Source of the DNA: Arthrobacter sp. KBS0702
GTDB lineage: Bacteria > Actinomycetota > Actinomycetes > Actinomycetales > Micrococcaceae
DNA length: 64,000 nucleotides
NCBI RefSeq assembly: GCF_005937985.2
Contig: NZ_CP042172.1
Coordinates: 682,001 to 746,000 of the forward strand
Direction: 5' to 3'
The number at the start of each line of letters is the position of its first letter. Position 1 is the stretch's first letter. This document shows, one piece after another, positions 1 through 64,000 of this stretch. The notes under the pieces were generated by a model, which did no database searches, was not told the origin of the DNA, and saw nothing but the letters and a program-made list of their open reading frames with translations. The position numbers were made by a program, and so were the translations under genes.

Positions 1-769
1 CCATCAGCAGGCCGACGCCGAGGGCAGCCAGCGGTTCCGGCGCCGGGCCGTGGGTCGCCAGGATCTTAATGGCGTAGACCGCCGGGACCATGGCCAGCAG
101 GGACAGCGCGATACTGGGCGCGTCCACGGGGCCTGGGTTTGGGTCGCGCGATTCCGGAATCAGGGCGGGGCCCAGGACCAGCAGCGGCAGGATGATGGGC
201 ACCGCGACGAGCAGGACAGCACCCCACCAGAGGTGTTCCACCAGCCAGCCGCCCAGGATCGGTCCCAGCGCGGCGCCACCGGAGAAGCCGGCAGCCCAGA
301 TCGCCACCGCGAGCCGGCGCCGGTTGGGTTCCGGGAAGATGTTCCTGATCAGCGACAGCGTGGATGGCATCAGCATGGCGCCGAAGAAGCCGAGCCCGGC
401 CCGGCCGGCGATCAGCCACGCCGCACCGGGGGCGAAGGCCGTCACCGCGGAGACTGCTGCGAAGCCAGCACTGCCGACAAACAGCAGCCGGCGCCGGCCG
501 ATCCTGTCGCCCAGGCTGCCCATCCCCACGAGCAGGCCGGCCAGGACCAGCGGGTACGCATCGACAATCCAGAGCAGTTCCACGCCGGTGGCATCCAGGC
601 TGCGGGCAATCGCCGGCAGCGCGAAGGTCAGGGCCGTGTTGTCCACGGCCACCAGCAGCACCGGGAACATCAGCAGGGACAACGCCAGCCAGTCGTGCCA
701 GGGTGCGCGTGGCGCCGGCGTGGAGGCCGCCGCCGGGCGGGCGTGTGCGGACAGGGGTGCGGTGTTCAT
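1..769 (-). CDS. MFS drug:H+ antiporter, DHA2-like (partial, runs off window start)
   Basis: About 256 residues from the N-terminus are visible, and the 3' part lies outside the window. The start is the ATG whose complement is at 767-769 (reads MNTAPLSAHA). The protein has a short polar N-terminus, then hydrophobic helices separated by short loops. The MFS motif A variant GSLGDRIGRRR follows helix 2, and an acidic residue lies in helix 1 (VAVDNTAL), as in the 14-helix QacA/SmvA-type exporters. The family exports cationic drugs and dyes in exchange for protons in the cytoplasmic membrane; the substrate cannot be told from sequence. It is transcribed divergently from a TetR-family gene with a perfect palindrome between them, the usual layout of a self-regulated efflux pair. 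Confidence 0.88.
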   Translation of the reverse strand, partial: MNTAPLSAHARPAAASTPAPRAPWHDWLALSLLMFPVLLVAVDNTALTFALPAIARSLDATGVELLWIVDAYPLVLAGLLVGMGSLGDRIGRRRLLFVGSAGFAAVSAVTAFAPGAAWLIAGRAGLGFFGAMLMPSTLSLIRNIFPEPNRRRLAVAIWAAGFSGGAALGPILGGWLVEHLWWGAVLLVAVPIILPLLVLGPALIPESRDPNPGPVDAPSIALSLLAMVPAVYAIKILATHGPAPEPLAALGVGLLM

Positions 770-774
770 GGAGC

Positions 775-804
775 TTAACTATACCGTCTGGCCGGTATAG
801 TTAA
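775..804. promoter_or_regulatory. Probable TetR operator: 12-bp perfect inverted repeat
   Basis: TTAACTATACCG and CGGTATAGTTAA form perfect 12-bp arms around a 6-bp centre (TCTGGC). The site lies between the exporter start (769) and the regulator start (838). Its position and symmetry fit a TetR dimer site that represses both genes; binding is inferred. Confidence 0.8.
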
Positions 805-837
805 GAAATGCACTTCCTGACAGGCATGATGTAACCC

Positions 838-1377
838 ATGGCCAGAAAACCCGTCGCCCGCGAAGCCGTCCTCGACGCCTTCGAATCCCTGCTCATCGCC
901 GAGGGGGAACGCGCCGCGACGCTGGATGCGGTGGCCCGGCTGGCAGGCGTCTCCAAGGGCGGCCTGCTGTACCACTTCCCGAACAAGGAGGCCATGGTCT
1001 CGGTGCTGCTGGAGCGCCTGGACCGGCTCCTCGCGGCGGACCTCGACGCCATGGCGGCCGCTCCCGAAGGCGCCGCGGCCTACTTCATCAAGTCCTCGGT
1101 GTGGGCCGACACACCGCTGGACCGGGTGTTCGTGGCCGCCACCCGGCTGGCCGAAGTCGCGCACGCCGAGACCCTGCGCCGGATGGCCGGCGTCCAGGCC
1201 AGCTGGCTGGCGCTGCTGGCGGCCGACGTCGGCCCCGCGATGGCGAAGGCCGTGCTGTACATGGGGGACGGGCTGTACTTCAACGCCATGCTGGCGCGGA
1301 GCCCCGGTGAGGCGCCACTGACGGAAGCCAGCGACGTCGAGAGGCTGCTGGCCGCCGTCGAGCGGCTGCGCGCCTGA
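838..1377 (+). CDS. TetR-family transcriptional regulator
   Basis: 179 residues, a normal TetR length. The N-terminal helix-turn-helix spans about residues 8-52 and contains the family pattern ATLDAVARLAGVSKGGLLYHF followed by NKEAMV. The C-terminal two thirds is a helical ligand-binding and dimerisation domain of no recognised subclass. The ATG at 838 gives the expected short basic N-terminus (MARKPVAREAV). It is divergent from the MFS exporter, and the 775-804 palindrome lies just upstream, so it most likely represses the exporter and itself until a ligand binds. The ligand is unknown. Confidence 0.9.
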   Translation: MARKPVAREAVLDAFESLLIAEGERAATLDAVARLAGVSKGGLLYHFPNKEAMVSVLLERLDRLLAADLDAMAAAPEGAAAYFIKSSVWADTPLDRVFVAATRLAEVAHAETLRRMAGVQASWLALLAADVGPAMAKAVLYMGDGLYFNAMLARSPGEAPLTEASDVERLLAAVERLRA

Positions 1378-1445
1378 GCGAGCGTCCCAACTGGGGTCTG
1401 CGGCGGCGCCCGGAGCGTAACCTGAACCGCGCCGGGTGCCGGAGT

Positions 1446-1474
1446 TTGCGGACGCGTCTCCGGCATAGGACAAT
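1446..1474 (+). promoter_or_regulatory. Candidate promoter of the glycine-cleavage leader
   Basis: TTGCGG (1446-1451) and GACAAT (1469-1474) are separated by 17 bp. This puts transcription start near 1481, upstream of the glycine riboswitch. Assigned by motif only. Confidence 0.4.
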
Positions 1475-1480
1475 GGAAGT

Positions 1481-1496
1481 TGTGACTGCGGTCACG
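1481..1496. promoter_or_regulatory. CRP/GlxR-like site
   Basis: TGTGACTGCGGTCACG matches the TGTGA-N6-TCACA consensus of cAMP-receptor-type regulators at 9 of 10 defined positions. It sits at or just after the predicted transcription start of the gcv leader, a position that would suit repression. The symmetric core GTGAC/GTCAC could also be a small hairpin. Confidence 0.4.
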
Positions 1497-1520
1497 AGCA
1501 ACTGAATATGCCTTTGATCT

Positions 1521-1728
1521 GCGGCGGGAGAGTTCTGCAAGTAGGTACAAGCAGGCGCCGTAGGAGCAAACCCTCCCCAGGAATCTCTCAGGCCCATGTA
1601 CCGCCGCGGCAAGGCAACTCTGGAAAGCAGCAAGCGCGTCTCGTGACGCGCCGTGCTCACCGACGGTGCAAGCGGAGCCCTGCGAAAGCGGCTGCGCGGA
1701 AACTCTCAGGTCCAATACAGAGCGGGGA
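1521..1728 (+). ncRNA. Tandem glycine riboswitch
   Basis: Two aptamers lie in series. The first has the conserved GGGAGAG near 1526, GCCGTAGGAGCAA at 1557-1569 and AATCTCTCAGGC around 1582-1593. The second has CCGACGGTGCAAGC near 1660-1673 and GGAAACTCTCAGG at 1698-1710. This two-aptamer layout directly before gcvP is the classic glycine-sensing leader. In known cases glycine binding raises expression of the cleavage system. No separate terminator hairpin is obvious before the gcvP start, so control may be translational or by leader folding. Boundaries are approximate. Confidence 0.93.
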
Positions 1729-1781
1729 GGAACCCGAATCAATGTGGCGTACCCTGCGCCGCCTTAGTTATGGAGTTCCTT

Positions 1782-4643
<2,862 letters not shown>

Positions 4644-4652
4644 GGATTGTTG

Positions 4653-5801
4653 ATGACTGAGAACTACACGGCCCTGTACGAAGAGCACAAGAAACTCGGC
4701 GCCTCCTTCACGGACTTTGGTGGCTGGCAGATGCCGCTCAAGTACAGCTCCGAACTCGCCGAACACCACGCCGTCCGCAACTCCGCGGGCCTGTTCGACC
4801 TCTCCCATATGGGCGAAGTCTGGGTCACCGGCCCGGACGCTGCCGCCTTCCTGGACTACGCCCTCGTGGGCAAGATCTCCGCCATGGCGGTCGGCAAGGC
4901 CAAGTACTCGCTGATCTGCAACGAAGACGGCGGCATCATCGACGACCTCATCACCTACCGGCGCGGTGACGAGAAGTTCCTGGTGGTTCCCAACGCGGGC
5001 AACGCCAAGGTCGTGGCCGAGGCCCTGGCGGAGCGCGCCGGTTCTGCCCAAGAAGGCGGATTTGACGTCACCGTCGAGGATGCCTCCGCGGCAACCTCGC
5101 TGATTGCCGTCCAGGGTCCCAAGGCGGAGGCCATCCTGCTCCGTCTGGTCCCCGCGGCGCAGCACGAGCTTGTCACCGGGCTGAAGTACTACGCCGCTGT
5201 CGACGTCCCGTTCATGTTCGGCGGCGGCAGCCAGGAACTCCTGCTGGCCCGCACCGGCTACACCGGTGAGGACGGCTTCGAAATCTTCGTCGCCAACGAC
5301 GACGCCGCCGCCCTCTGGCAGGCGCTCATCGCCATCGCCGAGGAGGGCGAACTGACCCCGGCCGGCCTCGCTTCCCGCGACTCGCTCCGGCTTGAGGCCG
5401 GCATGCCGCTCTACGGCAACGAACTCTCCCTCGAAGGCGACCCGTTCGCCGCCGGGCTCGGCCCCGTCGTCGCGCTCTCCAAGGAGGGCGACTTCGTCGG
5501 CAAGGCAGCCCTGGCCGCCAAGAAGGAAGCCGGCGCCGGATCCACCACGGGCCGCAAGCTCGTCGGACTCAAAGGCCTCGGACGCCGGGCCGGCCGCGGC
5601 CACTACCCGGTCCTGAAGGACGGCACCACGGTCGGCGAAGTCACCTCCGGCCAGCCCAGCCCGACCCTCGGCTACCCGGTCGCGATGGCCTACGTCGACG
5701 TCGAGTTCACCGAACCCGGCACCGCCCTGGAAATCGACCTGCGCGGCAAGAGCGAGCCTTTCGAAGTTGTCGCACTGCCTTTCTACAAGCGCCAAAAGTA
5801 G
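4653..5801 (+). CDS. gcvT: Aminomethyltransferase (glycine cleavage T protein)
   Basis: 382 residues. It transfers the one-carbon unit from the aminomethyl-lipoyl H protein to tetrahydrofolate and releases ammonia. The N-terminal folate-binding fold carries FTDFGGWQMPL near residue 20 and LFDLSHMGE near 50. YTGEDGFEI (about residue 207) and the GLGARDSLRLEAG-like segment near 245 are typical of the family. ATG 4653 (MTENYTALY) has AAGGA six nt upstream; two TTG codons just before it are less likely starts. It follows gcvP closely and shares its riboswitch-controlled transcript. Confidence 0.96.
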   Translation: MTENYTALYEEHKKLGASFTDFGGWQMPLKYSSELAEHHAVRNSAGLFDLSHMGEVWVTGPDAAAFLDYALVGKISAMAVGKAKYSLICNEDGGIIDDLITYRRGDEKFLVVPNAGNAKVVAEALAERAGSAQEGGFDVTVEDASAATSLIAVQGPKAEAILLRLVPAAQHELVTGLKYYAAVDVPFMFGGGSQELLLARTGYTGEDGFEIFVANDDAAALWQALIAIAEEGELTPAGLASRDSLRLEAGMPLYGNELSLEGDPFAAGLGPVVALSKEGDFVGKAALAAKKEAGAGSTTGRKLVGLKGLGRRAGRGHYPVLKDGTTVGEVTSGQPSPTLGYPVAMAYVDVEFTEPGTALEIDLRGKSEPFEVVALPFYKRQK

Positions 5802-5860
5802 CCGGCTGTCCCGGGGCCGTGGCTGGCTCCGGGACCGGCCGTCTGTTCCCGGCTCCGGGA

Positions 5861-5937
5861 CCGGCAGGCCCCGGTTTTCACGCGTGCTCGCTCGTCCCTC
5901 GCTTAGACGCACGCTTTCGAAAACCGCGGCCGGCCGG
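5861..5937. repeat. Long hairpin A around a 36-bp conserved core
   Basis: The outer arms 5861-5879 and 5919-5937 pair at 17 of 19 positions. They enclose a core (5881-5916) that is the reverse complement of the core of hairpin B (6139-6174), with one difference in 36. The core ends GCGTGC/GCACGC can pair as an inner stem. It lies after gcvT and lacks a U-tract, so a simple intrinsic terminator is not evident. It may be a REP-like palindromic repeat or a structured RNA. Confidence 0.75.
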
Positions 5938-5993
5938 CCCCTCGTGGACATCTCACCTTTGAGGACAAGCCGCCACACCAAGACCAACAGGAG

Positions 5994-6021
5994 CCAGCGC
6001 CTTCGAAAGCCAAAGGTGCTG
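5994..6021. repeat. Small hairpin between gcvT and gcvH
   Basis: CCAGCGCCTT and AAGGTGCTGG pair over 10 bp with one G-U pair around a short loop. The rest of the 5802-6253 gap, apart from hairpins A and B, shows no credible gene. Confidence 0.4.
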
Positions 6022-6118
6022 GGGAACGTACCGCCTCCCGCGGCTCGGCCCTAGAAGAATTCGAACGGCCATGTTTCTTTCCGGGGAACTGTTGGCCCCG
6101 AAAACTGAACTGAATAGC

Positions 6119-6194
6119 GGCGGGTGAGGGGATTCCGGAAGCGTGCGTCTAAGCGAGGAACGAGCGAGCACGCGGAGGAATCGCCTCACCCGCC
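6119..6194. repeat. Long hairpin B around the same 36-bp core, inverted
   Basis: The outer arms 6119-6136 and 6177-6194 pair at 17 of 18 positions. Their sequence is unrelated to the arms of hairpin A. The core 6139-6174 is shared with hairpin A in opposite orientation (35 of 36 identical). The element sits about 60 bp before gcvH, so it would be in the leader of a gcvH-glyA transcript. Confidence 0.75.
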
Positions 6195-6253
6195 ACCCAA
6201 CCCAGCCACAATTAACGTGACCCACGACTTTTTCAAACGTAAAGGAAAAACAC

Positions 6254-6649
6254 ATGGCAAAAGTTGCCCCTGAACTGCAGTACTCCGACGAGCACGAGTG
6301 GGTTGCGCGGGACTCCGGCAACGCCGGATCAAACATTGTGTCCATCGGCATCTCCGCGGTCGCCACAGATGCCCTCGGCGACATCGTCTACGTTGACCTG
6401 CCCGAGGTCGGCTCCGCGGTGACCGCGGGGGAGACCTGCGGCGAGGTCGAGTCGACCAAGTCGGTCTCGGACCTGTACGCCCCGGTCACGGGCGAGGTCA
6501 CCGAAGTCAACGCCGCCGTCGTCGACGACCCCGCACTGATCAACAGCGACCCCTACGGCGCCGGCTGGCTCTTCAAGGTGGCCGCCGAGTCCGACGGCCC
6601 GCTGCTCTCCGCACAGGACTACGCCTCCAAGAACGGCGGCGAACTGTGA
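6254..6649 (+). CDS. gcvH: Glycine cleavage system H protein (lipoyl carrier)
   Basis: 131 residues, the standard length. It carries the aminomethyl intermediate on a lipoyl arm between the P, T and L proteins. The lipoylation site is K69 in [15 protein letters not shown]. The N-terminal YSDEHEWV and the C-terminal [10 protein letters not shown] segments are family hallmarks. ATG 6254 follows AAAGGAA by about 8 nt. The stop overlaps the GTG of glyA by 4 nt, so the two are translationally coupled. It is separated from gcvPT by a 450-bp gap with two long hairpins, so it may also be transcribed independently. Confidence 0.96.
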
Positions 6650-7974
6650 GCGGGGCAGCGACGGGGACCGAAACGGTGTTCGAGCAGGTCGTGTCCCCGT
6701 CCCTGGACGCGGAGCTATCCGCCCTGGATCCGGAGATCGCCGCAAAGATCGACGCCGAGCTGGGCCGCCAGCGCGACGGCCTGGAAATGATCGCCTCGGA
6801 AAACCACACCGCCAAGGCCGTCATGCAGGCGCAGGGTTCGGTGCTGACCAACAAGTATGCCGAGGGCTACCCGGGCAAGCGCTACTACGGCGGTTGTGAG
6901 CACGTGGACGTCATTGAACAGCTCGCGATCGACCGGGTCAAGGCCCTCTTCGGCGCCGAGTACGCCAACGTCCAGCCGCACTCCGGTGCCCAGGCCAACG
7001 CCTCCGTGATGCACGCCCTGATCCGTCCGGGCGACACCATCATGGGCCTGAACCTGGCGCACGGCGGCCACCTCACGCACGGCATGAAGATCAACTTCTC
7101 CGGCCGTCTGTACAACGTGATCCCGTACCAGGTCCGGGAGGATGACCACCGGATCGATATGGCCGAGGTGGAGCGCCTGGCCCAGGAGCACAAGCCGGCC
7201 CTGATCGTCGCCGGCTGGTCCGCCTACGCGCGCCAGCTCGATTTCGCGGAGTTCCGTCGGATCGCCGATTCGGTGGGCGCCTACCTGATGGTGGACATGG
7301 CCCACTTCGCCGGGCTCGTCGCGGCCGGACTGCACCCGTCGCCGGTGCCGCACGCCCACGTCACCACCTCCACCACGCACAAGACCCTCGCCGGTCCGCG
7401 CGGCGGCATCATCCTCTCGAACGACGCCGACATCGCCAAGAAGATCAACTCGGCTGTGTTCCCGGGCCAGCAGGGCGGCCCGCTCGAGCACGTCATCGCG
7501 GGCAAGGCCGTGGCCTTCAAGATTGCCGCGTCACCGGAGTTCAAGGAACGCCAGGAACGTGTGCTGGCCGGTGCCCGGATCCTCGCCGAGCGCCTGGTCC
7601 AGCCGGACGTCACCGCGAAGGGGATCAACGTGATCTCCGGCGGCACCGACGTGCACCTGGTCCTGGTGGACCTGCGCAACTGCGAGCTCAACGGGCAGGA
7701 AGCCGAGGACCGCCTCGCGGAAATCGACATCACCGTGAACCGCAACGCCGTCCCGTTCGACCCGCGCCCGCCGATGGTCACCTCGGGCCTGCGGATCGGC
7801 ACCCCGGCGCTGGCCACCCGCGGCTTCGGCGAGACCGCCTTCACCGAGGTGGCGGATATCATCGCTGAGGCGCTGATCGCCGACGCCGGCGCGGACCTGT
7901 CCGGTCTGCGCTCACGGGTCGAGGCCCTCGCCGCCGCCCATCCGCTCTACCCCTCGGTTGATAACCTCGCCTAG
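6646..7974 (+). CDS. glyA: Serine hydroxymethyltransferase
   Basis: 442 residues. It interconverts glycine plus 5,10-methylene-THF with serine plus THF using PLP. The PLP lysine is K246 in [39 protein letters not shown] and [12 protein letters not shown] are all present. The GTG at 6646 overlaps the gcvH stop (GTGA). The N-terminus has about 20 more residues before the conserved core than E. coli GlyA. In this operon it consumes the methylene-THF made by the cleavage system to turn a second glycine into serine, which sdaA downstream can deaminate. Confidence 0.95.
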
Positions 7975-7995
7975 GCGACGTATGACTGAAGAGGA

Positions 7996-8042
7996 CACGA
8001 CGCCGGGCGGGCCGCGGCCACCAGCCGCCGCCCGGCGTCGTG
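7996..8042 (+). terminator. Strong hairpin after glyA, probable terminator
   Basis: CACGACGCCGGGCGG (7996-8010) and its exact complement (8028-8042) form a 15-bp GC-rich stem with a 17-nt loop. There is no U-tract, common for terminators in high-GC actinobacteria. sdaA begins 93 bp further on and may have its own promoter. Confidence 0.6.
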
Positions 8043-8134
8043 CATCCGGCGGGACGGCCGCTTACCGGCGGCCACACCGCCTTCCGGCAAAAACCCCCTG
8101 CCGGGCCACAGCAAGACCTAGTTAGGAACCGACA

Positions 8135-9547
8135 ATGGCTGTTGGAGTCTTTGATCTCTTTTCCATCGGATTAGGGCCATCAAGCTCGCACACCGTCGGC
8201 CCCATGCGGGCCGCCGCCGTCTTCGCCGAGGAACTCAAGGCCTCGGGCGATCTGGACCGCGTGGCGTCGCTGCGCGTGGACCTCTACGGGTCCCTCGCCG
8301 CCACCGGCCACGGGCACGGGACCATGACGGCCATCCTGCTCGGCCTCGAGGGCTACCACCCTGAACTGATCCTCCCCGCGGAGGTGGAGGAGCGGCTGGC
8401 CGCCATCGCCGACAGCGGGAAACTGCAGCTGGCCGGCGCCGTCACCCTGCCCTACGGCGTCAAGGACATGGTGCTGCGGCCGCTCACCATCCTGCCTCGG
8501 CACACGAACGGCATGACGTTCACCGTTGCCGACGCCGACGGCGACACCCTGCACAGCGCCACCTTCTTCTCCGTCGGCGGCGGCTTCATCGTCCGCGAGG
8601 GCGAGGAAGACGCCGCGCTGAAGGAACTCGACGAATCCAAGAAAGAGTTACCGCTGCCGTTCCGCACCGCCGCGGAACTGCTGGGCCGCTGCCAGTCCAA
8701 GGGGCTTTCGATCGGCGAGATCATGTTCGTCAACGAACGGGCGTCCCGCACCGAGGAGGAGATCCGCGAAGGCCTCCTGCACATCTACTCGGTGATGGCC
8801 GAGTGCGTGGCCACCTCCCTGAAGCGCGAGGGGCTGCTGCCCGGCGGGCTCAAGGTCCGCCGTCGTGCACCCGACTGGCACGAACGCCTGCTCAAGGAAA
8901 ACGCCGACCAGGACCCCGACTACCGCGACCCGAAGTACTGGCAGGAGTGGGTCAACCTGATTGCGCTCGCCGTCAACGAGGAGAACGCCTCCGGCGGGCG
9001 TGTCGTCACCGCCCCCACCAACGGCGCGGCCGGCATCATCCCCGCGGTGCTCTACTACGCCCTGCACTTCGCCCCCGGGATGGACAAGGCCACCCAGGCC
9101 GACCGCGACGACGTCGTGGTCAAGTTCCTGCTGACCGCCGGTGCGATCGGGGTGCTGTACAAGGAACAGGCCTCGATCTCCGGCGCCGAGGTTGGCTGCC
9201 AGGGTGAGGTGGGCTCGGCGTCGTCGATGGCTGCCGCCGGGCTGGCCGAAGTCATGGGCGGCACGCCGCAGCAGGTCGAGAACGCCGCGGAAATCGCGAT
9301 GGAACACAACCTCGGCCTGACCTGCGACCCTATCGGCGGGCTGGTGCAGATCCCCTGCATCGAACGCAACGCGATCGCCGCGGCGAAGGCCATCAACGCG
9401 GCCAAGATGGCCCTGTGGGGAGACGGCACGCACCGCGTCTCGCTCGACGAGGTCATCGTGACCATGCGCGAAACCGGCAAGGACATGAGCTCCAAATACA
9501 AGGAGACCGCCATGGGCGGACTCGCCGTCAACGTGGTGGAGTGCTGA
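8135..9547 (+). CDS. sdaA: L-serine ammonia-lyase, single-chain iron-sulfur type
   Basis: 470 residues. It converts L-serine to pyruvate and ammonia with a [4Fe-4S] cluster. The N-terminal domain begins with the conserved [21 protein letters not shown]. The catalytic domain carries three cysteines at C355 ([10 protein letters not shown]), C397 ([10 protein letters not shown]) and C408 (IPCIER). Their spacing is nearly that of the cluster ligands of E. coli SdaA. ATG 8135 has TTAGGAA about 8 nt upstream. Together with gcv and glyA it completes a glycine to serine to pyruvate route. Confidence 0.95.
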
Positions 9548-9550
9548 GGC

Positions 9551-10063
9551 TCAGTTGTTCAGCGCCGCCCACAGGTTCAGGGACGAGGCGAACACGATCC
9601 AGCTCAGGTAGGGGAGCATCAGCAGCCCCGCGGCACGGCTGATCGGTCCGAATCTCAACACGGTGACGGCCACGGCGACCGCCAGCCCCACGATGATCAC
9701 CAAGCCGATCCACAGCGCCGGTGTGCCGAGGGACGGGTACAAGGCGAAGAAGGCCGGCGTCCACAGCAGATTCAGCACCAGCTGGGCGCCGTAGACGGTG
9801 AGGGCGGCCCTTTTCCCGGGGGACCGACTGCGCCACACCAGCCAGGCGGCTACGGCCATCGCGATGTAGAGCAGTGTCCAGACCGGCCCGAAAAGCCAGT
9901 TCGGCGGGGACCACGGCGCCTTGTCCGCGGCGGCGTACCAGCCGTCGACGTTGGCTGCGGAGGCCAGCCCGCCGAGTGCCGCAACCAGTGCCGAAGCGCC
10001 CAGCAGCGCGAGCAGGACCAGCACCTGCGCAACGGGGCCCCGGGGATCCGGCCGTTCATGCAT
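9551..10063 (-). CDS. TspO/MBR-family tryptophan-rich membrane protein
   Basis: 170 residues and five predicted helices, as in TspO. Tryptophan-rich loops such as KAPWSPPNWLFGPVWTLLY (about 53-71) and the later NLLWTPAFF are typical of the family. Bacterial TspO proteins bind porphyrins and influence tetrapyrrole or stress responses; the function here is not defined. The chosen ATG (complement at 10061-10063, reads MHERPDPRG) follows a GGGGG tract. The frame stays open upstream, but that segment lacks the hydrophobic character and is likely untranslated. It converges on sdaA with 3 bp between the stops. Confidence 0.85.
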   Translation of the reverse strand: MHERPDPRGPVAQVLVLLALLGASALVAALGGLASAANVDGWYAAADKAPWSPPNWLFGPVWTLLYIAMAVAAWLVWRSRSPGKRAALTVYGAQLVLNLLWTPAFFALYPSLGTPALWIGLVIIVGLAVAVAVTVLRFGPISRAAGLLMLPYLSWIVFASSLNLWAALNN

Positions 10064-10183
10064 ACCCCCAGAGTATTCCCGGTTCCGGCGGCTGGCACAG
10101 GGCCGCGGGACCCGGACCGCCCCGGCCCCCGATAGACTTGGGACTGCATGCCAGCCATGCCGCCGATGCTCGTACCGCAATGA

Positions 10184-11272
10184 TTGGATGCCGCCCCCTT
10201 GCGTGAATTCACTGCCCGTTTTGCCTCAGCCGAAGAGATCGCCAACTGGGATGCCCACGTCACGGCGAACCCCAATGGCGGCAATCTCCTGCAATCGGAG
10301 GCCTTCGCCGAGGTCAAGCAGCACTTTGGCTGGAAGCCCCTGCACCTCGTCTATGAAACCGCTGACTACACGAGCTACAACCTCATCCTGGAGAAGTCCT
10401 TCCCGCTGCTCGGCAAGCTCTGGTACCTGATCAAGGGCCCGGACGTGGCGTCCGTCGAGGACGTCCCCGGGATCGCCGCGGCCAACGCCGAGTTTGTGAA
10501 ACGCGCCCGGCTGGGAGTCTTCGCGATCAAAATCGAACCGGACATCGTCCTCTCCGAGGAGGCCCGGCGCGTCATCGAAGGTGCCGGCCTGGTCAAGACC
10601 CACAACCTGCAGCCCAACGACTCAACAGCACTGCTGGACATCTCCCCGGAGGAGAACCAGCTGCTGCGCAACCTGCACTCGCGCGGCCGCAACGCCGTCC
10701 GCCGCGCCATCCGGGAGGGCGTGGAGGTCCACAACGTGGACCCCACCGAAGAGAACTTCCGGGCCATGTACGCGCTGATGACCAACACGGTGGAAGCCAA
10801 GTCCCAGGTCCGGGTCCGCGAATACGAGTACTACCGCCAGTTCTGGACCAACTTCATCAAGCGCGACCAGGGACGGCTGTTGTTCGTCTATGAGGACGGC
10901 GTGCCCTCGGTGGGCGCATTCGTCATCAACTACGGCCGCAAGGGCACGTACAAGGATGGCGGCTCGCTGCAGAAGCGGAACCAGTACGGCGACTCCCACC
11001 TGGTGCAGTGGACGGCCATCAACCAGTTCAAGGAACTCGGCTGCACCGAATACGATTTCTGCGGCACGCCCCCCAGCGACCAGCTCAAGGACACGTCCAA
11101 CCCGTTCCACGGTTTGGGCCTGTTCAAGACCAGCTTCAGCAAAACCGTCACGGACTTCGTCGGCTGCTACGACCAGGTCCTGAGCCCGCTGAAGTACAAG
11201 GCCTGGATGGCCGCCGGGGAGCGCGTCGCCCGGCAGCTGTACACGCGGCGCACGGGCCAGCAGTTCTACTAA
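10184..11272 (+). CDS. FemX/FemAB-family aminoacyltransferase (peptidoglycan bridge)
   Basis: 362 residues. FemABX enzymes add amino acids from aminoacyl-tRNA to the lipid-II stem peptide in the cytoplasm. GNLLQSEAFAEVKQHFGWKP near residue 32, the central LRNLHSRGRNAVRRAIREGV, and FCGTPPSDQLKDTSNPFHGLGLFKTSF near the C-terminus match the two-domain GNAT-like fold. No ATG is available at the right place. TTG 10184 or TTG 10199 (reads MREFTARF) are the options, and 10199 has a weak GGA upstream. A TAGACT -10-like box is at 10133-10138. Which amino acid is added is unknown. Confidence 0.88.
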   Translation: MDAAPLREFTARFASAEEIANWDAHVTANPNGGNLLQSEAFAEVKQHFGWKPLHLVYETADYTSYNLILEKSFPLLGKLWYLIKGPDVASVEDVPGIAAANAEFVKRARLGVFAIKIEPDIVLSEEARRVIEGAGLVKTHNLQPNDSTALLDISPEENQLLRNLHSRGRNAVRRAIREGVEVHNVDPTEENFRAMYALMTNTVEAKSQVRVREYEYYRQFWTNFIKRDQGRLLFVYEDGVPSVGAFVINYGRKGTYKDGGSLQKRNQYGDSHLVQWTAINQFKELGCTEYDFCGTPPSDQLKDTSNPFHGLGLFKTSFSKTVTDFVGCYDQVLSPLKYKAWMAAGERVARQLYTRRTGQQFY

Positions 11273-11305
11273 ACCGGACGCCACGGACCAGTTGAGGACG
11301 CCGGA

Positions 11306-12802
11306 ATGACCAAGGAAACCGACGGGCAGCGGAGGCCGCACACCGACGGACTGCCCAAGACCGAGCCGATGTCGCCCCTGCAGGTGCGGCAGAACGCCGC
11401 CGCCAAACGCATGCTCCGCAGGCTGGTCCAGGGCGAAAACCCGCCGACGGCCCCGCTGAGCATCGTCGACCGGCTGGCCGGCAGTCCGTACGCCAACCCG
11501 ATGATCCAGGTCGGCGGCGTGGACGCGTCCGCCCGCAAGACCATCGACTTTGCCCTCAAGCTGGCCGAATCGATGTTCCGGTACGGTGCCGGGGCCCTCG
11601 AAGTGGAGACCAGCATCATCGCCATCACGGCCGCGCTGGGGTTGAAGAACATCGAGGTGGACATCACTAACCAGTCAGTGGCCATCAACTACGCGCCCAA
11701 GGACCAGACGCCCATCTCGCTGCTGCGCGTCGTGCGGTCCTGGACCAACAACTACGCCGGCCTGGCCGAGGTGCACCAGCTGGTCACGGAGATCGTGGCC
11801 GGCGGGGTCGGCCGCGAGGAAGCGGTGCGCCGGCTCGACGAGATCACGCACAGCCCGAAACCCTTCCCGCGCTGGATGGTCACCGTTGCCTTCGGCGTCT
11901 TCTCGGCAGTTTTCGTCGGCGTGCTGGGCGGGGGCCTCGCAGCCTCCGGGGTCGCCTTCCTGTCCAACCTGCTGATCAGCCTGCTGGCGCGGCAACTGGG
12001 CCGCTGGCGCACGCCGGACTTCTTCATCACGGCAGCGTGTTCCTTCGTGGTCACGCTGATCGCGTTGCTGCTGTGGCGGTTCGGCGGCAGCGTCGGAATC
12101 CAGATCGCCCCCGCCATCGTGGTGGTCGGCGGGATTCTCCTGCTGCTCCCCACCGGCCGGCTCGTCTCCTCGGTGCAGGACGCGATCAACGGCTTCCCGG
12201 TCACGGCCGCCGGCCGGTTCCTGTCCACCATGCTGACCTTCGGAGCCCTCGTCGCGGGAATCGCGGTCGGCTTCGTCGTGGGGGCGATGAGCGGGATGAA
12301 AGCCATCGATGTCACCGAAACATTCCCGCCGGTCTATCCCTTGTGGGCGCTCGTGCCGCTGGTCGCCATAGCCGTGGTCGCGATCGGCGTGACCGAACAG
12401 ACCTCACTGAAGCTGTTGCTGCCGACGGCGGCCGTCGGCGTCGTCGGACACCTCGTGTTGATCGGCGGGACGGCCGCGGGCATCGGCCCCCGGTTTGCTC
12501 CGGCCCTGGCGGCCGTCGTCATCGGTCTGCTGGCCCGGGTGGTGGCGCTCCGGATGGGAGCCCCGCAGCTGGTCGTGGCCGTGCCTGCGGCGCTCATCCT
12601 GCTGCCCGGGTTGACTATATTCCGGTCCATGTATGTATTGACGATCGAGGAATCCGAGATCCTGATGGGCGCCGGCGGGATGCTCAACGCCGGGGCAATC
12701 GTGCTCGGCGTTGCGGCCGGCATTGTGCTCGGTGACACCCTGGCCCGGCCGCTGACCCGGAGCCTGGCCAGCAACGAACGGCGCCGGGCCCGCCGCCGCT
12801 AG
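11306..12802 (+). CDS. Threonine/serine exporter family (ThrE-like) membrane protein
   Basis: 498 residues. A cytosolic N-terminal part (about 60-200, with GGVDASARKTIDFALKLAES and RYGAGALEVE) is followed by about ten hydrophobic helices from residue 190 to 480. This is the ThrE_1 plus ThrE_2 architecture of Corynebacterium ThrE, which exports L-threonine and L-serine. The C-terminus is a short arginine-rich tail. It starts 33 nt after femX on the same strand. Export of serine would fit the nearby glycine and serine catabolic genes, but substrate is inferred from the family only. Confidence 0.87.
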   Translation: MTKETDGQRRPHTDGLPKTEPMSPLQVRQNAAAKRMLRRLVQGENPPTAPLSIVDRLAGSPYANPMIQVGGVDASARKTIDFALKLAESMFRYGAGALEVETSIIAITAALGLKNIEVDITNQSVAINYAPKDQTPISLLRVVRSWTNNYAGLAEVHQLVTEIVAGGVGREEAVRRLDEITHSPKPFPRWMVTVAFGVFSAVFVGVLGGGLAASGVAFLSNLLISLLARQLGRWRTPDFFITAACSFVVTLIALLLWRFGGSVGIQIAPAIVVVGGILLLLPTGRLVSSVQDAINGFPVTAAGRFLSTMLTFGALVAGIAVGFVVGAMSGMKAIDVTETFPPVYPLWALVPLVAIAVVAIGVTEQTSLKLLLPTAAVGVVGHLVLIGGTAAGIGPRFAPALAAVVIGLLARVVALRMGAPQLVVAVPAALILLPGLTIFRSMYVLTIEESEILMGAGGMLNAGAIVLGVAAGIVLGDTLARPLTRSLASNERRRARRR

Positions 12803-12869
12803 CCTGCCCGGCAGCCGCCTGGCTGGCGCCATGCCCGGTCGCCCGGGGCCGGCGGGCCGGGACGAACGG

Positions 12870-13709
12870 CTAGATTTTGCCGATCGGCAGCTTCTTCTCG
12901 GCCTGGAAGTCGTCTTCCACCCGGCCCTGAGCCCAGTAGCCGGACAGCGAGACCTGGCCGCGCTCGAGGCCGCGCTGGGCGTAGAACACCTCGCGCAGGC
13001 CCTTCATGGAGCCGCGCTCACCGTGCGCGAAGACCTGGACGCGCCCCTCCGGCCACACGGCGTCGCGCACGGCGTCCACCAGCAGCGGGGTGCTGCCGGC
13101 CGGGGCGCCGCGGCGGGGGAGCCAGTGCAGTTCGAGGCCGGCGGGGGCGTCGAGGCCCAGGATGTCGGCCTCGCCGTCCACCTCCAGGAAGGCCAAGCCC
13201 CGGGCGTCCCGGGGCAGGGTCTCCACCGCGGCGCTGATCGCCGGCAGGGCCGACTCGTCACCCGCGAAGAGGTGCCAGTCGGCAGCGGGGTCCGGGTTGT
13301 AGCCCCCGCCCGGTCCGGTGAAGACGAGAGCGTCCCCGGCCTGGGCGGCCGCGGCCCACGGGCCGGCCAGGCCTTCGTCGCCGTGGATCACGAAGTCGAT
13401 CGCGAGCTCGGCAGCGGCTTCGTCAACCCAGCGGACGGTGTAGGTCCGGGTGTGCGGCCACTGTTCGCGCGGAAAGGATTCCCGGATGGCCCAAAGGTCC
13501 AGCGGCTGCGGATAGTCGATCCCCGGCTGCGGGAAGGCAATCTTGACGTACCGGTCCACGTAGCCGTTGTCGACGTAGCCGGCGAAACCGGGGCCACCGG
13601 CAACGATCCGGACCATGTGCGGCGAGAGCTGCTCGCGCCGCAGGACCGTGAGGCTGGTCTGGGGCCGGGAGTTCCGGTTGGCGGTGGTGGCGGCGGGGAG
13701 CGAAGTCAT
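12870..13709 (-). CDS. Siderophore-interacting protein (FAD-dependent ferric-siderophore reductase)
   Basis: 279 residues. The N-terminal flavin-binding barrel contains the FAD motif HTRTYTVRW (about 92-100). The C-terminal SIP domain has the ALPAISAAVETLP stretch and HGERGSMKGLREVFY, and ends GYWAQGRVEDDFQAEK, as in ViuB-type proteins. These enzymes reduce ferric siderophores in the cytoplasm to release iron. ATG (complement 13707-13709, reads MTSLPAATT) is preferred over longer upstream frames that run into ung. A weak IdeR-box-like palindrome overlaps its start. ung lies 25 bp upstream on the same strand. Confidence 0.9.
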   Translation of the reverse strand: MTSLPAATTANRNSRPQTSLTVLRREQLSPHMVRIVAGGPGFAGYVDNGYVDRYVKIAFPQPGIDYPQPLDLWAIRESFPREQWPHTRTYTVRWVDEAAAELAIDFVIHGDEGLAGPWAAAAQAGDALVFTGPGGGYNPDPAADWHLFAGDESALPAISAAVETLPRDARGLAFLEVDGEADILGLDAPAGLELHWLPRRGAPAGSTPLLVDAVRDAVWPEGRVQVFAHGERGSMKGLREVFYAQRGLERGQVSLSGYWAQGRVEDDFQAEKKLPIGKI

Positions 13710-13727
13710 GCGGCTAAGCCTAGCCAA
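13709..13727. promoter_or_regulatory. Weak IdeR/DtxR-box-like palindrome at the SIP start
   Basis: On the minus strand TTGGCTAGGCTTAGCCGCA contains the arms GGCTA/TAGCC. It matches 12 of 19 positions of the IdeR consensus by eye. Iron control of this gene is expected from its function, and an ideR gene lies at 31774, but the match is imperfect. Confidence 0.3.
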
Positions 13728-13734
13728 CAACGGC

Positions 13735-14514
13735 TCAGGGCAGCGGCGGCAGCTCCCAGTCCACCGTGCCGTCCCCCTGAGCGGTGAGGAGCTCATTGAC
13801 CCGGCTGAAGGGCCGGGAGCCGAAGAACCCCCGGGAAGCCGAGAGGGGGCTGGGGTGGGCGCTGGCAATCACGGCGGTGGACCCGAGCAGCGGCCGCACC
13901 CCCTCCGCTTCCTTGCCCCAGAGGACCGCGACCAGCGGAGCCGGGGCGCCGTCGTCGGAGCACCGGTGCGTCACGGCGGTGATGGCGGCGGCTGTCACGG
14001 CTTCCCAGCCCTTGCGGCGGTGCGACCCGGCCCCGCCGGCCCGGACGCTGAGGACCCTGTTGAGCAGGAGCACTCCCTGTTCCGCCCAGCGGCCCAGGTC
14101 GCCGTGGACCCGCGGCGGCAGCCCAAGGTCGGCCTCGAGCTCCTTATAGATGTTGGCCAGGCTGCGCGGGATCGGCCGGGTGGCACCGTCCACGGCGAAG
14201 GACAACCCCACGGCGTGGCCCGGGGTGGGGTAGGGGTCCTGGCCGACAATCAGCACCCGGACGCCGGCGAGCGGCTGGCGGAAGGCGCGCAGCAGGTTCG
14301 ACGGCGCCGGCAAGACCTCGTGGCCGCCGGCCACCTCGGCGGCGAGGAACCCCAGGACCGCCCGGAGGTTCGTCTCGACCGGCGCGAGTGCGGCCGCCCA
14401 GTCCGGCGCCATGAGTTCGTCCAGCGGCTGCCGCGCCATATCGGCGAAGCCCGCCGTCCCGGCAGCCGCCGGTTCGAGCTGGAACAGAGCATCGGGCTGC
14501 GACGAATTAGGCAC
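13735..14514 (-). CDS. ung: Uracil-DNA glycosylase, family 1
   Basis: 259 residues. It removes uracil from DNA to start base-excision repair. Motif A is [17 protein letters not shown] with catalytic D93. Motif B is [18 protein letters not shown] with H220, which contacts the minor groove. The sequence between them ([27 protein letters not shown]) is standard for the UNG family. The start MPNSSQPD gives about 25 residues before the conserved region. It is likely cotranscribed with the siderophore-interacting gene 25 bp downstream, although the functions are unrelated. Confidence 0.96.
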
Positions 14515-14621
14515 GATCCCATTGTCGCAGGACGCCCCGCGACCTGCCCGTTAAATGACAAGCCTGTTATTCGGCCGTAGCATGTGGGGGAGAACTATCG
14601 GAACGAGTCAGGGAGTGTGTC

Positions 14622-14939
14622 GTGGCCGAAGCAGCATCGGAGTACCTGCCGGCGGAGGGCGACCGGCTGTCGCCGGTCGCCGAAGACTCGCCGCTGAGCG
14701 GCCGGGACCAGCAGATGCTCGCCCTGGAGCGGCAGTGGTGGAAGTACGCCGGCGCCAAGGAACAGGCCATCCGGGAGCTTTTTGACCTGTCCGCCACGCA
14801 CTACTACCAGATCCTCAATGCCTTGATCGATACCGAGGCGGCGCTGGCCCACGATCCCATGCTGGTCAAGAGATTGCGTAGACTACGTACGTCACGACAA
14901 CGTGCCCGCACCGCCCGCCGTCTCGGCTCAGACGCTTAA
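14622..14939 (+). CDS. DUF3263 family protein, possible helix-turn-helix
   Basis: 105 residues. The core (about 25-85) contains LSGRDQQMLALERQWWKYAGAKEQAIRELF and YYQILNALIDTEAALAHDPMLV, the DUF3263 pattern conserved in actinobacteria. The helical arrangement resembles a DNA-binding HTH. The C-terminus is strongly basic (RLRRLRTSRQRARTARR). GTG 14622 has GGGAG six nt upstream. In related genomes this gene often precedes a LytR C-terminal-domain protein, as it does here 91 bp downstream. Function is unknown. Confidence 0.85.
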   Translation: MAEAASEYLPAEGDRLSPVAEDSPLSGRDQQMLALERQWWKYAGAKEQAIRELFDLSATHYYQILNALIDTEAALAHDPMLVKRLRRLRTSRQRARTARRLGSDA

Positions 14940-15030
14940 ACCCGCGGGAAATCCAGCCGGAGGCGCGCAAATTCGCGCAGTTACCGTCGGCGGGCCATCA
15001 GCCAGAAATCAGCAAGGACGTCGTTTTACC

Positions 15031-15657
15031 ATGACCAAGTACGCTCGGGATGAATTTGATCGGGTCCCGGAGACCTCCACGCGCCAGGGTGTCCACCGGA
15101 CGGCTTCCGCACCCCACTCCCGCCGGTTGGGTCCCATCCTCTCGTTTGGCGCCGCGGCCCTCGCGATCGGCCTCGTAGCCTTCCTCCTGCTGCCCAAGCT
15201 GGGCTTCGGCCCTGCCGGCGGATCGGCCATCACGGCGGACCAGGCCAGCAACAACGCCGCCACGTCGCAGGCCCCGAGCACGGCCGCGGCTGGCCCCACC
15301 CCTTCCGCCAGCGCCCAGCCGAGCGGCAGCATCGCCCCGGCGGCCTCGACGCCGTCCGCATCGACGGTCCCGAGCCCAGCCGTGGACAAAACCCAGCCGG
15401 TGGCGATCTACAACGGAACCGCGACGGCGGGGCTGGCCGGCCGCGTCGGATCCACGGTCACCTCCGCAGGGTGGGTCCTTGGCCCGCTCGGCAACTGGGG
15501 CGGCGCCCGCCAGCAGACCTCGGTGGTCTTCTACAACGGCCCGGCACAGAAGGCGAACGCCGAAGCACTGGGCTCGCTCCTGGGAATCGGCACCCTCGTG
15601 GATTCGGCCGAACTCAAGATGCCCCTCGTCGTCGTCCTGGGTCCCGGCTTCAAGTAG
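15031..15657 (+). CDS. Membrane-anchored LytR C-terminal domain protein
   Basis: 208 residues. A basic cytosolic N-terminus is followed by one hydrophobic helix (about 34-55). Next comes a long Ala/Ser/Pro/Thr linker (65-120), and then a LytR_C-type domain starting at [19 protein letters not shown] and ending VVVLGPGFK. The domain is found at the end of LytR-CpsA-Psr ligases and in standalone extracytoplasmic proteins of unknown role near the wall. ATG 15031 follows AAGGA by 12 nt. A longer in-frame start exists upstream but lacks support. Confidence 0.85.
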
Positions 15658-15823
15658 CACCGGCCGCCGGCGTCGGTTACGCCTCAATAACTATCCGCGC
15701 GGTCCCGGGCCCGGTCCGCACCCCGGTGGAAGGCTGTGGGTAGAGTATCTGCGGATTTGGTTTCGCATACCGCGGCGCACAACGAGGTGGGCCGTTAGCC
15801 AGCTAGCTGAAAGTGTGGAGAAG

Positions 15824-16027
15824 ATGGCACTGGGGACCGTCAAGTGGTTCAACGCCGAAAAGGGCTACGGCTTCATCACCGTCGACAGCTCCGGGGACGA
15901 CGTCTTCGTGCACTGGTCCGCGATCAACGGCGAGGGCTACCGCGCCCTCACCGAGGGCCAGCGGGTGGAGCTCGAAATCGGCGAAGGCGACAAGGGCCCG
16001 CAGGCCGAAAGCGTCCGGCCCGCCTAG
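15824..16027 (+). CDS. Cold-shock protein, CspA family
   Basis: 67 residues, a complete single cold-shock domain. The RNA-binding motifs KGYGFITV (RNP1) and DVFVHWSAI (RNP2) are intact, preceded by the usual [11 protein letters not shown]. It probably acts as a single-stranded nucleic-acid chaperone. ATG 15824 has GGAG four nt upstream. Its TAG stop shares one base with the GTG of the next gene (TAGTG), so the downstream lipoprotein may depend on its translation. Confidence 0.95.
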
Positions 16028-17340
16028 TGTCATTCTCCGCTGCCGTACCCGCCCCGACGAGCCCGGACCGCCGGCCGTCCGCCAGGCGGCTCCGCCGCGC
16101 GGCGGCTGCCGGCCTGGCAGCAGCCGTGGCGCTCAGTGCGTGCGCCGGGCCCACCGGCAACGCCCGGGTGGACGCCGCCGACGCCAGCGGGGACGGCACC
16201 TTGCGGATCGGCCTGATCCTGGACAACACCGGCAAACAAAGCTTCCTGAACGCCCCCCAGCTCGCGGCGGCAAAGCTGGCGGTCAAGGAGATCAACGCGG
16301 CGGGCGGCCACAAGGGCAGGCCCGTGGAACTGCTGCCGGAATCGATCGGCACGGATACGGCGTCCCAGGCCAAGAACCTTGTGGCGGCCAAGGCCGACGT
16401 CGTGATCGGACCGACCGACTCCAGCCGGGCCGCCGACGCCATTGACGTGCTCTCCCGGGCCAAGGTCGCCCTCATTTCCCCGGCCAACGCAGCACCGGGG
16501 CTCAGCAAGTACAAGAGCGGCGGCTACTACTTCCGGACCGCCGCCGCGGACATCGCGCAGGCTTCCGTGCTCGTTAAGCTCGCCAAGGACGGCGGCGCCA
16601 AGTCGATCGCCGTGCTGCACGAGGAGGGCAGCTACGGCAAGGAAGTCTCCGTGGCCGTCTCCGCTGCCGCGAAGGCCGCCGCCCTCGGTACCTCGGTCGA
16701 CGCCGAGTTCACGGCCGGCCACGCGCAGCAGGCGGCGGCGGCAGCCAAGGCGGCCTCCCCGGACGCCGTCGTGCTGGTGGCCCGGGACGGCGCCCAAGGC
16801 GCCATCGCCGAGCTCAATAACGCGGGCCTGGCCGGAAACAAGCTCGTCCTTAGCGACGGCGCCGTCAACCAGTACGGCCACGGCCTCGGCTCCAGGGCCC
16901 TGGACGGCGCCCGCGGGGTGCTCCCCGGCACCTTCCCCTCCGCACACTTCCAGGCCGAACTCGTGGCCGTCGACCCCGGCCTGAAGGACATGGCCTTCGC
17001 CGCCGAGACGTACGACGCCGTCAACCTCGCCGCCATCGCCGCTGCCGCCGCGGAGGACGACGCCGGGACCTCGATCGCCTCGAGGCTCATTGCCGTCTCC
17101 GGCGGGACGGCCGGTGCCGCAGGAACGGCGTCCGGCGAGGCCGAGGCCTGCGGGTCCTACCAGGACTGCGTGGCAGCCCTCCGCGCCGGCAAGCGCCCCG
17201 ACTACAACGGGCAGTCCGGGCCTATCAACTTCGACGCCAACGGCGACGTCACCGCCGCCGCCTACATGGTCTACAGCTACGGCTCCGACAACAACGCCAA
17301 GATGACCGGCAGCGAAACCGCCCGCAGCGCCGGCTCCTGA
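16027..17340 (+). CDS. Extracellular solute-binding lipoprotein, Leu/Ile/Val-binding (PBP type 1) fold
   Basis: 437 residues. An arginine-rich n-region (15-24) and hydrophobic stretch lead to the lipobox LSAC with C39 as the lipidated cysteine. The mature part starts LRIGLILDNTG and has two alpha/beta lobes. IGPTDSSRAADA, ALISPANAAPGLSKYKSGGYYFRTA and the late AAETYDAVNLAA are typical of branched-chain amino-acid or amide binding proteins. No permease or ATPase gene is adjacent, so it either serves a distant ABC transporter or has a sensory role. The GTG at 16027 overlaps the cold-shock gene stop by one base, an unusual pairing. Confidence 0.85.
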   Translation: MSFSAAVPAPTSPDRRPSARRLRRAAAAGLAAAVALSACAGPTGNARVDAADASGDGTLRIGLILDNTGKQSFLNAPQLAAAKLAVKEINAAGGHKGRPVELLPESIGTDTASQAKNLVAAKADVVIGPTDSSRAADAIDVLSRAKVALISPANAAPGLSKYKSGGYYFRTAAADIAQASVLVKLAKDGGAKSIAVLHEEGSYGKEVSVAVSAAAKAAALGTSVDAEFTAGHAQQAAAAAKAASPDAVVLVARDGAQGAIAELNNAGLAGNKLVLSDGAVNQYGHGLGSRALDGARGVLPGTFPSAHFQAELVAVDPGLKDMAFAAETYDAVNLAAIAAAAAEDDAGTSIASRLIAVSGGTAGAAGTASGEAEACGSYQDCVAALRAGKRPDYNGQSGPINFDANGDVTAAAYMVYSYGSDNNAKMTGSETARSAGS

Positions 17341-17391
17341 TCGCTGGTAGCGAAGAGCGCACCGTGGCGGCGGGGCCGGGGGCGGCCACTG

Positions 17392-17418
17392 CTTGCACTC
17401 TCCCCGGGGGAGTGCTAA
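17392..17418. promoter_or_regulatory. CIRCE element 1 (HrcA operator)
   Basis: CTTGCACTC-N9-GAGTGCTAA matches the consensus TTAGCACTC-N9-GAGTGCTAA with two changes in the left arm. It lies upstream of groEL. Confidence 0.9.
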
Positions 17419-17426
17419 TTATTGAC

Positions 17427-17453
17427 TTAGCACTCCCGCGTATTGACTGCTAA
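17427..17453. promoter_or_regulatory. CIRCE element 2 (HrcA operator)
   Basis: TTAGCACTC-N9-GACTGCTAA has a perfect left arm and one change in the right arm. It starts 8 bp after CIRCE 1. TTGACT (17423-17428) overlaps it and is a plausible -35 hexamer. Confidence 0.85.
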
Positions 17454-17528
17454 CACGACGCCCGGTTCGGCCGGCTGCGACGTGGCGGCGGGATCACCGG
17501 GGGCGAGAGAAACACCTGGCTGGGGTGA

Positions 17529-19274
<1,746 letters not shown>

Positions 19275-19301
19275 CCCCCACGCCGGCCACTGGCTGTTCG
19301 A

Positions 19302-19337
19302 CGACGGCGGTTCCACCTTCGGGTGGGGCCGCCGTCG
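19302..19337 (+). terminator. Hairpin after groEL
   Basis: CGACGGCGG (19302-19310) pairs with CCGCCGTCG (19329-19337), and inner TCCACC pairs with GGTGGG around a TTCG tetraloop. It lies 28 bp after the groEL stop. Confidence 0.65.
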
Positions 19338-19480
19338 GCGTTAAGACACGCTCCCGCAGTTGTGGGGGCGGCGTGCGGGACGCTCCCACACCCGAAAAAC
19401 ATTGATGAGGGAGAGCGGCGGGTGGTTTGTTGCCGGTGCTGCGGGAGCGCCGGAGTGCGGAGGTCTGGCAGGATAGTGCA

Positions 19481-20539
19481 GTGACGATTACTGCAGCGGC
19501 CGACGGTTCGGCTCTAGGAAATCCCGGTCCGGCCGGCTGGGCCTGGTACGTGAACGATGACTGCTGGCGTGCCGGCGGGTGGCCGCATGGGACCAACAAC
19601 CAGGGCGAGCTGATGGCCGTCCTGGACCTCTTCCGGTCCACGGCGCACCTAGCCGGCGAGGACCTGCACATTCTGTGCGACAGCCAGTACGTCATCAATT
19701 CGGTGACCAAGTGGATGCCGGGCTGGAAGCGCAAGGGCTGGCGGAAGTCCGACGGCAAGCCTGTGCTTAACGTCGAACTACTAAAGGAAATCGACCAGGC
19801 GCTCGTCGGGCGCAAGTACACCTTCGAGTGGGTCCGCGGCCACGCGGGCCACGACCTCAACGAGGAAGCGGACGACCGCGCGCGGGCAGCGGCCACGGCC
19901 TACCAGCAGGGCGTCGCACCCCGGCGGGGCCCCGGCTTCGTCCGCGCTGGAGGAGCCTCCGCCCCCGACCCGCAGCAGGATCCCGCAGCGCAGGTTGCCG
20001 GCGAGCCTGTTCCCGCGGGGCAGACCATGTCTGCCGCAAGCGCCCGCCGGGCCCCGGCCGCCCCGCCGGCACCCCGGGCCGGAACCCGGGAGCTGTTCGG
20101 TGAACCGACCCTGTTCGGCGAATCCGGCCTGTTCGCCGAGCCGGACCTCTTCAGCGAGCTGGAAGAGGAATCCCGGGCAGCCGCGGCCGGCGCGGAACAG
20201 ACGCCGGAGGCCACCGTAGAGGCCCTGGAGCGGGAACTGCTGCTCCCCGCGACGCGCTCCGACCTGGGACGAACGGGAGTGCTGCTGCATCCGGACTTCA
20301 CCGAGATCGGCAGCTCCGGGCGGCTCTGGACCCGCGACGAGATGATGATGGCCCTTGAGGACGATCCGGGTGTTCCCGCCGAGCTGGAGCTGATTGCCGC
20401 CGAGCGCCTTGGTGAGGGCACCGTGCTCCTGACCTACCGCAGCCACACCCGCACGGGAACGGCGCTGCGCAGTTCCCTGTGGGTCCTTGACGGTGCGCAG
20501 TGGCGGCTCCGCTTCCATCAGGGCACCCCCGAGGCCTAG
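19481..20539 (+). CDS. RNase HI fused to a C-terminal DUF4440-like domain
   Basis: 352 residues. Residues 1-140 are an RNase H fold with the four catalytic acids D8 (ADGSALGNPGPAG), E43 (NNQGELMAV), D67 (LCDSQY) and D131 (EEADDRA). This domain cuts RNA in RNA-DNA hybrids. A Pro/Ala-rich linker follows (145-204). It contains four tandem six-residue repeats LFGEPT, LFGESG, LFAEPD and LFSELE at 205-228. Residues about 240-350 form an NTF2-like DUF4440 domain (LLHPDFTEIGSSGRLWTRDEMM, LLTYRSHTRTGTALRSSLWV). GTG 19481 has AGGA seven nt upstream. The role of the C-terminal domain is unknown. Confidence 0.88.
   Translation: MTITAAADGSALGNPGPAGWAWYVNDDCWRAGGWPHGTNNQGELMAVLDLFRSTAHLAGEDLHILCDSQYVINSVTKWMPGWKRKGWRKSDGKPVLNVELLKEIDQALVGRKYTFEWVRGHAGHDLNEEADDRARAAATAYQQGVAPRRGPGFVRAGGASAPDPQQDPAAQVAGEPVPAGQTMSAASARRAPAAPPAPRAGTRELFGEPTLFGESGLFAEPDLFSELEEESRAAAAGAEQTPEATVEALERELLLPATRSDLGRTGVLLHPDFTEIGSSGRLWTRDEMMMALEDDPGVPAELELIAAERLGEGTVLLTYRSHTRTGTALRSSLWVLDGAQWRLRFHQGTPEA
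20093..20164 (+). repeat. Four tandem 18-bp coding repeats in the RNase HI fusion linker
   Basis: Units start at 20093, 20111, 20129 and 20147. Each begins CTGTTC or CTCTTC and encodes LF-(G/A/S)-E-x-x. DNA identity falls along the array, which suggests old duplication. Confidence 0.8.
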
Positions 20540-20623
20540 GAACGGCGCAGGCCCGGGCAGGCGAACTCGACTGACCGGCGTCGGGGAACATGGGCGTGCA
20601 GCAACATGGACGTGCAGGAACGG

Positions 20624-20911
20624 CTAGCCGAACCGCTGGGCGTTGTTCAGCTCGACCTGCGCGTAGTTGGCGGCGGCCGAGTTGAGCGCCAGGTTGATCG
20701 ATGCCAAAGAGGCCTCGACTTTTCCCTGGGTCAGCGCCCATTCCGTGATCAAGGCCTGGAAATTGGTGGCGGCCGCGCCGCGCCAGCTCGCCTGAAGTTC
20801 GTCCAGCCCGCGCTTCATGGACTGCACATCGGCACTGATCCTTTCGACCGTGGCCTGGACGTTGGCGGACTTGAGCTGGAGGAGTTCGGTATCGACAGAA
20901 ATGATGCTCAC
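20624..20911 (-). CDS. WXG100-family (ESAT-6-like) protein
   Basis: 95 residues, the standard length. It is predicted to form a helical hairpin with the WXG turn at WRG (ASWRGAAATNF, about 41-51). The preceding helix has VERISADVQSMKRGLDELQ. Members are exported by type VII (ESX) systems, usually as dimers. No EccC-type ATPase or partner WXG gene is nearby. GTG (complement 20909-20911) follows AAGG by about 6 nt. The C-terminus ends QRFG without a clear YxxxD/E signal, so it might depend on a partner. Confidence 0.85.
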   Translation of the reverse strand: MSIISVDTELLQLKSANVQATVERISADVQSMKRGLDELQASWRGAAATNFQALITEWALTQGKVEASLASINLALNSAAANYAQVELNNAQRFG

Positions 20912-21080
20912 GGGTTGCCTTTCGAGTGTGCCGGCAGGCAGCCGGGCATCCCGACTTAATCGCAGGGGGAGCAGGATTCCCGGCTGCCTGGGGTGGAAGC
21001 GCCCGGATCTTCCGGACCCTTTGAGCCTAGGCAGCGACGGGAACCGGCCCCAGAGGGCAGCCCGGCTATGTGGACAACCG

Positions 21081-22628
21081 CTAGCCGCGCACGGAACGGT
21101 CCGGCCCGGGTTCCGCTGCGGCAGCGTCTGCCGGGACGGCCGCGGCCCCCGCTGACTCCCCGGCCTCCACGGCCGCCTCAGCAGCCTCGGTGGCCTCCAC
21201 TTCATCCAGGTACGGGAGGCTGACCACGAGGGTCGCGCCGCCGCCCTCGGTCGGCTGCACGCGGACTGTGCCCGAATGTGAACCGACAATGGCCGCTACG
21301 ATCGCCAGCCCGAGGCCGCTGCCGCCGGTCTCCCGCGTCCGGGAGGTGTCCGCCCGGTAGAAGCGCTCAAAGATCCTCGCGGCCTCGTCCTCGGGGACGC
21401 CGGGCCCGTGGTCGCGGACCTCGATCACCGAGCGGCGTGCGCCGTCGGCGTCCGTCCGCACCCCCACGGCGAGCTCGATCGGGGTGCCTTCGGGCGTGTA
21501 GCGCAGGGCGTTCCCCACAAGGTTGCCAATGACCTGGCGCAGTTTCGCTTCGTCGCCCAGCACCGGGGCCGGGGCACCGGAACCGCCGTCGAGCCCCCGG
21601 AGCGAGATCACCCGGCTGCGGTCGCTGGCCTGGGTGTCCACCACGGCGTCGTGGGCCAGCAGCAGGAGGTCGGCAGGCTTCTGCTGCAGCGGGCGCTGTT
21701 CGTCAATCCGGGCCAGCAGCAGCAGGTCCTCCACCATGGCGCCCATCCGCTTGGCTTCACTCTCGATCCGGCCCATCGCGGTGGCAACGTCCTCGGGCGT
21801 GGCCAGGGCACCGTGCCGGTAGAGCTCCGAGAAGCCGCGGATGGTGACCAGCGGGGTGCGAAGTTCGTGGGAGGCGTCGGCCGCGAAACGGCGCATCCTC
21901 GCCTCGGAGGCCATCCTTGAGGCGAAGGCCGATTCGATGTGCGCGAGCATGGCGTTGAGGGACCGGCTCAGCCGGCCGACTTCGGTGTCAGGGTTCTCGA
22001 CCTCCACGCGCCGGGAAAGGTCGCCGGCGGCGATCGCCGCGGCCGTCTTTTCCACCCGCGCCAGCGGACGGAAGGACCGGGTGACGGTCCAGGTGGCGAT
22101 GAAAAAGGCCAGGACCAGGGTCAGCAGCCCGACGCCGACCACCACGAGCGCGGCGTGTTCCATCACCGAATCCACCGGGTACAGCGGCAGGCCGATCACC
22201 ACGACGGCGGCCCGCTGGTTCCCATCCAGCACGTTGACGGCCACGACCCGCCAGTTGCGGCCGTCGGTGCCGCGGACCTGGAAGGGAGCCTCGCCGCGGC
22301 TGCGGGCGTCCTCCGGGCTGATGCTGCCGATGGAGGGGCGCGAGCCCTTGCTGCCGCCAAAGACGTAGGCGGGCTGGCCCGGGCTGAAGAGCATCAGCGA
22401 GTAGTCGGTGGGGACGTTCGGGTTCTGGTCCTGCAGTTGGCTGAAGGACTGCTGCTGGCGGGCGGTCTCGACGGCGGCCTTGAGCTTGTCATCGACCTGG
22501 CCCTGCAGGTAGCTGTGCAGCAGTGCTAGCGTGCCGGCGCCGGTGGCGGTGAGTGCCACCAGCATCAGGGCCATCATGATCGCGACCAGCTGCGACCGCA
22601 GCGAGGCCGCCCTCCAACGGTGCAGCAA
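21081..22628 (-). CDS. Sensor histidine kinase, TrcS-like
   Basis: 515 residues. TM1 (about 13-38) and TM2 (about 158-182) enclose an extracytoplasmic sensor segment, followed by a HAMP domain (about 182-235). The phospho-acceptor is H254 in ADASHELRTPL. N-box (GNLVGNALRYTP), G1 (DHGPGVP), F (IFERFYR) and G2 (GGSGLGLAIV) boxes are intact. The C-terminal about 35 residues are Ala/Glu/Pro-rich and probably disordered. It lies 2 bp after its response regulator gene and is similar in organisation to M. tuberculosis TrcRS. The signal sensed is not known. Confidence 0.92.
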   Translation of the reverse strand: MLHRWRAASLRSQLVAIMMALMLVALTATGAGTLALLHSYLQGQVDDKLKAAVETARQQQSFSQLQDQNPNVPTDYSLMLFSPGQPAYVFGGSKGSRPSIGSISPEDARSRGEAPFQVRGTDGRNWRVVAVNVLDGNQRAAVVVIGLPLYPVDSVMEHAALVVVGVGLLTLVLAFFIATWTVTRSFRPLARVEKTAAAIAAGDLSRRVEVENPDTEVGRLSRSLNAMLAHIESAFASRMASEARMRRFAADASHELRTPLVTIRGFSELYRHGALATPEDVATAMGRIESEAKRMGAMVEDLLLLARIDEQRPLQQKPADLLLLAHDAVVDTQASDRSRVISLRGLDGGSGAPAPVLGDEAKLRQVIGNLVGNALRYTPEGTPIELAVGVRTDADGARRSVIEVRDHGPGVPEDEAARIFERFYRADTSRTRETGGSGLGLAIVAAIVGSHSGTVRVQPTEGGGATLVVSLPYLDEVEATEAAEAAVEAGESAGAAAVPADAAAAEPGPDRSVRG

Positions 22629-22630
22629 GG

Positions 22631-23350
22631 TCAGCGCTTCTCAGCCGTCCGCAGCACGTAGCCGACGCCCCGTTTGGTCTGGATCAGGGCGGGCGCCTCG
22701 GGATCGATGTCCACCTTGCGCCGGAGGTAGGAGATGTAGGACTCCACAATCGAGGCGTCCCCGTTGAAGTCGTACTCCCAGACGTGGTCCAGGATCTGCG
22801 CCTTGGAGAGCACCCGGTTTGGGTTGAGCATGAGGTAGCGCAGCAGCTTGAACTCGGTGGGGGACAGCTCGATCACCGTGCCGCCGCGGCGGACCTCGTG
22901 GGCGTCGTCGTCGAGTTCAAGGTCGTCGACGCGGATGACGGCGTCGTCGTCCTGGAGCGGCTGCGTGCGGCGCAGCACCGCGCGGATGCGCGCCACCACC
23001 TCGTCGAGGCTGAAGGGTTTGGTGACGTAATCATCGCCGCCGACGGTGAGGCCGGTGACCTTGTCCTCGGTGTCGTCCTTCGCGGTCAGGAACAGCACCG
23101 GGAAGTGCTTGCCCGAGGCGCGCAGCCGGCGGGTGACGGTGAACCCGTCCATGTCCGGCAGCATCACGTCCAGCACGGCGAGGTCGGGGGCATGGAGCTC
23201 CGCGGCGGCGAGGGCGTCGCGCCCGGTGCCGGCGGAGACGACTTCGAAGCCGGCGAAGCGCAGCGAGGTGGAGAGCAGCTCTCGGATGTTGGGTTCATCG
23301 TCAACAACGAGCAGCTTGGCTTCGGGACCGTTCTTTTTCATGATTCCCAT
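22631..23350 (-). CDS. OmpR-family response regulator, TrcR-like
   Basis: 239 residues. The receiver domain (about 12-125) has the acidic pair DDE at 17-19, phospho-acceptor D61 in VLDVMLPDMDG and the conserved lysine in VTKPFSLDE. The C-terminal winged helix (about 145-238) has ELSPTEFKLLRYLMLNPNRVLSKAQIL and ends KRGVGYVLR. ATG (complement 23348-23350, MGIMKK) has GGGAG close upstream; the second ATG (23341) is an alternative. It is transcribed ahead of the kinase gene in one operon. Confidence 0.93.
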   Translation of the reverse strand: MGIMKKNGPEAKLLVVDDEPNIRELLSTSLRFAGFEVVSAGTGRDALAAAELHAPDLAVLDVMLPDMDGFTVTRRLRASGKHFPVLFLTAKDDTEDKVTGLTVGGDDYVTKPFSLDEVVARIRAVLRRTQPLQDDDAVIRVDDLELDDDAHEVRRGGTVIELSPTEFKLLRYLMLNPNRVLSKAQILDHVWEYDFNGDASIVESYISYLRRKVDIDPEAPALIQTKRGVGYVLRTAEKR

Positions 23351-23408
23351 GATGCTCCCAGACTCTGTGAGTTTTCTGAGAGGCAGATGTGTGTTGAATG
23401 GAGGTCGG

Positions 23409-25055
23409 CTAGCTGCCGGCGCCGACATCCTTGGCGTCCATGATCCGGTAGGCATAGCCCTGTTCGGCCAGGAAGCGCTGGCGCTTTGCGGCGAAGTCCT
23501 GGTCCAAGGTGTCCCGTGCCACGAGCGAATAGAAGCGTGCGGCCCTGCCGTCCTGCTTGGGCCGCAGCAGCCGCCCCAGCCGCTGGGCCTCCTCCTGGCG
23601 GGAGCCGAAGGACCCGGAGACCTGGATCGCCACCGAGGCCTCCGGCAGGTCGATGGAGAAGTTCGCGACCTTGGACACCACCAGGGTCTGCACTTCTCCC
23701 GCGCGGAAGGCGTCGAAGAGCCGCTGGCGTTCCTTGACCGAGGTGTCGCCCTTAATCACCGGGGCCTGCAGCCGCTCGCCGATCTCGTCCAGCTGGTCGA
23801 TGTACTGCCCGATCACTAGCAGCTGCTCGCCGGCGTGCTCGGCCACCAGCCGCTCCACGATCCCGGTCTTGGTCTCCGAGGTGGCGCAAAGCCGGTACTT
23901 GTCCGCATCCTCGGCCATGGCATACGCCACGCGTTCGTCGCGGGGAAGATCCACCCGGACCTCCACACAGTCCGCCGGCGCGATGTAGCCCTGCGCCTCG
24001 ATGTCCTTCCACGGGGCGTCGTAGCGCTTGGGACCGATCAGGCTGAAGACCTCGCCCTCGCGGCCGTCCTCGCGGACCAGCGTGGCGGTCAGGCCCAGGC
24101 GGCGGCGTGCCTGCAGGTCCGCGGTCATCCGGAAGATCGGCGCCGGCAGCAGATGGACCTCGTCGTAGATGATCAGGCCCCAGTCGTTGCCGTCCACGAG
24201 TTCCAGATGCGGGTAGAGTCCGCCGCGCTTGGTGGTGAGCACCTGGTAGGTGGCGATCGTGACGGGGCGGACTTCCTTGACCGAGCCCGAGTATTCGCCG
24301 ATCTCCTCTTCGGTGAGGGAGGTCCGCTTGAGCAGCTCGTCCTTCCATTGCCGCGCGGACACCGTGTTGGTCACCAGGATCAGCGTGGTGGTGGAACTCG
24401 TGGCCATCGCGGCAGCGCCCACCAGCGTCTTGCCGGCGCCGCAGGGAAGCACGACGACGCCGCTGCCGCCGGCCCAGAAGTTCTCCGTGGCCAGCTGCTG
24501 GTAGGGGCGGAGTTTCCAGCCGGACTCATTGAGCATGATGGGGTGCGGCGTGCCGTCGACGTAGCCGGCGAAGTCCTCCGCGGGCCAGCCGATCTTGAGC
24601 AGCAGCTGCTTGAGCTGGCCCCGCTGCGAGGAGTGCACCACCACCGTCTCGGCATCGATCCGCGGCCCCAGCAGGGGAGCGATCTTCTTGGCGCGGCTGA
24701 CCTCCTCGAGCACCGGGTAGTCGGAGGTGCGCATGACGAGGCCGTGCTGCGGGTCCTTCTCCAGCCGCAGCCGGCCGTACCGGGACATGGTTTCCTCGAT
24801 GTCAATCAGCAGCGAATGCGGCACCGGGAAGCGGGAATACTTGAGCAGGGTGTCGAGCACCTGTTCGGCGTCGAGCCCGGCCGCCCGGGCGTTCCAGAGC
24901 CCCAGTGGCGTCAGGCGGTAGCTGTGGACATGTTCCGGGGCGCGCTCCAGCTCGGCGAAGGCCGCGATCGCGTGGCGCGCCTCGGTAGCCTGTTCGTGGT
25001 CCACTTCCAGCAGGATGGTCTTGTCGCTCTGGACGATCAGCGGTCCGTCATTCAC
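23409..25055 (-). CDS. XPB/ERCC3-type DNA repair helicase
   Basis: 548 residues. This is an SF2 3'-5' helicase of the XPB group known in actinobacteria (M. tuberculosis Ercc3). Motif I is VLPCGAGKTLVGA, motif II is IIYDEVHLL, and motif III is GLTATLVREDGREGEVFSLIG, containing the RED element of XPB. Motif VI is QRLGRLLRPKQDG. The N-terminal 180 residues are the damage-recognition-like and helicase-insert region. The start ATG overlaps the stop of the upstream partner gene by 4 nt. The protein likely acts in excision repair or transcription-linked DNA opening; in vivo role in bacteria is poorly defined. Confidence 0.93.
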   Translation of the reverse strand: MNDGPLIVQSDKTILLEVDHEQATEARHAIAAFAELERAPEHVHSYRLTPLGLWNARAAGLDAEQVLDTLLKYSRFPVPHSLLIDIEETMSRYGRLRLEKDPQHGLVMRTSDYPVLEEVSRAKKIAPLLGPRIDAETVVVHSSQRGQLKQLLLKIGWPAEDFAGYVDGTPHPIMLNESGWKLRPYQQLATENFWAGGSGVVVLPCGAGKTLVGAAAMATSSTTTLILVTNTVSARQWKDELLKRTSLTEEEIGEYSGSVKEVRPVTIATYQVLTTKRGGLYPHLELVDGNDWGLIIYDEVHLLPAPIFRMTADLQARRRLGLTATLVREDGREGEVFSLIGPKRYDAPWKDIEAQGYIAPADCVEVRVDLPRDERVAYAMAEDADKYRLCATSETKTGIVERLVAEHAGEQLLVIGQYIDQLDEIGERLQAPVIKGDTSVKERQRLFDAFRAGEVQTLVVSKVANFSIDLPEASVAIQVSGSFGSRQEEAQRLGRLLRPKQDGRAARFYSLVARDTLDQDFAAKRQRFLAEQGYAYRIMDAKDVGAGS

Positions 25056-27547
25056 TGGAGCAGTTCCTCTGTGGCTTCAACATCAATAATCCGGTGGATG
25101 GACAGGACGCGTTCGGTGTCCTTGGCCGGGTCGAACACCCGCACCCGGCCGCCGTTCACTGCTACCGGAACAACGGTTTCGCGGCTGGCATTCCCCAGGC
25201 TGTCCACCACGTTCATCACCACCGGCTGCTTGAGCCGGATCGCTTTCTGCAGGGTCTCCAGGCCCAGCTGCGTCGCGGCCTCGGCGTCGGGCGCCGCCGT
25301 GCCGCGGCCCTCCGGCGCACCGGAGGCGTGCGGGGTGCGGCCGTCGCGCAGCACGGCCAGCTGGGCGTCGACGTCGGCGTCCGCGGGGGCGGTGCGGGGG
25401 GCTGTGTAGACCGGTCGGGTGCTCCCGGGCGCCGCGGTGCTGCGGCGCAGCCGGACGACGGCGGAACCGGTGTCCTCCAGCGCGGGGGAGAGGCCCAGGC
25501 CGCGCAGCACCTGGGCGGTTTCCCGGGGCGCGGCCGGCGAGATCAGCACGGTCGGGGCAATCCGGACCAGGGCCAGGCCGGCGGCAGCCGGGGTATTGAG
25601 CAGCTCCAGCAGGGAGGTCTCGTCCTCGCTCTGGATGAAGCTCGCAGCCGGACCCACCCGGAGCCGGGCGTGGCGCGCGGCCGTGTCCTCGATCAGGTAC
25701 TCCAGCGGTTGCGGCACCGCGGTCGCGGAGTGCTCGCGCAGGAACTCCAGCAGCCCCCGGGCGTCCTGCCCGGCATCCAGGGCACGCCGGACCGAGGCCA
25801 CGGAGAAGCGGTAGATGGTGGCCGGGCCCTGGCCCTCCGCGTCCGCCATGGTCAGCAGTTTCTCACTCAGCTCCGGGTCCAGGTAGCCCGGGGCGACGGC
25901 GGTCAGGTCCGCCTGGAGGAGCACGTGGTTCAGCGCCGCCGGCAGGTGCTCGCCCAGGATGGCCAGGGCCTCGTCGGGCTGTTCGACGGCGATCGCCGCC
26001 CCGATCTGGCTCAGGGCGCCGGACCCGATCAGGCCCAGCATTTCGGCTTCGGCAAGGACCCCGCGGATCAGCGAACTGAAGCGGCGCGCCATCCGCGGCT
26101 GCGACCAGTCGGCGCGTTCCAGCACGGCGGCGGCGTCGAGCACCGGGGCCTCGCCGTCGGCCGCGTCGGCTTCCACGGTGAGTTCGTTCAGGATCTCCAG
26201 AATCCGTTTCCGGACCACCGGGGCATCGGGCCGCTGCGCTTCCGCGGAGAGGGCGTTGATGGTGCTTGCGGCCGTGCCGCGGTGCGCCTGGGCGGTGGCG
26301 ACGCCGCTCACCGGCTGGCCCACCAGGGACGGGACGCGTTCGCTGGCAAGCCAGGCGTTGACGAGCCACAGCCACTGCTCCTGCCGGGGCAGCGCCTGCC
26401 ATTCCAGCTGCGGCGCCGGGATCCAGGCGGAGCTGTCCACGTCCAGGCGGAGCAGCCCGGAGAGGGCGCAGAGCTCCGCCAGCCCACCGGCTTCGGTCAG
26501 TCCGATCCGCAGGGCGTCGGCGAGGCGCTTCATTTCCCGGACGCCCACGCCGCCGCTGCGCAGGGTAACGAGCGGCTGTTCCCGCACGGCGTGGAGCAGT
26601 TCGCCGACCAGCCTCAGCGTCTCGGCGATGGCGCCGAGCGCGGCATTGCGGCGCAGCGCCGCGCTGGTCTGTCCCAGCCGTGGAACCGGCGGGCTGAGCG
26701 CGAAGTGTTCGATCACGAAGCCGCCCCGCAGCGAAATGCCGACGCTGTGCGGAAGCTCCACATGTGCGGCGTCCAGCGGCACCAACAGCCCGCGGGCCAA
26801 CAACCAGTCGACCGGCCCGACGTCGGAGCCCTCGTTCAGCACGGATGCTCGGCGCTGCGCCTGGGGGACCGCGCCCATGGCCCAGTTTCCGAACCGGGCG
26901 AGCAGCGCCGCCGTGCGGTCGGGGGCGTCGGCGAGCAGCTGTCGCAGGGCTTCCGGTGAGGCGGTCCAGTGCTGTAACGACAGCGCGGCCTCCATCGGCG
27001 TCGTGGCCGGGGCAATGTCGGCCCCGGTGCGGTGCAGTTCGCCGACAAGCTGGACCACGCGCTGGGCGAAGGCAGGCTGCAGCCGCACCAGTTCTGTATA
27101 GCTCCGTCCCAGCCCGGCAGGATAGATGCCGATGACGTCCTTGAGGCTCCCGACCGGAAGGTAAAAGCGCTGCCGGCCCGCGGCCGGGGTCGAACCATGC
27201 GGGGGCTCGGCCCGGTGCACGAGGGCGAGTTCCTGCAGCGAGTGCAGCAGCCGCTCAAGCGCGGTCACGGTGGAGCCGTTGATCAGCCGTTTGAGCGTCG
27301 CGGCCGACGCGCTGTGGCCAGTGTCCGTGTTGGTGCAGAGGTGCAGGGTTTCCAGCACCTGCATTTCGGGACGGTTCAGTCGTTCCAACGCACGCTGGAC
27401 GCTGACCCGGCCGCTGGCCCGCGCGGCCAAGGCGGGGAAGTCCGGGACCGCCGGGGAGATCAGGTCCGGCCGCGCGGAGAACAGGGCCCGCAACGAGTCG
27501 TCGCTGCGGGCCTGCAGTTCCTTGCTGAGCGCGCGGATCAGGGACAT
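25052..27547 (-). CDS. Helicase-associated protein, XPB/Ssl2 C-terminal-like (conserved partner of XPB)
   Basis: 831 residues, mostly helical. The N-terminus (MSLIRALSKELQARSDDSLRALF) and winged-helix-like segments (VLETLHLC, STVTALERLLHSLQELALVHR) are followed by a region around 600-700 typical of the Helicase_C_3 family. No Walker motifs are seen, so it is not itself a helicase. The orthologue lies next to ercc3 in mycobacteria as well. A 4-nt ATGA overlap couples the two proteins, which suggests a stable complex. The last 100 residues (with RLKQPVVMNVVDSLGNASRETVVPVAVNGGRVRVFD) look like a small beta domain. Function is inferred from context. Confidence 0.85.
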   Translation of the reverse strand: MSLIRALSKELQARSDDSLRALFSARPDLISPAVPDFPALAARASGRVSVQRALERLNRPEMQVLETLHLCTNTDTGHSASAATLKRLINGSTVTALERLLHSLQELALVHRAEPPHGSTPAAGRQRFYLPVGSLKDVIGIYPAGLGRSYTELVRLQPAFAQRVVQLVGELHRTGADIAPATTPMEAALSLQHWTASPEALRQLLADAPDRTAALLARFGNWAMGAVPQAQRRASVLNEGSDVGPVDWLLARGLLVPLDAAHVELPHSVGISLRGGFVIEHFALSPPVPRLGQTSAALRRNAALGAIAETLRLVGELLHAVREQPLVTLRSGGVGVREMKRLADALRIGLTEAGGLAELCALSGLLRLDVDSSAWIPAPQLEWQALPRQEQWLWLVNAWLASERVPSLVGQPVSGVATAQAHRGTAASTINALSAEAQRPDAPVVRKRILEILNELTVEADAADGEAPVLDAAAVLERADWSQPRMARRFSSLIRGVLAEAEMLGLIGSGALSQIGAAIAVEQPDEALAILGEHLPAALNHVLLQADLTAVAPGYLDPELSEKLLTMADAEGQGPATIYRFSVASVRRALDAGQDARGLLEFLREHSATAVPQPLEYLIEDTAARHARLRVGPAASFIQSEDETSLLELLNTPAAAGLALVRIAPTVLISPAAPRETAQVLRGLGLSPALEDTGSAVVRLRRSTAAPGSTRPVYTAPRTAPADADVDAQLAVLRDGRTPHASGAPEGRGTAAPDAEAATQLGLETLQKAIRLKQPVVMNVVDSLGNASRETVVPVAVNGGRVRVFDPAKDTERVLSIHRIIDVEATEELLQ

Positions 27548-27557
27548 CAGTCCAACG

Positions 27558-27791
27558 TTACCTTTCGCCGTGCTCTGGTGTCCGGCGACGACTGGCCACG
27601 GCGTCGATCACAAGGGCCAGCATGAGCAGGAACGCCAGGGGCAGCCCGTACAGGGCAACGGAGGTGACCCACGCCGGGGCCACCGTGGTGTTGAACGCCA
27701 TGGCCATCACGGCTCCGACGGCGGCCAGCGAGAGCGCCGCAACGGCGGCCGCAAGGATCAACACGGGCCGCCGGAAACGCTGAGGTGTCAT
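27558..27791 (-). CDS. Small two-helix membrane protein
   Basis: 77 residues from ATG (complement 27789-27791, MTPQRFRRP). There are two hydrophobic segments, LILAAAVAALSLAAVGAVMAM and VTSVALYGLPLAFLLMLALVI, with a basic C-terminus. It starts the operon with the XPB pair (10 bp before the partner gene). No family is recognised. Confidence 0.7.
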   Translation of the reverse strand: MTPQRFRRPVLILAAAVAALSLAAVGAVMAMAFNTTVAPAWVTSVALYGLPLAFLLMLALVIDAVASRRRTPEHGER

Positions 27792-27969
27792 GCAGCCAAC
27801 GCTAACAGCCCGGTCCAGCCCGCGCCTCAAACCGTCAAAGTGGCCAAGGCAGGATAACCTTGGAGGAACAGACCAACACGGACCTGGCAGTCACACCCTG
27901 AACGCGCATATCCATGCGGATGCGCTGACCGCCGGCCGCGTCCCCCGCAGAACGAAGAAGGTTGATTAC

Positions 27970-28353
27970 GTGCCCACCGGCAAGGTCAAGTGGTATGACA
28001 AGGAAAAAGGCTTCGGATTCCTCGCAGGCGAAGACGGCCAGGAGGTCTTCCTGCCCAAGTCGGCGCTGCCCGAAGGCGTGACGGAGCTCAAGGCCGGAAC
28101 CCGGGTGGAGTTTGGTGTGGCAGACGGCCGCAAGGGAGCCCAAGCCCTGGGCCTGCGGGTGCTGGACAAGACGCCGTCCATCGCGAAGGCCAAGCGGCCC
28201 AGCGCCAAGGACCTCGCACCGCTGGTGCAGGACCTCGTCAGCGTGCTGGACAACCTTTCCGGAACACTGTCCGCGGGGAAGTACCCGGAAGGCAACAAGG
28301 CCAAGGCCATTGCCGCCGCGCTTCGTAAGGTCGCCGACGAGCTGGACGCGTAA
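27970..28353 (+). CDS. CspB-like cold-shock protein with helical C-terminal extension
   Basis: 127 residues. The N-terminal cold-shock domain (1-65) has GKVKWYDKEKGFGFLAG and EVFLPKSALP. RNP2 is altered, with FLPK in place of the usual FVHF/FVHW, so nucleic-acid contacts may differ. Residues about 75-127 form a predicted helical domain (SAKDLAPLVQDLVSVLDNLSG, AKAIAAALRKVADEL). The longer mycobacterial CspB is organised in the same way. GTG 27970 has AAGG eight nt upstream. The DUF3027 gene follows after 9 bp. Confidence 0.9.
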   Translation: MPTGKVKWYDKEKGFGFLAGEDGQEVFLPKSALPEGVTELKAGTRVEFGVADGRKGAQALGLRVLDKTPSIAKAKRPSAKDLAPLVQDLVSVLDNLSGTLSAGKYPEGNKAKAIAAALRKVADELDA

Positions 28354-28362
28354 GGGCCCGCG

Positions 28363-28920
28363 ATGACTCCGGAACCTGAACAGAACGCCGCCGCGACGGC
28401 CGGTGCGGCCGCCAAGGCCGCCGGCGCCAAAGCAGGATCCAAGCCGCGCTACGGCGTCCCCGTCTGGCGCACCGGCAAGCCCGACGCCTTCCTGGCCGCT
28501 GCGGTGGACGCCGCACGGACGGCCGTGGAGGGCATCGCTCCGGCGGAGCAGATCGGCCGGCATCTGGGTGCCAAGAGCGAAGGCGACCGTCTGGTCACGC
28601 ACCTTTTCGAGTCCAAACTGCCCGGCTACGGTGGCTGGCAGTGGTACGCGGTGTTGACGCGCAACTCCCGCTCCAAGGTCATCACGGTGGACGAACTGGG
28701 CCTGCTGCCCTCCGAGGATTCCATCCTGGCCCCGGAGTGGGTTCCGTGGGCCGAACGGGTTCGCCCGGAAGACGCCCAGCAGGACGACGACGCCGCCCCC
28801 GCCGGTGGCGCCCCGACGGAACAGCCCGCCGCCGACGACGCCGTGGAGGCGCACTCAGCGCCCGACGACAACGCCAATACCGGGGCGGCGGAGGACGAGT
28901 CCACCGTCGAGGCCGACTAG
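28363..28920 (+). CDS. DUF3027 family protein
   Basis: 185 residues. The conserved core (about 38-130) contains GRHLGAKSEGDRLVTHLFESKLPGYGGWQWYAVLTR and ILAPEWVPWAERVRPED, diagnostic of DUF3027. The last 50 residues are acidic and Ala-rich, probably disordered. It follows the CspB-like gene by 9 bp, a neighbourhood also seen in other actinobacteria, so a shared nucleic-acid-related role is possible. No catalytic motif is seen. Confidence 0.87.
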   Translation: MTPEPEQNAAATAGAAAKAAGAKAGSKPRYGVPVWRTGKPDAFLAAAVDAARTAVEGIAPAEQIGRHLGAKSEGDRLVTHLFESKLPGYGGWQWYAVLTRNSRSKVITVDELGLLPSEDSILAPEWVPWAERVRPEDAQQDDDAAPAGGAPTEQPAADDAVEAHSAPDDNANTGAAEDESTVEAD

Positions 28921-28962
28921 CGATTTGGCTCCGTTCGGGGGAAGGCAGCGGAGGGTTCGGGC

Positions 28963-30321
28963 ATGAGGTCCACCTTCAAATCGCTGCACATCCTGAACTA
29001 CCGGATCTGGTTCATCGGCGCCCTGGTCTCCAACATCGGGACCTGGATGCAGCGCACCGCGCAGGACTGGCTGGTCTTTGACCACCTGAGCGCGCAGGAC
29101 GCCGGAGCCATGGGCATCACAATGGCCCTGCAACTGGGACCGCAGCTGTTCCTCGCCCCCGTGGCCGGACTGGTCGCCGACCGCTTCAACCGCAAGCAAC
29201 TGCTGGTCCTGACGCAGTCCGCCATGGCACTGCTGAGCGCGGCGCTCGGCGTCCTGGTGCTCTCCGGCGCCGCGCAGCTCTGGCACGTCTACATCTTTGC
29301 GCTCCTGCTGGGCGTCGTGTCCGCCCTCGACGCACCCGTGCGCCAGACGTTCGTCTCCGAGCTGGTACGCGACGACTACCTGCCCAACGCCGTCGCCCTC
29401 AACAGCGCCTCATTCAACGTGGCCCGGATGATCGGGCCCGCCGTCGCCGGCCTGCTCACCGTGGCCATCGGGCCCGGCTGGGTGTTCCTGGTCAACACCG
29501 TCACGTTCCTGGCCCTGCTCCTGAGCCTGGCCAAAATCCCGGTAGCCTCCTTGCGGCAGCTGCCCCGGGCGCCGGCCGGCAAGGGACGGATCCGCGAGGG
29601 CCTGCGCTACGTGCGCTTCCGGCCGGACATCGTGGTGGTGCTCGTGGCGGTCTTCATCGTGGGAACCCTGGGACTGAACTTCGTCCTCTTCATTGCGGCC
29701 ATGGTCGGCACGGAGTTCGGCCTGGACGCCGGAGCCTTCGGCCTGATGAATTCGATCATGGCGATCGGTTCGGTTGCCGGCGCGCTGCTCTCGGCCGGCC
29801 GGGGACGGCCGCGGATGCGTGTGATTTTCGGGGCGGCCGGGGCCTTCGGCCTGACCTCCGGCCTCGCCGCGCTGGCCCCCGACTACTTCTGGTTCGGCGT
29901 CGCGCTGGTGCCGGTCGGCCTCTTCGCGATCACCATGATGACCAGCGCCAACGGCTACGTCCAGACCACCACCGATCCGGTGATGCGCGGCCGGGTGATG
30001 GCGCTGTACATGGCGATCTTCATGGGCGGCACCCCCATCGGGGCCCCCTTCGTGGGGTGGGTGGCGAACGTTGCCGGCGCACGCTGGTCCATGGGCGTCG
30101 CGGCGGCCGCGGGAGTTGCCGCGGCCCTGATCGGGATGGCCTGGATTGTGCGGGCAAAGCAGCTCCGGATCCGCTTCAACCGCCGTGCCCGCGGGCTGCG
30201 CTACTTCCGGGTCATCCCCGGCAGCCCGTCGACCGGTGCCGCCGGACGGGAGGCAACCTCCGGTGAGAACGCCGACGGCGCCGACCGGGGGGAAACCCCC
30301 GGCGACGCCGTCGGCCGCTGA
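28963..30321 (+). CDS. MFS exporter, EntS/MFS_3-like
   Basis: 452 residues and about 12 helices. The early NYRIWFIGALVSNIGTWMQRTAQDWLV and the motif-A loop GLVADRFNRKQLL are typical of the MFS_3 group, which includes the enterobactin exporter and macrolide exporters. The C-terminal 45 residues are polar. ATG 28963 has GGAGG nine nt upstream. It follows DUF3027 by 42 bp. Substrate unknown. It converges with serC, 25 bp apart. Confidence 0.88.
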   Translation: MRSTFKSLHILNYRIWFIGALVSNIGTWMQRTAQDWLVFDHLSAQDAGAMGITMALQLGPQLFLAPVAGLVADRFNRKQLLVLTQSAMALLSAALGVLVLSGAAQLWHVYIFALLLGVVSALDAPVRQTFVSELVRDDYLPNAVALNSASFNVARMIGPAVAGLLTVAIGPGWVFLVNTVTFLALLLSLAKIPVASLRQLPRAPAGKGRIREGLRYVRFRPDIVVVLVAVFIVGTLGLNFVLFIAAMVGTEFGLDAGAFGLMNSIMAIGSVAGALLSAGRGRPRMRVIFGAAGAFGLTSGLAALAPDYFWFGVALVPVGLFAITMMTSANGYVQTTTDPVMRGRVMALYMAIFMGGTPIGAPFVGWVANVAGARWSMGVAAAAGVAAALIGMAWIVRAKQLRIRFNRRARGLRYFRVIPGSPSTGAAGREATSGENADGADRGETPGDAVGR

Positions 30322-30346
30322 CTCGTCCCGCGGGGGGACACCGCCG

Positions 30347-31606
<1,260 letters not shown>

Positions 31607-31773
31607 TCATTGAGACAGGCACGGTGGGGCGGCGCCGTCGGGGTCCGGGATTATCCGGAGTAATTCAAAATAGGCTAGGCTGTGCGGTGACGTACGGCGG
31701 ATCTCGCCGGGGCGCATCCCGGACGCGGTACGGTGGGAATGACGCAAGGACGGCGCTCGAGGAGCTGAGCTGA

Positions 31774-32469
31774 ATGACGGATCTGATTGATACCACCGAG
31801 ATGTATCTTCGGACCATCCTGGAACTTGAAGAAGAGAACATCGTCGCCCTCCGCGCCCGCATCGCCGAACGGCTCCGCCATTCCGGCCCCACCGTTTCCC
31901 AGACTGTCGGCCGCATGGAGCGGGACGGCCTGGTCGTGGTTTCCGGCGACCGGCACCTGGAGCTGACCGAAGCGGGCCGCAAGCGCGCGATCGAGGTCAT
32001 GCGCAAGCACCGGCTCGCTGAGCGGCTGCTCGCCGACGTGATCGGACTCGATTGGGCCTACGTTCACGAGGAAGCCTGCCGCTGGGAACACGTGATGAGT
32101 GAACGGGTTGAGCGGCGCATTTTTGAGATGCTGGACCACCCCACCGTGTCTCCCTACGGAAACCCGATCCCGGGACTGGCAGATCTTGGCGGGCTCCCCG
32201 AATCAGGCATCGCGGACGGGGTCGTCAACCTCCTCGACGCCATGGCCGGCTACGGCGCGGACTCCCGGATCACCGTGAGCCGCCTGGCCGAGCCCATCCA
32301 GGTGGAGCCGGAACTGCTGGTCCAGCTGGACGAAGGCGGAATCCGTCCCGGCGCAAGGGTGTCGCTGGAACGAGTGGGGGAGTACATCTCGGTCCGGGTC
32401 CCGGACATTGAAGGCGCCTTGGAACTGCCTCCCGAGGTTGCAGCCCACGTCTTTGTTACTCTCGGGTAG
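31774..32469 (+). CDS. ideR: Iron-dependent repressor, DtxR/IdeR family
   Basis: 231 residues, the IdeR/DtxR length. The N-terminal winged helix (1-72) contains SGPTVSQTVGRMERDGLV. Every metal ligand I can check matches IdeR numbering: M10, C102, E105 and H106 for the primary site, and H79, E83 and H98 for the ancillary site. The C-terminal SH3-like domain (about 150-231) is present. It should bind DNA with Fe2+ and repress iron-uptake genes, possibly including the siderophore-interacting protein at 12870. The 296-bp gap upstream holds its promoter region; AGGCTAGGCT at 31673-31682 is at best a half-box. Confidence 0.94.
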   Translation: MTDLIDTTEMYLRTILELEEENIVALRARIAERLRHSGPTVSQTVGRMERDGLVVVSGDRHLELTEAGRKRAIEVMRKHRLAERLLADVIGLDWAYVHEEACRWEHVMSERVERRIFEMLDHPTVSPYGNPIPGLADLGGLPESGIADGVVNLLDAMAGYGADSRITVSRLAEPIQVEPELLVQLDEGGIRPGARVSLERVGEYISVRVPDIEGALELPPEVAAHVFVTLG

Positions 32470-32604
32470 CTCGCGCGGGGCGGGCATGCCCGGGGCCGGC
32501 CAGGGGTTGTGCACAGGCGAGATAACGAAATTATTACTGCTTGCCTTAATCCCCTATAGTTGAGCACTGGCACTGATACTAAAGCGTTATCTGATCCGAA
32601 GCCG

Positions 32605-32818
32605 AGCTCTGCCAGCGGATCAGTAGGCGAGTCACCTTCTGGCAGAGGCGGGGGAACCACAAGCGGCTGTTGATTCAACAGCCTTGGGGTGAAGTCCGCT
32701 AGCGGCAAGCAAACTCTACGAGGGCCTCCCTGGATGTCCCTGTGTCTGGATGCTTGCATCGGCGGACCGGGTCTTTGATCTCTCTGACCCGAATCCGACA
32801 GCTAACTTCGCAGGCTAT
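32605..32818 (+). ncRNA. c-di-AMP riboswitch (ydaO type) 1
   Basis: Landmarks run in order. CTCTGCCAG (32608) pairs with CTGGCAGAG (32639). GCGGGGGAACC is near 32648, and GCGGCTGTTGATTCAACAGCC is a variable hairpin. Then come TTGGGGTGAAG, a second variable arm, GACCCGAATCCGACAGCTAACTTCGCAGGC up to 32815. This is the ydaO/yuaA c-di-AMP aptamer, which in actinobacteria lies before secreted wall hydrolases and shuts expression when c-di-AMP is high. The M23 gene starts 18 bp after it. A TATAGT -10 box at 32555-32560 is the likely promoter. Confidence 0.93.
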
Positions 32819-32835
32819 CCAGAGAGGAACCGTAC

Positions 32836-33657
32836 TTGACCACCCAGACCGTCAGGGGCCGCCGTCGCGCGACCGGTCCCGCTCCGGAGCCGCGCCCGGC
32901 CGCCGCCGTCGTGACCGCCGAGCGCCCGCGTGACGCGCACCGCGATGAACGCCGCGGCCGGCGCAGCGCGTTCCGCCAGATGACAGACTTCGCCGCCGTC
33001 AGCGGCGTTGGGCAGAAGGCAGGCATCGCCCTGGCGGCCACTGGACTGGTCCTCACCATCAGCGTCCCGGCCACTGGCCCGGTCATGGCCAACGACGCCG
33101 CCAAGACCGGCTCTGTGTCGGCCGCGGCCCAGCCCGAGGTCAAGGCCTCAGCGGCCCAGATCGACTTCAACCGCACGGCTATCACCACCAAGGGCGACCC
33201 GGATGGCAAGCTCAAGCAGCTGCTCAGTGCCCAGTCGGCCAGCACGATTACCAGGGCAGCCTCGGCCGGTAGCCTGGGGGCACCGCTGGACGTGATGGTG
33301 ACCGCCTCGCCGTTCGGTTACCGGATCAGTCCCATCACGGGGGCCGTGGGCGAATTCCACCGCGGCCAGGACTACGCCGCCCAGTGCGGCACCCCCGTGC
33401 ACGCCGCGGCCAGCGGCACCGTAACCTTTACCGGTTGGCACCCCTACGGGGGCGGCAACCGCGTCGTGATCGACCATGGCAACGGCCTGGAGACCACGTA
33501 CAACCACTTGTCGTCCTCAAACGTCCGCGTGGGCCAGCAGGTTTCCCGCGGCGATGTGGTGGCGATGAGCGGAACCACCGGCGCCTCCACCGGCTGCCAC
33601 CTCCACTTCGAGGTGATGGTCAACGGAGAAGTCGTTGATCCGCTGGGCTGGCTTTAG
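32836..33657 (+). CDS. Secreted M23-family (LytM-like) peptidase
   Basis: 273 residues. A long basic N-terminus (1-60) precedes a hydrophobic segment (61-83, GIALAATGLVLTISVPATG) that probably acts as an extended signal sequence. The M23 domain spans about 150-273. Its zinc site comprises H175 and D179 (FHRGQDYA) and H257 in HLHFE, with H255 as the catalytic partner. These enzymes cut peptide cross-links in peptidoglycan. The start is TTG 32836 with AGGAA six nt upstream. Expression should be under the c-di-AMP riboswitch directly before it. Confidence 0.92.
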   Translation: MTTQTVRGRRRATGPAPEPRPAAAVVTAERPRDAHRDERRGRRSAFRQMTDFAAVSGVGQKAGIALAATGLVLTISVPATGPVMANDAAKTGSVSAAAQPEVKASAAQIDFNRTAITTKGDPDGKLKQLLSAQSASTITRAASAGSLGAPLDVMVTASPFGYRISPITGAVGEFHRGQDYAAQCGTPVHAAASGTVTFTGWHPYGGGNRVVIDHGNGLETTYNHLSSSNVRVGQQVSRGDVVAMSGTTGASTGCHLHFEVMVNGEVVDPLGWL

Positions 33658-33706
33658 ACCGACCCGAGGGACCACTCGCATTTCTGTGACACGCCGTGAT
33701 CTGAAT

Positions 33707-33735
33707 GTGACATTGAGTCCTAACTGCTGTACCGT
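33707..33735 (+). promoter_or_regulatory. Candidate promoter of the second c-di-AMP unit
   Basis: GTGACA (33707-33712) and TACCGT (33730-33735) are spaced by 17 bp. Transcription would start near 33742, just before a hairpin and the second riboswitch. Confidence 0.45.
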
Positions 33736-33744
33736 ATGAAGCAC

Positions 33745-33765
33745 GCCAACTTCACCGAAGTTGGC
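33745..33765 (+). repeat. Perfect 9-bp hairpin at the predicted 5' end of riboswitch 2
   Basis: GCCAACTTC-ACC-GAAGTTGGC. It could end the M23 transcript or cap the 5' end of the next leader. Confidence 0.5.
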
Positions 33766-33782
33766 GCTCTTGAGTGGATTGC

Positions 33783-33952
33783 CTAACTCTGCCACCGCTC
33801 AAGGTCCGTTCGCATGACATCGTCTGGCAGGGGCGGGGGAACCAATTTTGGTCTTCGCAAGAAGACCTTGGGGTTAAGTCGCAAAGCTTCCCAGGAAGCG
33901 GCGCGGCCGGGTGACTCCCATCCGAATCCGACAGCTCACCTCGTAGGCATTG
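33783..33952 (+). ncRNA. c-di-AMP riboswitch (ydaO type) 2
   Basis: The same landmark order as riboswitch 1 is seen. CTCTGCCAC (33787) and CTGGCAGGG (33823) come first, then GCGGGGGAACC (33832-33842), a hairpin GGTCTTC/GAAGACC, TTGGGGTTAAG (33868), and ATCCGAATCCGACAGCTCACCTCGTAGGC ending near 33950. A GAGAGG ribosome-binding tract follows at once and precedes a short ORF at 33968. Boundaries are approximate. Confidence 0.92.
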
Positions 33953-33967
33953 GGAGAGGCTACTTTC

Positions 33968-34123
33968 GTGTCTTCACGCCACAATGCTGCGCGTTCTCGC
34001 GCTGGCGAGGCTCACTTGAGCCCGCTGAACTCCATGCTCCGCGCGGCCCTTGCCGGCGCCCGGACTGGATCTCACAACGCAGTTCCCGCTTTTGGCGCGT
34101 CTTCGCAGTACACCCTTCGCTAA
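33968..34123 (+). CDS. Short ORF (51 residues) directly after c-di-AMP riboswitch 2
   Basis: GTG 33968 lies 8-10 nt after GAGAGG and opens a 51-residue frame (starts VSSRHNAARSRAGEAH, ends SQYTLR). It is Ala/Arg/Ser-rich with no signal peptide or membrane helix. Third-position GC is lower than in neighbouring genes. Its first 40 residues loosely resemble the basic N-terminus of the NlpC/P60-type protein 103 bp downstream (shared ARxRAE and a later AAS/GAS pattern). It could therefore be a truncated or shifted duplicate of that N-terminus, or a regulatory leader peptide. No family is recognised. Confidence 0.45.
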   Translation: MSSRHNAARSRAGEAHLSPLNSMLRAALAGARTGSHNAVPAFGASSQYTLR

Positions 34124-34226
34124 AGAAACCCGTTTCGGGGCGATCCGGCGTACCCCCAAGATGCCGGAGCGTCCTCAGTCCCGCCTGTAAAAGCGCGGAC
34201 AAAAGGATCACGAAAGAGAGAACTGA

Positions 34227-34967
34227 ATGACTACTCGTGCAACCATTGCACGCCACCGCGCGGAGGTCACCAAGACCAACTCGCTGGCTGTCATTGCTAA
34301 GGCCGTCGGCGACAACGCCGGTGGTATGGGTCGCCAGGCCGCGGTTATCGCTGCAGCCTCCGGCCTGGTACTGACCAGCGGTATCGCAGCCAACGCTGCC
34401 GAGACCAACGTTCAGCGCGAATCGACTTCTGCTTCCGCCATGGAAGTACAGTCCACCGCACCGGCCACGATCTCCGCGGCCTCCAGCATCGCCATCTCCT
34501 ACGAGAAGCCTGCTGTCACCACCGCACCGGCCCCGGTCGAGGCACCCAAGCCGGTTGTCCAGGTCAAGGAAGCTGCTGCTTCCACCGGCACCGCCGTGAC
34601 GGCTTCCCTGGCCACGAAGGCTCCGGCTGCTGTCAGCGGCATGGGCGCTTCGATCGCCGCAGCTGCCTACGCGCAGATCGGCGTCTCCCAGGACTGCACC
34701 ATGCTGGCGACCAACGCACTTGCCGCAGTGGGCATCAACTACCACGGCTGGCCGGCAGGTTACCTGTCCCTGGGCCGCACCGTGAGCGCCGCTGAGGCTC
34801 AGCCGGGCGACCTCGCCTACTACCAGAACGGCGGCATGGGCATGGCCCACATCGCTGTTTACGTCGGCAACGGCATGGCCGTCCACGGCGGCTGGAACGG
34901 CGGAACCACCGCGCTCTACAGCGTCAACGTAGGCTCCGGCCCGGTCTTCATCCGCGTCGGCGGCTAG
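34227..34967 (+). CDS. Secreted NlpC/P60-like cysteine peptidase
   Basis: 246 residues. A basic n-region (1-36) and hydrophobic segment (38-58) precede a low-complexity linker (60-135). The catalytic domain (about 140-246) contains C157 (SQDCTML), H208 (GMAHIAVYVGNG) and H220 (AVHGGW). The usual DCSG motif has become DCTM, so this is a diverged member whose activity is not certain. ATG 34227 has GAGAG about 7 nt upstream. The gene lies in the second c-di-AMP riboswitch unit, matching the M23 peptidase in the first, so the pair is likely tuned together for wall remodelling. Confidence 0.85.
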   Translation: MTTRATIARHRAEVTKTNSLAVIAKAVGDNAGGMGRQAAVIAAASGLVLTSGIAANAAETNVQRESTSASAMEVQSTAPATISAASSIAISYEKPAVTTAPAPVEAPKPVVQVKEAAASTGTAVTASLATKAPAAVSGMGASIAAAAYAQIGVSQDCTMLATNALAAVGINYHGWPAGYLSLGRTVSAAEAQPGDLAYYQNGGMGMAHIAVYVGNGMAVHGGWNGGTTALYSVNVGSGPVFIRVGG

Positions 34968-35000
34968 GACTGAATCCCGGCGCCCGCCGGAAGCATTGTG

Positions 35001-35030
35001 AAGGACCCCTGCCCCGCGGCAGGGGTCCTT
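35001..35030 (+). terminator. Terminator hairpin after the NlpC/P60 gene
   Basis: AAGGACCCCTGCC and GGCAGGGGTCCTT form a perfect 13-bp stem with a 4-nt loop, ending in a short T run. Confidence 0.85.
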
Positions 35031-35199
35031 TGCGTTGGCGGACCCGCCGCCGGGCCGTGCCGCGCGCGCCCGGGATAAGAAAAATTCGGTAATCCGGGCT
35101 CCCGGTGTTTACTCTTGTGGTGTCGATCCATAGCCCGACCATGCACAGGGCAGCCGGCCCTCGTGCCCCTGGCGGGTGCGGCCGTGAAGAGGTATGCGG

Positions 35200-35700
35200 A
35201 TGCGCACTCTCGTTCTGAATGCTGGATATGAACCGCTGGCGGTAGTCACCTTCCGCCGGGCGCTGGTCCTTGTGCTGACGGGGAAGGCCAGCGTGGTGGC
35301 CGAAGGCGACGATCCCGTGGTGGGCCCGCAGGACATCCTCGGCCGCCCTTCGGTGATCCTGTTGAACAGGTACATCAGGCCCCGATACAACACCATGACG
35401 GCGGTCAGCCGCAGGGGAGTGCTCCGCCGGGACAACCACCGCTGCGCCTACTGTGGCAAAGCTGCCCACACCATCGACCACGTCCAGCCCAAGTCCCGGG
35501 GCGGCGCGGATTCGTGGGAGAACCTCGTCGCCGCCTGCCTGCGCTGCAACAACGCCAAGGGGGACCATACGCCCGCGGAAATGGGCTGGAAACTCGGCTT
35601 CGTCCCGGGGCCACCGAAAGGCACCATCTGGCAGATCAAGGAACTGGAGAAGCCGACGCCGGCGTGGGACCCGTTCCTGCTCCCCGAAAAGGCGCACTGA
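35200..35700 (+). CDS. HNH endonuclease domain protein
   Basis: 166 residues. The N-terminal LVLNAGYEPLAVVTFRRALVLVL and RPSVILLNRYIRP are typical of the actinobacterial HNH family near residue 1-65. The HNH core at about 80-120 has CAYCG, the histidine in TIDHVQPKSRGG, and CLRCNNAKGD, giving a C4 zinc site around the nuclease motif. ATG 35200 (MRTLVLN) is preferred over ATG 35194 because GAAGAGG at 35186-35192 is 7 nt from it. DNA cleavage is probable, but the cellular role is unknown. Confidence 0.88.
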   Translation: MRTLVLNAGYEPLAVVTFRRALVLVLTGKASVVAEGDDPVVGPQDILGRPSVILLNRYIRPRYNTMTAVSRRGVLRRDNHRCAYCGKAAHTIDHVQPKSRGGADSWENLVAACLRCNNAKGDHTPAEMGWKLGFVPGPPKGTIWQIKELEKPTPAWDPFLLPEKAH

Positions 35701-35749
35701 ACGGCCCACGCTTGCACTCTGTGCCGGCCGCTGCGGCTAGGCTGGGCGG

Positions 35750-36427
35750 GTGGAATTCGACGTCGTGATCCTCGCCGGGGGCAGGTCCTCCCGGCTCGGC
35801 GGCGTGCCCAAGGCCCAGCTGGCGGTTGACGGCGCCACCTTGCTGGAACTCACCCTCGCGGCAGTCCGTGGTGCGCGCCGGGCCGTGGTGGTCGGCCCGC
35901 AGGTGGGCGGCCTCCCGCCGGAGGTGCTGGGCTGCCGCGAGGACCCCCCGTTCGCCGGACCTGCCGCCGCAATCGCTGCCGGGCTCGACGCCCTGGCCGG
36001 GACCGGGAACAGCCCCGCCGTTCTGACCTTGGTGCTCGCCTGCGACATGCCGCGGGTCGCCGCCGCCGTCGGCACCCTGCTGGCTGCAGGCGAGGAGGGC
36101 CGCACGGGAGTCCCGGCCGGCCGCGACGGGGTCATGGCAGTTTCGTCGGACGGGCGCACCCAGCCCCTCGTCGGGCTTTATCGCACAGCCGCGCTACAAC
36201 ACGCCGTCGACGACGCGGCCCGGCGGAACGCCCTCGAGGGGGCTTCCGTCTTCGCCCTGCTTGCTAGTCTTGAACTGCGGAAGGTTCCGGTTCCGCCGGG
36301 TTCCACCGATGACGTGGACACCTGGGATGACGCTTCCGCGCTGGGGGTTTCAGACCCCGGCTTAGGCCGGTCCGGGACGGAGCGGCCGAATTCGACTTTG
36401 GAGGCAAACAGTGAAAAGCCAGGATGA
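35750..36427 (+). CDS. MobA-like molybdenum cofactor nucleotidyltransferase
   Basis: 225 residues. The nucleotide-binding signature LAGGRSSRLGGVPKAQL lies at about 8-24, and ACDMPRV near residue 100 supplies the metal-binding aspartate. In MobA this enzyme attaches GMP to molybdopterin; the related MocA uses CTP, and the two are hard to separate by eye. GTG 35750 has no clear Shine-Dalgarno. TAGGCT at 35738-35743 ends 6 bp before it, so the message may be leaderless. It overlaps the next gene by 17 nt and heads a molybdenum-cofactor operon. Confidence 0.85.
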   Translation: MEFDVVILAGGRSSRLGGVPKAQLAVDGATLLELTLAAVRGARRAVVVGPQVGGLPPEVLGCREDPPFAGPAAAIAAGLDALAGTGNSPAVLTLVLACDMPRVAAAVGTLLAAGEEGRTGVPAGRDGVMAVSSDGRTQPLVGLYRTAALQHAVDDAARRNALEGASVFALLASLELRKVPVPPGSTDDVDTWDDASALGVSDPGLGRSGTERPNSTLEANSEKPG

Positions 36428-36698
36428 AACGCTGGAAGACTGGTGCCGCGCGCTGCTCCAGGCCCTGGAGCTCGACGACGTCGAAATCGACATCAACGAA
36501 GTGCTGGGACTGGCTGGCGTGGCGGCGCATTCCATCGTCCGCCCCGCCGCGCCGCTGACCACCTTCATCGCGGGCTTCGCCGCCGGCCTGGCCTCGGGTT
36601 CAGGCCAGGCCCCAGACAGTGTGTCGATGCAGGCCGCCATGGGCGTGGCACGGAAACTCGCGAAGGAATACGCCGCCGCCGAGGCTCCCGGGGCATGA
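36411..36698 (+). CDS. DUF6457 family small protein
   Basis: 95 residues. LEDWCRALLQALELDD and VLGLAGVAAHSIVRPAAPLTTFIAGFAAGLASG match the DUF6457 pattern, a small helical protein seen next to molybdenum-cofactor genes in actinobacteria. GTG 36411 has GGAGG six nt upstream. It overlaps the mobA-like gene by 17 nt and moeA by 4 nt (ATGA), so all three are coupled. A helper role in cofactor assembly is inferred from context only. Confidence 0.83.
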   Translation: MKSQDETLEDWCRALLQALELDDVEIDINEVLGLAGVAAHSIVRPAAPLTTFIAGFAAGLASGSGQAPDSVSMQAAMGVARKLAKEYAAAEAPGA

Positions 36699-38158
36699 CG
36701 CCTGAGCCGCCCGACAGCAGCGCCGGCCCCGACGATCCCCCGCCCACGCGGCATGCCGCCGCCGACGCCGCCTCGGTCCCCGACGACCGAGCCTCCGGAG
36801 ATTCCGCCGAGGCTCCCCACCGGCACCTTGCACACGGCTGGCAGGAGGCGCGGCAGCTGGCCTTCGACTGCGCCACCCCCATCCCGGCCGCACCGGTGCC
36901 GCTCCGGCATGCGCTGGGTCGGACCCTGGCCGAGGACCTGAGAGCCCTGCATGACATGCCGCACTACGCCTCCTCCGCGATGGACGGCTGGGCCGTCAAC
37001 GGCAGCGGCCCCTGGATCCTCGCCGAGCCCGGGCAGCGGCTGGCCCCGCACCAGGCCAGCCCGATCGTCACCGGCGGACTGATCCCGGCGGGCGCGAAAG
37101 CCGTGCTCCGGAGTGAGAGCGGCGTCATCGCCCCGGACGAGGACGGGCTGCCGGTCCTGAAACTCGGCGGCGGGGCCAAGCCCGGGGAACCGCGCAACGG
37201 CGACCACATCCGCAACGCCGCGCAGGAAGCCGCCGCCGGTGAGGTGCTCATCAAGGCTGGCGCCGTCCTTAACCCCGCGCACCTGGCCCTGGCAGCCCTC
37301 GCCGGACACGACGAGCTGCCGGTCCTAGGCAAGCCCGTGGTCCGGCTCGTGCTCACCGGCTCCGAGGTCGTCAGCAGCGGCGTCCCCGAACCGGGCGAGG
37401 TGCGGGACACCTTCGGGCCGCAGCTGGCCGCCGTCGTTGAAATGCTCGGCGGGATCTTCGCCGGTGAGGTCAAGATCGGTGACGCCGACGCCGAGTGGCT
37501 CGCCGCCCTTGAAGACACCGACGCCCCGGCGGCGCAGGCCGGCCCGGCCGCCGGTGACGCCGCGGAACCGCTGCCGGCCGACGTCGTCATCACCACCGGC
37601 GGCACTGGCCGTTCTGGCACCGACCATCTCCGGCGAACGGTCGCGGAACTGGGCGGCCGGCTGCTGGTCGACGGGATCGCCATGCGCCCGGGCCACCCGG
37701 CGGTGCTGGCGGAACTGCCGGACGGGCGCTTCATCATCGGGCTCCCCGGAAATCCGCTCGCCGCCATGATGGCGCTGTCCACCCTCGGCGCCCCTCTGTT
37801 GGCCGCCCTGGGCCACGGAACGCCGCCTCCGGTGACCGAGGTGCCGTGCGGAACCATGATCGACCCCGACCCCGGCCGGACCCGGCTGATGCCGTTCCGC
37901 ATGGTGTACGGGATGGCATCGCCGGCGCAGCACACCGGTCCGGGCATGATGCGCGGACTGGCCGCCGCCGACGGCGTCCTGGTGGTCCCGCCGCACGGCG
38001 TGCAGCTGGGCGAGCCGGTGCCGGCGTTTGCCCTGCCGTGGGGCGCGGCGCTGCCGGAACCTGCCCCGGCGAAGACGCCCGCCAAGCCGGCCACGAAGCG
38101 TGCCGCCCGGAAGCCGGCCGCGGACGGCCCGGTGGACTGGAGCGGACTGCTTGGCTGA
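36695..38158 (+). CDS. moeA: Molybdopterin molybdotransferase MoeA
   Basis: 487 residues, with about 45 disordered residues before the MoeA fold. It inserts molybdate into adenylylated molybdopterin. HYASSAMDGWAV (about 89-100), TGGLIPAGAKAV, RNGDHIRNAAQE, LTGSEVV, TTGGTGRSGTDHL and GLPGNPLAAM are the family landmarks. Some catalytic-loop positions differ from E. coli (TTGGTGRSG instead of TSGGVSVGD), which is a notable departure. The C-terminus has a Lys/Ala/Pro-rich tail. The start ATG 36695 overlaps the DUF6457 stop. Confidence 0.9.
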   Translation: MTPEPPDSSAGPDDPPPTRHAAADAASVPDDRASGDSAEAPHRHLAHGWQEARQLAFDCATPIPAAPVPLRHALGRTLAEDLRALHDMPHYASSAMDGWAVNGSGPWILAEPGQRLAPHQASPIVTGGLIPAGAKAVLRSESGVIAPDEDGLPVLKLGGGAKPGEPRNGDHIRNAAQEAAAGEVLIKAGAVLNPAHLALAALAGHDELPVLGKPVVRLVLTGSEVVSSGVPEPGEVRDTFGPQLAAVVEMLGGIFAGEVKIGDADAEWLAALEDTDAPAAQAGPAAGDAAEPLPADVVITTGGTGRSGTDHLRRTVAELGGRLLVDGIAMRPGHPAVLAELPDGRFIIGLPGNPLAAMMALSTLGAPLLAALGHGTPPPVTEVPCGTMIDPDPGRTRLMPFRMVYGMASPAQHTGPGMMRGLAAADGVLVVPPHGVQLGEPVPAFALPWGAALPEPAPAKTPAKPATKRAARKPAADGPVDWSGLLG

Positions 38159-38242
38159 GGCGCGGGCAGAGTTCATGATTGATCCAGGGGCGTGCCGCCG
38201 CCGGCGGCCGACCCCGAATGCAATGCTGATGAGGAGTATCGG

Positions 38243-39112
38243 ATGGGCCGCGTGACACAGCGCCGCAAGGTGCACAAATTTGTCCTGGACGGCTCGCCGC
38301 AGGCGCTGGAGTTCCCGGTCCGGCACCGGGAGGACGTGCTGGCGGTCGAGGAGCCACTCGAGATCCGGCTGGGCAGCCTCTCCTACTCGGTCACCATGCG
38401 GACGCCGGGCAGCGACTTCGACCTCGTCGCCGGGTTCCTGGTCTCCGAGGGGGTCATCTGGACGCCGGAGCAACTCGTCTCCCTGCGGTTCTGCGCCGGC
38501 GAGGACGAGGACGGCGTCCAGACCTTCAACGTCGTGGAGGCGCAACTGCGCCCCGACGTCGTCCGGCCGGATACCGGGCGCAACTTTTTCACCTCCAGCT
38601 CCTGCGGGATCTGCGGCACCGACTCGATCGACGCCGTGCGTAAGTCCTCGCACTTCCACCCCGCCGACGACCCGCTGACCGTGCCGGTGGAGACACTCGC
38701 CTCGTTGCCGGACCGGCTGCGGGAAGCCCAGGCCGTCTTCGACGTCACCGGCGGCGTGCACGCCGCGGGACTTTTCCGGATTTCCGACGACGGTTCCGCC
38801 GAGTTGCTCTGCCTGCGGGAAGACGTGGGCCGCCACAACGCGGTGGACAAGGTCGTCGGCTGGGCGCTGCGGGAAGGCCTGCTGCCCTTGAGCGGCACCG
38901 TGCTCCAAGTGTCGGGCCGGGCGTCCTTTGAACTCGTGCAGAAGGCGTCGCTGGCCGGAATCCCGGTGCTGGCCGCCGTCAGCGCCCCCTCCAGCCTGGC
39001 AGTGGAACTCGCCGAGGCCAGCGGAATGACGCTCGCGGGGTTCAGCCGTGGCACCACGCTCAACGTCTACGCCGGCCACGAACGCGTGTCCTCCCCGGAG
39101 GGCACCGACTAG
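38243..39112 (+). CDS. fdhD: FdhD sulfurtransferase (formate dehydrogenase accessory protein)
   Basis: 289 residues. FdhD moves sulfur to the molybdenum cofactor of formate dehydrogenase. The CxxC pair is C121-C124 in SSSCGICGTDS. GSDFDLVAGFLVSEG, VTGGVHAAGLF, REDVGRHNAVDKVVG and SGRASFELVQKA are intact. ATG 38243 has GAGGAG six nt upstream; an upstream in-frame start is less likely. It is 84 bp after moeA on the same strand. No formate dehydrogenase gene is in the window. Confidence 0.95.
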   Translation: MGRVTQRRKVHKFVLDGSPQALEFPVRHREDVLAVEEPLEIRLGSLSYSVTMRTPGSDFDLVAGFLVSEGVIWTPEQLVSLRFCAGEDEDGVQTFNVVEAQLRPDVVRPDTGRNFFTSSSCGICGTDSIDAVRKSSHFHPADDPLTVPVETLASLPDRLREAQAVFDVTGGVHAAGLFRISDDGSAELLCLREDVGRHNAVDKVVGWALREGLLPLSGTVLQVSGRASFELVQKASLAGIPVLAAVSAPSSLAVELAEASGMTLAGFSRGTTLNVYAGHERVSSPEGTD

Positions 39113-39218
39113 GCGCGCGTTGGCTTAACCGCGGCGGCCGACGTAGATTTTTATCCATCGACTGGACACACGACTCGACCCCGCACGAACCACCGGCACC
39201 AGCGCGAAGAGGATCACA

Positions 39219-42200
39219 TTGCACGACGACCGCCGTCTCACGGAAGTCCGGCTGGACCGCTTTCTGCGCGAACGCATCATCCCCGCGGTCTACCCGCGCA
39301 GCGCGCCGCTCACGCTGAGCAGTTGGGAGGCGCCGGGCGAACCCGTCCCGGCGCTCGAGGCGGTGCGGCAGCAGTTCACGCCGCAGGAGCAGGGGGAGGC
39401 CTGGGGGCGGCCCTGGAGCACCAAGTGGCTGCGGCTCCAGGGCGAGGTTCCCGATTCCTGGGGCAGTGCGGCGGACACCTGCGTGGAAATCCTCGTGGAC
39501 CTCGGCTTCAGCAGCGACCTTCCGGGGTTCCAATGCGAGGGCACCGCCTGGCGGGCCGACGGCACCGTGATCAAGGCGATCTCCCCGCGCAACCAGTACA
39601 TTCCCTTGAAGCTGCTGGGCAGCGGGATGTCCGTGGACTTCTACGTCGAGGCGGCGGCCAACCCGGACCTGTCCCAGGGCTGGACCTTCGCGGCGACCCC
39701 CTACGGCGACAAGGCGACCGCCGGATCCGAGCCGCAGTACCGGCTGGGCCCTGTCGTCATCGCCGAGCTCAACCAGGCCGTGTGGGAGCTGCAGCAGGAC
39801 ATCTGGACCCTCAGCGGGCTGATGCACGAACTGCCGATGGAGCTGCCCCGCCGGCACGAGATCCTCCGCGCCCTTGAACGGATGCTGGACGTTATGGACC
39901 CGGACGACGTGGCGGGCACGGCTGCCGCCGGCCGGGCGGTGCTCGCCGAGGTGCTGGCCCGGCCGGCCTACGCCTCGGCCCACCGCCTCCTCGCGACCGG
40001 CCACGCGCACATCGACTCCGCCTGGCTGTGGCCGGTCCGGGAAACCATCCGGAAATGCGCGCGGACCTTCTCCAACGTGGTGGCGCTCATGGACGAGGAC
40101 CCCGGGTTCGTGTTCTCCTGCTCCTCGGCGCAGCAGCTCGCCTGGATCAAGGAGTCCTACCCGGAGCTCTTCGAGCGCATCCGGGAAAAGGTCAAGACCG
40201 GCCAGTTCGTCCCGGTAGGCGGCATGTGGGTCGAATCGGACAGCAACATGCCCGGCGGCGAAGCCATGGCCCGCCAGTTCCTGGAGGGCAAGAGCTTCTT
40301 CCTAGCCGAGTTCGGCGTCGAGTGCAGGGAGGCCTGGCTGCCGGACACCTTCGGCTACTCAGCCGCGCTGCCACAGATCGTTAAGGCCGCCGGGAGCCGC
40401 TGGTTCCTGACCCAAAAGATCTCCTGGAACCAGGTCAACCGGATGCCGCACCACACCTTCCACTGGGAAGGGATCGACGGCACCCGGCTCTTCACGCATT
40501 TCCCCCCGGTGGACACCTACAGCGCCGAAATCAGCGGCCGGGAACTCGCGCACGCGGAGCGGAACTACCGGGAGCACGGACGCGGCACCATGTCCCTGCT
40601 TCCCTTCGGCTACGGCGACGGCGGCGGCGGACCCACCCGTGAAATGCTGGCCGCGGCACGGCGCACCGCGGATCTGGAGGGATCCCCGCGGGTTCGGCTC
40701 GGCGCGGCCGCGGACTTCTTCGCCGCCGCCGAAGCGGAATACCCGGGGCTTCCCGTCTGGGTGGGCGAAATGTACCTCGAGTTGCACCGCGGCACGTACA
40801 CCAGCCAGGCCAACACCAAACGGGGCAACCGGCGCAGCGAGCACCTGCTGCGGGAAGCCGAGCTGTGGTGCGCCACGGCTGCCGTCCGTGCCGGCGCACG
40901 CTACCCGGCGGCCGAGCTCAAGCGGCTCTGGCGGCTGGTGCTGCTGCAGCAATTCCATGACATCCTGCCGGGCAGCTCGATCGCCTGGGTGCACCAGGAC
41001 GCCGAGCGGAACTACGACGCCGTCGCCCGCGACCTGGAGGCGATCATCGCCGAGGCCGCCCGCGCCATCCTGGGGGAGGGAGGGCAGGAGTTCCTGCTCA
41101 ACGCCGCCCCGCACGCCCGTCACGGTGTACCGGCCCTCGCCGGCGGCATCCCCCTCCGCACGGCCGCGCCCGTCCGGTCCGCGACGGCCGGCGGCGGCTA
41201 CGTGCTGGACAACGGGATCATCCGCGCCGAGGTGAACGCCGATGGCCTGCTGGTGTCGCTCAAGGACTACGGCAGCGGACGCGAGGCGATCGCCCCGGGC
41301 CAGTTCGGCAACCTCCTCGAACTGCACCGGGACACGCCCAACGAATGGGACGCGTGGGACATTGACGCGTTCTACCGACGCAACGTCACAGCGTTGACCG
41401 AGGCACGCTCCGTGACCCTGGAACGCCTCGGTGACGCTGCCGCCGTCGTGGTGGAGCGGCTGGCCGGCGCCTCCGCCGTGACCCAGCGGATCCTGCTGGA
41501 ACCCGGTGCGTCCTCGCTGGCCATCACCACCGCGGTGGACTGGCAGGAACGCGAGAAACTGCTCAAGCTTGGTTTCGCGTTCGACGTCCGGGCCGACCGC
41601 TCCGCCTCGGAAACGCAGTTCGGCCACGTCTTCCGTCCCACCCACCTCAACACCTCGTGGGAGGCGGCCAAATTCGAGATCTGTGCGCACCGCTGGATCC
41701 ATGTGGCCGAGCCCGGCTACGGCGTCGCGGTTTCCAACGCCGCCAGCTACGGCCACGATGTCACCCGCGCCGTTCGAGAGGATGACGGCGGCACCACCAC
41801 AACGGTCCGGGTCTCGCTGCTGCGGGCTCCCAAGTACCCGGACCCGAACGCCGACCGTGGTCCGCACGAGCTGACGGTCACCGTCCGGCCCGGCGCCGGG
41901 ATAGCCGACGCCGTCGAGGAGGGCTACCGCACCAACCTCGCACCGCGCGTGGTCAGGGGTGCCCGCGGTGTCGAGCCGCTGTTCACGGTCTCCAATCCCG
42001 CCCTCGTGGTCGAGGCGGTCAAACTCGCGGAGGACGGCTCGGGCGACGTGATCGTGAGGCTCTACGAATCCCTCGGGGAGCGCTCATCCGGCACGGTTTC
42101 AGCCAATTTCGACGCCGCGGGAGTGCTCACCGTGGATCTCCTGGAGCGGCCCGTGGATGCACCCGGGGTGACGACCCGGGCTGGGTCCGCGGAGCTTGAG

Positions 42201-42242
42201 CTGCGCCCCTTCCAGCTGCTGACCCTCCGGTTCCGGCGCTGA
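39219..42242 (+). CDS. Alpha-mannosidase, glycoside hydrolase family 38
   Basis: 1007 residues, a normal length. The zinc-binding HAHIDSAWLWPVRET is near residue 265. The nucleophile is D376 in AWLPDTFGYSAALPQI. HRGTYTSQANTKRGNR near 525 and LLQQFHDILPGSSI near 580 are further signatures. The C-terminal half forms the beta-sandwich domains. No signal peptide is present, so it is cytosolic. The start is TTG 39219 with AGAGG six nt upstream. It likely trims alpha-mannosides taken up or made by the cell. It is monocistronic, ending in a strong hairpin. Confidence 0.93.
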   Translation: MHDDRRLTEVRLDRFLRERIIPAVYPRSAPLTLSSWEAPGEPVPALEAVRQQFTPQEQGEAWGRPWSTKWLRLQGEVPDSWGSAADTCVEILVDLGFSSDLPGFQCEGTAWRADGTVIKAISPRNQYIPLKLLGSGMSVDFYVEAAANPDLSQGWTFAATPYGDKATAGSEPQYRLGPVVIAELNQAVWELQQDIWTLSGLMHELPMELPRRHEILRALERMLDVMDPDDVAGTAAAGRAVLAEVLARPAYASAHRLLATGHAHIDSAWLWPVRETIRKCARTFSNVVALMDEDPGFVFSCSSAQQLAWIKESYPELFERIREKVKTGQFVPVGGMWVESDSNMPGGEAMARQFLEGKSFFLAEFGVECREAWLPDTFGYSAALPQIVKAAGSRWFLTQKISWNQVNRMPHHTFHWEGIDGTRLFTHFPPVDTYSAEISGRELAHAERNYREHGRGTMSLLPFGYGDGGGGPTREMLAAARRTADLEGSPRVRLGAAADFFAAAEAEYPGLPVWVGEMYLELHRGTYTSQANTKRGNRRSEHLLREAELWCATAAVRAGARYPAAELKRLWRLVLLQQFHDILPGSSIAWVHQDAERNYDAVARDLEAIIAEAARAILGEGGQEFLLNAAPHARHGVPALAGGIPLRTAAPVRSATAGGGYVLDNGIIRAEVNADGLLVSLKDYGSGREAIAPGQFGNLLELHRDTPNEWDAWDIDAFYRRNVTALTEARSVTLERLGDAAAVVVERLAGASAVTQRILLEPGASSLAITTAVDWQEREKLLKLGFAFDVRADRSASETQFGHVFRPTHLNTSWEAAKFEICAHRWIHVAEPGYGVAVSNAASYGHDVTRAVREDDGGTTTTVRVSLLRAPKYPDPNADRGPHELTVTVRPGAGIADAVEEGYRTNLAPRVVRGARGVEPLFTVSNPALVVEAVKLAEDGSGDVIVRLYESLGERSSGTVSANFDAAGVLTVDLLERPVDAPGVTTRAGSAELELRPFQLLTLRFRR

Positions 42243-42295
42243 CGCCCGTCGGGTGGTGGTGGGATAAAGAGAGCCACCTGCCGCTTAAACAGGCT

Positions 42296-42329
42296 GAGTG
42301 GGAGCGGTCCTTCCGGACCGCTACCACTC
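42296..42329 (+). terminator. Hairpin after the alpha-mannosidase
   Basis: 42296-42310 and 42315-42329 pair at 14 of 15 positions around a TTCC loop. No T-tract. It may serve both this gene and the converging operon at 42456. Confidence 0.7.
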
Positions 42330-42455
42330 ATCCCCCCAATGGCGCTTGCACGTTTCGCCAGGCCCGTTAGACTGAATCCCCATTCACGAAGCCGGCTAGC
42401 GTTTTCACACATTCATGATTCTCTCATGGTCTAATGATTTTGTGAACGCCCGGGC

Positions 42456-43190
42456 CTACTTTTTACGGAACGTTGCGGGAGCGTTATATGGCGGTCCTGC
42501 GATCTGGCCGGAAAACCAAAAGGTGAGCAGTCCCAGCACGTAGCCGAGCACCGCCACGTAGTTGATGAGCATCCGGGCCGGATCCCAGGCGTCCGGCGCG
42601 AAGGACGCCGGCACGCTCGCGATGGCCGCGGCGGCCCCCACCAGGGTTACTGCAGCGCCGGCCCGCACCAGCCGCGGCAGCGGTGTCCTGATCGTCGCCA
42701 GCAGGGGAAGCAGCAGAACGAATGAGACGAACGCCGGATAACTGCGCCCGGCCGCCGCATAGAACGGGACAAGGGCGGCATTGCGGCGGCCCTCGTCCGA
42801 GAGGGCTTCAAGCCCGGCGGAGGAACCCCCGGTGTCCATCAGCAGGAACGTGACGGTGACCGCGAGGCACGCGGCCGCCAGCCCCCAACGTCCCGGGGCG
42901 CCGGTGATCAGGCGCCGGGCGGGGGCGGCGCCAAGCCCCTTGGCCAGCCGTACGCCGACCAGGAAGACCATTCCGAAAACGAAGAAGCGCAGGATCAGGT
43001 TGGTCAGGTTCCAGCTCCCCAGCGCCTTGTCGATAGCCGAGTAGGGCTCGGGGATGCTGAGCAGGCTGCACAGCGTGGCGAGGAAGAGGATCCCGAAAAC
43101 AGTCCGGTTGCGCCCGCGCAGGGCGTCGGGAATCCGGACGACCGTGGCGAGGCCGCAAACGATCAGCGTCCCCCACTGAAGCACTGCCAT
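42456..43190 (-). CDS. Seven-helix membrane protein A (paralogue of the next gene)
   Basis: 244 residues with seven predicted helices. It shares order and motifs with its neighbour: LQWGTLIVCGL at the start, NLTNLILRFFVFG in helix 3, FLLMDTGGSSAGLEAL after helix 4, AGRSYPAFVSFVLL in helix 5 and LINYVAVLGYVLGLL in helix 7. No catalytic motif is seen. The topology resembles the membrane domain of MAB_1171c-like (DUF6545) proteins, but that link is tentative. AGGAG lies about 9 nt before ATG (complement 43188-43190). It is last in a three-gene operon with an HTH regulator. Confidence 0.75.
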   Translation of the reverse strand: MAVLQWGTLIVCGLATVVRIPDALRGRNRTVFGILFLATLCSLLSIPEPYSAIDKALGSWNLTNLILRFFVFGMVFLVGVRLAKGLGAAPARRLITGAPGRWGLAAACLAVTVTFLLMDTGGSSAGLEALSDEGRRNAALVPFYAAAGRSYPAFVSFVLLLPLLATIRTPLPRLVRAGAAVTLVGAAAAIASVPASFAPDAWDPARMLINYVAVLGYVLGLLTFWFSGQIAGPPYNAPATFRKK

Positions 43191-43202
43191 GTTTCTGCAC
43201 TC

Positions 43203-43952
43203 CTAATCCGGTGCCGTGGCCGCTGGATCGGGGCGCCGGTTCCGCGGCGACGGGTGGGCCCGGAGTTTGGCCATCCAGATCAGGGCCAGTCCCAGTACGT
43301 AGCAGAGGATAGCGGTGTAGTTCACAATAAACCGCAGGATGCCCAGGCCCGGCGGGATCATCGGAAACAGCAGGCTCAAGGCGATGGCCACGGCACCCAC
43401 GGACAGGAGCAGCGCCGCCGTCCGGATGAGGGCCGGGAGGCGGCTGCGGAGCACCCCGATCGTGGCCGGCAGGAGGACGAGCGCGACGTAGCTGGGGTAC
43501 AGCCGTCCCGCCGCCCCGTAGTACTCGACCAGCATGGCGTTGCGGGCATCCTGCGCGGCGATCGCCTCCAGCCCGGCGGAGGACCCCGCCGTGTCCATGA
43601 ACAGGAACGTCACGATCACGGCCACGCCGGCAATGGCGAGGGCAACGGCCCCGGCCCGGCCGGTGATCAGCGTCAGCGCGCGACGTGCCCCGAAAGCCCT
43701 CGCAACGCGGATGCCCACCAGGAGGATGGCGCCGAAAATGATGAAGCGGAGGATCAGGTTGGCCAGGTTGCGGCCTCCCAGCACCTGGTCGATGGCCACA
43801 TAAGGCGCCCGCATGCTGAGCAGGATCGCGACGGTCATCAGCAGCAGGATGCCAAAGAGCAGGCGGTTCTCGCCGCGGCGTGCGCTCGGGATCCTGGCCG
43901 CGGCCAGTGCGCCGCAGACGGCCAGGGTGGACCATTGCAGGATTTCGATCAT
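43203..43952 (-). CDS. Seven-helix membrane protein B (paralogue of A)
   Basis: 249 residues, seven helices, clearly a tandem duplicate of protein A. ILQWSTLAVCGAL, NLANLILRFIIFG, FLFMDTAGSSAGLEAI, AGRLYPSYVALVLL and IVNYTAILCYVLGLAL line up one for one. It differs in a longer basic and proline-rich C-terminal tail. The start ATG (complement 43950-43952) overlaps the stop of the regulator gene by 4 nt, so the regulator and the membrane protein are made together. Retention of two copies suggests a heteromer or divided roles. Confidence 0.78.
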   Translation of the reverse strand: MIEILQWSTLAVCGALAAARIPSARRGENRLLFGILLLMTVAILLSMRAPYVAIDQVLGGRNLANLILRFIIFGAILLVGIRVARAFGARRALTLITGRAGAVALAIAGVAVIVTFLFMDTAGSSAGLEAIAAQDARNAMLVEYYGAAGRLYPSYVALVLLPATIGVLRSRLPALIRTAALLLSVGAVAIALSLLFPMIPPGLGILRFIVNYTAILCYVLGLALIWMAKLRAHPSPRNRRPDPAATAPD

Positions 43953-44671
43953 CCCAGGTTCTCCCAGATTTTTTCCGTTTGCGCTTGTTCTTGTTCCTGG
44001 CGGCGCAGGGTCCTTCCCAGCGCCTGCAACCGGTCGCCGGCCAGCACGGTGAGTTCGCCGTCGGAGAGTGCATCCAGCGCCGCCTGCCGCGCGCCGGGCA
44101 GCCAGCCGGCCTCGGCTTCGGTGACCAGCCCGGTGGCGACGAGCCCGCCGGTGAAACCGACGCCAGCGGCGCGCGAGGTTGCCACGGCGAGTTCGGGGGA
44201 GAGCCGGTTGGCGGTCAGTTGGGCCGAGTAGTTCTGTGGCGCGATCCCGGTGGCCGCCGACACCCGGTGCCGGAGGTCGCCGTCGTCGATGGCGTCCACC
44301 CAGTTCCGCACCGAGGTGGCGTGCGGGGCCGGACGCAGCGCCGGGGTGGCCGCGCCGCCCGGCGCGGTGCGTGCGATCACGGCGTGCAGCAAATCCGTGG
44401 TCGCGATCTGGCTGACCAGCTCGGCCGGCGTGGGCGGCCGCGATGGACCCGTCAGGCCGGCATAGCTCTCGAAGCTGGCGAGGCCGTCCAGGGGGTTGAG
44501 GCCCAGGGCCCGGCTGATGCTCACGACGGAGGATTCCGCGACCTTGCCGCGCACCAGTTGCTGCGCCAAGGTGGTTCGTTTGACGCCGGAGATCCGACAA
44601 ATGTCGGCGGTGCTCATCGCCGGGGCGACACGGTGAAGCCAGTGTTGGAACGCCTTGGCGGGTAATGGCAT
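43949..44671 (-). CDS. Regulator with two Cro/CI-type HTH-like units
   Basis: 240 residues. The first HTH (about 18-62) reads MSTADICRISGVKRTTLAQQ then RGKVAESSVVSISRALGLNPLDGL. A second, similar unit lies at about 128-180 (VSAATGIAPQNYSAQLTANR then LSPELAVATSRAAGVGFTGGL). The repeated SRALG/SRAAG and GL positions point to internal duplication. The C-terminus is Gln/Glu-rich. There is no membrane segment. It heads the operon with two seven-helix proteins and faces the ABC-F gene. It likely controls this operon and senses something through, or together with, the membrane proteins. Confidence 0.78.
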   Translation of the reverse strand: MPLPAKAFQHWLHRVAPAMSTADICRISGVKRTTLAQQLVRGKVAESSVVSISRALGLNPLDGLASFESYAGLTGPSRPPTPAELVSQIATTDLLHAVIARTAPGGAATPALRPAPHATSVRNWVDAIDDGDLRHRVSAATGIAPQNYSAQLTANRLSPELAVATSRAAGVGFTGGLVATGLVTEAEAGWLPGARQAALDALSDGELTVLAGDRLQALGRTLRRQEQEQAQTEKIWENLG

Positions 44672-44719
44672 CGAGGGGCTTCCTGCGTCGTGGAATCAAA
44701 GAGCGGGGCTAGCTTGCGA

Positions 44720-44749
44720 TTTTACCTGCTCGTGTTCTTCAACTATGCT
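44720..44749 (+). promoter_or_regulatory. Candidate promoter of the ABC-F leader
   Basis: TTTTAC (44720-44725) and TATGCT (44744-44749) are spaced by 18 bp, immediately upstream of the leader ORF and hairpin. Confidence 0.35.
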
Positions 44750-44751
44750 AG

Positions 44752-44904
44752 ATGCTCGAACCCGCTGGTCCGTACACCCCCCAAGTCCGGACCAGCGGGT
44801 TCTTCTATGCCGGGCGGCAGGTGCGCGGATTTTCGCCGGATTTCAGCCCCGGCCGGCCGCCCCCCCAGCCGTCCGTTTTGGGCCTCGGTGAGAGAATGGA
44901 CTAA
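44752..44904 (+). CDS. Possible 50-residue leader ORF ending on the ABC-F start
   Basis: ATG 44752 opens a proline- and glycine-rich 50-codon frame (begins MLEPAGPYTP). Its TAA shares one base with the ATG of the ABC-F gene (TAATG). Codons 3-17 lie inside the 44759-44801 hairpin. There is no Shine-Dalgarno, and the predicted -10 box is too close for a standard start. The exact stop-start overlap suggests translational coupling or ribosome-dependent attenuation, but it may be chance. Confidence 0.3.
   Translation: MLEPAGPYTPQVRTSGFFYAGRQVRGFSPDFSPGRPPPQPSVLGLGERMD
44759..44801 (+). terminator. Perfect 14-bp hairpin with TTCTTCT tail in the ABC-F leader
   Basis: AACCCGCTGGTCCG (44759-44772) pairs exactly with 44788-44801 around a 15-nt loop, followed by TCTTCT. 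The tail is on the plus strand, yet no plus-strand gene lies upstream. An attenuator of the ABC-F transcript is therefore more likely than an ordinary gene-end terminator. Confidence 0.6.
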
Positions 44905-46574
44905 TGACTGCAACCCTTGTTGCCAAGGACCTTTCCGGTGGTCACGACCACCGCACACTCTTCTCCAAACTCTCCCTCACGGTCGCGCCGGGCGACGTCG
45001 TCGGCGTCGTGGGCGCCAACGGTGCCGGCAAGTCCACGCTGCTGCGGCTGCTCGCCGGCGTCGACCAGCCGCAGGAGGGCACGGTGAGCCTTGCCCCGGC
45101 CGACGCTTTTGTCGGCTGGCTGCCGCAGGAACACGAACGGATCGACGGCGAAACTGTGGCCGGCTACATCGCCCGGCGTACCGGCTGCGGGCAGGCGACG
45201 GCGGAGATGGAATCCACCGCCGAGGCGCTGGGAACCGGCGCCCCGGGCTCCGAGGACGCGTACTCGGCAGCGTTCGACCGCTGGATGGCTTCCGGCGCCG
45301 CCGATCTTGAGGAGCGGATTCCGCCGGTGCTGGCGGATCTGGGTCTCGAGGTGGGACCCGACGCGGCAATGACCGGGCTCTCCGGCGGCCAGGCCGCCCG
45401 GGTGGCGCTCGCGGCCCTCCTGTTGAGCCGCTTCGACATCGTGCTCCTCGACGAGCCCACCAACGACCTCGACCTGGGCGGCCTGGCCAAGCTGGAGTCC
45501 TTCGTCCAGGGTCTCCGCGGCGGCGTCGTGCTGGTCTCGCATGACCGGGAGTTCCTGGCCCGCTGCGTCACCACGGTGGTGGAACTGGACCGCGCGCAAA
45601 ACGCCGTCGCGGTCTACGACGGCGGCTACGAGGCCTACCTGGAGGAACGCGCCGTCGCCCGCCGGCACGCGCGGGAACGTTACGAGGAGTTCGCCTCTAC
45701 GAAGGCGGATCTGGTCTCGCGGGCCCGCACCCAGCGCGAGTGGAGCTCCCAGGGCGTCCGAAACGCCATGAAGAAGAATCCGGACAATGACAAGATCCGC
45801 CGGGCGGCCAGCACGGAGTCCTCCGAAAAGCAGGGCCAGAAAGTCCGGCAGATGGAATCCCGGATCGCCCGGCTGGAGGAAATCGAGGAACCGCGCAAGG
45901 AATGGCAGCTGCAGTTCAGCATCGGGGCGGCGCCGCGTTCGAGCGCCGTCGTCGCGACCCTGCGCGACGCCGTCGTTCGCCAGGGCGATTTCACCCTGGG
46001 CCCGGTGAACCTGCAGCTCAACGCCGGCGAGCGGATCGGCATCACCGGGCCGAACGGCGCGGGCAAGTCCACCCTGCTGCGCCTCCTGCTCGGGGTGACA
46101 CGGCCCGACGCCGGTGATGCGTCCATGGGCGCCTCGGTGGCCGTGGGAGAAATCGACCAGGCCCGCGGCCTGCTCGCCGGCCAGCTCAAACTCGCCGACG
46201 CCGTCGAGGCGGTCCTGACGGAACTGTCCCCGGCCGAGGTCCGCACCCTGCTGGCCAAATTCGGCCTCAAGGCCGACCACACTTCCCGGCCCGTCGACTC
46301 GCTCTCGCCGGGGGAACGGACCCGGGCCGCGCTGGCGCTGCTGCAGGCCCGCGGGGTGAACCTGCTGGTCCTCGACGAGCCGACCAACCACCTTGACCTC
46401 CCCGCGATCGAACAGCTCGAGGAAGCCCTCGAAAGCTACGACGGCGCCCTGCTGCTCGTCACGCACGACCGCAGGCTGCTGGAAAACGTGCGCCTGGACG
46501 TGCGCTGGCACGTCGTCGACGGCGTCGTTACCGAACTGCAGGGCGCGAGCGCCCCGAAAGGCACGAACACATGA
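44904..46574 (+). CDS. ABC-F family ATPase (ribosome-associated type)
   Basis: 556 residues with two ATPase domains in one chain and no membrane segment. Domain 1 has GANGAGKST, LSGGQAARVALA and VLLDEPTNDLD. Domain 2 has GPNGAGKST, LSPGERTRAALA and LVLDEPTNHLDL. The linker (about 240-335) is basic and helical (RYEEFASTKADL, RQMESRIARLEEIEEPRKEW), the part that reaches toward the peptidyl-transferase centre in ribosome-protecting ABC-F proteins. It may rescue stalled ribosomes or give resistance to 50S-targeting drugs. It overlaps the exporter gene by 4 nt (ATGA). Confidence 0.92.
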   Translation: MTATLVAKDLSGGHDHRTLFSKLSLTVAPGDVVGVVGANGAGKSTLLRLLAGVDQPQEGTVSLAPADAFVGWLPQEHERIDGETVAGYIARRTGCGQATAEMESTAEALGTGAPGSEDAYSAAFDRWMASGAADLEERIPPVLADLGLEVGPDAAMTGLSGGQAARVALAALLLSRFDIVLLDEPTNDLDLGGLAKLESFVQGLRGGVVLVSHDREFLARCVTTVVELDRAQNAVAVYDGGYEAYLEERAVARRHARERYEEFASTKADLVSRARTQREWSSQGVRNAMKKNPDNDKIRRAASTESSEKQGQKVRQMESRIARLEEIEEPRKEWQLQFSIGAAPRSSAVVATLRDAVVRQGDFTLGPVNLQLNAGERIGITGPNGAGKSTLLRLLLGVTRPDAGDASMGASVAVGEIDQARGLLAGQLKLADAVEAVLTELSPAEVRTLLAKFGLKADHTSRPVDSLSPGERTRAALALLQARGVNLLVLDEPTNHLDLPAIEQLEEALESYDGALLLVTHDRRLLENVRLDVRWHVVDGVVTELQGASAPKGTNT

Positions 46575-48484
46575 GCATGGACCGGGTTGCCTGGAGCTCC
46601 CTCTACAACATCACCCGCGCCTCGAGCGGCTCCAAACCGTTCTCCAAGGAGCTCCTCAAGCGCGTCTTCGGCTTCGCGCGGCCGCACCGCGGCAGGCTGA
46701 TCGCCTTCGTGCTGCTGTCGATCGTGATGGCCGTGCTGGCGGTCGCGACGCCGGTCCTTGCCGGCCAGGTGGTGGATGCGATCATCGCGAAGGCGGACGC
46801 CGGAACGGTGATCTGGCTCGCCGTGCTGATCGCGGTCGTGGCCGTCGCTGAGGCCGGCATCGGGCTGGTGACGCGCTGGCTGTCCTCGACCATCGGCGAA
46901 GGCGTCATCGTGGACTTGCGCACCAAGGTCTTCGACCACGTACAGAAGATGCCGATCGCGTTCTTCACCCGGACCCGCACCGGGGCGCTGGTCAGCCGGC
47001 TCAACAACGACGTGATCGGCGCCCAGTCGGCCTTCGCGGGCACGCTCTCCGGCGTTGTCAGCAATGTGGTGGCGCTGGCCCTCACCCTCGTGGTGATGCT
47101 GAACAAGTCCTGGCTGGTGACCGTCCTGGCCATGATCCTGCTGCCGATCTTCCTGATTCCGGCCCGCCGGATGGGCTCCAGACTTGCCGAACTGCGCCGC
47201 GAAGCCGCGGAGCACAACGCCGCCATGGGCACCCAGATGACCGAACGCTTCTCCGCCCCCGGCGCCACCCTGGTCAAGCTCTTTGGCCGTCCGGACGAGG
47301 AATCCCGCGAGTTCGCGCTCCGGGCCGGGCGGGTCCGGGACATCGGCGTCCGCACCGCGATGTTGCAGTTCACCTTCGTCACGGCCCTGACCCTCGTCTC
47401 CGCCCTCGCCCTGGCCCTGGTCTACGGCCTGGGCGGCTGGCTCGCCCTCGGCGGGCAGCTGGCCGCGGGCGACGTCGTCGTGCTCGCGCTGCTCCTGACC
47501 CGCCTCTATGCGCCGCTCACCGCCTTGTCCAATGCCCGGGTGGAAATCATGAGCGCCCTGGTCAGCTTCGAGCGCGTCTTCGAGATCCTGGATCTCAAGC
47601 CGCTCATCCAGCAGAAGCCGGATGCGGTGGAATCGCCGCGCGGCCCGCTGTCCGTGGAGTTCGACGATGTCCGCTTCTCCTACCCCTCGGCGGACAAGGT
47701 CTCGCTGGCCTCCCTCGAGGACGTCTCCACCCTGGATACCCGCGGCGGCGAGGAAGTGCTGCACGGCATCAGCTTCCGGGTGGAACCGGGCCAGACCGTG
47801 GCCCTGGTGGGTTCCTCGGGCGCCGGAAAGTCCACCATCGCCCAGCTGCTCTCCCGGCTCTACGACGTCGATTCGGGCGCCGTCCGGTTCGGCGGTGCGG
47901 GAGCCGGCGCCGGGGTGGACGTCCGCGACCTGACTTTCGATTCGATGCGGCAAACCCTGGGCATGGTCACCCAGGACGGGCACCTCTTCCACGAGAGCAT
48001 CGCCTCCAACCTGCGCCTGGCCAGGCCCGGCGCCAGCGAGGAGCTGATGTGGGACGTGCTGCGCCAGGCCCGGCTCGAGGACATGATCCGGTCCCTGCCG
48101 GACGGGCTGGACACCGTGGTGGGGGAGCGCGGCTACCGGCTCTCGGGCGGCGAACGGCAAAGGCTCACCATCGCCCGGCTGCTGATCGCCCAGCCGCGGG
48201 TCGTGATCCTCGACGAGGCCACGGCCGCGCTGGACTCGACCAACGAAGCCGCCGTGCAGGAAGCGCTCGGCGCCGCGCTCGAGGGCCGCACCGCCGTCGT
48301 GATCGCCCACCGGCTCTCCACCATTCGCGCCGCCGACGCCATCCTGGTGGTCGAGGACGGCCAAATTGTGGAGCGGGGGACGCACAACGAGTTGCTCGCC
48401 GCGGAGGGGCGCTACGCCGAGCTGTACCGGACGCAGTTTGCCGAGGCTACCGCGGTGGCCGCGGAGGCGGTGCCGGAGCCCTAG
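46571..48484 (+). CDS. ABC exporter, fused membrane and ATPase domains
   Basis: 637 residues. A six-helix type-I exporter domain (about 30-330, with GALVSRLNNDVIGAQSAF and the EERFSAPGATLVKLFGRPDEE-like coupling region) is followed by an ATPase domain. Walker A is GSSGAGKST, the signature is RLSGGERQRLTIARLL, Walker B is VVILDEATAALD and the H-loop is VIAHRLSTI. The chain works as a homodimer or with a partner half-transporter. Translational coupling with the ABC-F gene suggests both respond to the same compound, the exporter pumping it out and the ABC-F protecting the ribosome. Confidence 0.92.
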   Translation: MSMDRVAWSSLYNITRASSGSKPFSKELLKRVFGFARPHRGRLIAFVLLSIVMAVLAVATPVLAGQVVDAIIAKADAGTVIWLAVLIAVVAVAEAGIGLVTRWLSSTIGEGVIVDLRTKVFDHVQKMPIAFFTRTRTGALVSRLNNDVIGAQSAFAGTLSGVVSNVVALALTLVVMLNKSWLVTVLAMILLPIFLIPARRMGSRLAELRREAAEHNAAMGTQMTERFSAPGATLVKLFGRPDEESREFALRAGRVRDIGVRTAMLQFTFVTALTLVSALALALVYGLGGWLALGGQLAAGDVVVLALLLTRLYAPLTALSNARVEIMSALVSFERVFEILDLKPLIQQKPDAVESPRGPLSVEFDDVRFSYPSADKVSLASLEDVSTLDTRGGEEVLHGISFRVEPGQTVALVGSSGAGKSTIAQLLSRLYDVDSGAVRFGGAGAGAGVDVRDLTFDSMRQTLGMVTQDGHLFHESIASNLRLARPGASEELMWDVLRQARLEDMIRSLPDGLDTVVGERGYRLSGGERQRLTIARLLIAQPRVVILDEATAALDSTNEAAVQEALGAALEGRTAVVIAHRLSTIRAADAILVVEDGQIVERGTHNELLAAEGRYAELYRTQFAEATAVAAEAVPEP

Positions 48485-49392
48485 CCGCGGCGGTCCGCCT
48501 GGGCCGCGAGGAGCGGCAGCACGTGGTCCGTGAGCAACGGCGCCAGATCGTCCGGCAACTCGCCGGACAGGTCCAGCCAACGGATTTCGGCGATCTCCGC
48601 CGACGGGTGCGCGGTCCAGCTGCCTGGTGCGTTGATCAAGGTGGGCGCGGTGAAAACGGTGGCCTCGATCTGCGTGGCAGCCTCATTTGCGGCGTCGGCC
48701 AGCCAGCGGCCAAAGGGCACCAGGTCCCCGGGGGCCACGCTGATTCCCACTTCCTCCTCGAGCTCGCGGGAAGCGGCCTGGGCGGCGGTTTCGCCGGGTT
48801 CGGGCTTGCCGCCCGGGTGCATGAACTTGTCCGTGCCGCGCTTGCGGACGGTCAGGAGGCGGCCGGCGTCGTCGAAGACGCAGACGGCGGAGACGACGAT
48901 GCGGGGATTCACGGCCGTCCTGTGCAGCGCGGATTCGAGCAGCAGGTCCTTGGCCGGGCCGGTGACGTCCCAGCGGTAGTGGAACTCGTCCGGCCCGAGC
49001 TTCGTGTACTCGACCCGGTAGGTGTCGGGGTCGCACCAGTGCGTATCCCGGTGGTCCTGCCCGCCGAAGCCGATGCGGTGGAACGGGCGGCCGTCGGGGA
49101 AGAACATGTCCATGGCGTCCGGTGTTGCCGCCGCCCGGAGCAGGTATTCGCGGCTGGCCGGCCCGGCAAAGGACGTGCCGCCGGCCGGGTTCCACTGCAC
49201 GGTGCCGTCTTCGCGGAAGCGGAGGCCGCCGTCGTTGGTTTCTGTGAAGCGGACGACGCCGGTGAAGGTTCCGCGGCTGCCGGTGGCCCGGTCCAGCAGG
49301 GTCCGGTCCACGCTCCAGTCGCCCACGAGGTAGGCGCGCAGATCGAAGGGCCGTTCCTCTTCTTCACCGGCGGCCGGCAGCTGGGAGTTCAA
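48481..49392 (-). CDS. DUF6314 domain fused to a NUDIX hydrolase
   Basis: 303 residues. Residues about 15-160 form a DUF6314-type barrel domain (YLVGDWSVDRTLLDRATGSRGTFTG at the start, EYTKLGPDEFHYRWDVTGPAKDL at the end). Residues 165-300 are a NUDIX fold with the box GKPEPGETAAQAASRELEEEVG at 195-216, complete in the GX5EX7REUXEEXG sense. It should hydrolyse a nucleoside diphosphate-linked substrate; which one is unknown. The two domains usually occur as separate proteins. It converges on the ABC exporter with a 4-bp overlap. Confidence 0.85.
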   Translation of the reverse strand: MNSQLPAAGEEEERPFDLRAYLVGDWSVDRTLLDRATGSRGTFTGVVRFTETNDGGLRFREDGTVQWNPAGGTSFAGPASREYLLRAAATPDAMDMFFPDGRPFHRIGFGGQDHRDTHWCDPDTYRVEYTKLGPDEFHYRWDVTGPAKDLLLESALHRTAVNPRIVVSAVCVFDDAGRLLTVRKRGTDKFMHPGGKPEPGETAAQAASRELEEEVGISVAPGDLVPFGRWLADAANEAATQIEATVFTAPTLINAPGSWTAHPSAEIAEIRWLDLSGELPDDLAPLLTDHVLPLLAAQADRRG

Positions 49393-49393
49393 G

Positions 49394-49466
49394 TGCCCTC
49401 GATTGGAATCGAACCAACGACACCGGCTTTAGGAGAGCCGTGCTCTATCCACTGAGCTACGAGGGC
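49394..49466 (-). tRNA. tRNA-Arg, anticodon CCU
   Basis: The minus strand gives a 73-nt cloverleaf: acceptor GCCCTCG/CGAGGGC, D-arm with TAGCTCAGTGGATAGAGCA, anticodon arm CGGCT-CTCCTAA-AGCCG with CCT at 34-36, and TTCGATT in the T-loop. The discriminator is A. It reads AGG codons, rare in this GC-rich genome. CCA is not encoded. Confidence 0.97.
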
Positions 49467-49552
49467 GGGCGTACGGGGCGGGCGGCGGTTGGCCTGCCCG
49501 TCCGGACACGGATACCAGCATACAAGGTGAGGGCACGTACTACGCTCTTCGC

Positions 49553-50323
49553 ATGACAGCCTCTGCCGCCACCGCCTCGCGCGAACTTATCTACATCCCC
49601 GACGTGGCCACCACCCGGTTCTACCTCGGAGCGCTCGCCAAACTAAGCGTGCTGCAGTACTTCGTCGCCGAGGCCGCGGTCATCGGCGCGTGGGCGGGCC
49701 CGGAGCGGTACAGCCGGCGCACCGGGTACATCAGCGATCTCGGTGCCCTGCGGTGCGGCGAGTTTTCCGGCCGGGACGTCTGCTCGCCCGCACACCTGCT
49801 GATGAACGCCTCGTTCGTGGTCCAGGGGATCGGGATGATGGTCGGGGCGCTGCTGCTCAGCTCCGCCGTTCTCGGCGTGGCGGCCCGGGCCGGGGCCCGG
49901 CTGGCCGTTGCCCCCGGGCGGCGCTCGCCGTCCCGCGCTGCTTTTGCCGTGCGCTCACTGAGCGTGACCGCCGGCGCGGGCACCGTGGTGGTCGGACTGG
50001 TGCCGGAAGACGCCGGCTCCGGCTGGCATCTGGTGGGCGCGCTGATGTATTTCGCCGCCGGCGGGGTGGCCTTGTTGCTGGTCGGCTGGCTGTGGCGCCA
50101 CCAGACACCCTTGTGCTGGTTCATCCTTGGCTGCGGCGCCGTTTCGCTGGCCGCGCTGGCGGCGGGCGGGCTGACGGGGATGAAGGTGCCGGAACCGGGC
50201 ACGCTGGAACGGCTGATGGGATACCCCATCACCATCGGCATGGCGGTGCTGGGGCTGGTCGTGGCACAGCGCGTCCGGCAGGAACTCGTTGCCAGAAAGC
50301 GGGCGTTCGTGGGATCGAACTAA
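49553..50323 (+). CDS. DUF998-family membrane protein
   Basis: 256 residues with about six hydrophobic segments. ISDLGALRCGEFSGRDVCSPAHLLMNASFVVQGIGMMVGALLL (about 60-105) and the VGLVPEDAGSGWHLVGALMYFAAGGVALLL region (about 145-175) carry the DUF998 pattern of Asn-Phe helices and a His between helices. The basic C-terminus is cytosolic. Function is unknown. ATG 49553 is 86 bp from the divergent tRNA gene. Confidence 0.82.
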   Translation: MTASAATASRELIYIPDVATTRFYLGALAKLSVLQYFVAEAAVIGAWAGPERYSRRTGYISDLGALRCGEFSGRDVCSPAHLLMNASFVVQGIGMMVGALLLSSAVLGVAARAGARLAVAPGRRSPSRAAFAVRSLSVTAGAGTVVVGLVPEDAGSGWHLVGALMYFAAGGVALLLVGWLWRHQTPLCWFILGCGAVSLAALAAGGLTGMKVPEPGTLERLMGYPITIGMAVLGLVVAQRVRQELVARKRAFVGSN

Positions 50324-50535
50324 AGCCTCGAATACCTCGCCCAGTCATGTGGAATTTGCCCGGACCGGCCTTTCCGGCGGCACTTTTGGCGAATGCGTGT
50401 CGCGGTGGTGTCTTATGTCTCATCCACGGGCAGGCTTGCACTATTATGAGGGCATCCGCCGGAACGTTCCGGTGCCTCGTGCAGGAGCTGGCTCCAGCGC
50501 ACGCCGGAATGCCGACTTGTAGCCTTTGGGGACGA

Positions 50536-50628
50536 ATGTCTGATCAGCTAGTTGTGCCGCGCATGGCAGCGACAACGGTTTTCGGCGTCCCGGCAAATGT
50601 TCGTCCGCCACAGGTGGTGGCCCAGTGA
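50536..50628 (+). CDS. Small ORF (30 residues) coupled to the STAS gene
   Basis: ATG 50536 follows TTTGGGGA and opens a 30-residue frame (MSDQLVVPRMAATTVFG to PQVVAQ). Its stop overlaps the GTG of the next gene by 4 nt (GTGA). TATTAT near 50443 is a possible -10 box. It is too short to assign and may act as a leader that delivers ribosomes to the STAS gene. The gap 50324-50535 shows nothing else. Confidence 0.45.
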   Translation: MSDQLVVPRMAATTVFGVPANVRPPQVVAQ

Positions 50629-51128
50629 CGGTTGAAGCGCCGGTTGCTCCGGACGCCCCGGACGAGAAAATCCCGGAAGACCCCCGAGCACTTGCGGGAG
50701 CGCCCGCCGCGGCGGCTCAGTCATTGTTGACCGCGGAGCCGACGTTGGCCGCGGAGCCAACCCCGGAGCCGATCATCGGCGTCCGTCAACTCCAAGGCGG
50801 CATCATCGAAGTCGCGTTGCCGCCGAACCGTGAGATCGAGGGCCCCGAAGCACGGGCGGCCGGGGCTGCGGTCCGCACGCTCGCCGACGGCCTGCGCGTG
50901 CCCGTACTGCTGAACATCTCCGGCGTCGTCGGCGTCAGCGCGGAAGCCCGCCAGGTCTATGCTGGTTCGATTGCCGCTTCGGCATTCGCGCTGGTGGGAG
51001 AGAGCCCCGTGGACCGCGTGATCGCGCACTACCTGCTGCGCTCCAGAACCGAAACAATCCCGGCGGAGTTCTTCCTTTCGCGCACGGAAGCCCTTGAGTG
51101 GTTAAGGCCCTATACGAGTGAAAAGTGA
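50625..51128 (+). CDS. STAS/SpoIIAA-like domain protein
   Basis: 167 residues. After a disordered acidic N-terminus (1-48), residues 50-167 show alternating strands and helices. GIIEVALPPNREIEGPEARAAG, VPVLLNISGVVGVSAEARQVYAG and FFLSRTEALEWLRPY resemble SpoIIAA-like STAS domains, with a conserved SxEARxxxAG motif. Such domains usually act by protein-protein contact. GTG 50625 overlaps the small ORF, and the C-terminus overlaps the GGDEF-EAL gene by 11 nt. A partner role for the c-di-GMP enzyme is likely. Confidence 0.75.
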   Translation: MTVEAPVAPDAPDEKIPEDPRALAGAPAAAAQSLLTAEPTLAAEPTPEPIIGVRQLQGGIIEVALPPNREIEGPEARAAGAAVRTLADGLRVPVLLNISGVVGVSAEARQVYAGSIAASAFALVGESPVDRVIAHYLLRSRTETIPAEFFLSRTEALEWLRPYTSEK

Positions 51129-52653
51129 TGTTCCAGACCCCCGTCTCCATACCCTCGTGGAGGGCATTGTCCGGATCGCCAGCGGTGATCTAAGCACCAG
51201 GATTCCCCACTCCGGGGCGCGCGACGACGTCGCGGCGGTGATTGCCGGAATCAACCTGATGGCCGACGATCTGCAGACCATTTACCAGGAGCTCGAGGAG
51301 CGCGTCGAGAGCCGGACCGCCATGCTGCGCCAAGCGCAGGTGGAGCTCGAGCGGATGGCGCTGACGGATCCGTTGACCCAGTTGGCCAACCGGACTGCCC
51401 TGAACTCGGTGCTCAGCCACGCGCTAGCCGAGACATCCCGCGGTGAGCAGCCGCCGGCCCTGCTGATCCTCGACCTCGACTCCTTCAAGGGCATCAACGA
51501 CACGCTGGGCCACAGCGCGGGCGACGATGTCCTGCGTGTGATTGCCCGGCGTCTCCAGGACGCAGTCCGGGCCACGGATACCGTGGCGAGGCTGGGCGGC
51601 GACGAATTCGCCGTCATGCTGCCAAAATCCAACCTGGTGCGTGCCCGTCGGGTCGCCAACAGGATTCTCAAGGCGCTCAGCGAGAGCCTGGACATCGGCG
51701 ACCTCCGGATCACCTGCGGCACGAGCATCGGCGTGCGCGTGGCCGAGCCCGGGCAGTCCGTGGATGACCTGGTGATGGAAGCTGACACGGCCATGTACGC
51801 CGCCAAGGCACAGCCGCACAGCGGGATCAAGATCTTCGAACCGGCGCTGCTCTACGCCCGGCGGTTGCAGAGCCTTATGGTCACCGAGATGCGTGAAGCG
51901 ATCCTCCAGGACCAGCTGACCCTGCACTACCAGCCGGTGGTGGAGCTCGCCACCGGCCGGATCGAGGGCGTCGAGGCGCTGGTGCGCTGGAACCACCCTG
52001 AGCGCGGGCTCCTGATGCCGGACCAGTTCATTCCGCTGGCAGAAGAGACCGGGATGATCGTGGAACTGGGGCACTGGGTCCTGCGCACCGCGGTCCGGCA
52101 GTTGCGCGACTGGCAAGACCGGTTGCCGCTGGATAGCGAATTCTCCGTCCGGGTGAATATCTCCACCACCGAGCTGCAAAACCTCGAACTCATCGAGCAC
52201 GTCCAGGACATCCTCCGCGAGACCGGTGTGGATGCGTCCAACCTGATCATCGAACTGACGGAATCGATGGCCGTCACCGGCGGTGATGTGGACAAGTACT
52301 CGCTCAGCGGGCTGCGCCAGCTCGGCGTGCAGCTTGAGATCGACGACTTTGGCACGGGCTACTCCTCGATCAGCTACCTCCGCCGGCTCCCCGTGAACGT
52401 GGTCAAAATTGACCGGAGTCTGATTGCGGGCCTGGGGACGGACGAGGAGCAGGGCGGCTTTGTCGAGGCCGTGCTGCACCTGATCCACGCCTGCGGGCTC
52501 AAAGCGGTGGCCGAGGGTATTGAGACTGCCGAACAGGCCGAGGAACTGATCCGGTTGGGTTGCGGGAGCGGCCAGGGGTATTACTTTGGACGCCCGGCAC
52601 CGGCGGAAGCCGTGGAGGAAACCCTTTGGCAGTGGAGCGCAGTTTCGGAGTAA
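51118..52653 (+). CDS. HAMP-GGDEF-EAL c-di-GMP enzyme (cytosolic)
   Basis: 511 residues with no membrane segment. A HAMP-like piece (about 10-55, IVRIASGDLSTRIPHSGARDDVAAV) and coiled coil (55-85) lead to the GGDEF domain. It has an intact GGDEF at 160-164 and an RATD inhibitory site (151-154) five residues before it. The EAL domain starts near 255 with EAL at 286-288, plus NIS, ELTES, DDFGTGYSS, KIDRS and EGIET, so both synthase and phosphodiesterase look active. GTG 51118 overlaps the STAS gene by 11 nt. The cytosolic HAMP may take its signal from the STAS partner. Confidence 0.92.
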   Translation: MKSDVPDPRLHTLVEGIVRIASGDLSTRIPHSGARDDVAAVIAGINLMADDLQTIYQELEERVESRTAMLRQAQVELERMALTDPLTQLANRTALNSVLSHALAETSRGEQPPALLILDLDSFKGINDTLGHSAGDDVLRVIARRLQDAVRATDTVARLGGDEFAVMLPKSNLVRARRVANRILKALSESLDIGDLRITCGTSIGVRVAEPGQSVDDLVMEADTAMYAAKAQPHSGIKIFEPALLYARRLQSLMVTEMREAILQDQLTLHYQPVVELATGRIEGVEALVRWNHPERGLLMPDQFIPLAEETGMIVELGHWVLRTAVRQLRDWQDRLPLDSEFSVRVNISTTELQNLELIEHVQDILRETGVDASNLIIELTESMAVTGGDVDKYSLSGLRQLGVQLEIDDFGTGYSSISYLRRLPVNVVKIDRSLIAGLGTDEEQGGFVEAVLHLIHACGLKAVAEGIETAEQAEELIRLGCGSGQGYYFGRPAPAEAVEETLWQWSAVSE

Positions 52654-52724
52654 TGCTCCGACGGAAAGAACGACGGCGGTGCGGCCGGCGTGTTTGCGGG
52701 CGGCGTGTTTGCGGCCGGACATAA

Positions 52725-52766
52725 CAAAGGGCGGGGACTGGACGTAAATCCGGTCCCCGCCCTTTG
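52725..52766. terminator. Bidirectional terminator between the GGDEF-EAL gene and the small peptide gene
   Basis: CAAAGGGCGGGGAC (52725-52738) pairs exactly with 52753-52766 over 14 bp, with the inner GG/CC extending it. It is flanked by converging genes and has A/T-containing ends in both directions. Confidence 0.8.
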
Positions 52767-52781
52767 CGGTTGCTGTCAGTT

Positions 52782-52931
52782 CTACTTGGTGGTGGAGTTC
52801 GGCCACCAGTCCGGCGCTGCCACAACCGTGCTGCCGGAGTTGCCACCGGTAGCCGAGACAGCTGCTGAGGCGGAGAGCCCTGCGGCGGCCAGGGCTCCGG
52901 CGACGAGGAGGGTTGCGATGGTCTTCTTCAT
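52782..52931 (-). CDS. Small secreted peptide precursor (49 residues)
   Basis: Start ATG (complement 52929-52931) has a strong AGGAG seven nt upstream. The product begins MKKTIATLLVAGALAAAG, a textbook signal sequence, with possible cleavage after ASA near residue 23. The remaining about 25 residues are small and polar and end APDWWPNSTTK, with a tandem Trp pair. Codon use matches native genes. It ends 15 bp from a shared terminator and is head-to-head with the TPR gene at 53133, leaving 201 bp between starts. No family is recognised. A secreted signal peptide is a hypothesis; a plain secreted peptide or toxin-like product is the alternative. Confidence 0.8.
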   Translation of the reverse strand: MKKTIATLLVAGALAAAGLSASAAVSATGGNSGSTVVAAPDWWPNSTTK

Positions 52932-53132
52932 GTAGGACTCCTGTTACGTGAGGGACGGATGTGACTCAAGTGGTGCAGATTTAGTATAGGGTCCACCGAC
53001 ACGCCGTCAGGTAACGATTTGTCTCAGCTGCACGAAAACTGTGTTATTTGCGCGTGAATATTGCCAATTCCCCCCGCCGAAATTATGCGTGTGCTGTACG
53101 GATTTACGCCGGTGGCAACGGATAATTGATAC

Positions 53133-54212
53133 ATGCTTGAGAAGATAGCCTCTACGGCTTACGTCGCGGCAGAGCTCAAAGCTCGCAGTCACCGGGACAA
53201 CCACGAGTTCGCCGCGGCGGCTAGCAGTGCGCACGACGCTGCCGCGATTGCTCTGGCCGAAGGCGATCCTGCGGCTGGTTGGGCGATGAAGTACTTCCAG
53301 GCAGAGAATTTGATGGACGCTGGCGACTTTGAAAAGTGCGCCGACTTGGCCCGCGAGCTCATTGATCACCCTCACACCGCGCCGGAGGAGCAAACACAAG
53401 CGCGGGCACACATTTTGCTCTCGAAGGCATGGCAGGGAGCGGGACTTCTAGAGAGTGCCGCGGAAGCCGCTCGTACGGCTGCAGAGCTCACTTCGGATGA
53501 GGCCGATATTGAAATTAATGTGAAGGCGAGGCAAGCATTAATCGCGGCCCTTGCGGATGGCGGCAGGCTCGTCGAGGCTTGGAATGAGAGTCGGGTGCTG
53601 GCCAGCATAATCTCGGAAGACCTGGACGATCAAGTGGCAGGCAAGGCCTATTGGGTCATTGGAAACGTTGCCTTTTTATCCAACCGGGTGGGGGAAGGCC
53701 TTCGCTATCACGAGTTGGCTGCCACGACCTTCTCGCCCTCGAGAAACCTCGATGTCTGGGCCAAATTCAACAAGGCATCTGCCGCAATGCGCTTAACGGC
53801 TGATGTGGCCGACACCGACACGCTGCGATGCATAGAACGCGCGGAGTTGGCGACTGACGTCATCGGGGGGACCGCCAATGACTATCTCCTCCTCCGGCTT
53901 AATCGAGCCCACTGGAACCTTCTGGCGGGAGACCCTGAAGGGGCGGTAGCTCTTCTTCAAGACCTCTGCGGCACGGAGGATCAGCTTGCGCCTCAAAGAG
54001 CAGGCGAGGCGTGCTTCCTCCTCGGACGCGCATATTTGGCCCTTGGGAAAAATTCCCTGGCTCGCGACTGCCTCCTGCGGGCCGCCAGTAACTTTGATGC
54101 ATCTGGCGCTCCCCACCGCGGCCAGCAAGCCCGCGACTTCCTCAGGGCCGAACTAGGCCGGGCATCCTTCTGGTCCTGGCTCGTCCACGTCACGGGCTTC
54201 GACCGCAACTGA
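53133..54212 (+). CDS. TPR-repeat protein without a DNA-binding domain
   Basis: 359 residues made of helical pairs. Repeats are visible at about 25-55 (AAAASSAHDAAAIALAEGDPAAGWAM), 55-75 (YFQAENLMDAGDFEKCADLARELI), 90-120 (ILLSKAWQGAGLLESAAEAARTAAEL), 165-190, 255-285 (NRAHWNLLAGDPEGAVALLQDLC) and 292-320 (CFLLGRAYLALGKNSLARDCLLRAASNFDASG). No HTH, membrane or enzyme motif is seen, and a TGA two codons upstream rules out a longer N-terminus. GATAAT at 53121-53126 lies 6 bp before the ATG, suggesting a leaderless message. AT-rich codons set it apart from its neighbours, a sign of recent acquisition. Confidence 0.82.
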   Translation: MLEKIASTAYVAAELKARSHRDNHEFAAAASSAHDAAAIALAEGDPAAGWAMKYFQAENLMDAGDFEKCADLARELIDHPHTAPEEQTQARAHILLSKAWQGAGLLESAAEAARTAAELTSDEADIEINVKARQALIAALADGGRLVEAWNESRVLASIISEDLDDQVAGKAYWVIGNVAFLSNRVGEGLRYHELAATTFSPSRNLDVWAKFNKASAAMRLTADVADTDTLRCIERAELATDVIGGTANDYLLLRLNRAHWNLLAGDPEGAVALLQDLCGTEDQLAPQRAGEACFLLGRAYLALGKNSLARDCLLRAASNFDASGAPHRGQQARDFLRAELGRASFWSWLVHVTGFDRN

Positions 54213-54226
54213 CACCGTTTCCTGAG

Positions 54227-54333
54227 CATGCCCTCCGCCCGCGTCGTGCAGTGGACATATAGGGCATGTGCTCATTCGCCGGGGGCAGGAATGGGCATGT
54301 CCATCGCGGCTAGGAGTGGGCATGTCCATCGTG
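54227..54333. repeat. CATG-centred repeat array A
   Basis: GAGCATGCCC, GGGCATGTGCTCA, TGGGCATGTCCATCG and again TGGGCATGTCCATCG have CATG cores at 54227, 54265, 54296 and 54321. The sequence family is the same as array B. It lies between the TPR gene and the converging membrane-protein gene. Confidence 0.7.
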
Positions 54334-54374
54334 CCGCGAGTCTCGGGGCTCCGTGTCCGCAGAATCCCGATCCG

Positions 54375-55028
54375 CTAGGCCCGGGCGGAACCCGCAGCGT
54401 CGGCCCGCCCCGAAGCAGACTTCCGGCCTAGGAACACAGCCGCGCCGCCGACCACGAGGCTCAGGATCAGGAGGATCCAGCCGGCCAGCGTGAGCCCGGA
54501 CGCCAGGGCGACCTGGCCGCCGTCGGGCGTCTCCGCGGACATCATGGCGTCGATCGCCGCGTTCCCCCACAGCCGCACCACGGCGAACAGCAGCGGCACC
54601 GCCCACAGGGCCCAGCGGAGTCCCTTCCGGGCCACATTCGTCCCGATCAGCAGCAACCAGGTGAAACCGAAGATCAGCGGGAACAGCGTCCCGGCAGTCT
54701 TGTGCACGTAGTTGAGCTGTCCGCGGGCGTCCCCGTCCATGGCCGTGCGCAGCTGCTCCACAAAGCCCTGGTCGAAGCCGCCGAGCAGCGAATCGGGCAT
54801 CGGGAGCCCGCCGCTGAGTTGCGTGAGCTGGTTCAGGGTCAGCAGGTGGACGTACCAGAACAGGAACAGGCTCGCCACGACGCCCGCGATCAGGATCAGG
54901 TTGCTGTTGCCCTGTGCCTTCTGCGGGGACCGCGTGGTGCTGGGATTAATCACCGCGGGCAGGTGGTGCTGGGGGACGGCCGCGCTCGCGCCGTGCTTCT
55001 TGATCCGCTGGGCGGGTGTCTTGGCCAT
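54375..55028 (-). CDS. Four-helix membrane protein of unknown function
   Basis: 217 residues. The N-terminus is basic and polar (MAKTPAQRIKKHGAS). Four hydrophobic segments follow: LILIAGVVASLFLFWYVHLL, TLFPLIFGFTWLLLIG, ALWAVPLLFAVVRLWG and ASGLTLAGWILLILSLVVGGAAVFL. A loop of about 45 residues separates the first two. No family is recognised. It is divergent from the IMPase-family gene with 108 bp between starts. Confidence 0.75.
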   Translation of the reverse strand: MAKTPAQRIKKHGASAAVPQHHLPAVINPSTTRSPQKAQGNSNLILIAGVVASLFLFWYVHLLTLNQLTQLSGGLPMPDSLLGGFDQGFVEQLRTAMDGDARGQLNYVHKTAGTLFPLIFGFTWLLLIGTNVARKGLRWALWAVPLLFAVVRLWGNAAIDAMMSAETPDGGQVALASGLTLAGWILLILSLVVGGAAVFLGRKSASGRADAAGSARA

Positions 55029-55136
55029 GGCACCATTATCGCCTTTCCCCGGAGCCGCGCCGGCCGGTCCAGGGCTGGCGCCGCGTCGAGGCCACGCGCC
55101 TGTTCAGCGCCGCGCGGCGCCCGATAGGCTGAATGA

Positions 55137-56009
55137 GTGAGCGAACTAGGCAGCAACGAACTTGGCAGACACCGGATGGGCCGGCACAGCACGGCGGAAC
55201 TCAGCTCCGAACTGGACGACTACCAGCTGGCCGAGGCCCTGGTGCGGGAGGCCGGCAACCTGGCGCTGCTGATGCGGCAGGGCGGCCTGGAGGGGCAGCA
55301 GAAGACCTCCGTCTCCGACGTCGTGACCGCGGCGGACCACGCCGCCGAGGCCTATGTGCTCGAACAGCTCCAGCGCTGCCGGCCCGACGACGGCATCCTC
55401 GGCGAAGAGGGGGCCTCCCGGCAGGGCAGCAGCGGCCGCACCTGGGTGATCGACCCGGTGGACGGCACCTATAACTTCCTGCACGGCTCCAGTTACTGGT
55501 GCTCGGCGATCGCACTGAAGGATTCGTCCGGAGCGCTGCTCGGGGCCGTTTTCCAGCCCGAGGAGGACAAGCTCTGGCTCGGCGGCACCACGCGGGCTGC
55601 CACGCTCAACGGTGAGCCGCTGACGAGTTTCCGGCCCCTCGACGCCGGCGGCCGCGGCCGGGCCGAGGCGCAGCTGGCGGAGCTGGGAGCCGCCACGTAC
55701 ATCCATCCAACGTGGCTTGCCGACCCGATGTGCGCCATGCCCTGGCATGCCGCGGCGACCGCGGCGGCGGCGCTGCGCATGTTTGGTTCGGGCTCGTGCG
55801 ACCTCGGCAGGGTGGCCGACGGCGAGCTGGACTGCTGGTTCCAGCACAGCTCCCCGGAGTGGGACTGGCTGCCAGGCCAGGCGATCGTGCACGCCGCCGG
55901 CGGCGCCACCGACGTCGTCCGCGTCAACGGCCTCGAGTGGTTTGTCGCCGGAGGTACGACGGCGGTGAAGCAGCTCCGCGCTGCGCTGGAATCAGGCTCC
56001 GTCGGGTAG
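55137..56009 (+). CDS. Inositol monophosphatase family protein
   Basis: 290 residues. Metal-binding motifs are GEEGAS (the Glu pair at about 84-86) and WVIDPVDGTYNFLHG (about 103-117). The C-terminal motif is less typical: EWDWLPGQAIVHAAGG has DWLPG where WDxAAG is usual. The enzyme should dephosphorylate inositol phosphate, histidinol phosphate or a similar sugar phosphate. GTG 55137 has no Shine-Dalgarno. TAGGCT at 55125-55130 ends 6 bp before it, so translation is probably leaderless. Repeat array B begins 22 bp after the stop. Confidence 0.88.
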   Translation: MSELGSNELGRHRMGRHSTAELSSELDDYQLAEALVREAGNLALLMRQGGLEGQQKTSVSDVVTAADHAAEAYVLEQLQRCRPDDGILGEEGASRQGSSGRTWVIDPVDGTYNFLHGSSYWCSAIALKDSSGALLGAVFQPEEDKLWLGGTTRAATLNGEPLTSFRPLDAGGRGRAEAQLAELGAATYIHPTWLADPMCAMPWHAAATAAAALRMFGSGSCDLGRVADGELDCWFQHSSPEWDWLPGQAIVHAAGGATDVVRVNGLEWFVAGGTTAVKQLRAALESGSVG

Positions 56010-56030
56010 GAAGTCCCGGGGCCGCCAGGG

Positions 56031-56300
56031 ATGGGCATGCTCATTTCCCGGGCCCGGCAGCGATGGGCATGCTCGCTCCTCGCCGCAGCGGATGGACATG
56101 CCCGTTCCCCGAGCCTGGCACGGCTGGACATGCTCACGCCTTGCAGGACCGGACGGGCATGCTCAATCCTTGCCGCGGCCGATGAACATGGCCATTCCCC
56201 AGGAGCAGTACGGATGGACATGCTCATCCGTCAGCCCTAAGCGTGGACACAATGGCAATATGTCCACGCCTGCGCCCAGAGGATGGGCATGTCCGTCGGG
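56031..56300. repeat. CATG-centred repeat array B, period about 30 bp
   Basis: Cores of the form TGG(G/A)CATG(C/T)(T/C)C(A/G) have CATG at 56036, 56068, 56097, 56129, 56158, 56187, 56219 and 56288. Spacings are 32, 29, 32, 29, 29, 32 and then 69 bp. In the long step, TGGACAC (56244) and TGTCCAC (56261) form a split palindrome. Spacers are similar but not identical, often TTCCCCG-N-GCC. The array fills the gap before pcrA. Confidence 0.8.
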
Positions 56301-56354
56301 GTGGGAGAGCTGCGGAACGTGCTGTCAGTGGCACCGCCTAGACTTGTTAACACC

Positions 56355-58877
56355 ATGGATATGTTGTTTGACCCCTATGCCGACGGACCCTTCCAAGCTG
56401 CACCGAAGGCGGCCGCGGCCGCCAAAGCGTCCGGAAACCCGGGGGCTGGCAGCGGCATGCCGGGCCTGACGGCCGCGCCCATGTTCGGGTCCCAAGGTGG
56501 AAACGGCGGGGGTCACGACGACGGCGACCGCCCCCGGCTCCCGAACGCGGACGAGCTGCTGCAGGGGCTCAACCCGCAGCAGGAAGAAGCTGTCAAGCAC
56601 GCCGGCGGTGCCCTGCTGATTGTGGCTGGCGCCGGCTCCGGCAAGACCCGGGTGCTCAGCAACCGCATCGCCTACCTGATCGCCACCCGCCGGGCCCACC
56701 ACGGCGAGATCCTGGCCATCACCTTCACCAACAAGGCCGCGGCGGAAATGCGCGAGCGGATCGAACTCCTGGTCGGCGGCCGTGCCAAGACCATGTGGAT
56801 CTCGACCTTCCACTCCTCCTGCGTGCGCATTCTGCGGCGCGAGGCGGCCAACGTCGGCCTGAACTCCAACTTCTCGATCTACGACTCGGCCGATTCGCTC
56901 CGGCTCATCACGCTGGTGGCCAAGAACCTCGACCTGGACCCCAAGCGCTTCGCCCCCAAGGCCATCCAGCACAAGATCTCGGCCCTGAAAAACGAGCTCA
57001 TCGACGCCGACAGCTACGCCTCCAGCGCCAACTACACCGACCCCTTTGAACAGGCCGTCGCCGAAGTGTTCAAGGGCTACACCCAGCGTCTGCGGCAGGC
57101 CAACGCGATGGACTTCGATGACCTGATCGCCGAAACCGTCTACATGTTCCGGGCGTTCCCGGCGCTCGCCGACTCGTACCGTCGGCGCTTCCGGCACGTG
57201 CTCGTGGACGAGTACCAGGACACCAACCACGCCCAGTACGCCCTGGTCCGCGAGATCGTCGGCGAGGGTCCCGGCGCCGCCGAACTCACGGTCGTCGGCG
57301 ACTCGGACCAGTCCATCTACGCGTTCCGCGGCGCCGACATCCGCAACATCGTGGAGTTCGAGAAGGACTACCCGGACGCCCGGACCATCAAGCTCGAGCA
57401 GAACTACCGCTCCACCCAGACCATCCTCAGCGCCGCCAACTCGGTGATTTCCCGCAACCCCAACCGGCCGGAGAAACGGCTCTGGACCGCCGAGGGCGAC
57501 GGCGAGAAAATCGTTGGCTACGTCGGCGAGAACGAGCACGACGAGGCGCAGTTCATCGCCAAGGAAATCGACCGGCTGCAGGACGAGGGCAACCTCCGTC
57601 CCGGCGACGTCGCGATTTTCTACCGCACCAACGCCCAGTCCCGGTCCATCGAGGACGTGCTGGTCCGTGTTGGGCTGCCCTACAAGGTGGTGGGCGGCAC
57701 CCGCTTCTACGAGCGCAAGGAAATCAAGGACGCACTCGCCTACCTGCGCGTGCTGGTCAACCCGGACGACGACGTCAACCTGCGCCGCATCCTCAACGAA
57801 CCCAAGCGCGGCATCGGCGACCGGGCCGAGGGGGCCGTGGCGTCCTTGGCGCAGCGCGACCGCACCTCCTTTATGGCTGCCGCCCGCCGCGCCGACGAAG
57901 CGCCCGGCATGGCCACCCGCTCCGTGAACGCCGTGTTGGGCTTCGTGAAGCTCCTCGACGACCTGGCCGAGGTGGCCGCCGGCTCCGGCGCGGCCGCGGC
58001 CCTGGAAGCCGTCCTGGAACAGACCGGCTACCTCGCCACCCTGCGCTCCAGCACCGACCCGCAGGACGAATCCCGGGTCGAAAACCTCGCCGAACTCGTC
58101 GCCGTCGTCCGCGAATACGAGCGGGACAACCCGGAGGGCTCGCTCGGCGCGTTCCTGGAGCAGGTCTCGCTGGTGGCCGACGCCGACCAGATCCCGGACG
58201 CCCCCGGAGCAGATATCGACGCCGCCGTCGCCGAAGCCAAGCGGCTCGGCGTCGTCACCCTGATGACGCTGCACACCGCCAAGGGCCTCGAGTTCCCGGT
58301 GGTGTTCCTGACCGGCATGGAGCACGGGCTGTTCCCGCACCAGCGTTCGGCCACCGACCCGAAGGAACTGGCGGAGGAACGCAGGCTCGCCTACGTGGGA
58401 CTCACCCGGGCCCGGAAACGGCTGTACCTAACCCGGTCCGAGGTCCGCAGTATGTGGGGTCAGAGCCAGTACAACCCGGCGAGCCAGTTCATCGAGGAAA
58501 TCCCGGCCGAGCTGGTGGAGTGGAAGCGCGAAGGATCCACGCGTCAGGCCAGCAGCTGGGGGAGCGGCGGATCGATCGGTTCCAGCCGCTACGGCGGATC
58601 CTTCTGGGGAGCCGGCACCGCCCGCGGCACCGGGGCGGACTCCTCGGCGGGCTTCAACGCCGACGTCCCGGCCGCGATCGCCAAGAACCGGGTCCAGCCG
58701 CAGAAGGAAGTCGTCGCCGTCAGCGTCGGAGACAAGGTCAACCACACCAGCTTCGGCAACGGCACCGTACTGGCCGTCGAGGGGGCGGGGGACAAGACGG
58801 TAGCGAAGGTGAAGTTCGGCGTCGGCGAGAAGCGGCTCCTGCTGCGGTACGCCCCGCTCACCAAGATCGACGCCTAG
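56355..58877 (+). CDS. pcrA: UvrD/PcrA-type DNA helicase
   Basis: 840 residues. A disordered N-terminus (1-65) precedes the SF1A core. The Q-motif is LNPQQEEAVKH, motif I is VAGAGSGKTRVL, Ia is FTNKAAAEMRERI and II is VDEYQDTN. III is GDSDQSIYAFRGAD, IV is QNYRST, V is TLHTAKGLEFPVVF and VI is RRLAYVGLTRARKRL. The C-terminal Tudor-like tail (VSVGDKVNHTSFGNGTV) is the RNA-polymerase-binding part. ATG 56355 is preferred, because a longer frame would enter the repeat array. TAGACT at 56339-56344 suggests a near-leaderless message. It unwinds DNA in repair and conflict resolution. Confidence 0.95.
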   Translation: MDMLFDPYADGPFQAAPKAAAAAKASGNPGAGSGMPGLTAAPMFGSQGGNGGGHDDGDRPRLPNADELLQGLNPQQEEAVKHAGGALLIVAGAGSGKTRVLSNRIAYLIATRRAHHGEILAITFTNKAAAEMRERIELLVGGRAKTMWISTFHSSCVRILRREAANVGLNSNFSIYDSADSLRLITLVAKNLDLDPKRFAPKAIQHKISALKNELIDADSYASSANYTDPFEQAVAEVFKGYTQRLRQANAMDFDDLIAETVYMFRAFPALADSYRRRFRHVLVDEYQDTNHAQYALVREIVGEGPGAAELTVVGDSDQSIYAFRGADIRNIVEFEKDYPDARTIKLEQNYRSTQTILSAANSVISRNPNRPEKRLWTAEGDGEKIVGYVGENEHDEAQFIAKEIDRLQDEGNLRPGDVAIFYRTNAQSRSIEDVLVRVGLPYKVVGGTRFYERKEIKDALAYLRVLVNPDDDVNLRRILNEPKRGIGDRAEGAVASLAQRDRTSFMAAARRADEAPGMATRSVNAVLGFVKLLDDLAEVAAGSGAAAALEAVLEQTGYLATLRSSTDPQDESRVENLAELVAVVREYERDNPEGSLGAFLEQVSLVADADQIPDAPGADIDAAVAEAKRLGVVTLMTLHTAKGLEFPVVFLTGMEHGLFPHQRSATDPKELAEERRLAYVGLTRARKRLYLTRSEVRSMWGQSQYNPASQFIEEIPAELVEWKREGSTRQASSWGSGGSIGSSRYGGSFWGAGTARGTGADSSAGFNADVPAAIAKNRVQPQKEVVAVSVGDKVNHTSFGNGTVLAVEGAGDKTVAKVKFGVGEKRLLLRYAPLTKIDA

Positions 58878-58932
58878 GCGGGCGACGACGGGCCCGCGGA
58901 CCAGCCCGCCCACCGAGGGCCAGGCAGGCATA

Positions 58933-59411
58933 ATGCGGGGCGGCCACATCAACCTGCCCTACGAACAGAACGGGTTCTCTCGGCCAGCGGGAACAGCAAG
59001 TTCGCGACCGTGCCGGTGGCCCACTGCGAGCTTGCGACCTACCCGAAGCCTGACGCCCGGGACATCCGGGACGACTGCGGCGGGACGGGCCTGGGCTATC
59101 TTGGCGGCACAGCCCTGCTGACCCCGGACCGGGCCGTCTACGGCGAGTGCCGTTCCGGCGTCACAGAACAGGAAGCCGAATTCGGACCCAAGGGCAGCCG
59201 CAGCGGGGCGATCTCGCAGCTTCCCGTCCTCGAGGACGGGAAGAACGTCGAGCGCAACGGCCTGCGCTGCTCCGCATACAACGGCGGCGTCGCCTGCGGA
59301 AACATCTCTGCCGGCGTCGCCTTCTTCATTGCGCGCGACCGTTACGAGCTGATCTCGCCGGCCGCCAAGACGGCTTCCCCGGCACCGTCGGAGGCCTCAA
59401 AAACCCCGTAA
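58933..59411 (+). pseudogene. Remnant of a secreted DUF6636-like protein
   Basis: From 59010 an open frame gives 133 residues with a DUF6636-like tail (GLRCSAYNGGVACGNISAGVAFFIARDRYELI) and paired cysteines. Its upstream part continues in the same frame as LSASGNSKFATVPVAHCEL. The likely earlier residues (LPYEQNGFS) are in a different frame starting at 58933, so a frameshift seems to separate them. No signal peptide or credible start remains. The C-terminal half is otherwise undamaged. Confidence 0.55.
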
Positions 59412-59636
59412 TCTAGCGGTTTTTCTACGCTCAATAGAATAGTGTCCTTACTCACATAACCGGTAGTCTGGGTCGGGCTGGTCCAAAGGAAGGACTAGAG
59501 TTCGAAAGAGGAGCATTGCGCCGTGTGGCTCGTTTCCAAGCTTGTCGCAGGGTGCGTTTATTCCGCAGCCCGGTAACCGCGAGTACGTGGGGTCCGGCTG
59601 TACAGAAACTACTTCGACGTAGAAGGACACTAAACC

Positions 59637-60806
59637 GTGGACCTGTTTGAATATCAGGCGCGCGATATGTTCGAGGCGCACGGTGTACCCGTGCTTGCTG
59701 GCATCGTGGCGCACACCCCTGAAGAAGCAAAGGCAGCTGCCGAGAAGATCGGCGGCGTAACTGTCGTCAAGGCACAGGTTAAGGTCGGTGGCCGCGGCAA
59801 GGCTGGCGGCGTTAAGGTCGCCAAGACTGCCGATGAGGCACTCGAGCACGCCACCAATATCCTCGGCATGGACATCAAGGGCCACACCGTCAACAAGGTG
59901 ATGATTGCCCAGGGTGCCGACATCGCCGAGGAATACTACTTCTCCGTCCTGCTGGACCGGGCCAACCGCAACTACCTGGCCATGTGCTCGGTTGAAGGCG
60001 GCATGGAAATCGAGCAGCTCGCCGTCGAACGTCCGGAAGCCCTCGCCAAGATCGCGATCGACCCCGCCGTCGGCATCGACCAGGCCAAGGCTGACGAGAT
60101 CGTCGCCGCCGCCGGCTTCGCTGAGGAACTGCGCGGCAAGGTCGCCGCCGTCATCCTCAAGCTCTGGGACGTTTTCAAGAAGGAAGATGCCACCCTCGTG
60201 GAGGTCAACCCGCTGGTCAAGACCGGCGCCGGCGACATTGTCGCCCTGGACGGCAAGGTCTCGCTCGACGAGAACGCCGACTTCCGCCACCCGAAGCACT
60301 CCGCCCTTGAAGACAAGGACGCTGCGGACCCGCTCGAGGCCAAGGCCAAGGCGCAGGACCTCAACTACGTCAAGCTTGACGGCTCCGTGGGCATCATCGG
60401 TAACGGTGCCGGCCTGGTCATGTCCACGCTCGACGTCGTCGCCTACGCCGGCGAAAACCACGGCAACGTCAAGCCCGCCAACTTCCTGGACATCGGCGGT
60501 GGAGCTTCCGCCGAGGTCATGGCAGCAGGCCTCGACGTCATCCTGGGCGACGAGCAGGTCAAGTCCGTCTTCGTCAACGTCTTCGGCGGCATCACCGCGT
60601 GTGACGCTGTCGCCAAGGGCATCGTCGGCGCACTGGCCGAGCTGGGCCACTCCGCGAACAAGCCGCTGGTCGTCCGCCTCGACGGCAACAACGTCGAGGA
60701 AGGCCGCCGCATCCTGGCCGAGGCCAACCACCCGCTGGTTACCCTGGCCGCCACCATGGACGAGGGCGCCGACAAGGCTGCCGAGCTCGCCAACGCAGCG
60801 AAGTAA
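59637..60806 (+). CDS. sucC: Succinate-CoA ligase (ADP-forming), beta subunit
   Basis: 389 residues. It works with SucD to convert succinyl-CoA to succinate with formation of ATP in the TCA cycle. [35 protein letters not shown] (nucleotide-binding), EVNPLV and [18 protein letters not shown] are intact. GTG 59637 has AAGGA upstream. sucD follows after 12 bp. The 225-bp gap upstream (59412-59636) should hold the promoter; nothing else is seen there. Confidence 0.96.
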
Positions 60807-60818
60807 AGGGACCCGACT

Positions 60819-61721
60819 ATGTCTATTTATCTGAACAAGGACTCCAAGGTCATCGTCCAGGGCATCACCGGCGGCGAAGGCACCAAGCACACCGCGCTGA
60901 TGCTCAAGGCCGGCACCAACATTGTCGGCGGCGTCAACGCCCGCAAGGCCGGCACCACCGTCCTGCACGGCGATAACGAAATCACCGTCTTCGGCACCGT
61001 CAAGGAAGCCATGGCCGAAACCGGCGCCGACGTCTCCATCGTCTTCGTCCCGCCGGCCTTCACCAAGGACGCCGTCGTCGAAGCCATCGAGGCCGGCATC
61101 GGCCTCGTCGTCGTCATCACCGAAGGCGTGCCGGTCCAGGATTCCGCCGAGTTCTGGGCACTGGCCCAGTCCAAGGTCGACGCCGACGGCAAGCAGGTCA
61201 CCCGCATCATCGGGCCGAACTGCCCCGGCATCATCACCCCGGGCGAGGCCCTCGTGGGCATCACCCCGGCCAACATCACAGGCAAGGGCCCCATCGGCCT
61301 GGTCTCCAAGTCGGGCACCCTGACCTACCAGATGATGTACGAACTGCGCGACCTGGGCTTCTCGACCGCCATCGGCATCGGCGGCGACCCGGTCATCGGC
61401 ACCACCCACATCGACGCCCTCGAAGCCTTCGAGGCTGACCCCGAGACCAAGGCGATCGTGATGATCGGCGAAATCGGCGGCGACGCCGAAGAGCGCGCGG
61501 CCGACTACATCAAGGCCCACGTCACCAAGCCGGTCGTCGGCTACGTCGCCGGCTTCACCGCCCCGGAAGGCAAGACCATGGGCCACGCCGGTGCCATCGT
61601 CTCCGGTTCCGCGGGCACCGCCCAGGCCAAGAAGGAAGCCCTCGAGGCTGCCGGCGTCAAGGTCGGCAAGACGCCGTCCGAGACCGCCAAGCTGCTGCGC
61701 GAAGTCTTCGCGGCGCTCTAG
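60819..61721 (+). CDS. sucD: Succinate-CoA ligase, alpha subunit
   Basis: 300 residues. The CoA-binding Rossmann part begins [25 protein letters not shown]. The phospho-histidine is H256 in [29 protein letters not shown] and SKSGTLTYQ are family signatures. ATG 60819 follows AAAGGGA. It completes the sucCD operon, which ends in a strong terminator. Confidence 0.96.
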
Positions 61722-61737
61722 GCTTCACCGCTCCAAG

Positions 61738-61807
61738 CAACGCGGGGTCACTTCCGGCCCGTCCCACACCCTGGGATGGGCTCGAAGTGACCCCGCGTTG
61801 TTTCTTT
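61738..61807 (+). terminator. Terminator of sucCD
   Basis: CAACGCGGGGTCACTTC (61738-61754) pairs exactly with 61784-61800 over 17 bp. A second inner stem (GCCCGTCCCA with TGGGATGGGC) lies inside, and the hairpin is followed by TTTCTTT. Confidence 0.92.
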
Positions 61808-61824
61808 AAGCTCCCGACGGCGCG

Positions 61825-62307
61825 TCAGACCGTCGCACCGGCCAGCAATTCCTCGAGCCGCTCGTAGGCTTCGGTCAATCCGCCTTCCATGCCGGACTGG
61901 GCCATGCCGTCGCGCGCCTCCATGCTGGGGTAGACAGCGTGCGCGATCAGCCGGGTGCGGCCCCCGCCGAGGTCCACGAAGGTCATGGACTCGATGCTGA
62001 CCACGTCCGGGTAGCCGCCGTATTCGAAGGTCTGGATGGCTAAGTCGTTCTCCCGGACGGTGTGGAAGACGCCGCTGAACAGGTGGGCGACGCCGTCGGG
62101 CCCGGTGTGCGTGTAGCGGTAGCTGCCGCCGGTGCGGAAGTCGTAGTGGTCCACATCCATGGTGAGCCGCCGCGGGCCGAGCCACCGGGCGACGAGTTCG
62201 GGTTCCTTGTGGGCCCGGAATACTTCGGCCACGGGGAAGTCGAACTCCCGCTCGAAGTCGATGAAGGGCAGGCCTTCCGGAACCGTGAGTTTCAGGGCGT
62301 TGCTCAT
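61825..62307 (-). CDS. SRPBCC (AHSA1-like) domain protein
   Basis: 160 residues. The fold is a single START/Bet v1-like domain: FEREFDFPVAEVFRAHKEPELVARWLGP at the N-terminus, GGSYRYTHTGPDG and FVDLGGGRTRLIAHAVYPS in the sheet, and a long C-terminal helix with GMEGGLTEAYERLEELL. Such proteins bind small hydrophobic ligands. ATG (complement 62305-62307) overlaps the ArsR-type gene stop by 4 nt. ArsR plus SRPBCC is a common coupled pair in bacteria. Confidence 0.9.
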   Translation of the reverse strand: MSNALKLTVPEGLPFIDFEREFDFPVAEVFRAHKEPELVARWLGPRRLTMDVDHYDFRTGGSYRYTHTGPDGVAHLFSGVFHTVRENDLAIQTFEYGGYPDVVSIESMTFVDLGGGRTRLIAHAVYPSMEARDGMAQSGMEGGLTEAYERLEELLAGATV

Positions 62308-62663
62308 GATGAGTCCTTTGCCTGGGTGCCGCGTGCAGCGGCCTGGGATTGGAGCACGGCGTCGAGGGTGCGGAACTGCCCTTCGCGGACCAGCCGGTAC
62401 TGGTCGATCCATGCGGTGAGGGCCTCCAGCCGTGCGGGGTTCAAGTGGACGGGCCGGCGCTGGGCGTCCCGCGTGCGCGTGACGAGTCCTGCCTGCTCGA
62501 GGACCTGGATGTGCTTCGAAACCGCCTGCTTGGTGATCGCGAAGGGTTCCGCCAATTCGTTGACCGTGGCCGGTCCCCGGCTGAGCCGGGCGATGATGCG
62601 GCGGCGGACCGGATCGGCCAGCGCCAGGAAGGCGGTGTCGAGGCGTTCGTCGTCGTCAGCCAT
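62304..62663 (-). CDS. ArsR-family HTH regulator
   Basis: 119 residues. The winged HTH covers about 8-85 with FLALADPVRRRIIARLSRGPATVNELAEPF and ITKQAVSKHIQVLEQAGLVTR. The metal-binding ELCVCD motif of ArsR/SmtB proteins is absent, so it is probably not metal-responsive. It is translationally coupled to the SRPBCC gene. A set of palindromic sites lies 39-83 bp upstream of its start. Confidence 0.92.
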   Translation of the reverse strand: MADDDERLDTAFLALADPVRRRIIARLSRGPATVNELAEPFAITKQAVSKHIQVLEQAGLVTRTRDAQRRPVHLNPARLEALTAWIDQYRLVREGQFRTLDAVLQSQAAARGTQAKDSS

Positions 62664-62701
62664 GTGGTCAAGTCCCGATGTGTGTAGCTGTCACCAGCAT
62701 C

Positions 62702-62746
62702 GGTTGATCAGTCGATTGCTGTAATCAACTGATACGTTGATCAACC
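62702..62746. promoter_or_regulatory. Palindromic operator region upstream of the ArsR-type gene
   Basis: GGTTGATCA at 62702 and TGATCAACC ending at 62746 form a 9-bp inverted repeat. Inside, ATCAGT-c-GATT pairs with AATC-a-ACTGAT, and GTTGATCAAC (62736-62745) is itself a perfect palindrome. Autoregulation by the ArsR-type protein is the simplest reading. Confidence 0.6.
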
Positions 62747-62808
62747 TGCTGGTTGTTTAACGGTACGTCCGTCTCTGTGAGCTGGCAAGAGGTCCGCCGG
62801 CAGGGGGC

Positions 62809-63258
62809 TTAGACTCCTGCGTGCAGCCGGGGGAGCGCGTCCACCAGTGGCGCCAACTCCGGAACCTCCTGGGCCTGGGCGAGGGCGCGCTCCAGGGTGA
62901 CGTCATGGACCGGCCGGGCCTGCTCGAGCAAGGCGATGCCGCTGGGCGTGAGCTCGGTGTAGATCCCCCGCCGGTCATCCGCGCAGAGGATCCTGGTCAG
63001 CAGCCCGCGTTCCTCCAGGCGGTTCACCAGCCGCGTGGTGGCGCTCGCACTCAGTGCGGTGGCCCGGGCAAGCTGCTGCATCCGCATATGCCAACCGTCC
63101 TGCCGGCTCAGCGCGTCCAGCACGGTGTACTCGACCACCGAGAGCTGCGCCTCCGCCTGCAGGGAGCGCTCCAGCTCAGCCTCGATCAGCCCGTGCAGCG
63201 CCGCGAGGGTCCGCCAGCCTTGCGCCCGGACCTCGACGGCGTCGTCCTTGATGCCCAT
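62809..63258 (-). CDS. MarR-family transcriptional regulator
   Basis: 149 residues. The winged helix has LSVVEYTVLDALSRQDGWHMRMQQLARATALSASATTRLVNRLEERGLLTR and the wing CADDRRGIYTELTPSGIALL. N- and C-terminal helices form the dimer interface. It is divergent from an MFS exporter with repeated GTTGC/GCAAC half-sites between, the usual layout of MarR-controlled efflux. The ligand is unknown. Confidence 0.93.
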   Translation of the reverse strand: MGIKDDAVEVRAQGWRTLAALHGLIEAELERSLQAEAQLSVVEYTVLDALSRQDGWHMRMQQLARATALSASATTRLVNRLEERGLLTRILCADDRRGIYTELTPSGIALLEQARPVHDVTLERALAQAQEVPELAPLVDALPRLHAGV

Positions 63259-63324
63259 CAGTTGTGCTCCTTCCAGCCGGTGAGTTCACGTTCCGGCAAA
63301 CGGGGACGCGAGCCCATAAAAGTA

Positions 63325-63376
63325 GTTGCTTGCGCGCTATAGTTGCGTGTGCAACAATAAATAACGCGTCTGCAAC
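63325..63376. promoter_or_regulatory. Probable MarR operator cluster
   Basis: GTTGC at 63325 and 63342, and GCAAC at 63351 and 63372, form nested inverted repeats. The central GTTGC-GTGT-GCAAC (63342-63355) is perfect. TATAGT at 63338-63343, a possible -10 box for the exporter, overlaps the central site. Confidence 0.6.
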
Positions 63377-63427
63377 TAATAGCTTACGCTTCGCACATCC
63401 TCCCGTACAGATTTTGAAGGAGCCCCC

Positions 63428-64000
63428 ATGCCCATCGGCCTGATAGCACTCGCCCTCGGCGGGCTCGGAATCGGACTCACCGAGTTCGTCATCATGGGTC
63501 TGCTGCCCCAGGTGGCCGCAGACTTCCACGTCACCGAAGCCACAGCTGGCTGGCTGATCTCCGGCTACGCGCTCGCCGTCGTCGTCGGGGCGCTGCTCCT
63601 GACCGCCGCGGTGACGCGCTTTGAGCGCAAGCCGGTGCTTGCGGTGCTGATGGTGCTGTTCATCGCCGGCAACCTCGTCTCCGCGACCGCCCCCGACTAC
63701 GCCCTGATGATGGTTGGCCGGATCATCGCCGCCCTCGCCCACGGTGCGTTCTTCGGCATCGGCGCCGTGGTGGCCGCCAGCATGGTCGCCCCCACCAAAA
63801 AGGCCGGCGCCATCGCCATCATGTTCACCGGGTTGACCGCGGCCAACGTCCTGGGCGTTCCGTTCGGCACCATGCTCGGCCAGGCCGCCGGGTGGCGCTC
63901 CACGTTCTGGGCCATCACCGGCATCGGCGTGCTCGCACTGGTCGGCATTTTGGCCCTGGTGCCCAAAACCGGTGCAGGCGACTCGGCACCCGGTTCTGCC
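63428..64000 (+). CDS. MFS transporter, DHA1/AraJ-like (partial, runs off window end)
   Basis: 191 residues are visible, and the 3' part lies beyond the window. LALGGLGIGLTEFVIMGLLPQVAADF is the hallmark first helix of the AraJ/sugar-efflux-like DHA1 group. TAGWLISGYALAVVVGALLL and GRIIAALAHGAFFGIGAVVAA are further helices. About six helices are visible. ATG 63428 has AAGGAG about 5 nt upstream. The divergent MarR gene and shared operators point to regulated drug or sugar efflux. Confidence 0.9.
   Translation, partial: MPIGLIALALGGLGIGLTEFVIMGLLPQVAADFHVTEATAGWLISGYALAVVVGALLLTAAVTRFERKPVLAVLMVLFIAGNLVSATAPDYALMMVGRIIAALAHGAFFGIGAVVAASMVAPTKKAGAIAIMFTGLTAANVLGVPFGTMLGQAAGWRSTFWAITGIGVLALVGILALVPKTGAGDSAPGSA

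Follow-up and report, generated by a model that had tools for sequence, protein, structure and literature searches.

A small secreted-peptide gene and an HTH-less TPR-protein gene that stand head to head in Arthrobacter sp. KBS0702 probably represent a branch of an undescribed RRNPP-like peptide signaling family of Actinobacteria, including a c-di-GMP output step. Judged by sequence, the two genes belong to a conserved and selected family of predicted peptide–receptor gene pairs. The window is the whole stretch of DNA that was analyzed, 64,000 nucleotides long. The features needed for the argument are given below in window positions, with the type of evidence in parentheses.

50625..51128, plus strand: DUF7793 (SpoIIAA-like) protein, overlapping the start of the GGDEF-EAL gene (Pfam)
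51118..52653, plus strand: HAMP-GGDEF-EAL protein, putative output enzyme (Pfam; neighbor conservation)
52725..52767, no strand assigned: strong hairpin, probable bidirectional terminator (lies between the converging GGDEF-EAL and prepeptide genes)
52782..52931, minus strand: prepeptide gene, 49 aa, with a Sec-type signal sequence and a short polar C terminus (ORF listing; relatives)
52797..52814, minus strand: predicted signal core PDWWPN, residues 40–45 (stretch conserved between repeat copies in relatives)
52938..52942 in plus-strand numbering, minus strand: Shine–Dalgarno AGGAG of the prepeptide gene (6 nt 5' of its ATG)
53121..53126, plus strand: GATAAT, a −10-like box (6 nt 5' of the TPR ATG; leaderless start)
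53133..54212, plus strand: HTH-less TPR protein, 359 aa, predicted peptide receptor (ORF, Pfam, model, fold matches, relatives)

The window pair and its HTH-bearing paralogue

The first-pass annotation described a 49-codon gene with a strong AGGAG, a signal sequence and a polar C terminus ending APDWWPNSTTK, divergent from a 359-residue all-TPR protein without an HTH, and this description holds in each part. The minus-strand ORF at 52782–52931 starts with ATG, and its 49 codons encode MKKTIATLLVAGALAAAGLSASAAVSATGGNSGSTVVAAPDWWPNSTTK, with a positive n-region, a hydrophobic h-region, AxA-type sites and a polar tail. Signal sequences at all loci were called by a home-made rule of charge and hydrophobicity. 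Close orthologues of the prepeptide gene also carry CAGGAG-type sites ahead of the start. The mature peptide would have its boundaries around PDWWPN. Just past the prepeptide stop, the hairpin at 52725–52767 lies in a folded stretch of −39 kcal/mol (z −6.15). A simple terminator scan of 52600–54400 reported no terminator and missed this hairpin because it requires a T run.

The divergent TPR ORF begins after a gap of 201 bp. Pfam finds no HTH in its product and only subthreshold TPR matches, and an in-frame TGA two codons 5' of the ATG means that no upstream HTH is hidden in that frame. The AlphaFold2 model (mean pLDDT 91.3, pTM 0.84) has 18 helices in about nine pairs and zero strands, and the fold matches are TPR superhelix proteins. 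Residues invariant among the receptors fall in helices 166–182 and 206–222. No signal sequence is apparent by eye. Known RRNPP receptors are listed in the fold search but rank no higher than general TPR proteins, so the fold is not diagnostic and was not used as evidence of membership. A PDB sequence scan matched the window receptor to none of the PlcR-, NprR-, PrgX-, Rgg- or AimR-type receptors. The genome encodes eight SBP_bac_5 proteins, and import of a peptide is therefore possible.

The leaderless start proposed earlier for the TPR gene is supported by its relatives, as an ATAAT box just 5' of the receptor ATG is shared by 38 distinct close intergenic regions when these are aligned. The proposal that the gene arrived by transfer fared less well. 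GC content falls to about 0.58 over most of the gene, and across 44 close HTH-less loci, some genomes being counted twice, it averages 0.622 in the TPR gene vs 0.652 in the locus. Close relatives keep the same neighbors around the gene, and these shared neighbors, together with a moderate GC deficit that extends across the subclade, speak against a recent horizontal transfer. A mobile-element origin was likewise rejected: there are no relatives in 72,556 plasmid and 50,697 phage records at E 1e-5, and defense-system models gave nothing beyond matches to the HTH part of the paralogue.

That paralogue is the one further clear TPR relative in the same genome (41% identical, matched at G000:C1:3095305, and with its HTH placed at G000:C1:3095098); a third match has an E value of 0.04. 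Its N terminus carries an HTH recognized as HTH_31 (45.1 bits, cut-off 27) and HTH_3 (42.6 bits, cut-off 23), and the ORF divergent from it encodes a signal sequence and, after it, VGNWPDPM three times. The one genome thus holds both a full RRNPP layout and the HTH-less window pair, and the comparison with RRNPP systems is strengthened because the paralogue has a real HTH. A block conserved in the intergenic sequences of 37 same-genus HTH-type loci combines TTGACA-like and TAAAAT-like boxes with the palindrome ACATTGTAAAATGT, a candidate autoregulatory operator. The palindrome occurs once in the genome and is therefore absent from the window promoter. A genome-wide search for a regulon allowing up to two mismatches returned that one site and no targets.

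Pairing across the genus, family, order and class

Among 59 genomes searched, 37 gave a total of 55 TPR matches. The 37 are the source genome plus every other sampled member of its genus, 36 in number, and no TPR relatives were found in the 22 genomes of other families. The first-pass annotation had asked for a check of co-occurrence, and the outcome favors its reading: each of the 55 same-genus loci (37 HTH-TPR, 18 HTH-less) has a divergent, signal-like small ORF with a WP core. A profile of the paralogue prepeptide, searched in six frames, gave one strong match per genome in 37/37, each adjoining the HTH-TPR gene, along with two weak matches elsewhere (E about 5e-4) and zero matches in the 22 other-family genomes. 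The search with the window peptide returned 16 matches up to E 0.007, of which 14 adjoin an HTH-less TPR gene; the match at L048 has no WP core. One orphan peptide gene was seen, at L043. This orphan (positions 1501–1647, ending ..SVGWWPH) looks genuine, no TPR gene was recognized in its 3.1-kb locus, and an HTH-less receptor sits on a different contig of the same genome.

Beyond the genus, the loci are 60 hand-chosen regions from the relatives listed and others, and the class loci are the best scoring, so the shares given here are not those of random samples. In the family, a TPR relative (E 1e-8 or better) is present in 144/295 genomes and 17/32 genera; Arthrobacter, Pseudarthrobacter and Paenarthrobacter are the named relatives among the matches listed. 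Overall, a prepeptide was recognized at 177/206 distinct loci, where an identical receptor start was counted once, two loci with a short upstream region were set aside and five ORFs picked in error were taken out, four of them RsmA-frame ORFs and one in L183_1. HTH-less receptors are mostly paired (114/118), and HTH-bearing ones are paired at 63/88; the remaining 25, without a recognizable peptide, count in part against the pairing. The HTH-less loci counted as lacking a prepeptide are L175, L183_1, L234 and L276, although L183_1 in fact has a two-copy prepeptide, the script having chosen another ORF.

Chance accounts for little of this. The same filter finds a divergent small ORF with a signal and WP beside 7/468 other genes of the fetched loci, and four of those seven are second TPR genes, which leaves a background of 3/464 vs 174/206 at the distinct TPR loci. 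Loci from 16 of the 17 TPR-bearing genera were inspected, and prepeptides were recognized in 14 genera; of the other two, one has doubtful ORFs (L150, L151) and one has none (L160). HTH-type loci without a match were reexamined for alternative starts, other positions and repeats, which recovered L153–L155 (TTG start, 6–8 GDWPH-type copies) as well as L199 (GTG start, an HTH-less locus). After this reexamination, no prepeptide was recognizable at L143–L146 (extra copies in one genus), L149, L152, L160, L163–L172, L194, L196, L198, L201, L300 and L301.

Several loci deserve separate mention. At L150 and L151, a short ORF 5' of the HTH-TPR gene has no signal sequence and ends ..GGIGDWPHAA or ..GGIGDWPHAD, which might be the signal in leaderless form. 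Two consecutive TPR receptor genes with prepeptide genes occur in other genera at L183, L185, L186 and L276. L234, from Arthrobacter sp. MA-N2, is a close relative with about 1.5 kb extra between the GGDEF-EAL and TPR genes and no recognizable prepeptide. A record titled Vibrio cholerae strain 35D (L274) includes an Arthrobacter-like segment that carries this gene set and is probably contaminated or mislabeled.

In a second family of the order, HTH-TPR proteins about 27–30% identical are found with three VGGSWPT copies (L298) or a single ..SDTWPA (L299); the further distant loci L300 and L301 have no recognized prepeptide. In the class, the HTH-TPR profile matches (E 1e-10 or better) in 114/394 genomes, many to the HTH part only. 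Among the best 27 class loci, three of them repeats or members of groups covered before, a divergent small ORF for a secreted product is present at 18 and contains WP at 11 of these, including DIEWP ×2, DIGWP ×2 and DISWP ×3. A set of 20 larger regions, overlapping partly with those 27 loci, holds 21 HTH genes, 12 with a divergent secreted ORF, of which 8 end in CC. These last ORFs (L333, L337–L341, L343, L347) encode 40–45 aa with a Cys-Cys end beside HTH-TPR regulators, several of Jiangella type, and may specify a modified or disulfide-bearing signal. A protein from the CC-type genome L340 is 79–80% identical to Jiangella proteins. Another genus, g132, is Streptomyces by a 100% identical protein; pairing occurs there at 3/10 distinct loci and is therefore not general. 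With a looser class-level filter, control genes of the family loci have a divergent signal-like ORF at 15/482, second TPR genes still included, and 3 of these have WP or CC; the control inside the class-level regions gave 0/11 genes, a small sample. Comparable pairs likely exist in some Streptomyces and Jiangella, and the class-wide extension suggested by these ORFs is less firm than the family-wide one.

Signal cores and the c-di-GMP neighbor

The proposed actinobacterial XRE-TPR plus WP-peptide family is defined by a divergent secreted prepeptide whose x-x-W-P-x core is either repeated or C-terminal, and the window pair has this feature. The two receptor types are accompanied by different cores. 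Beside the HTH-less TPR gene, the core is mostly xWWP[N/D/H], as in PDWWPN of the window; beside the HTH-TPR paralogue, it is mostly GNWPD, with GIWPD (L113) and GNWPY (L104) as exceptions in the genus. The cores of the two pairs differ in all 18 genomes that have both. Variable peptides beside matching receptors had been named as something to look for, and orthologous receptors do stand beside DWWPN, EYWPN, DYWPN, NWWPN, GWWPD and others. Other genera have NNWPY, GLWPY, GNWPH, GDWPH (up to eight copies), GNWPDA (six) and GNWPDR (five), and within the Arthrobacter group a gene holds 1–6 copies of the Trp-Pro core.

Copies within a gene are kept alike at the level of protein. There are 164 distinct prepeptides, 95 of them with more than one copy of the core, and in 91 of the 95 every copy agrees across five residues; L154 (TTG start) combines six copies of GDWPH with two of GNWPH. 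From −3 to +2 about the Trp, copies in one gene differ by 491 synonymous vs 20 nonsynonymous changes, and from −9 to −4 by 260 synonymous vs 1182 nonsynonymous, the codon pairs between repeat copies being mutually nonindependent. The DNA has drifted while six residues have stayed, so recent duplication alone does not explain the copies. Six residues are within the size range of known RRNPP pheromones. The core forms the extreme C terminus in many relatives (..IGWWPN*, ..NNWPY*), which fits a mature C-terminal peptide.

The HTH-less receptors have a second regular companion. A tree built from 76 chosen receptors separates the 41 without an HTH from the rest by a branch supported at 98/94, and a single label change suffices to explain the HTH state, so that the HTH was apparently lost once in the receptor lineage, to judge from this tree. 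Where the flank is sufficient, a GGDEF-EAL gene is near 89/94 HTH-less loci vs 0/78 HTH-bearing ones; short-flank loci, counted separately, give 22/26 vs 0/10. The source genome has only seven GGDEF genes. The enzyme gene is upstream at 35 of the 89 loci and downstream at 54, and it is less than 1 kb from the TPR gene in 86. In the window lineage, the upstream enzyme gene and the peptide gene stand tail to tail; other lineages have the enzyme gene on the receptor's strand and downstream of it, and in Paenarthrobacter-type loci the enzyme start is a few bases from the receptor stop. Several other lineages have a DUF7793-type ORF between the TPR and GGDEF-EAL genes, and three of four DUF7793 proteins have a SpoIIAA-like Pfam match, one barely above cut-off. 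The proteins encoded beside the window pair are the GGDEF-EAL protein, the DUF7793 protein and a membrane protein with no Pfam match.

In all 15 enzymes inspected, the GGDEF and E[A/V]L motifs are intact. Within the sampled genus, every HTH-less receptor (18/18) has the enzyme nearby. Of the 19 genomes of that genus that lack this receptor, 16 still carry a GGDEF-EAL gene (58–61% identical). Because in this genus the receptor is always near the enzyme and the enzyme does without the receptor, the simplest reading is that the HTH-less receptor would act as an accessory regulator of the GGDEF-EAL enzyme. From this gene neighborhood, the HTH-less branch probably steers the c-di-GMP enzyme by contact.

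Proposed mechanism, rival readings and known systems

In the proposed mechanism, the prepeptide would leave the cell and be trimmed to a peptide of six to eight residues around PDWWPN, which an oligopeptide permease would import and the groove of the TPR superhelix would bind. The later steps are less certain. The window receptor may descend from an HTH-bearing ancestor through one loss of the HTH, it may contact the neighboring DUF7793 and HAMP-GGDEF-EAL proteins, and cell density (or self vs non-self) could thereby be passed on to c-di-GMP turnover. Such action by contact, not on DNA, would be analogous to that of Rap proteins. A wider reading, which has about an even chance of being right, would take the same genes as part of an Actinobacteria-wide, undescribed pheromone system of XRE-HTH-TPR receptors and secreted precursors that are divergent and often multi-copy, with the window branch as an HTH-less, peptide-gated regulator of c-di-GMP turnover; its examples are GNWPD in Arthrobacter, the DISWP/DIGWP/DIEWP repeats of some Streptomyces and the C-terminal ..CC of Jiangella.

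The strongest competitor, itself rather unlikely, accepts the peptide as the receptor's ligand and denies that the GGDEF-EAL protein is the partner: the neighborhood would be inherited and the target would be another, e.g., the HTH-bearing paralogue. The enzyme does occur without this TPR protein in those 16 of 19 genomes, the window lineage has it outside the receptor operon, tail to tail with the peptide gene, and HTH-less receptors branch among HTH-bearing ones. The same neighbor nevertheless recurs in two arrangements (35 upstream and 54 downstream among 89 loci) as against none of the 78 HTH-bearing loci, and start and stop almost touch in the Paenarthrobacter type. Less probable still is an effector role: the small protein would be secreted as a bacteriocin-like or cell-envelope peptide, and the TPR protein would serve as chaperone, immunity factor or regulator and bind no reimported peptide. 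The secretion signal and small size of the peptide would suit an effector, as would the HTH-type TPR genes without a recognizable peptide and an ABC-transporter-like match upstream in 37/37 HTH-type genus loci (L063, L081–L116). That match is 36–42% identical to the ABC gene of the window and lies 1.7–4.5 kb upstream, mostly 1.7–2.7; the gene could be an exporter or a target. An effector fits poorly with about six residues kept between copies while the spacers drift, as expected for a receptor ligand, with two cores per genome accompanying two receptors, and with neighbors of the window pair that include no recognizable modification enzymes.

The first-pass annotation had itself raised the alternative that the TPR protein is a scaffold unrelated to the peptide; the two genes would then be chance neighbors or share only a promoter region. 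Divergent gene pairs often do share regulatory DNA. This explanation is nonetheless highly improbable given a background of only 3/464, the genus-wide pairing, the prepeptide profile search and the core counts, along with prepeptides in 14/17 TPR-bearing genera and in another family whose receptors are about 27–30% identical.

The preferred reading, a peptide–receptor pair with a c-di-GMP output, has a close parallel in the Rap-Phr systems of Bacillus, which share an HTH-less TPR protein adjoining a small exported prepeptide. Rap proteins act by protein contact, not on DNA, rap-phr genes are usually co-directional, and an N-terminal three-helix bundle ahead of the TPRs is a feature of the Rap family. 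The window pair differs in belonging to another phylum, in its divergent order, in having a GGDEF-EAL neighbor rather than a phosphorelay and in the tandem signal copies of many relatives. The Rap-type bundle is absent from the window model, where helix pairs run from residue 8, and the Rap N-terminal family is not among the Pfam matches of the protein. The HTH-bearing RRNPP systems (PlcR-PapR, NprR-NprX, PrgX-iCF10, Rgg-SHP, AimR-AimP) couple an HTH-TPR receptor to a small prepeptide, the layout of the paralogue in the same genome; the window receptor differs in lacking an HTH, and the signal core is Trp-Pro, often in 2–6 repeats per gene. Yeast α-factor-type precursors also contain several identical signal copies per secreted precursor. 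That likeness is one of multiple copies, with no sequence kinship claimed and with a different receptor and different processing.

RRNPP_detector (PMC10075063) takes as candidates an adjacent TPR protein of 250–500 aa and secreted propeptide of 10–100 aa, a definition of adjacency that also fits the window pair. Its survey, published in 2023, covered complete genomes of Firmicutes and viruses and describes actinobacterial signals as typically small molecules (PMC10075063). Imported-peptide signaling via TPR receptors is treated as a Firmicutes trait in that survey and in a 2026 review. A 2016 review of actinobacterial quorum sensing deals with butyrolactones and cyclic or modified peptides, and gives LuxR-type homologues for Arthrobacter. 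Open-licence full texts contained no paper joining Arthrobacter and RRNPP, though prior work elsewhere is possible, and did not use the core strings in the sense of a signaling peptide. Among the matches listed from that literature, nothing concerned TPR peptide receptors of Actinobacteria and no link of RRNPP to c-di-GMP or GGDEF was apparent, including in the two papers that mention all three; no paper on repeated Phr copies was found in it.

If the preferred reading is correct, a common soil genus would have a linear-peptide language, with the pair in 37/37 examined genomes and likely kin in Streptomyces and Jiangella. The HTH-less branch would be a candidate direct peptide-to-c-di-GMP switch, and thus a direct link from a quorum-sensing peptide to a second messenger. 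That the HTH was apparently lost a single time points to a route by which a transcription-factor receptor may become a regulator of an enzyme.

Elsewhere in the window, tandem glycine riboswitch aptamers are found at 1515–1730 (plus strand), and two matches to the c-di-AMP (ydaO/yuaA) riboswitch lie about 1 kb apart on the same strand (32590–32831 and 33805–33963, plus). Downstream of the TPR gene, the repeat word GGGCATGTCCAT occurs at 54293–54329 and 56092–56296, with 5 matches at up to one mismatch vs 0.41 expected.
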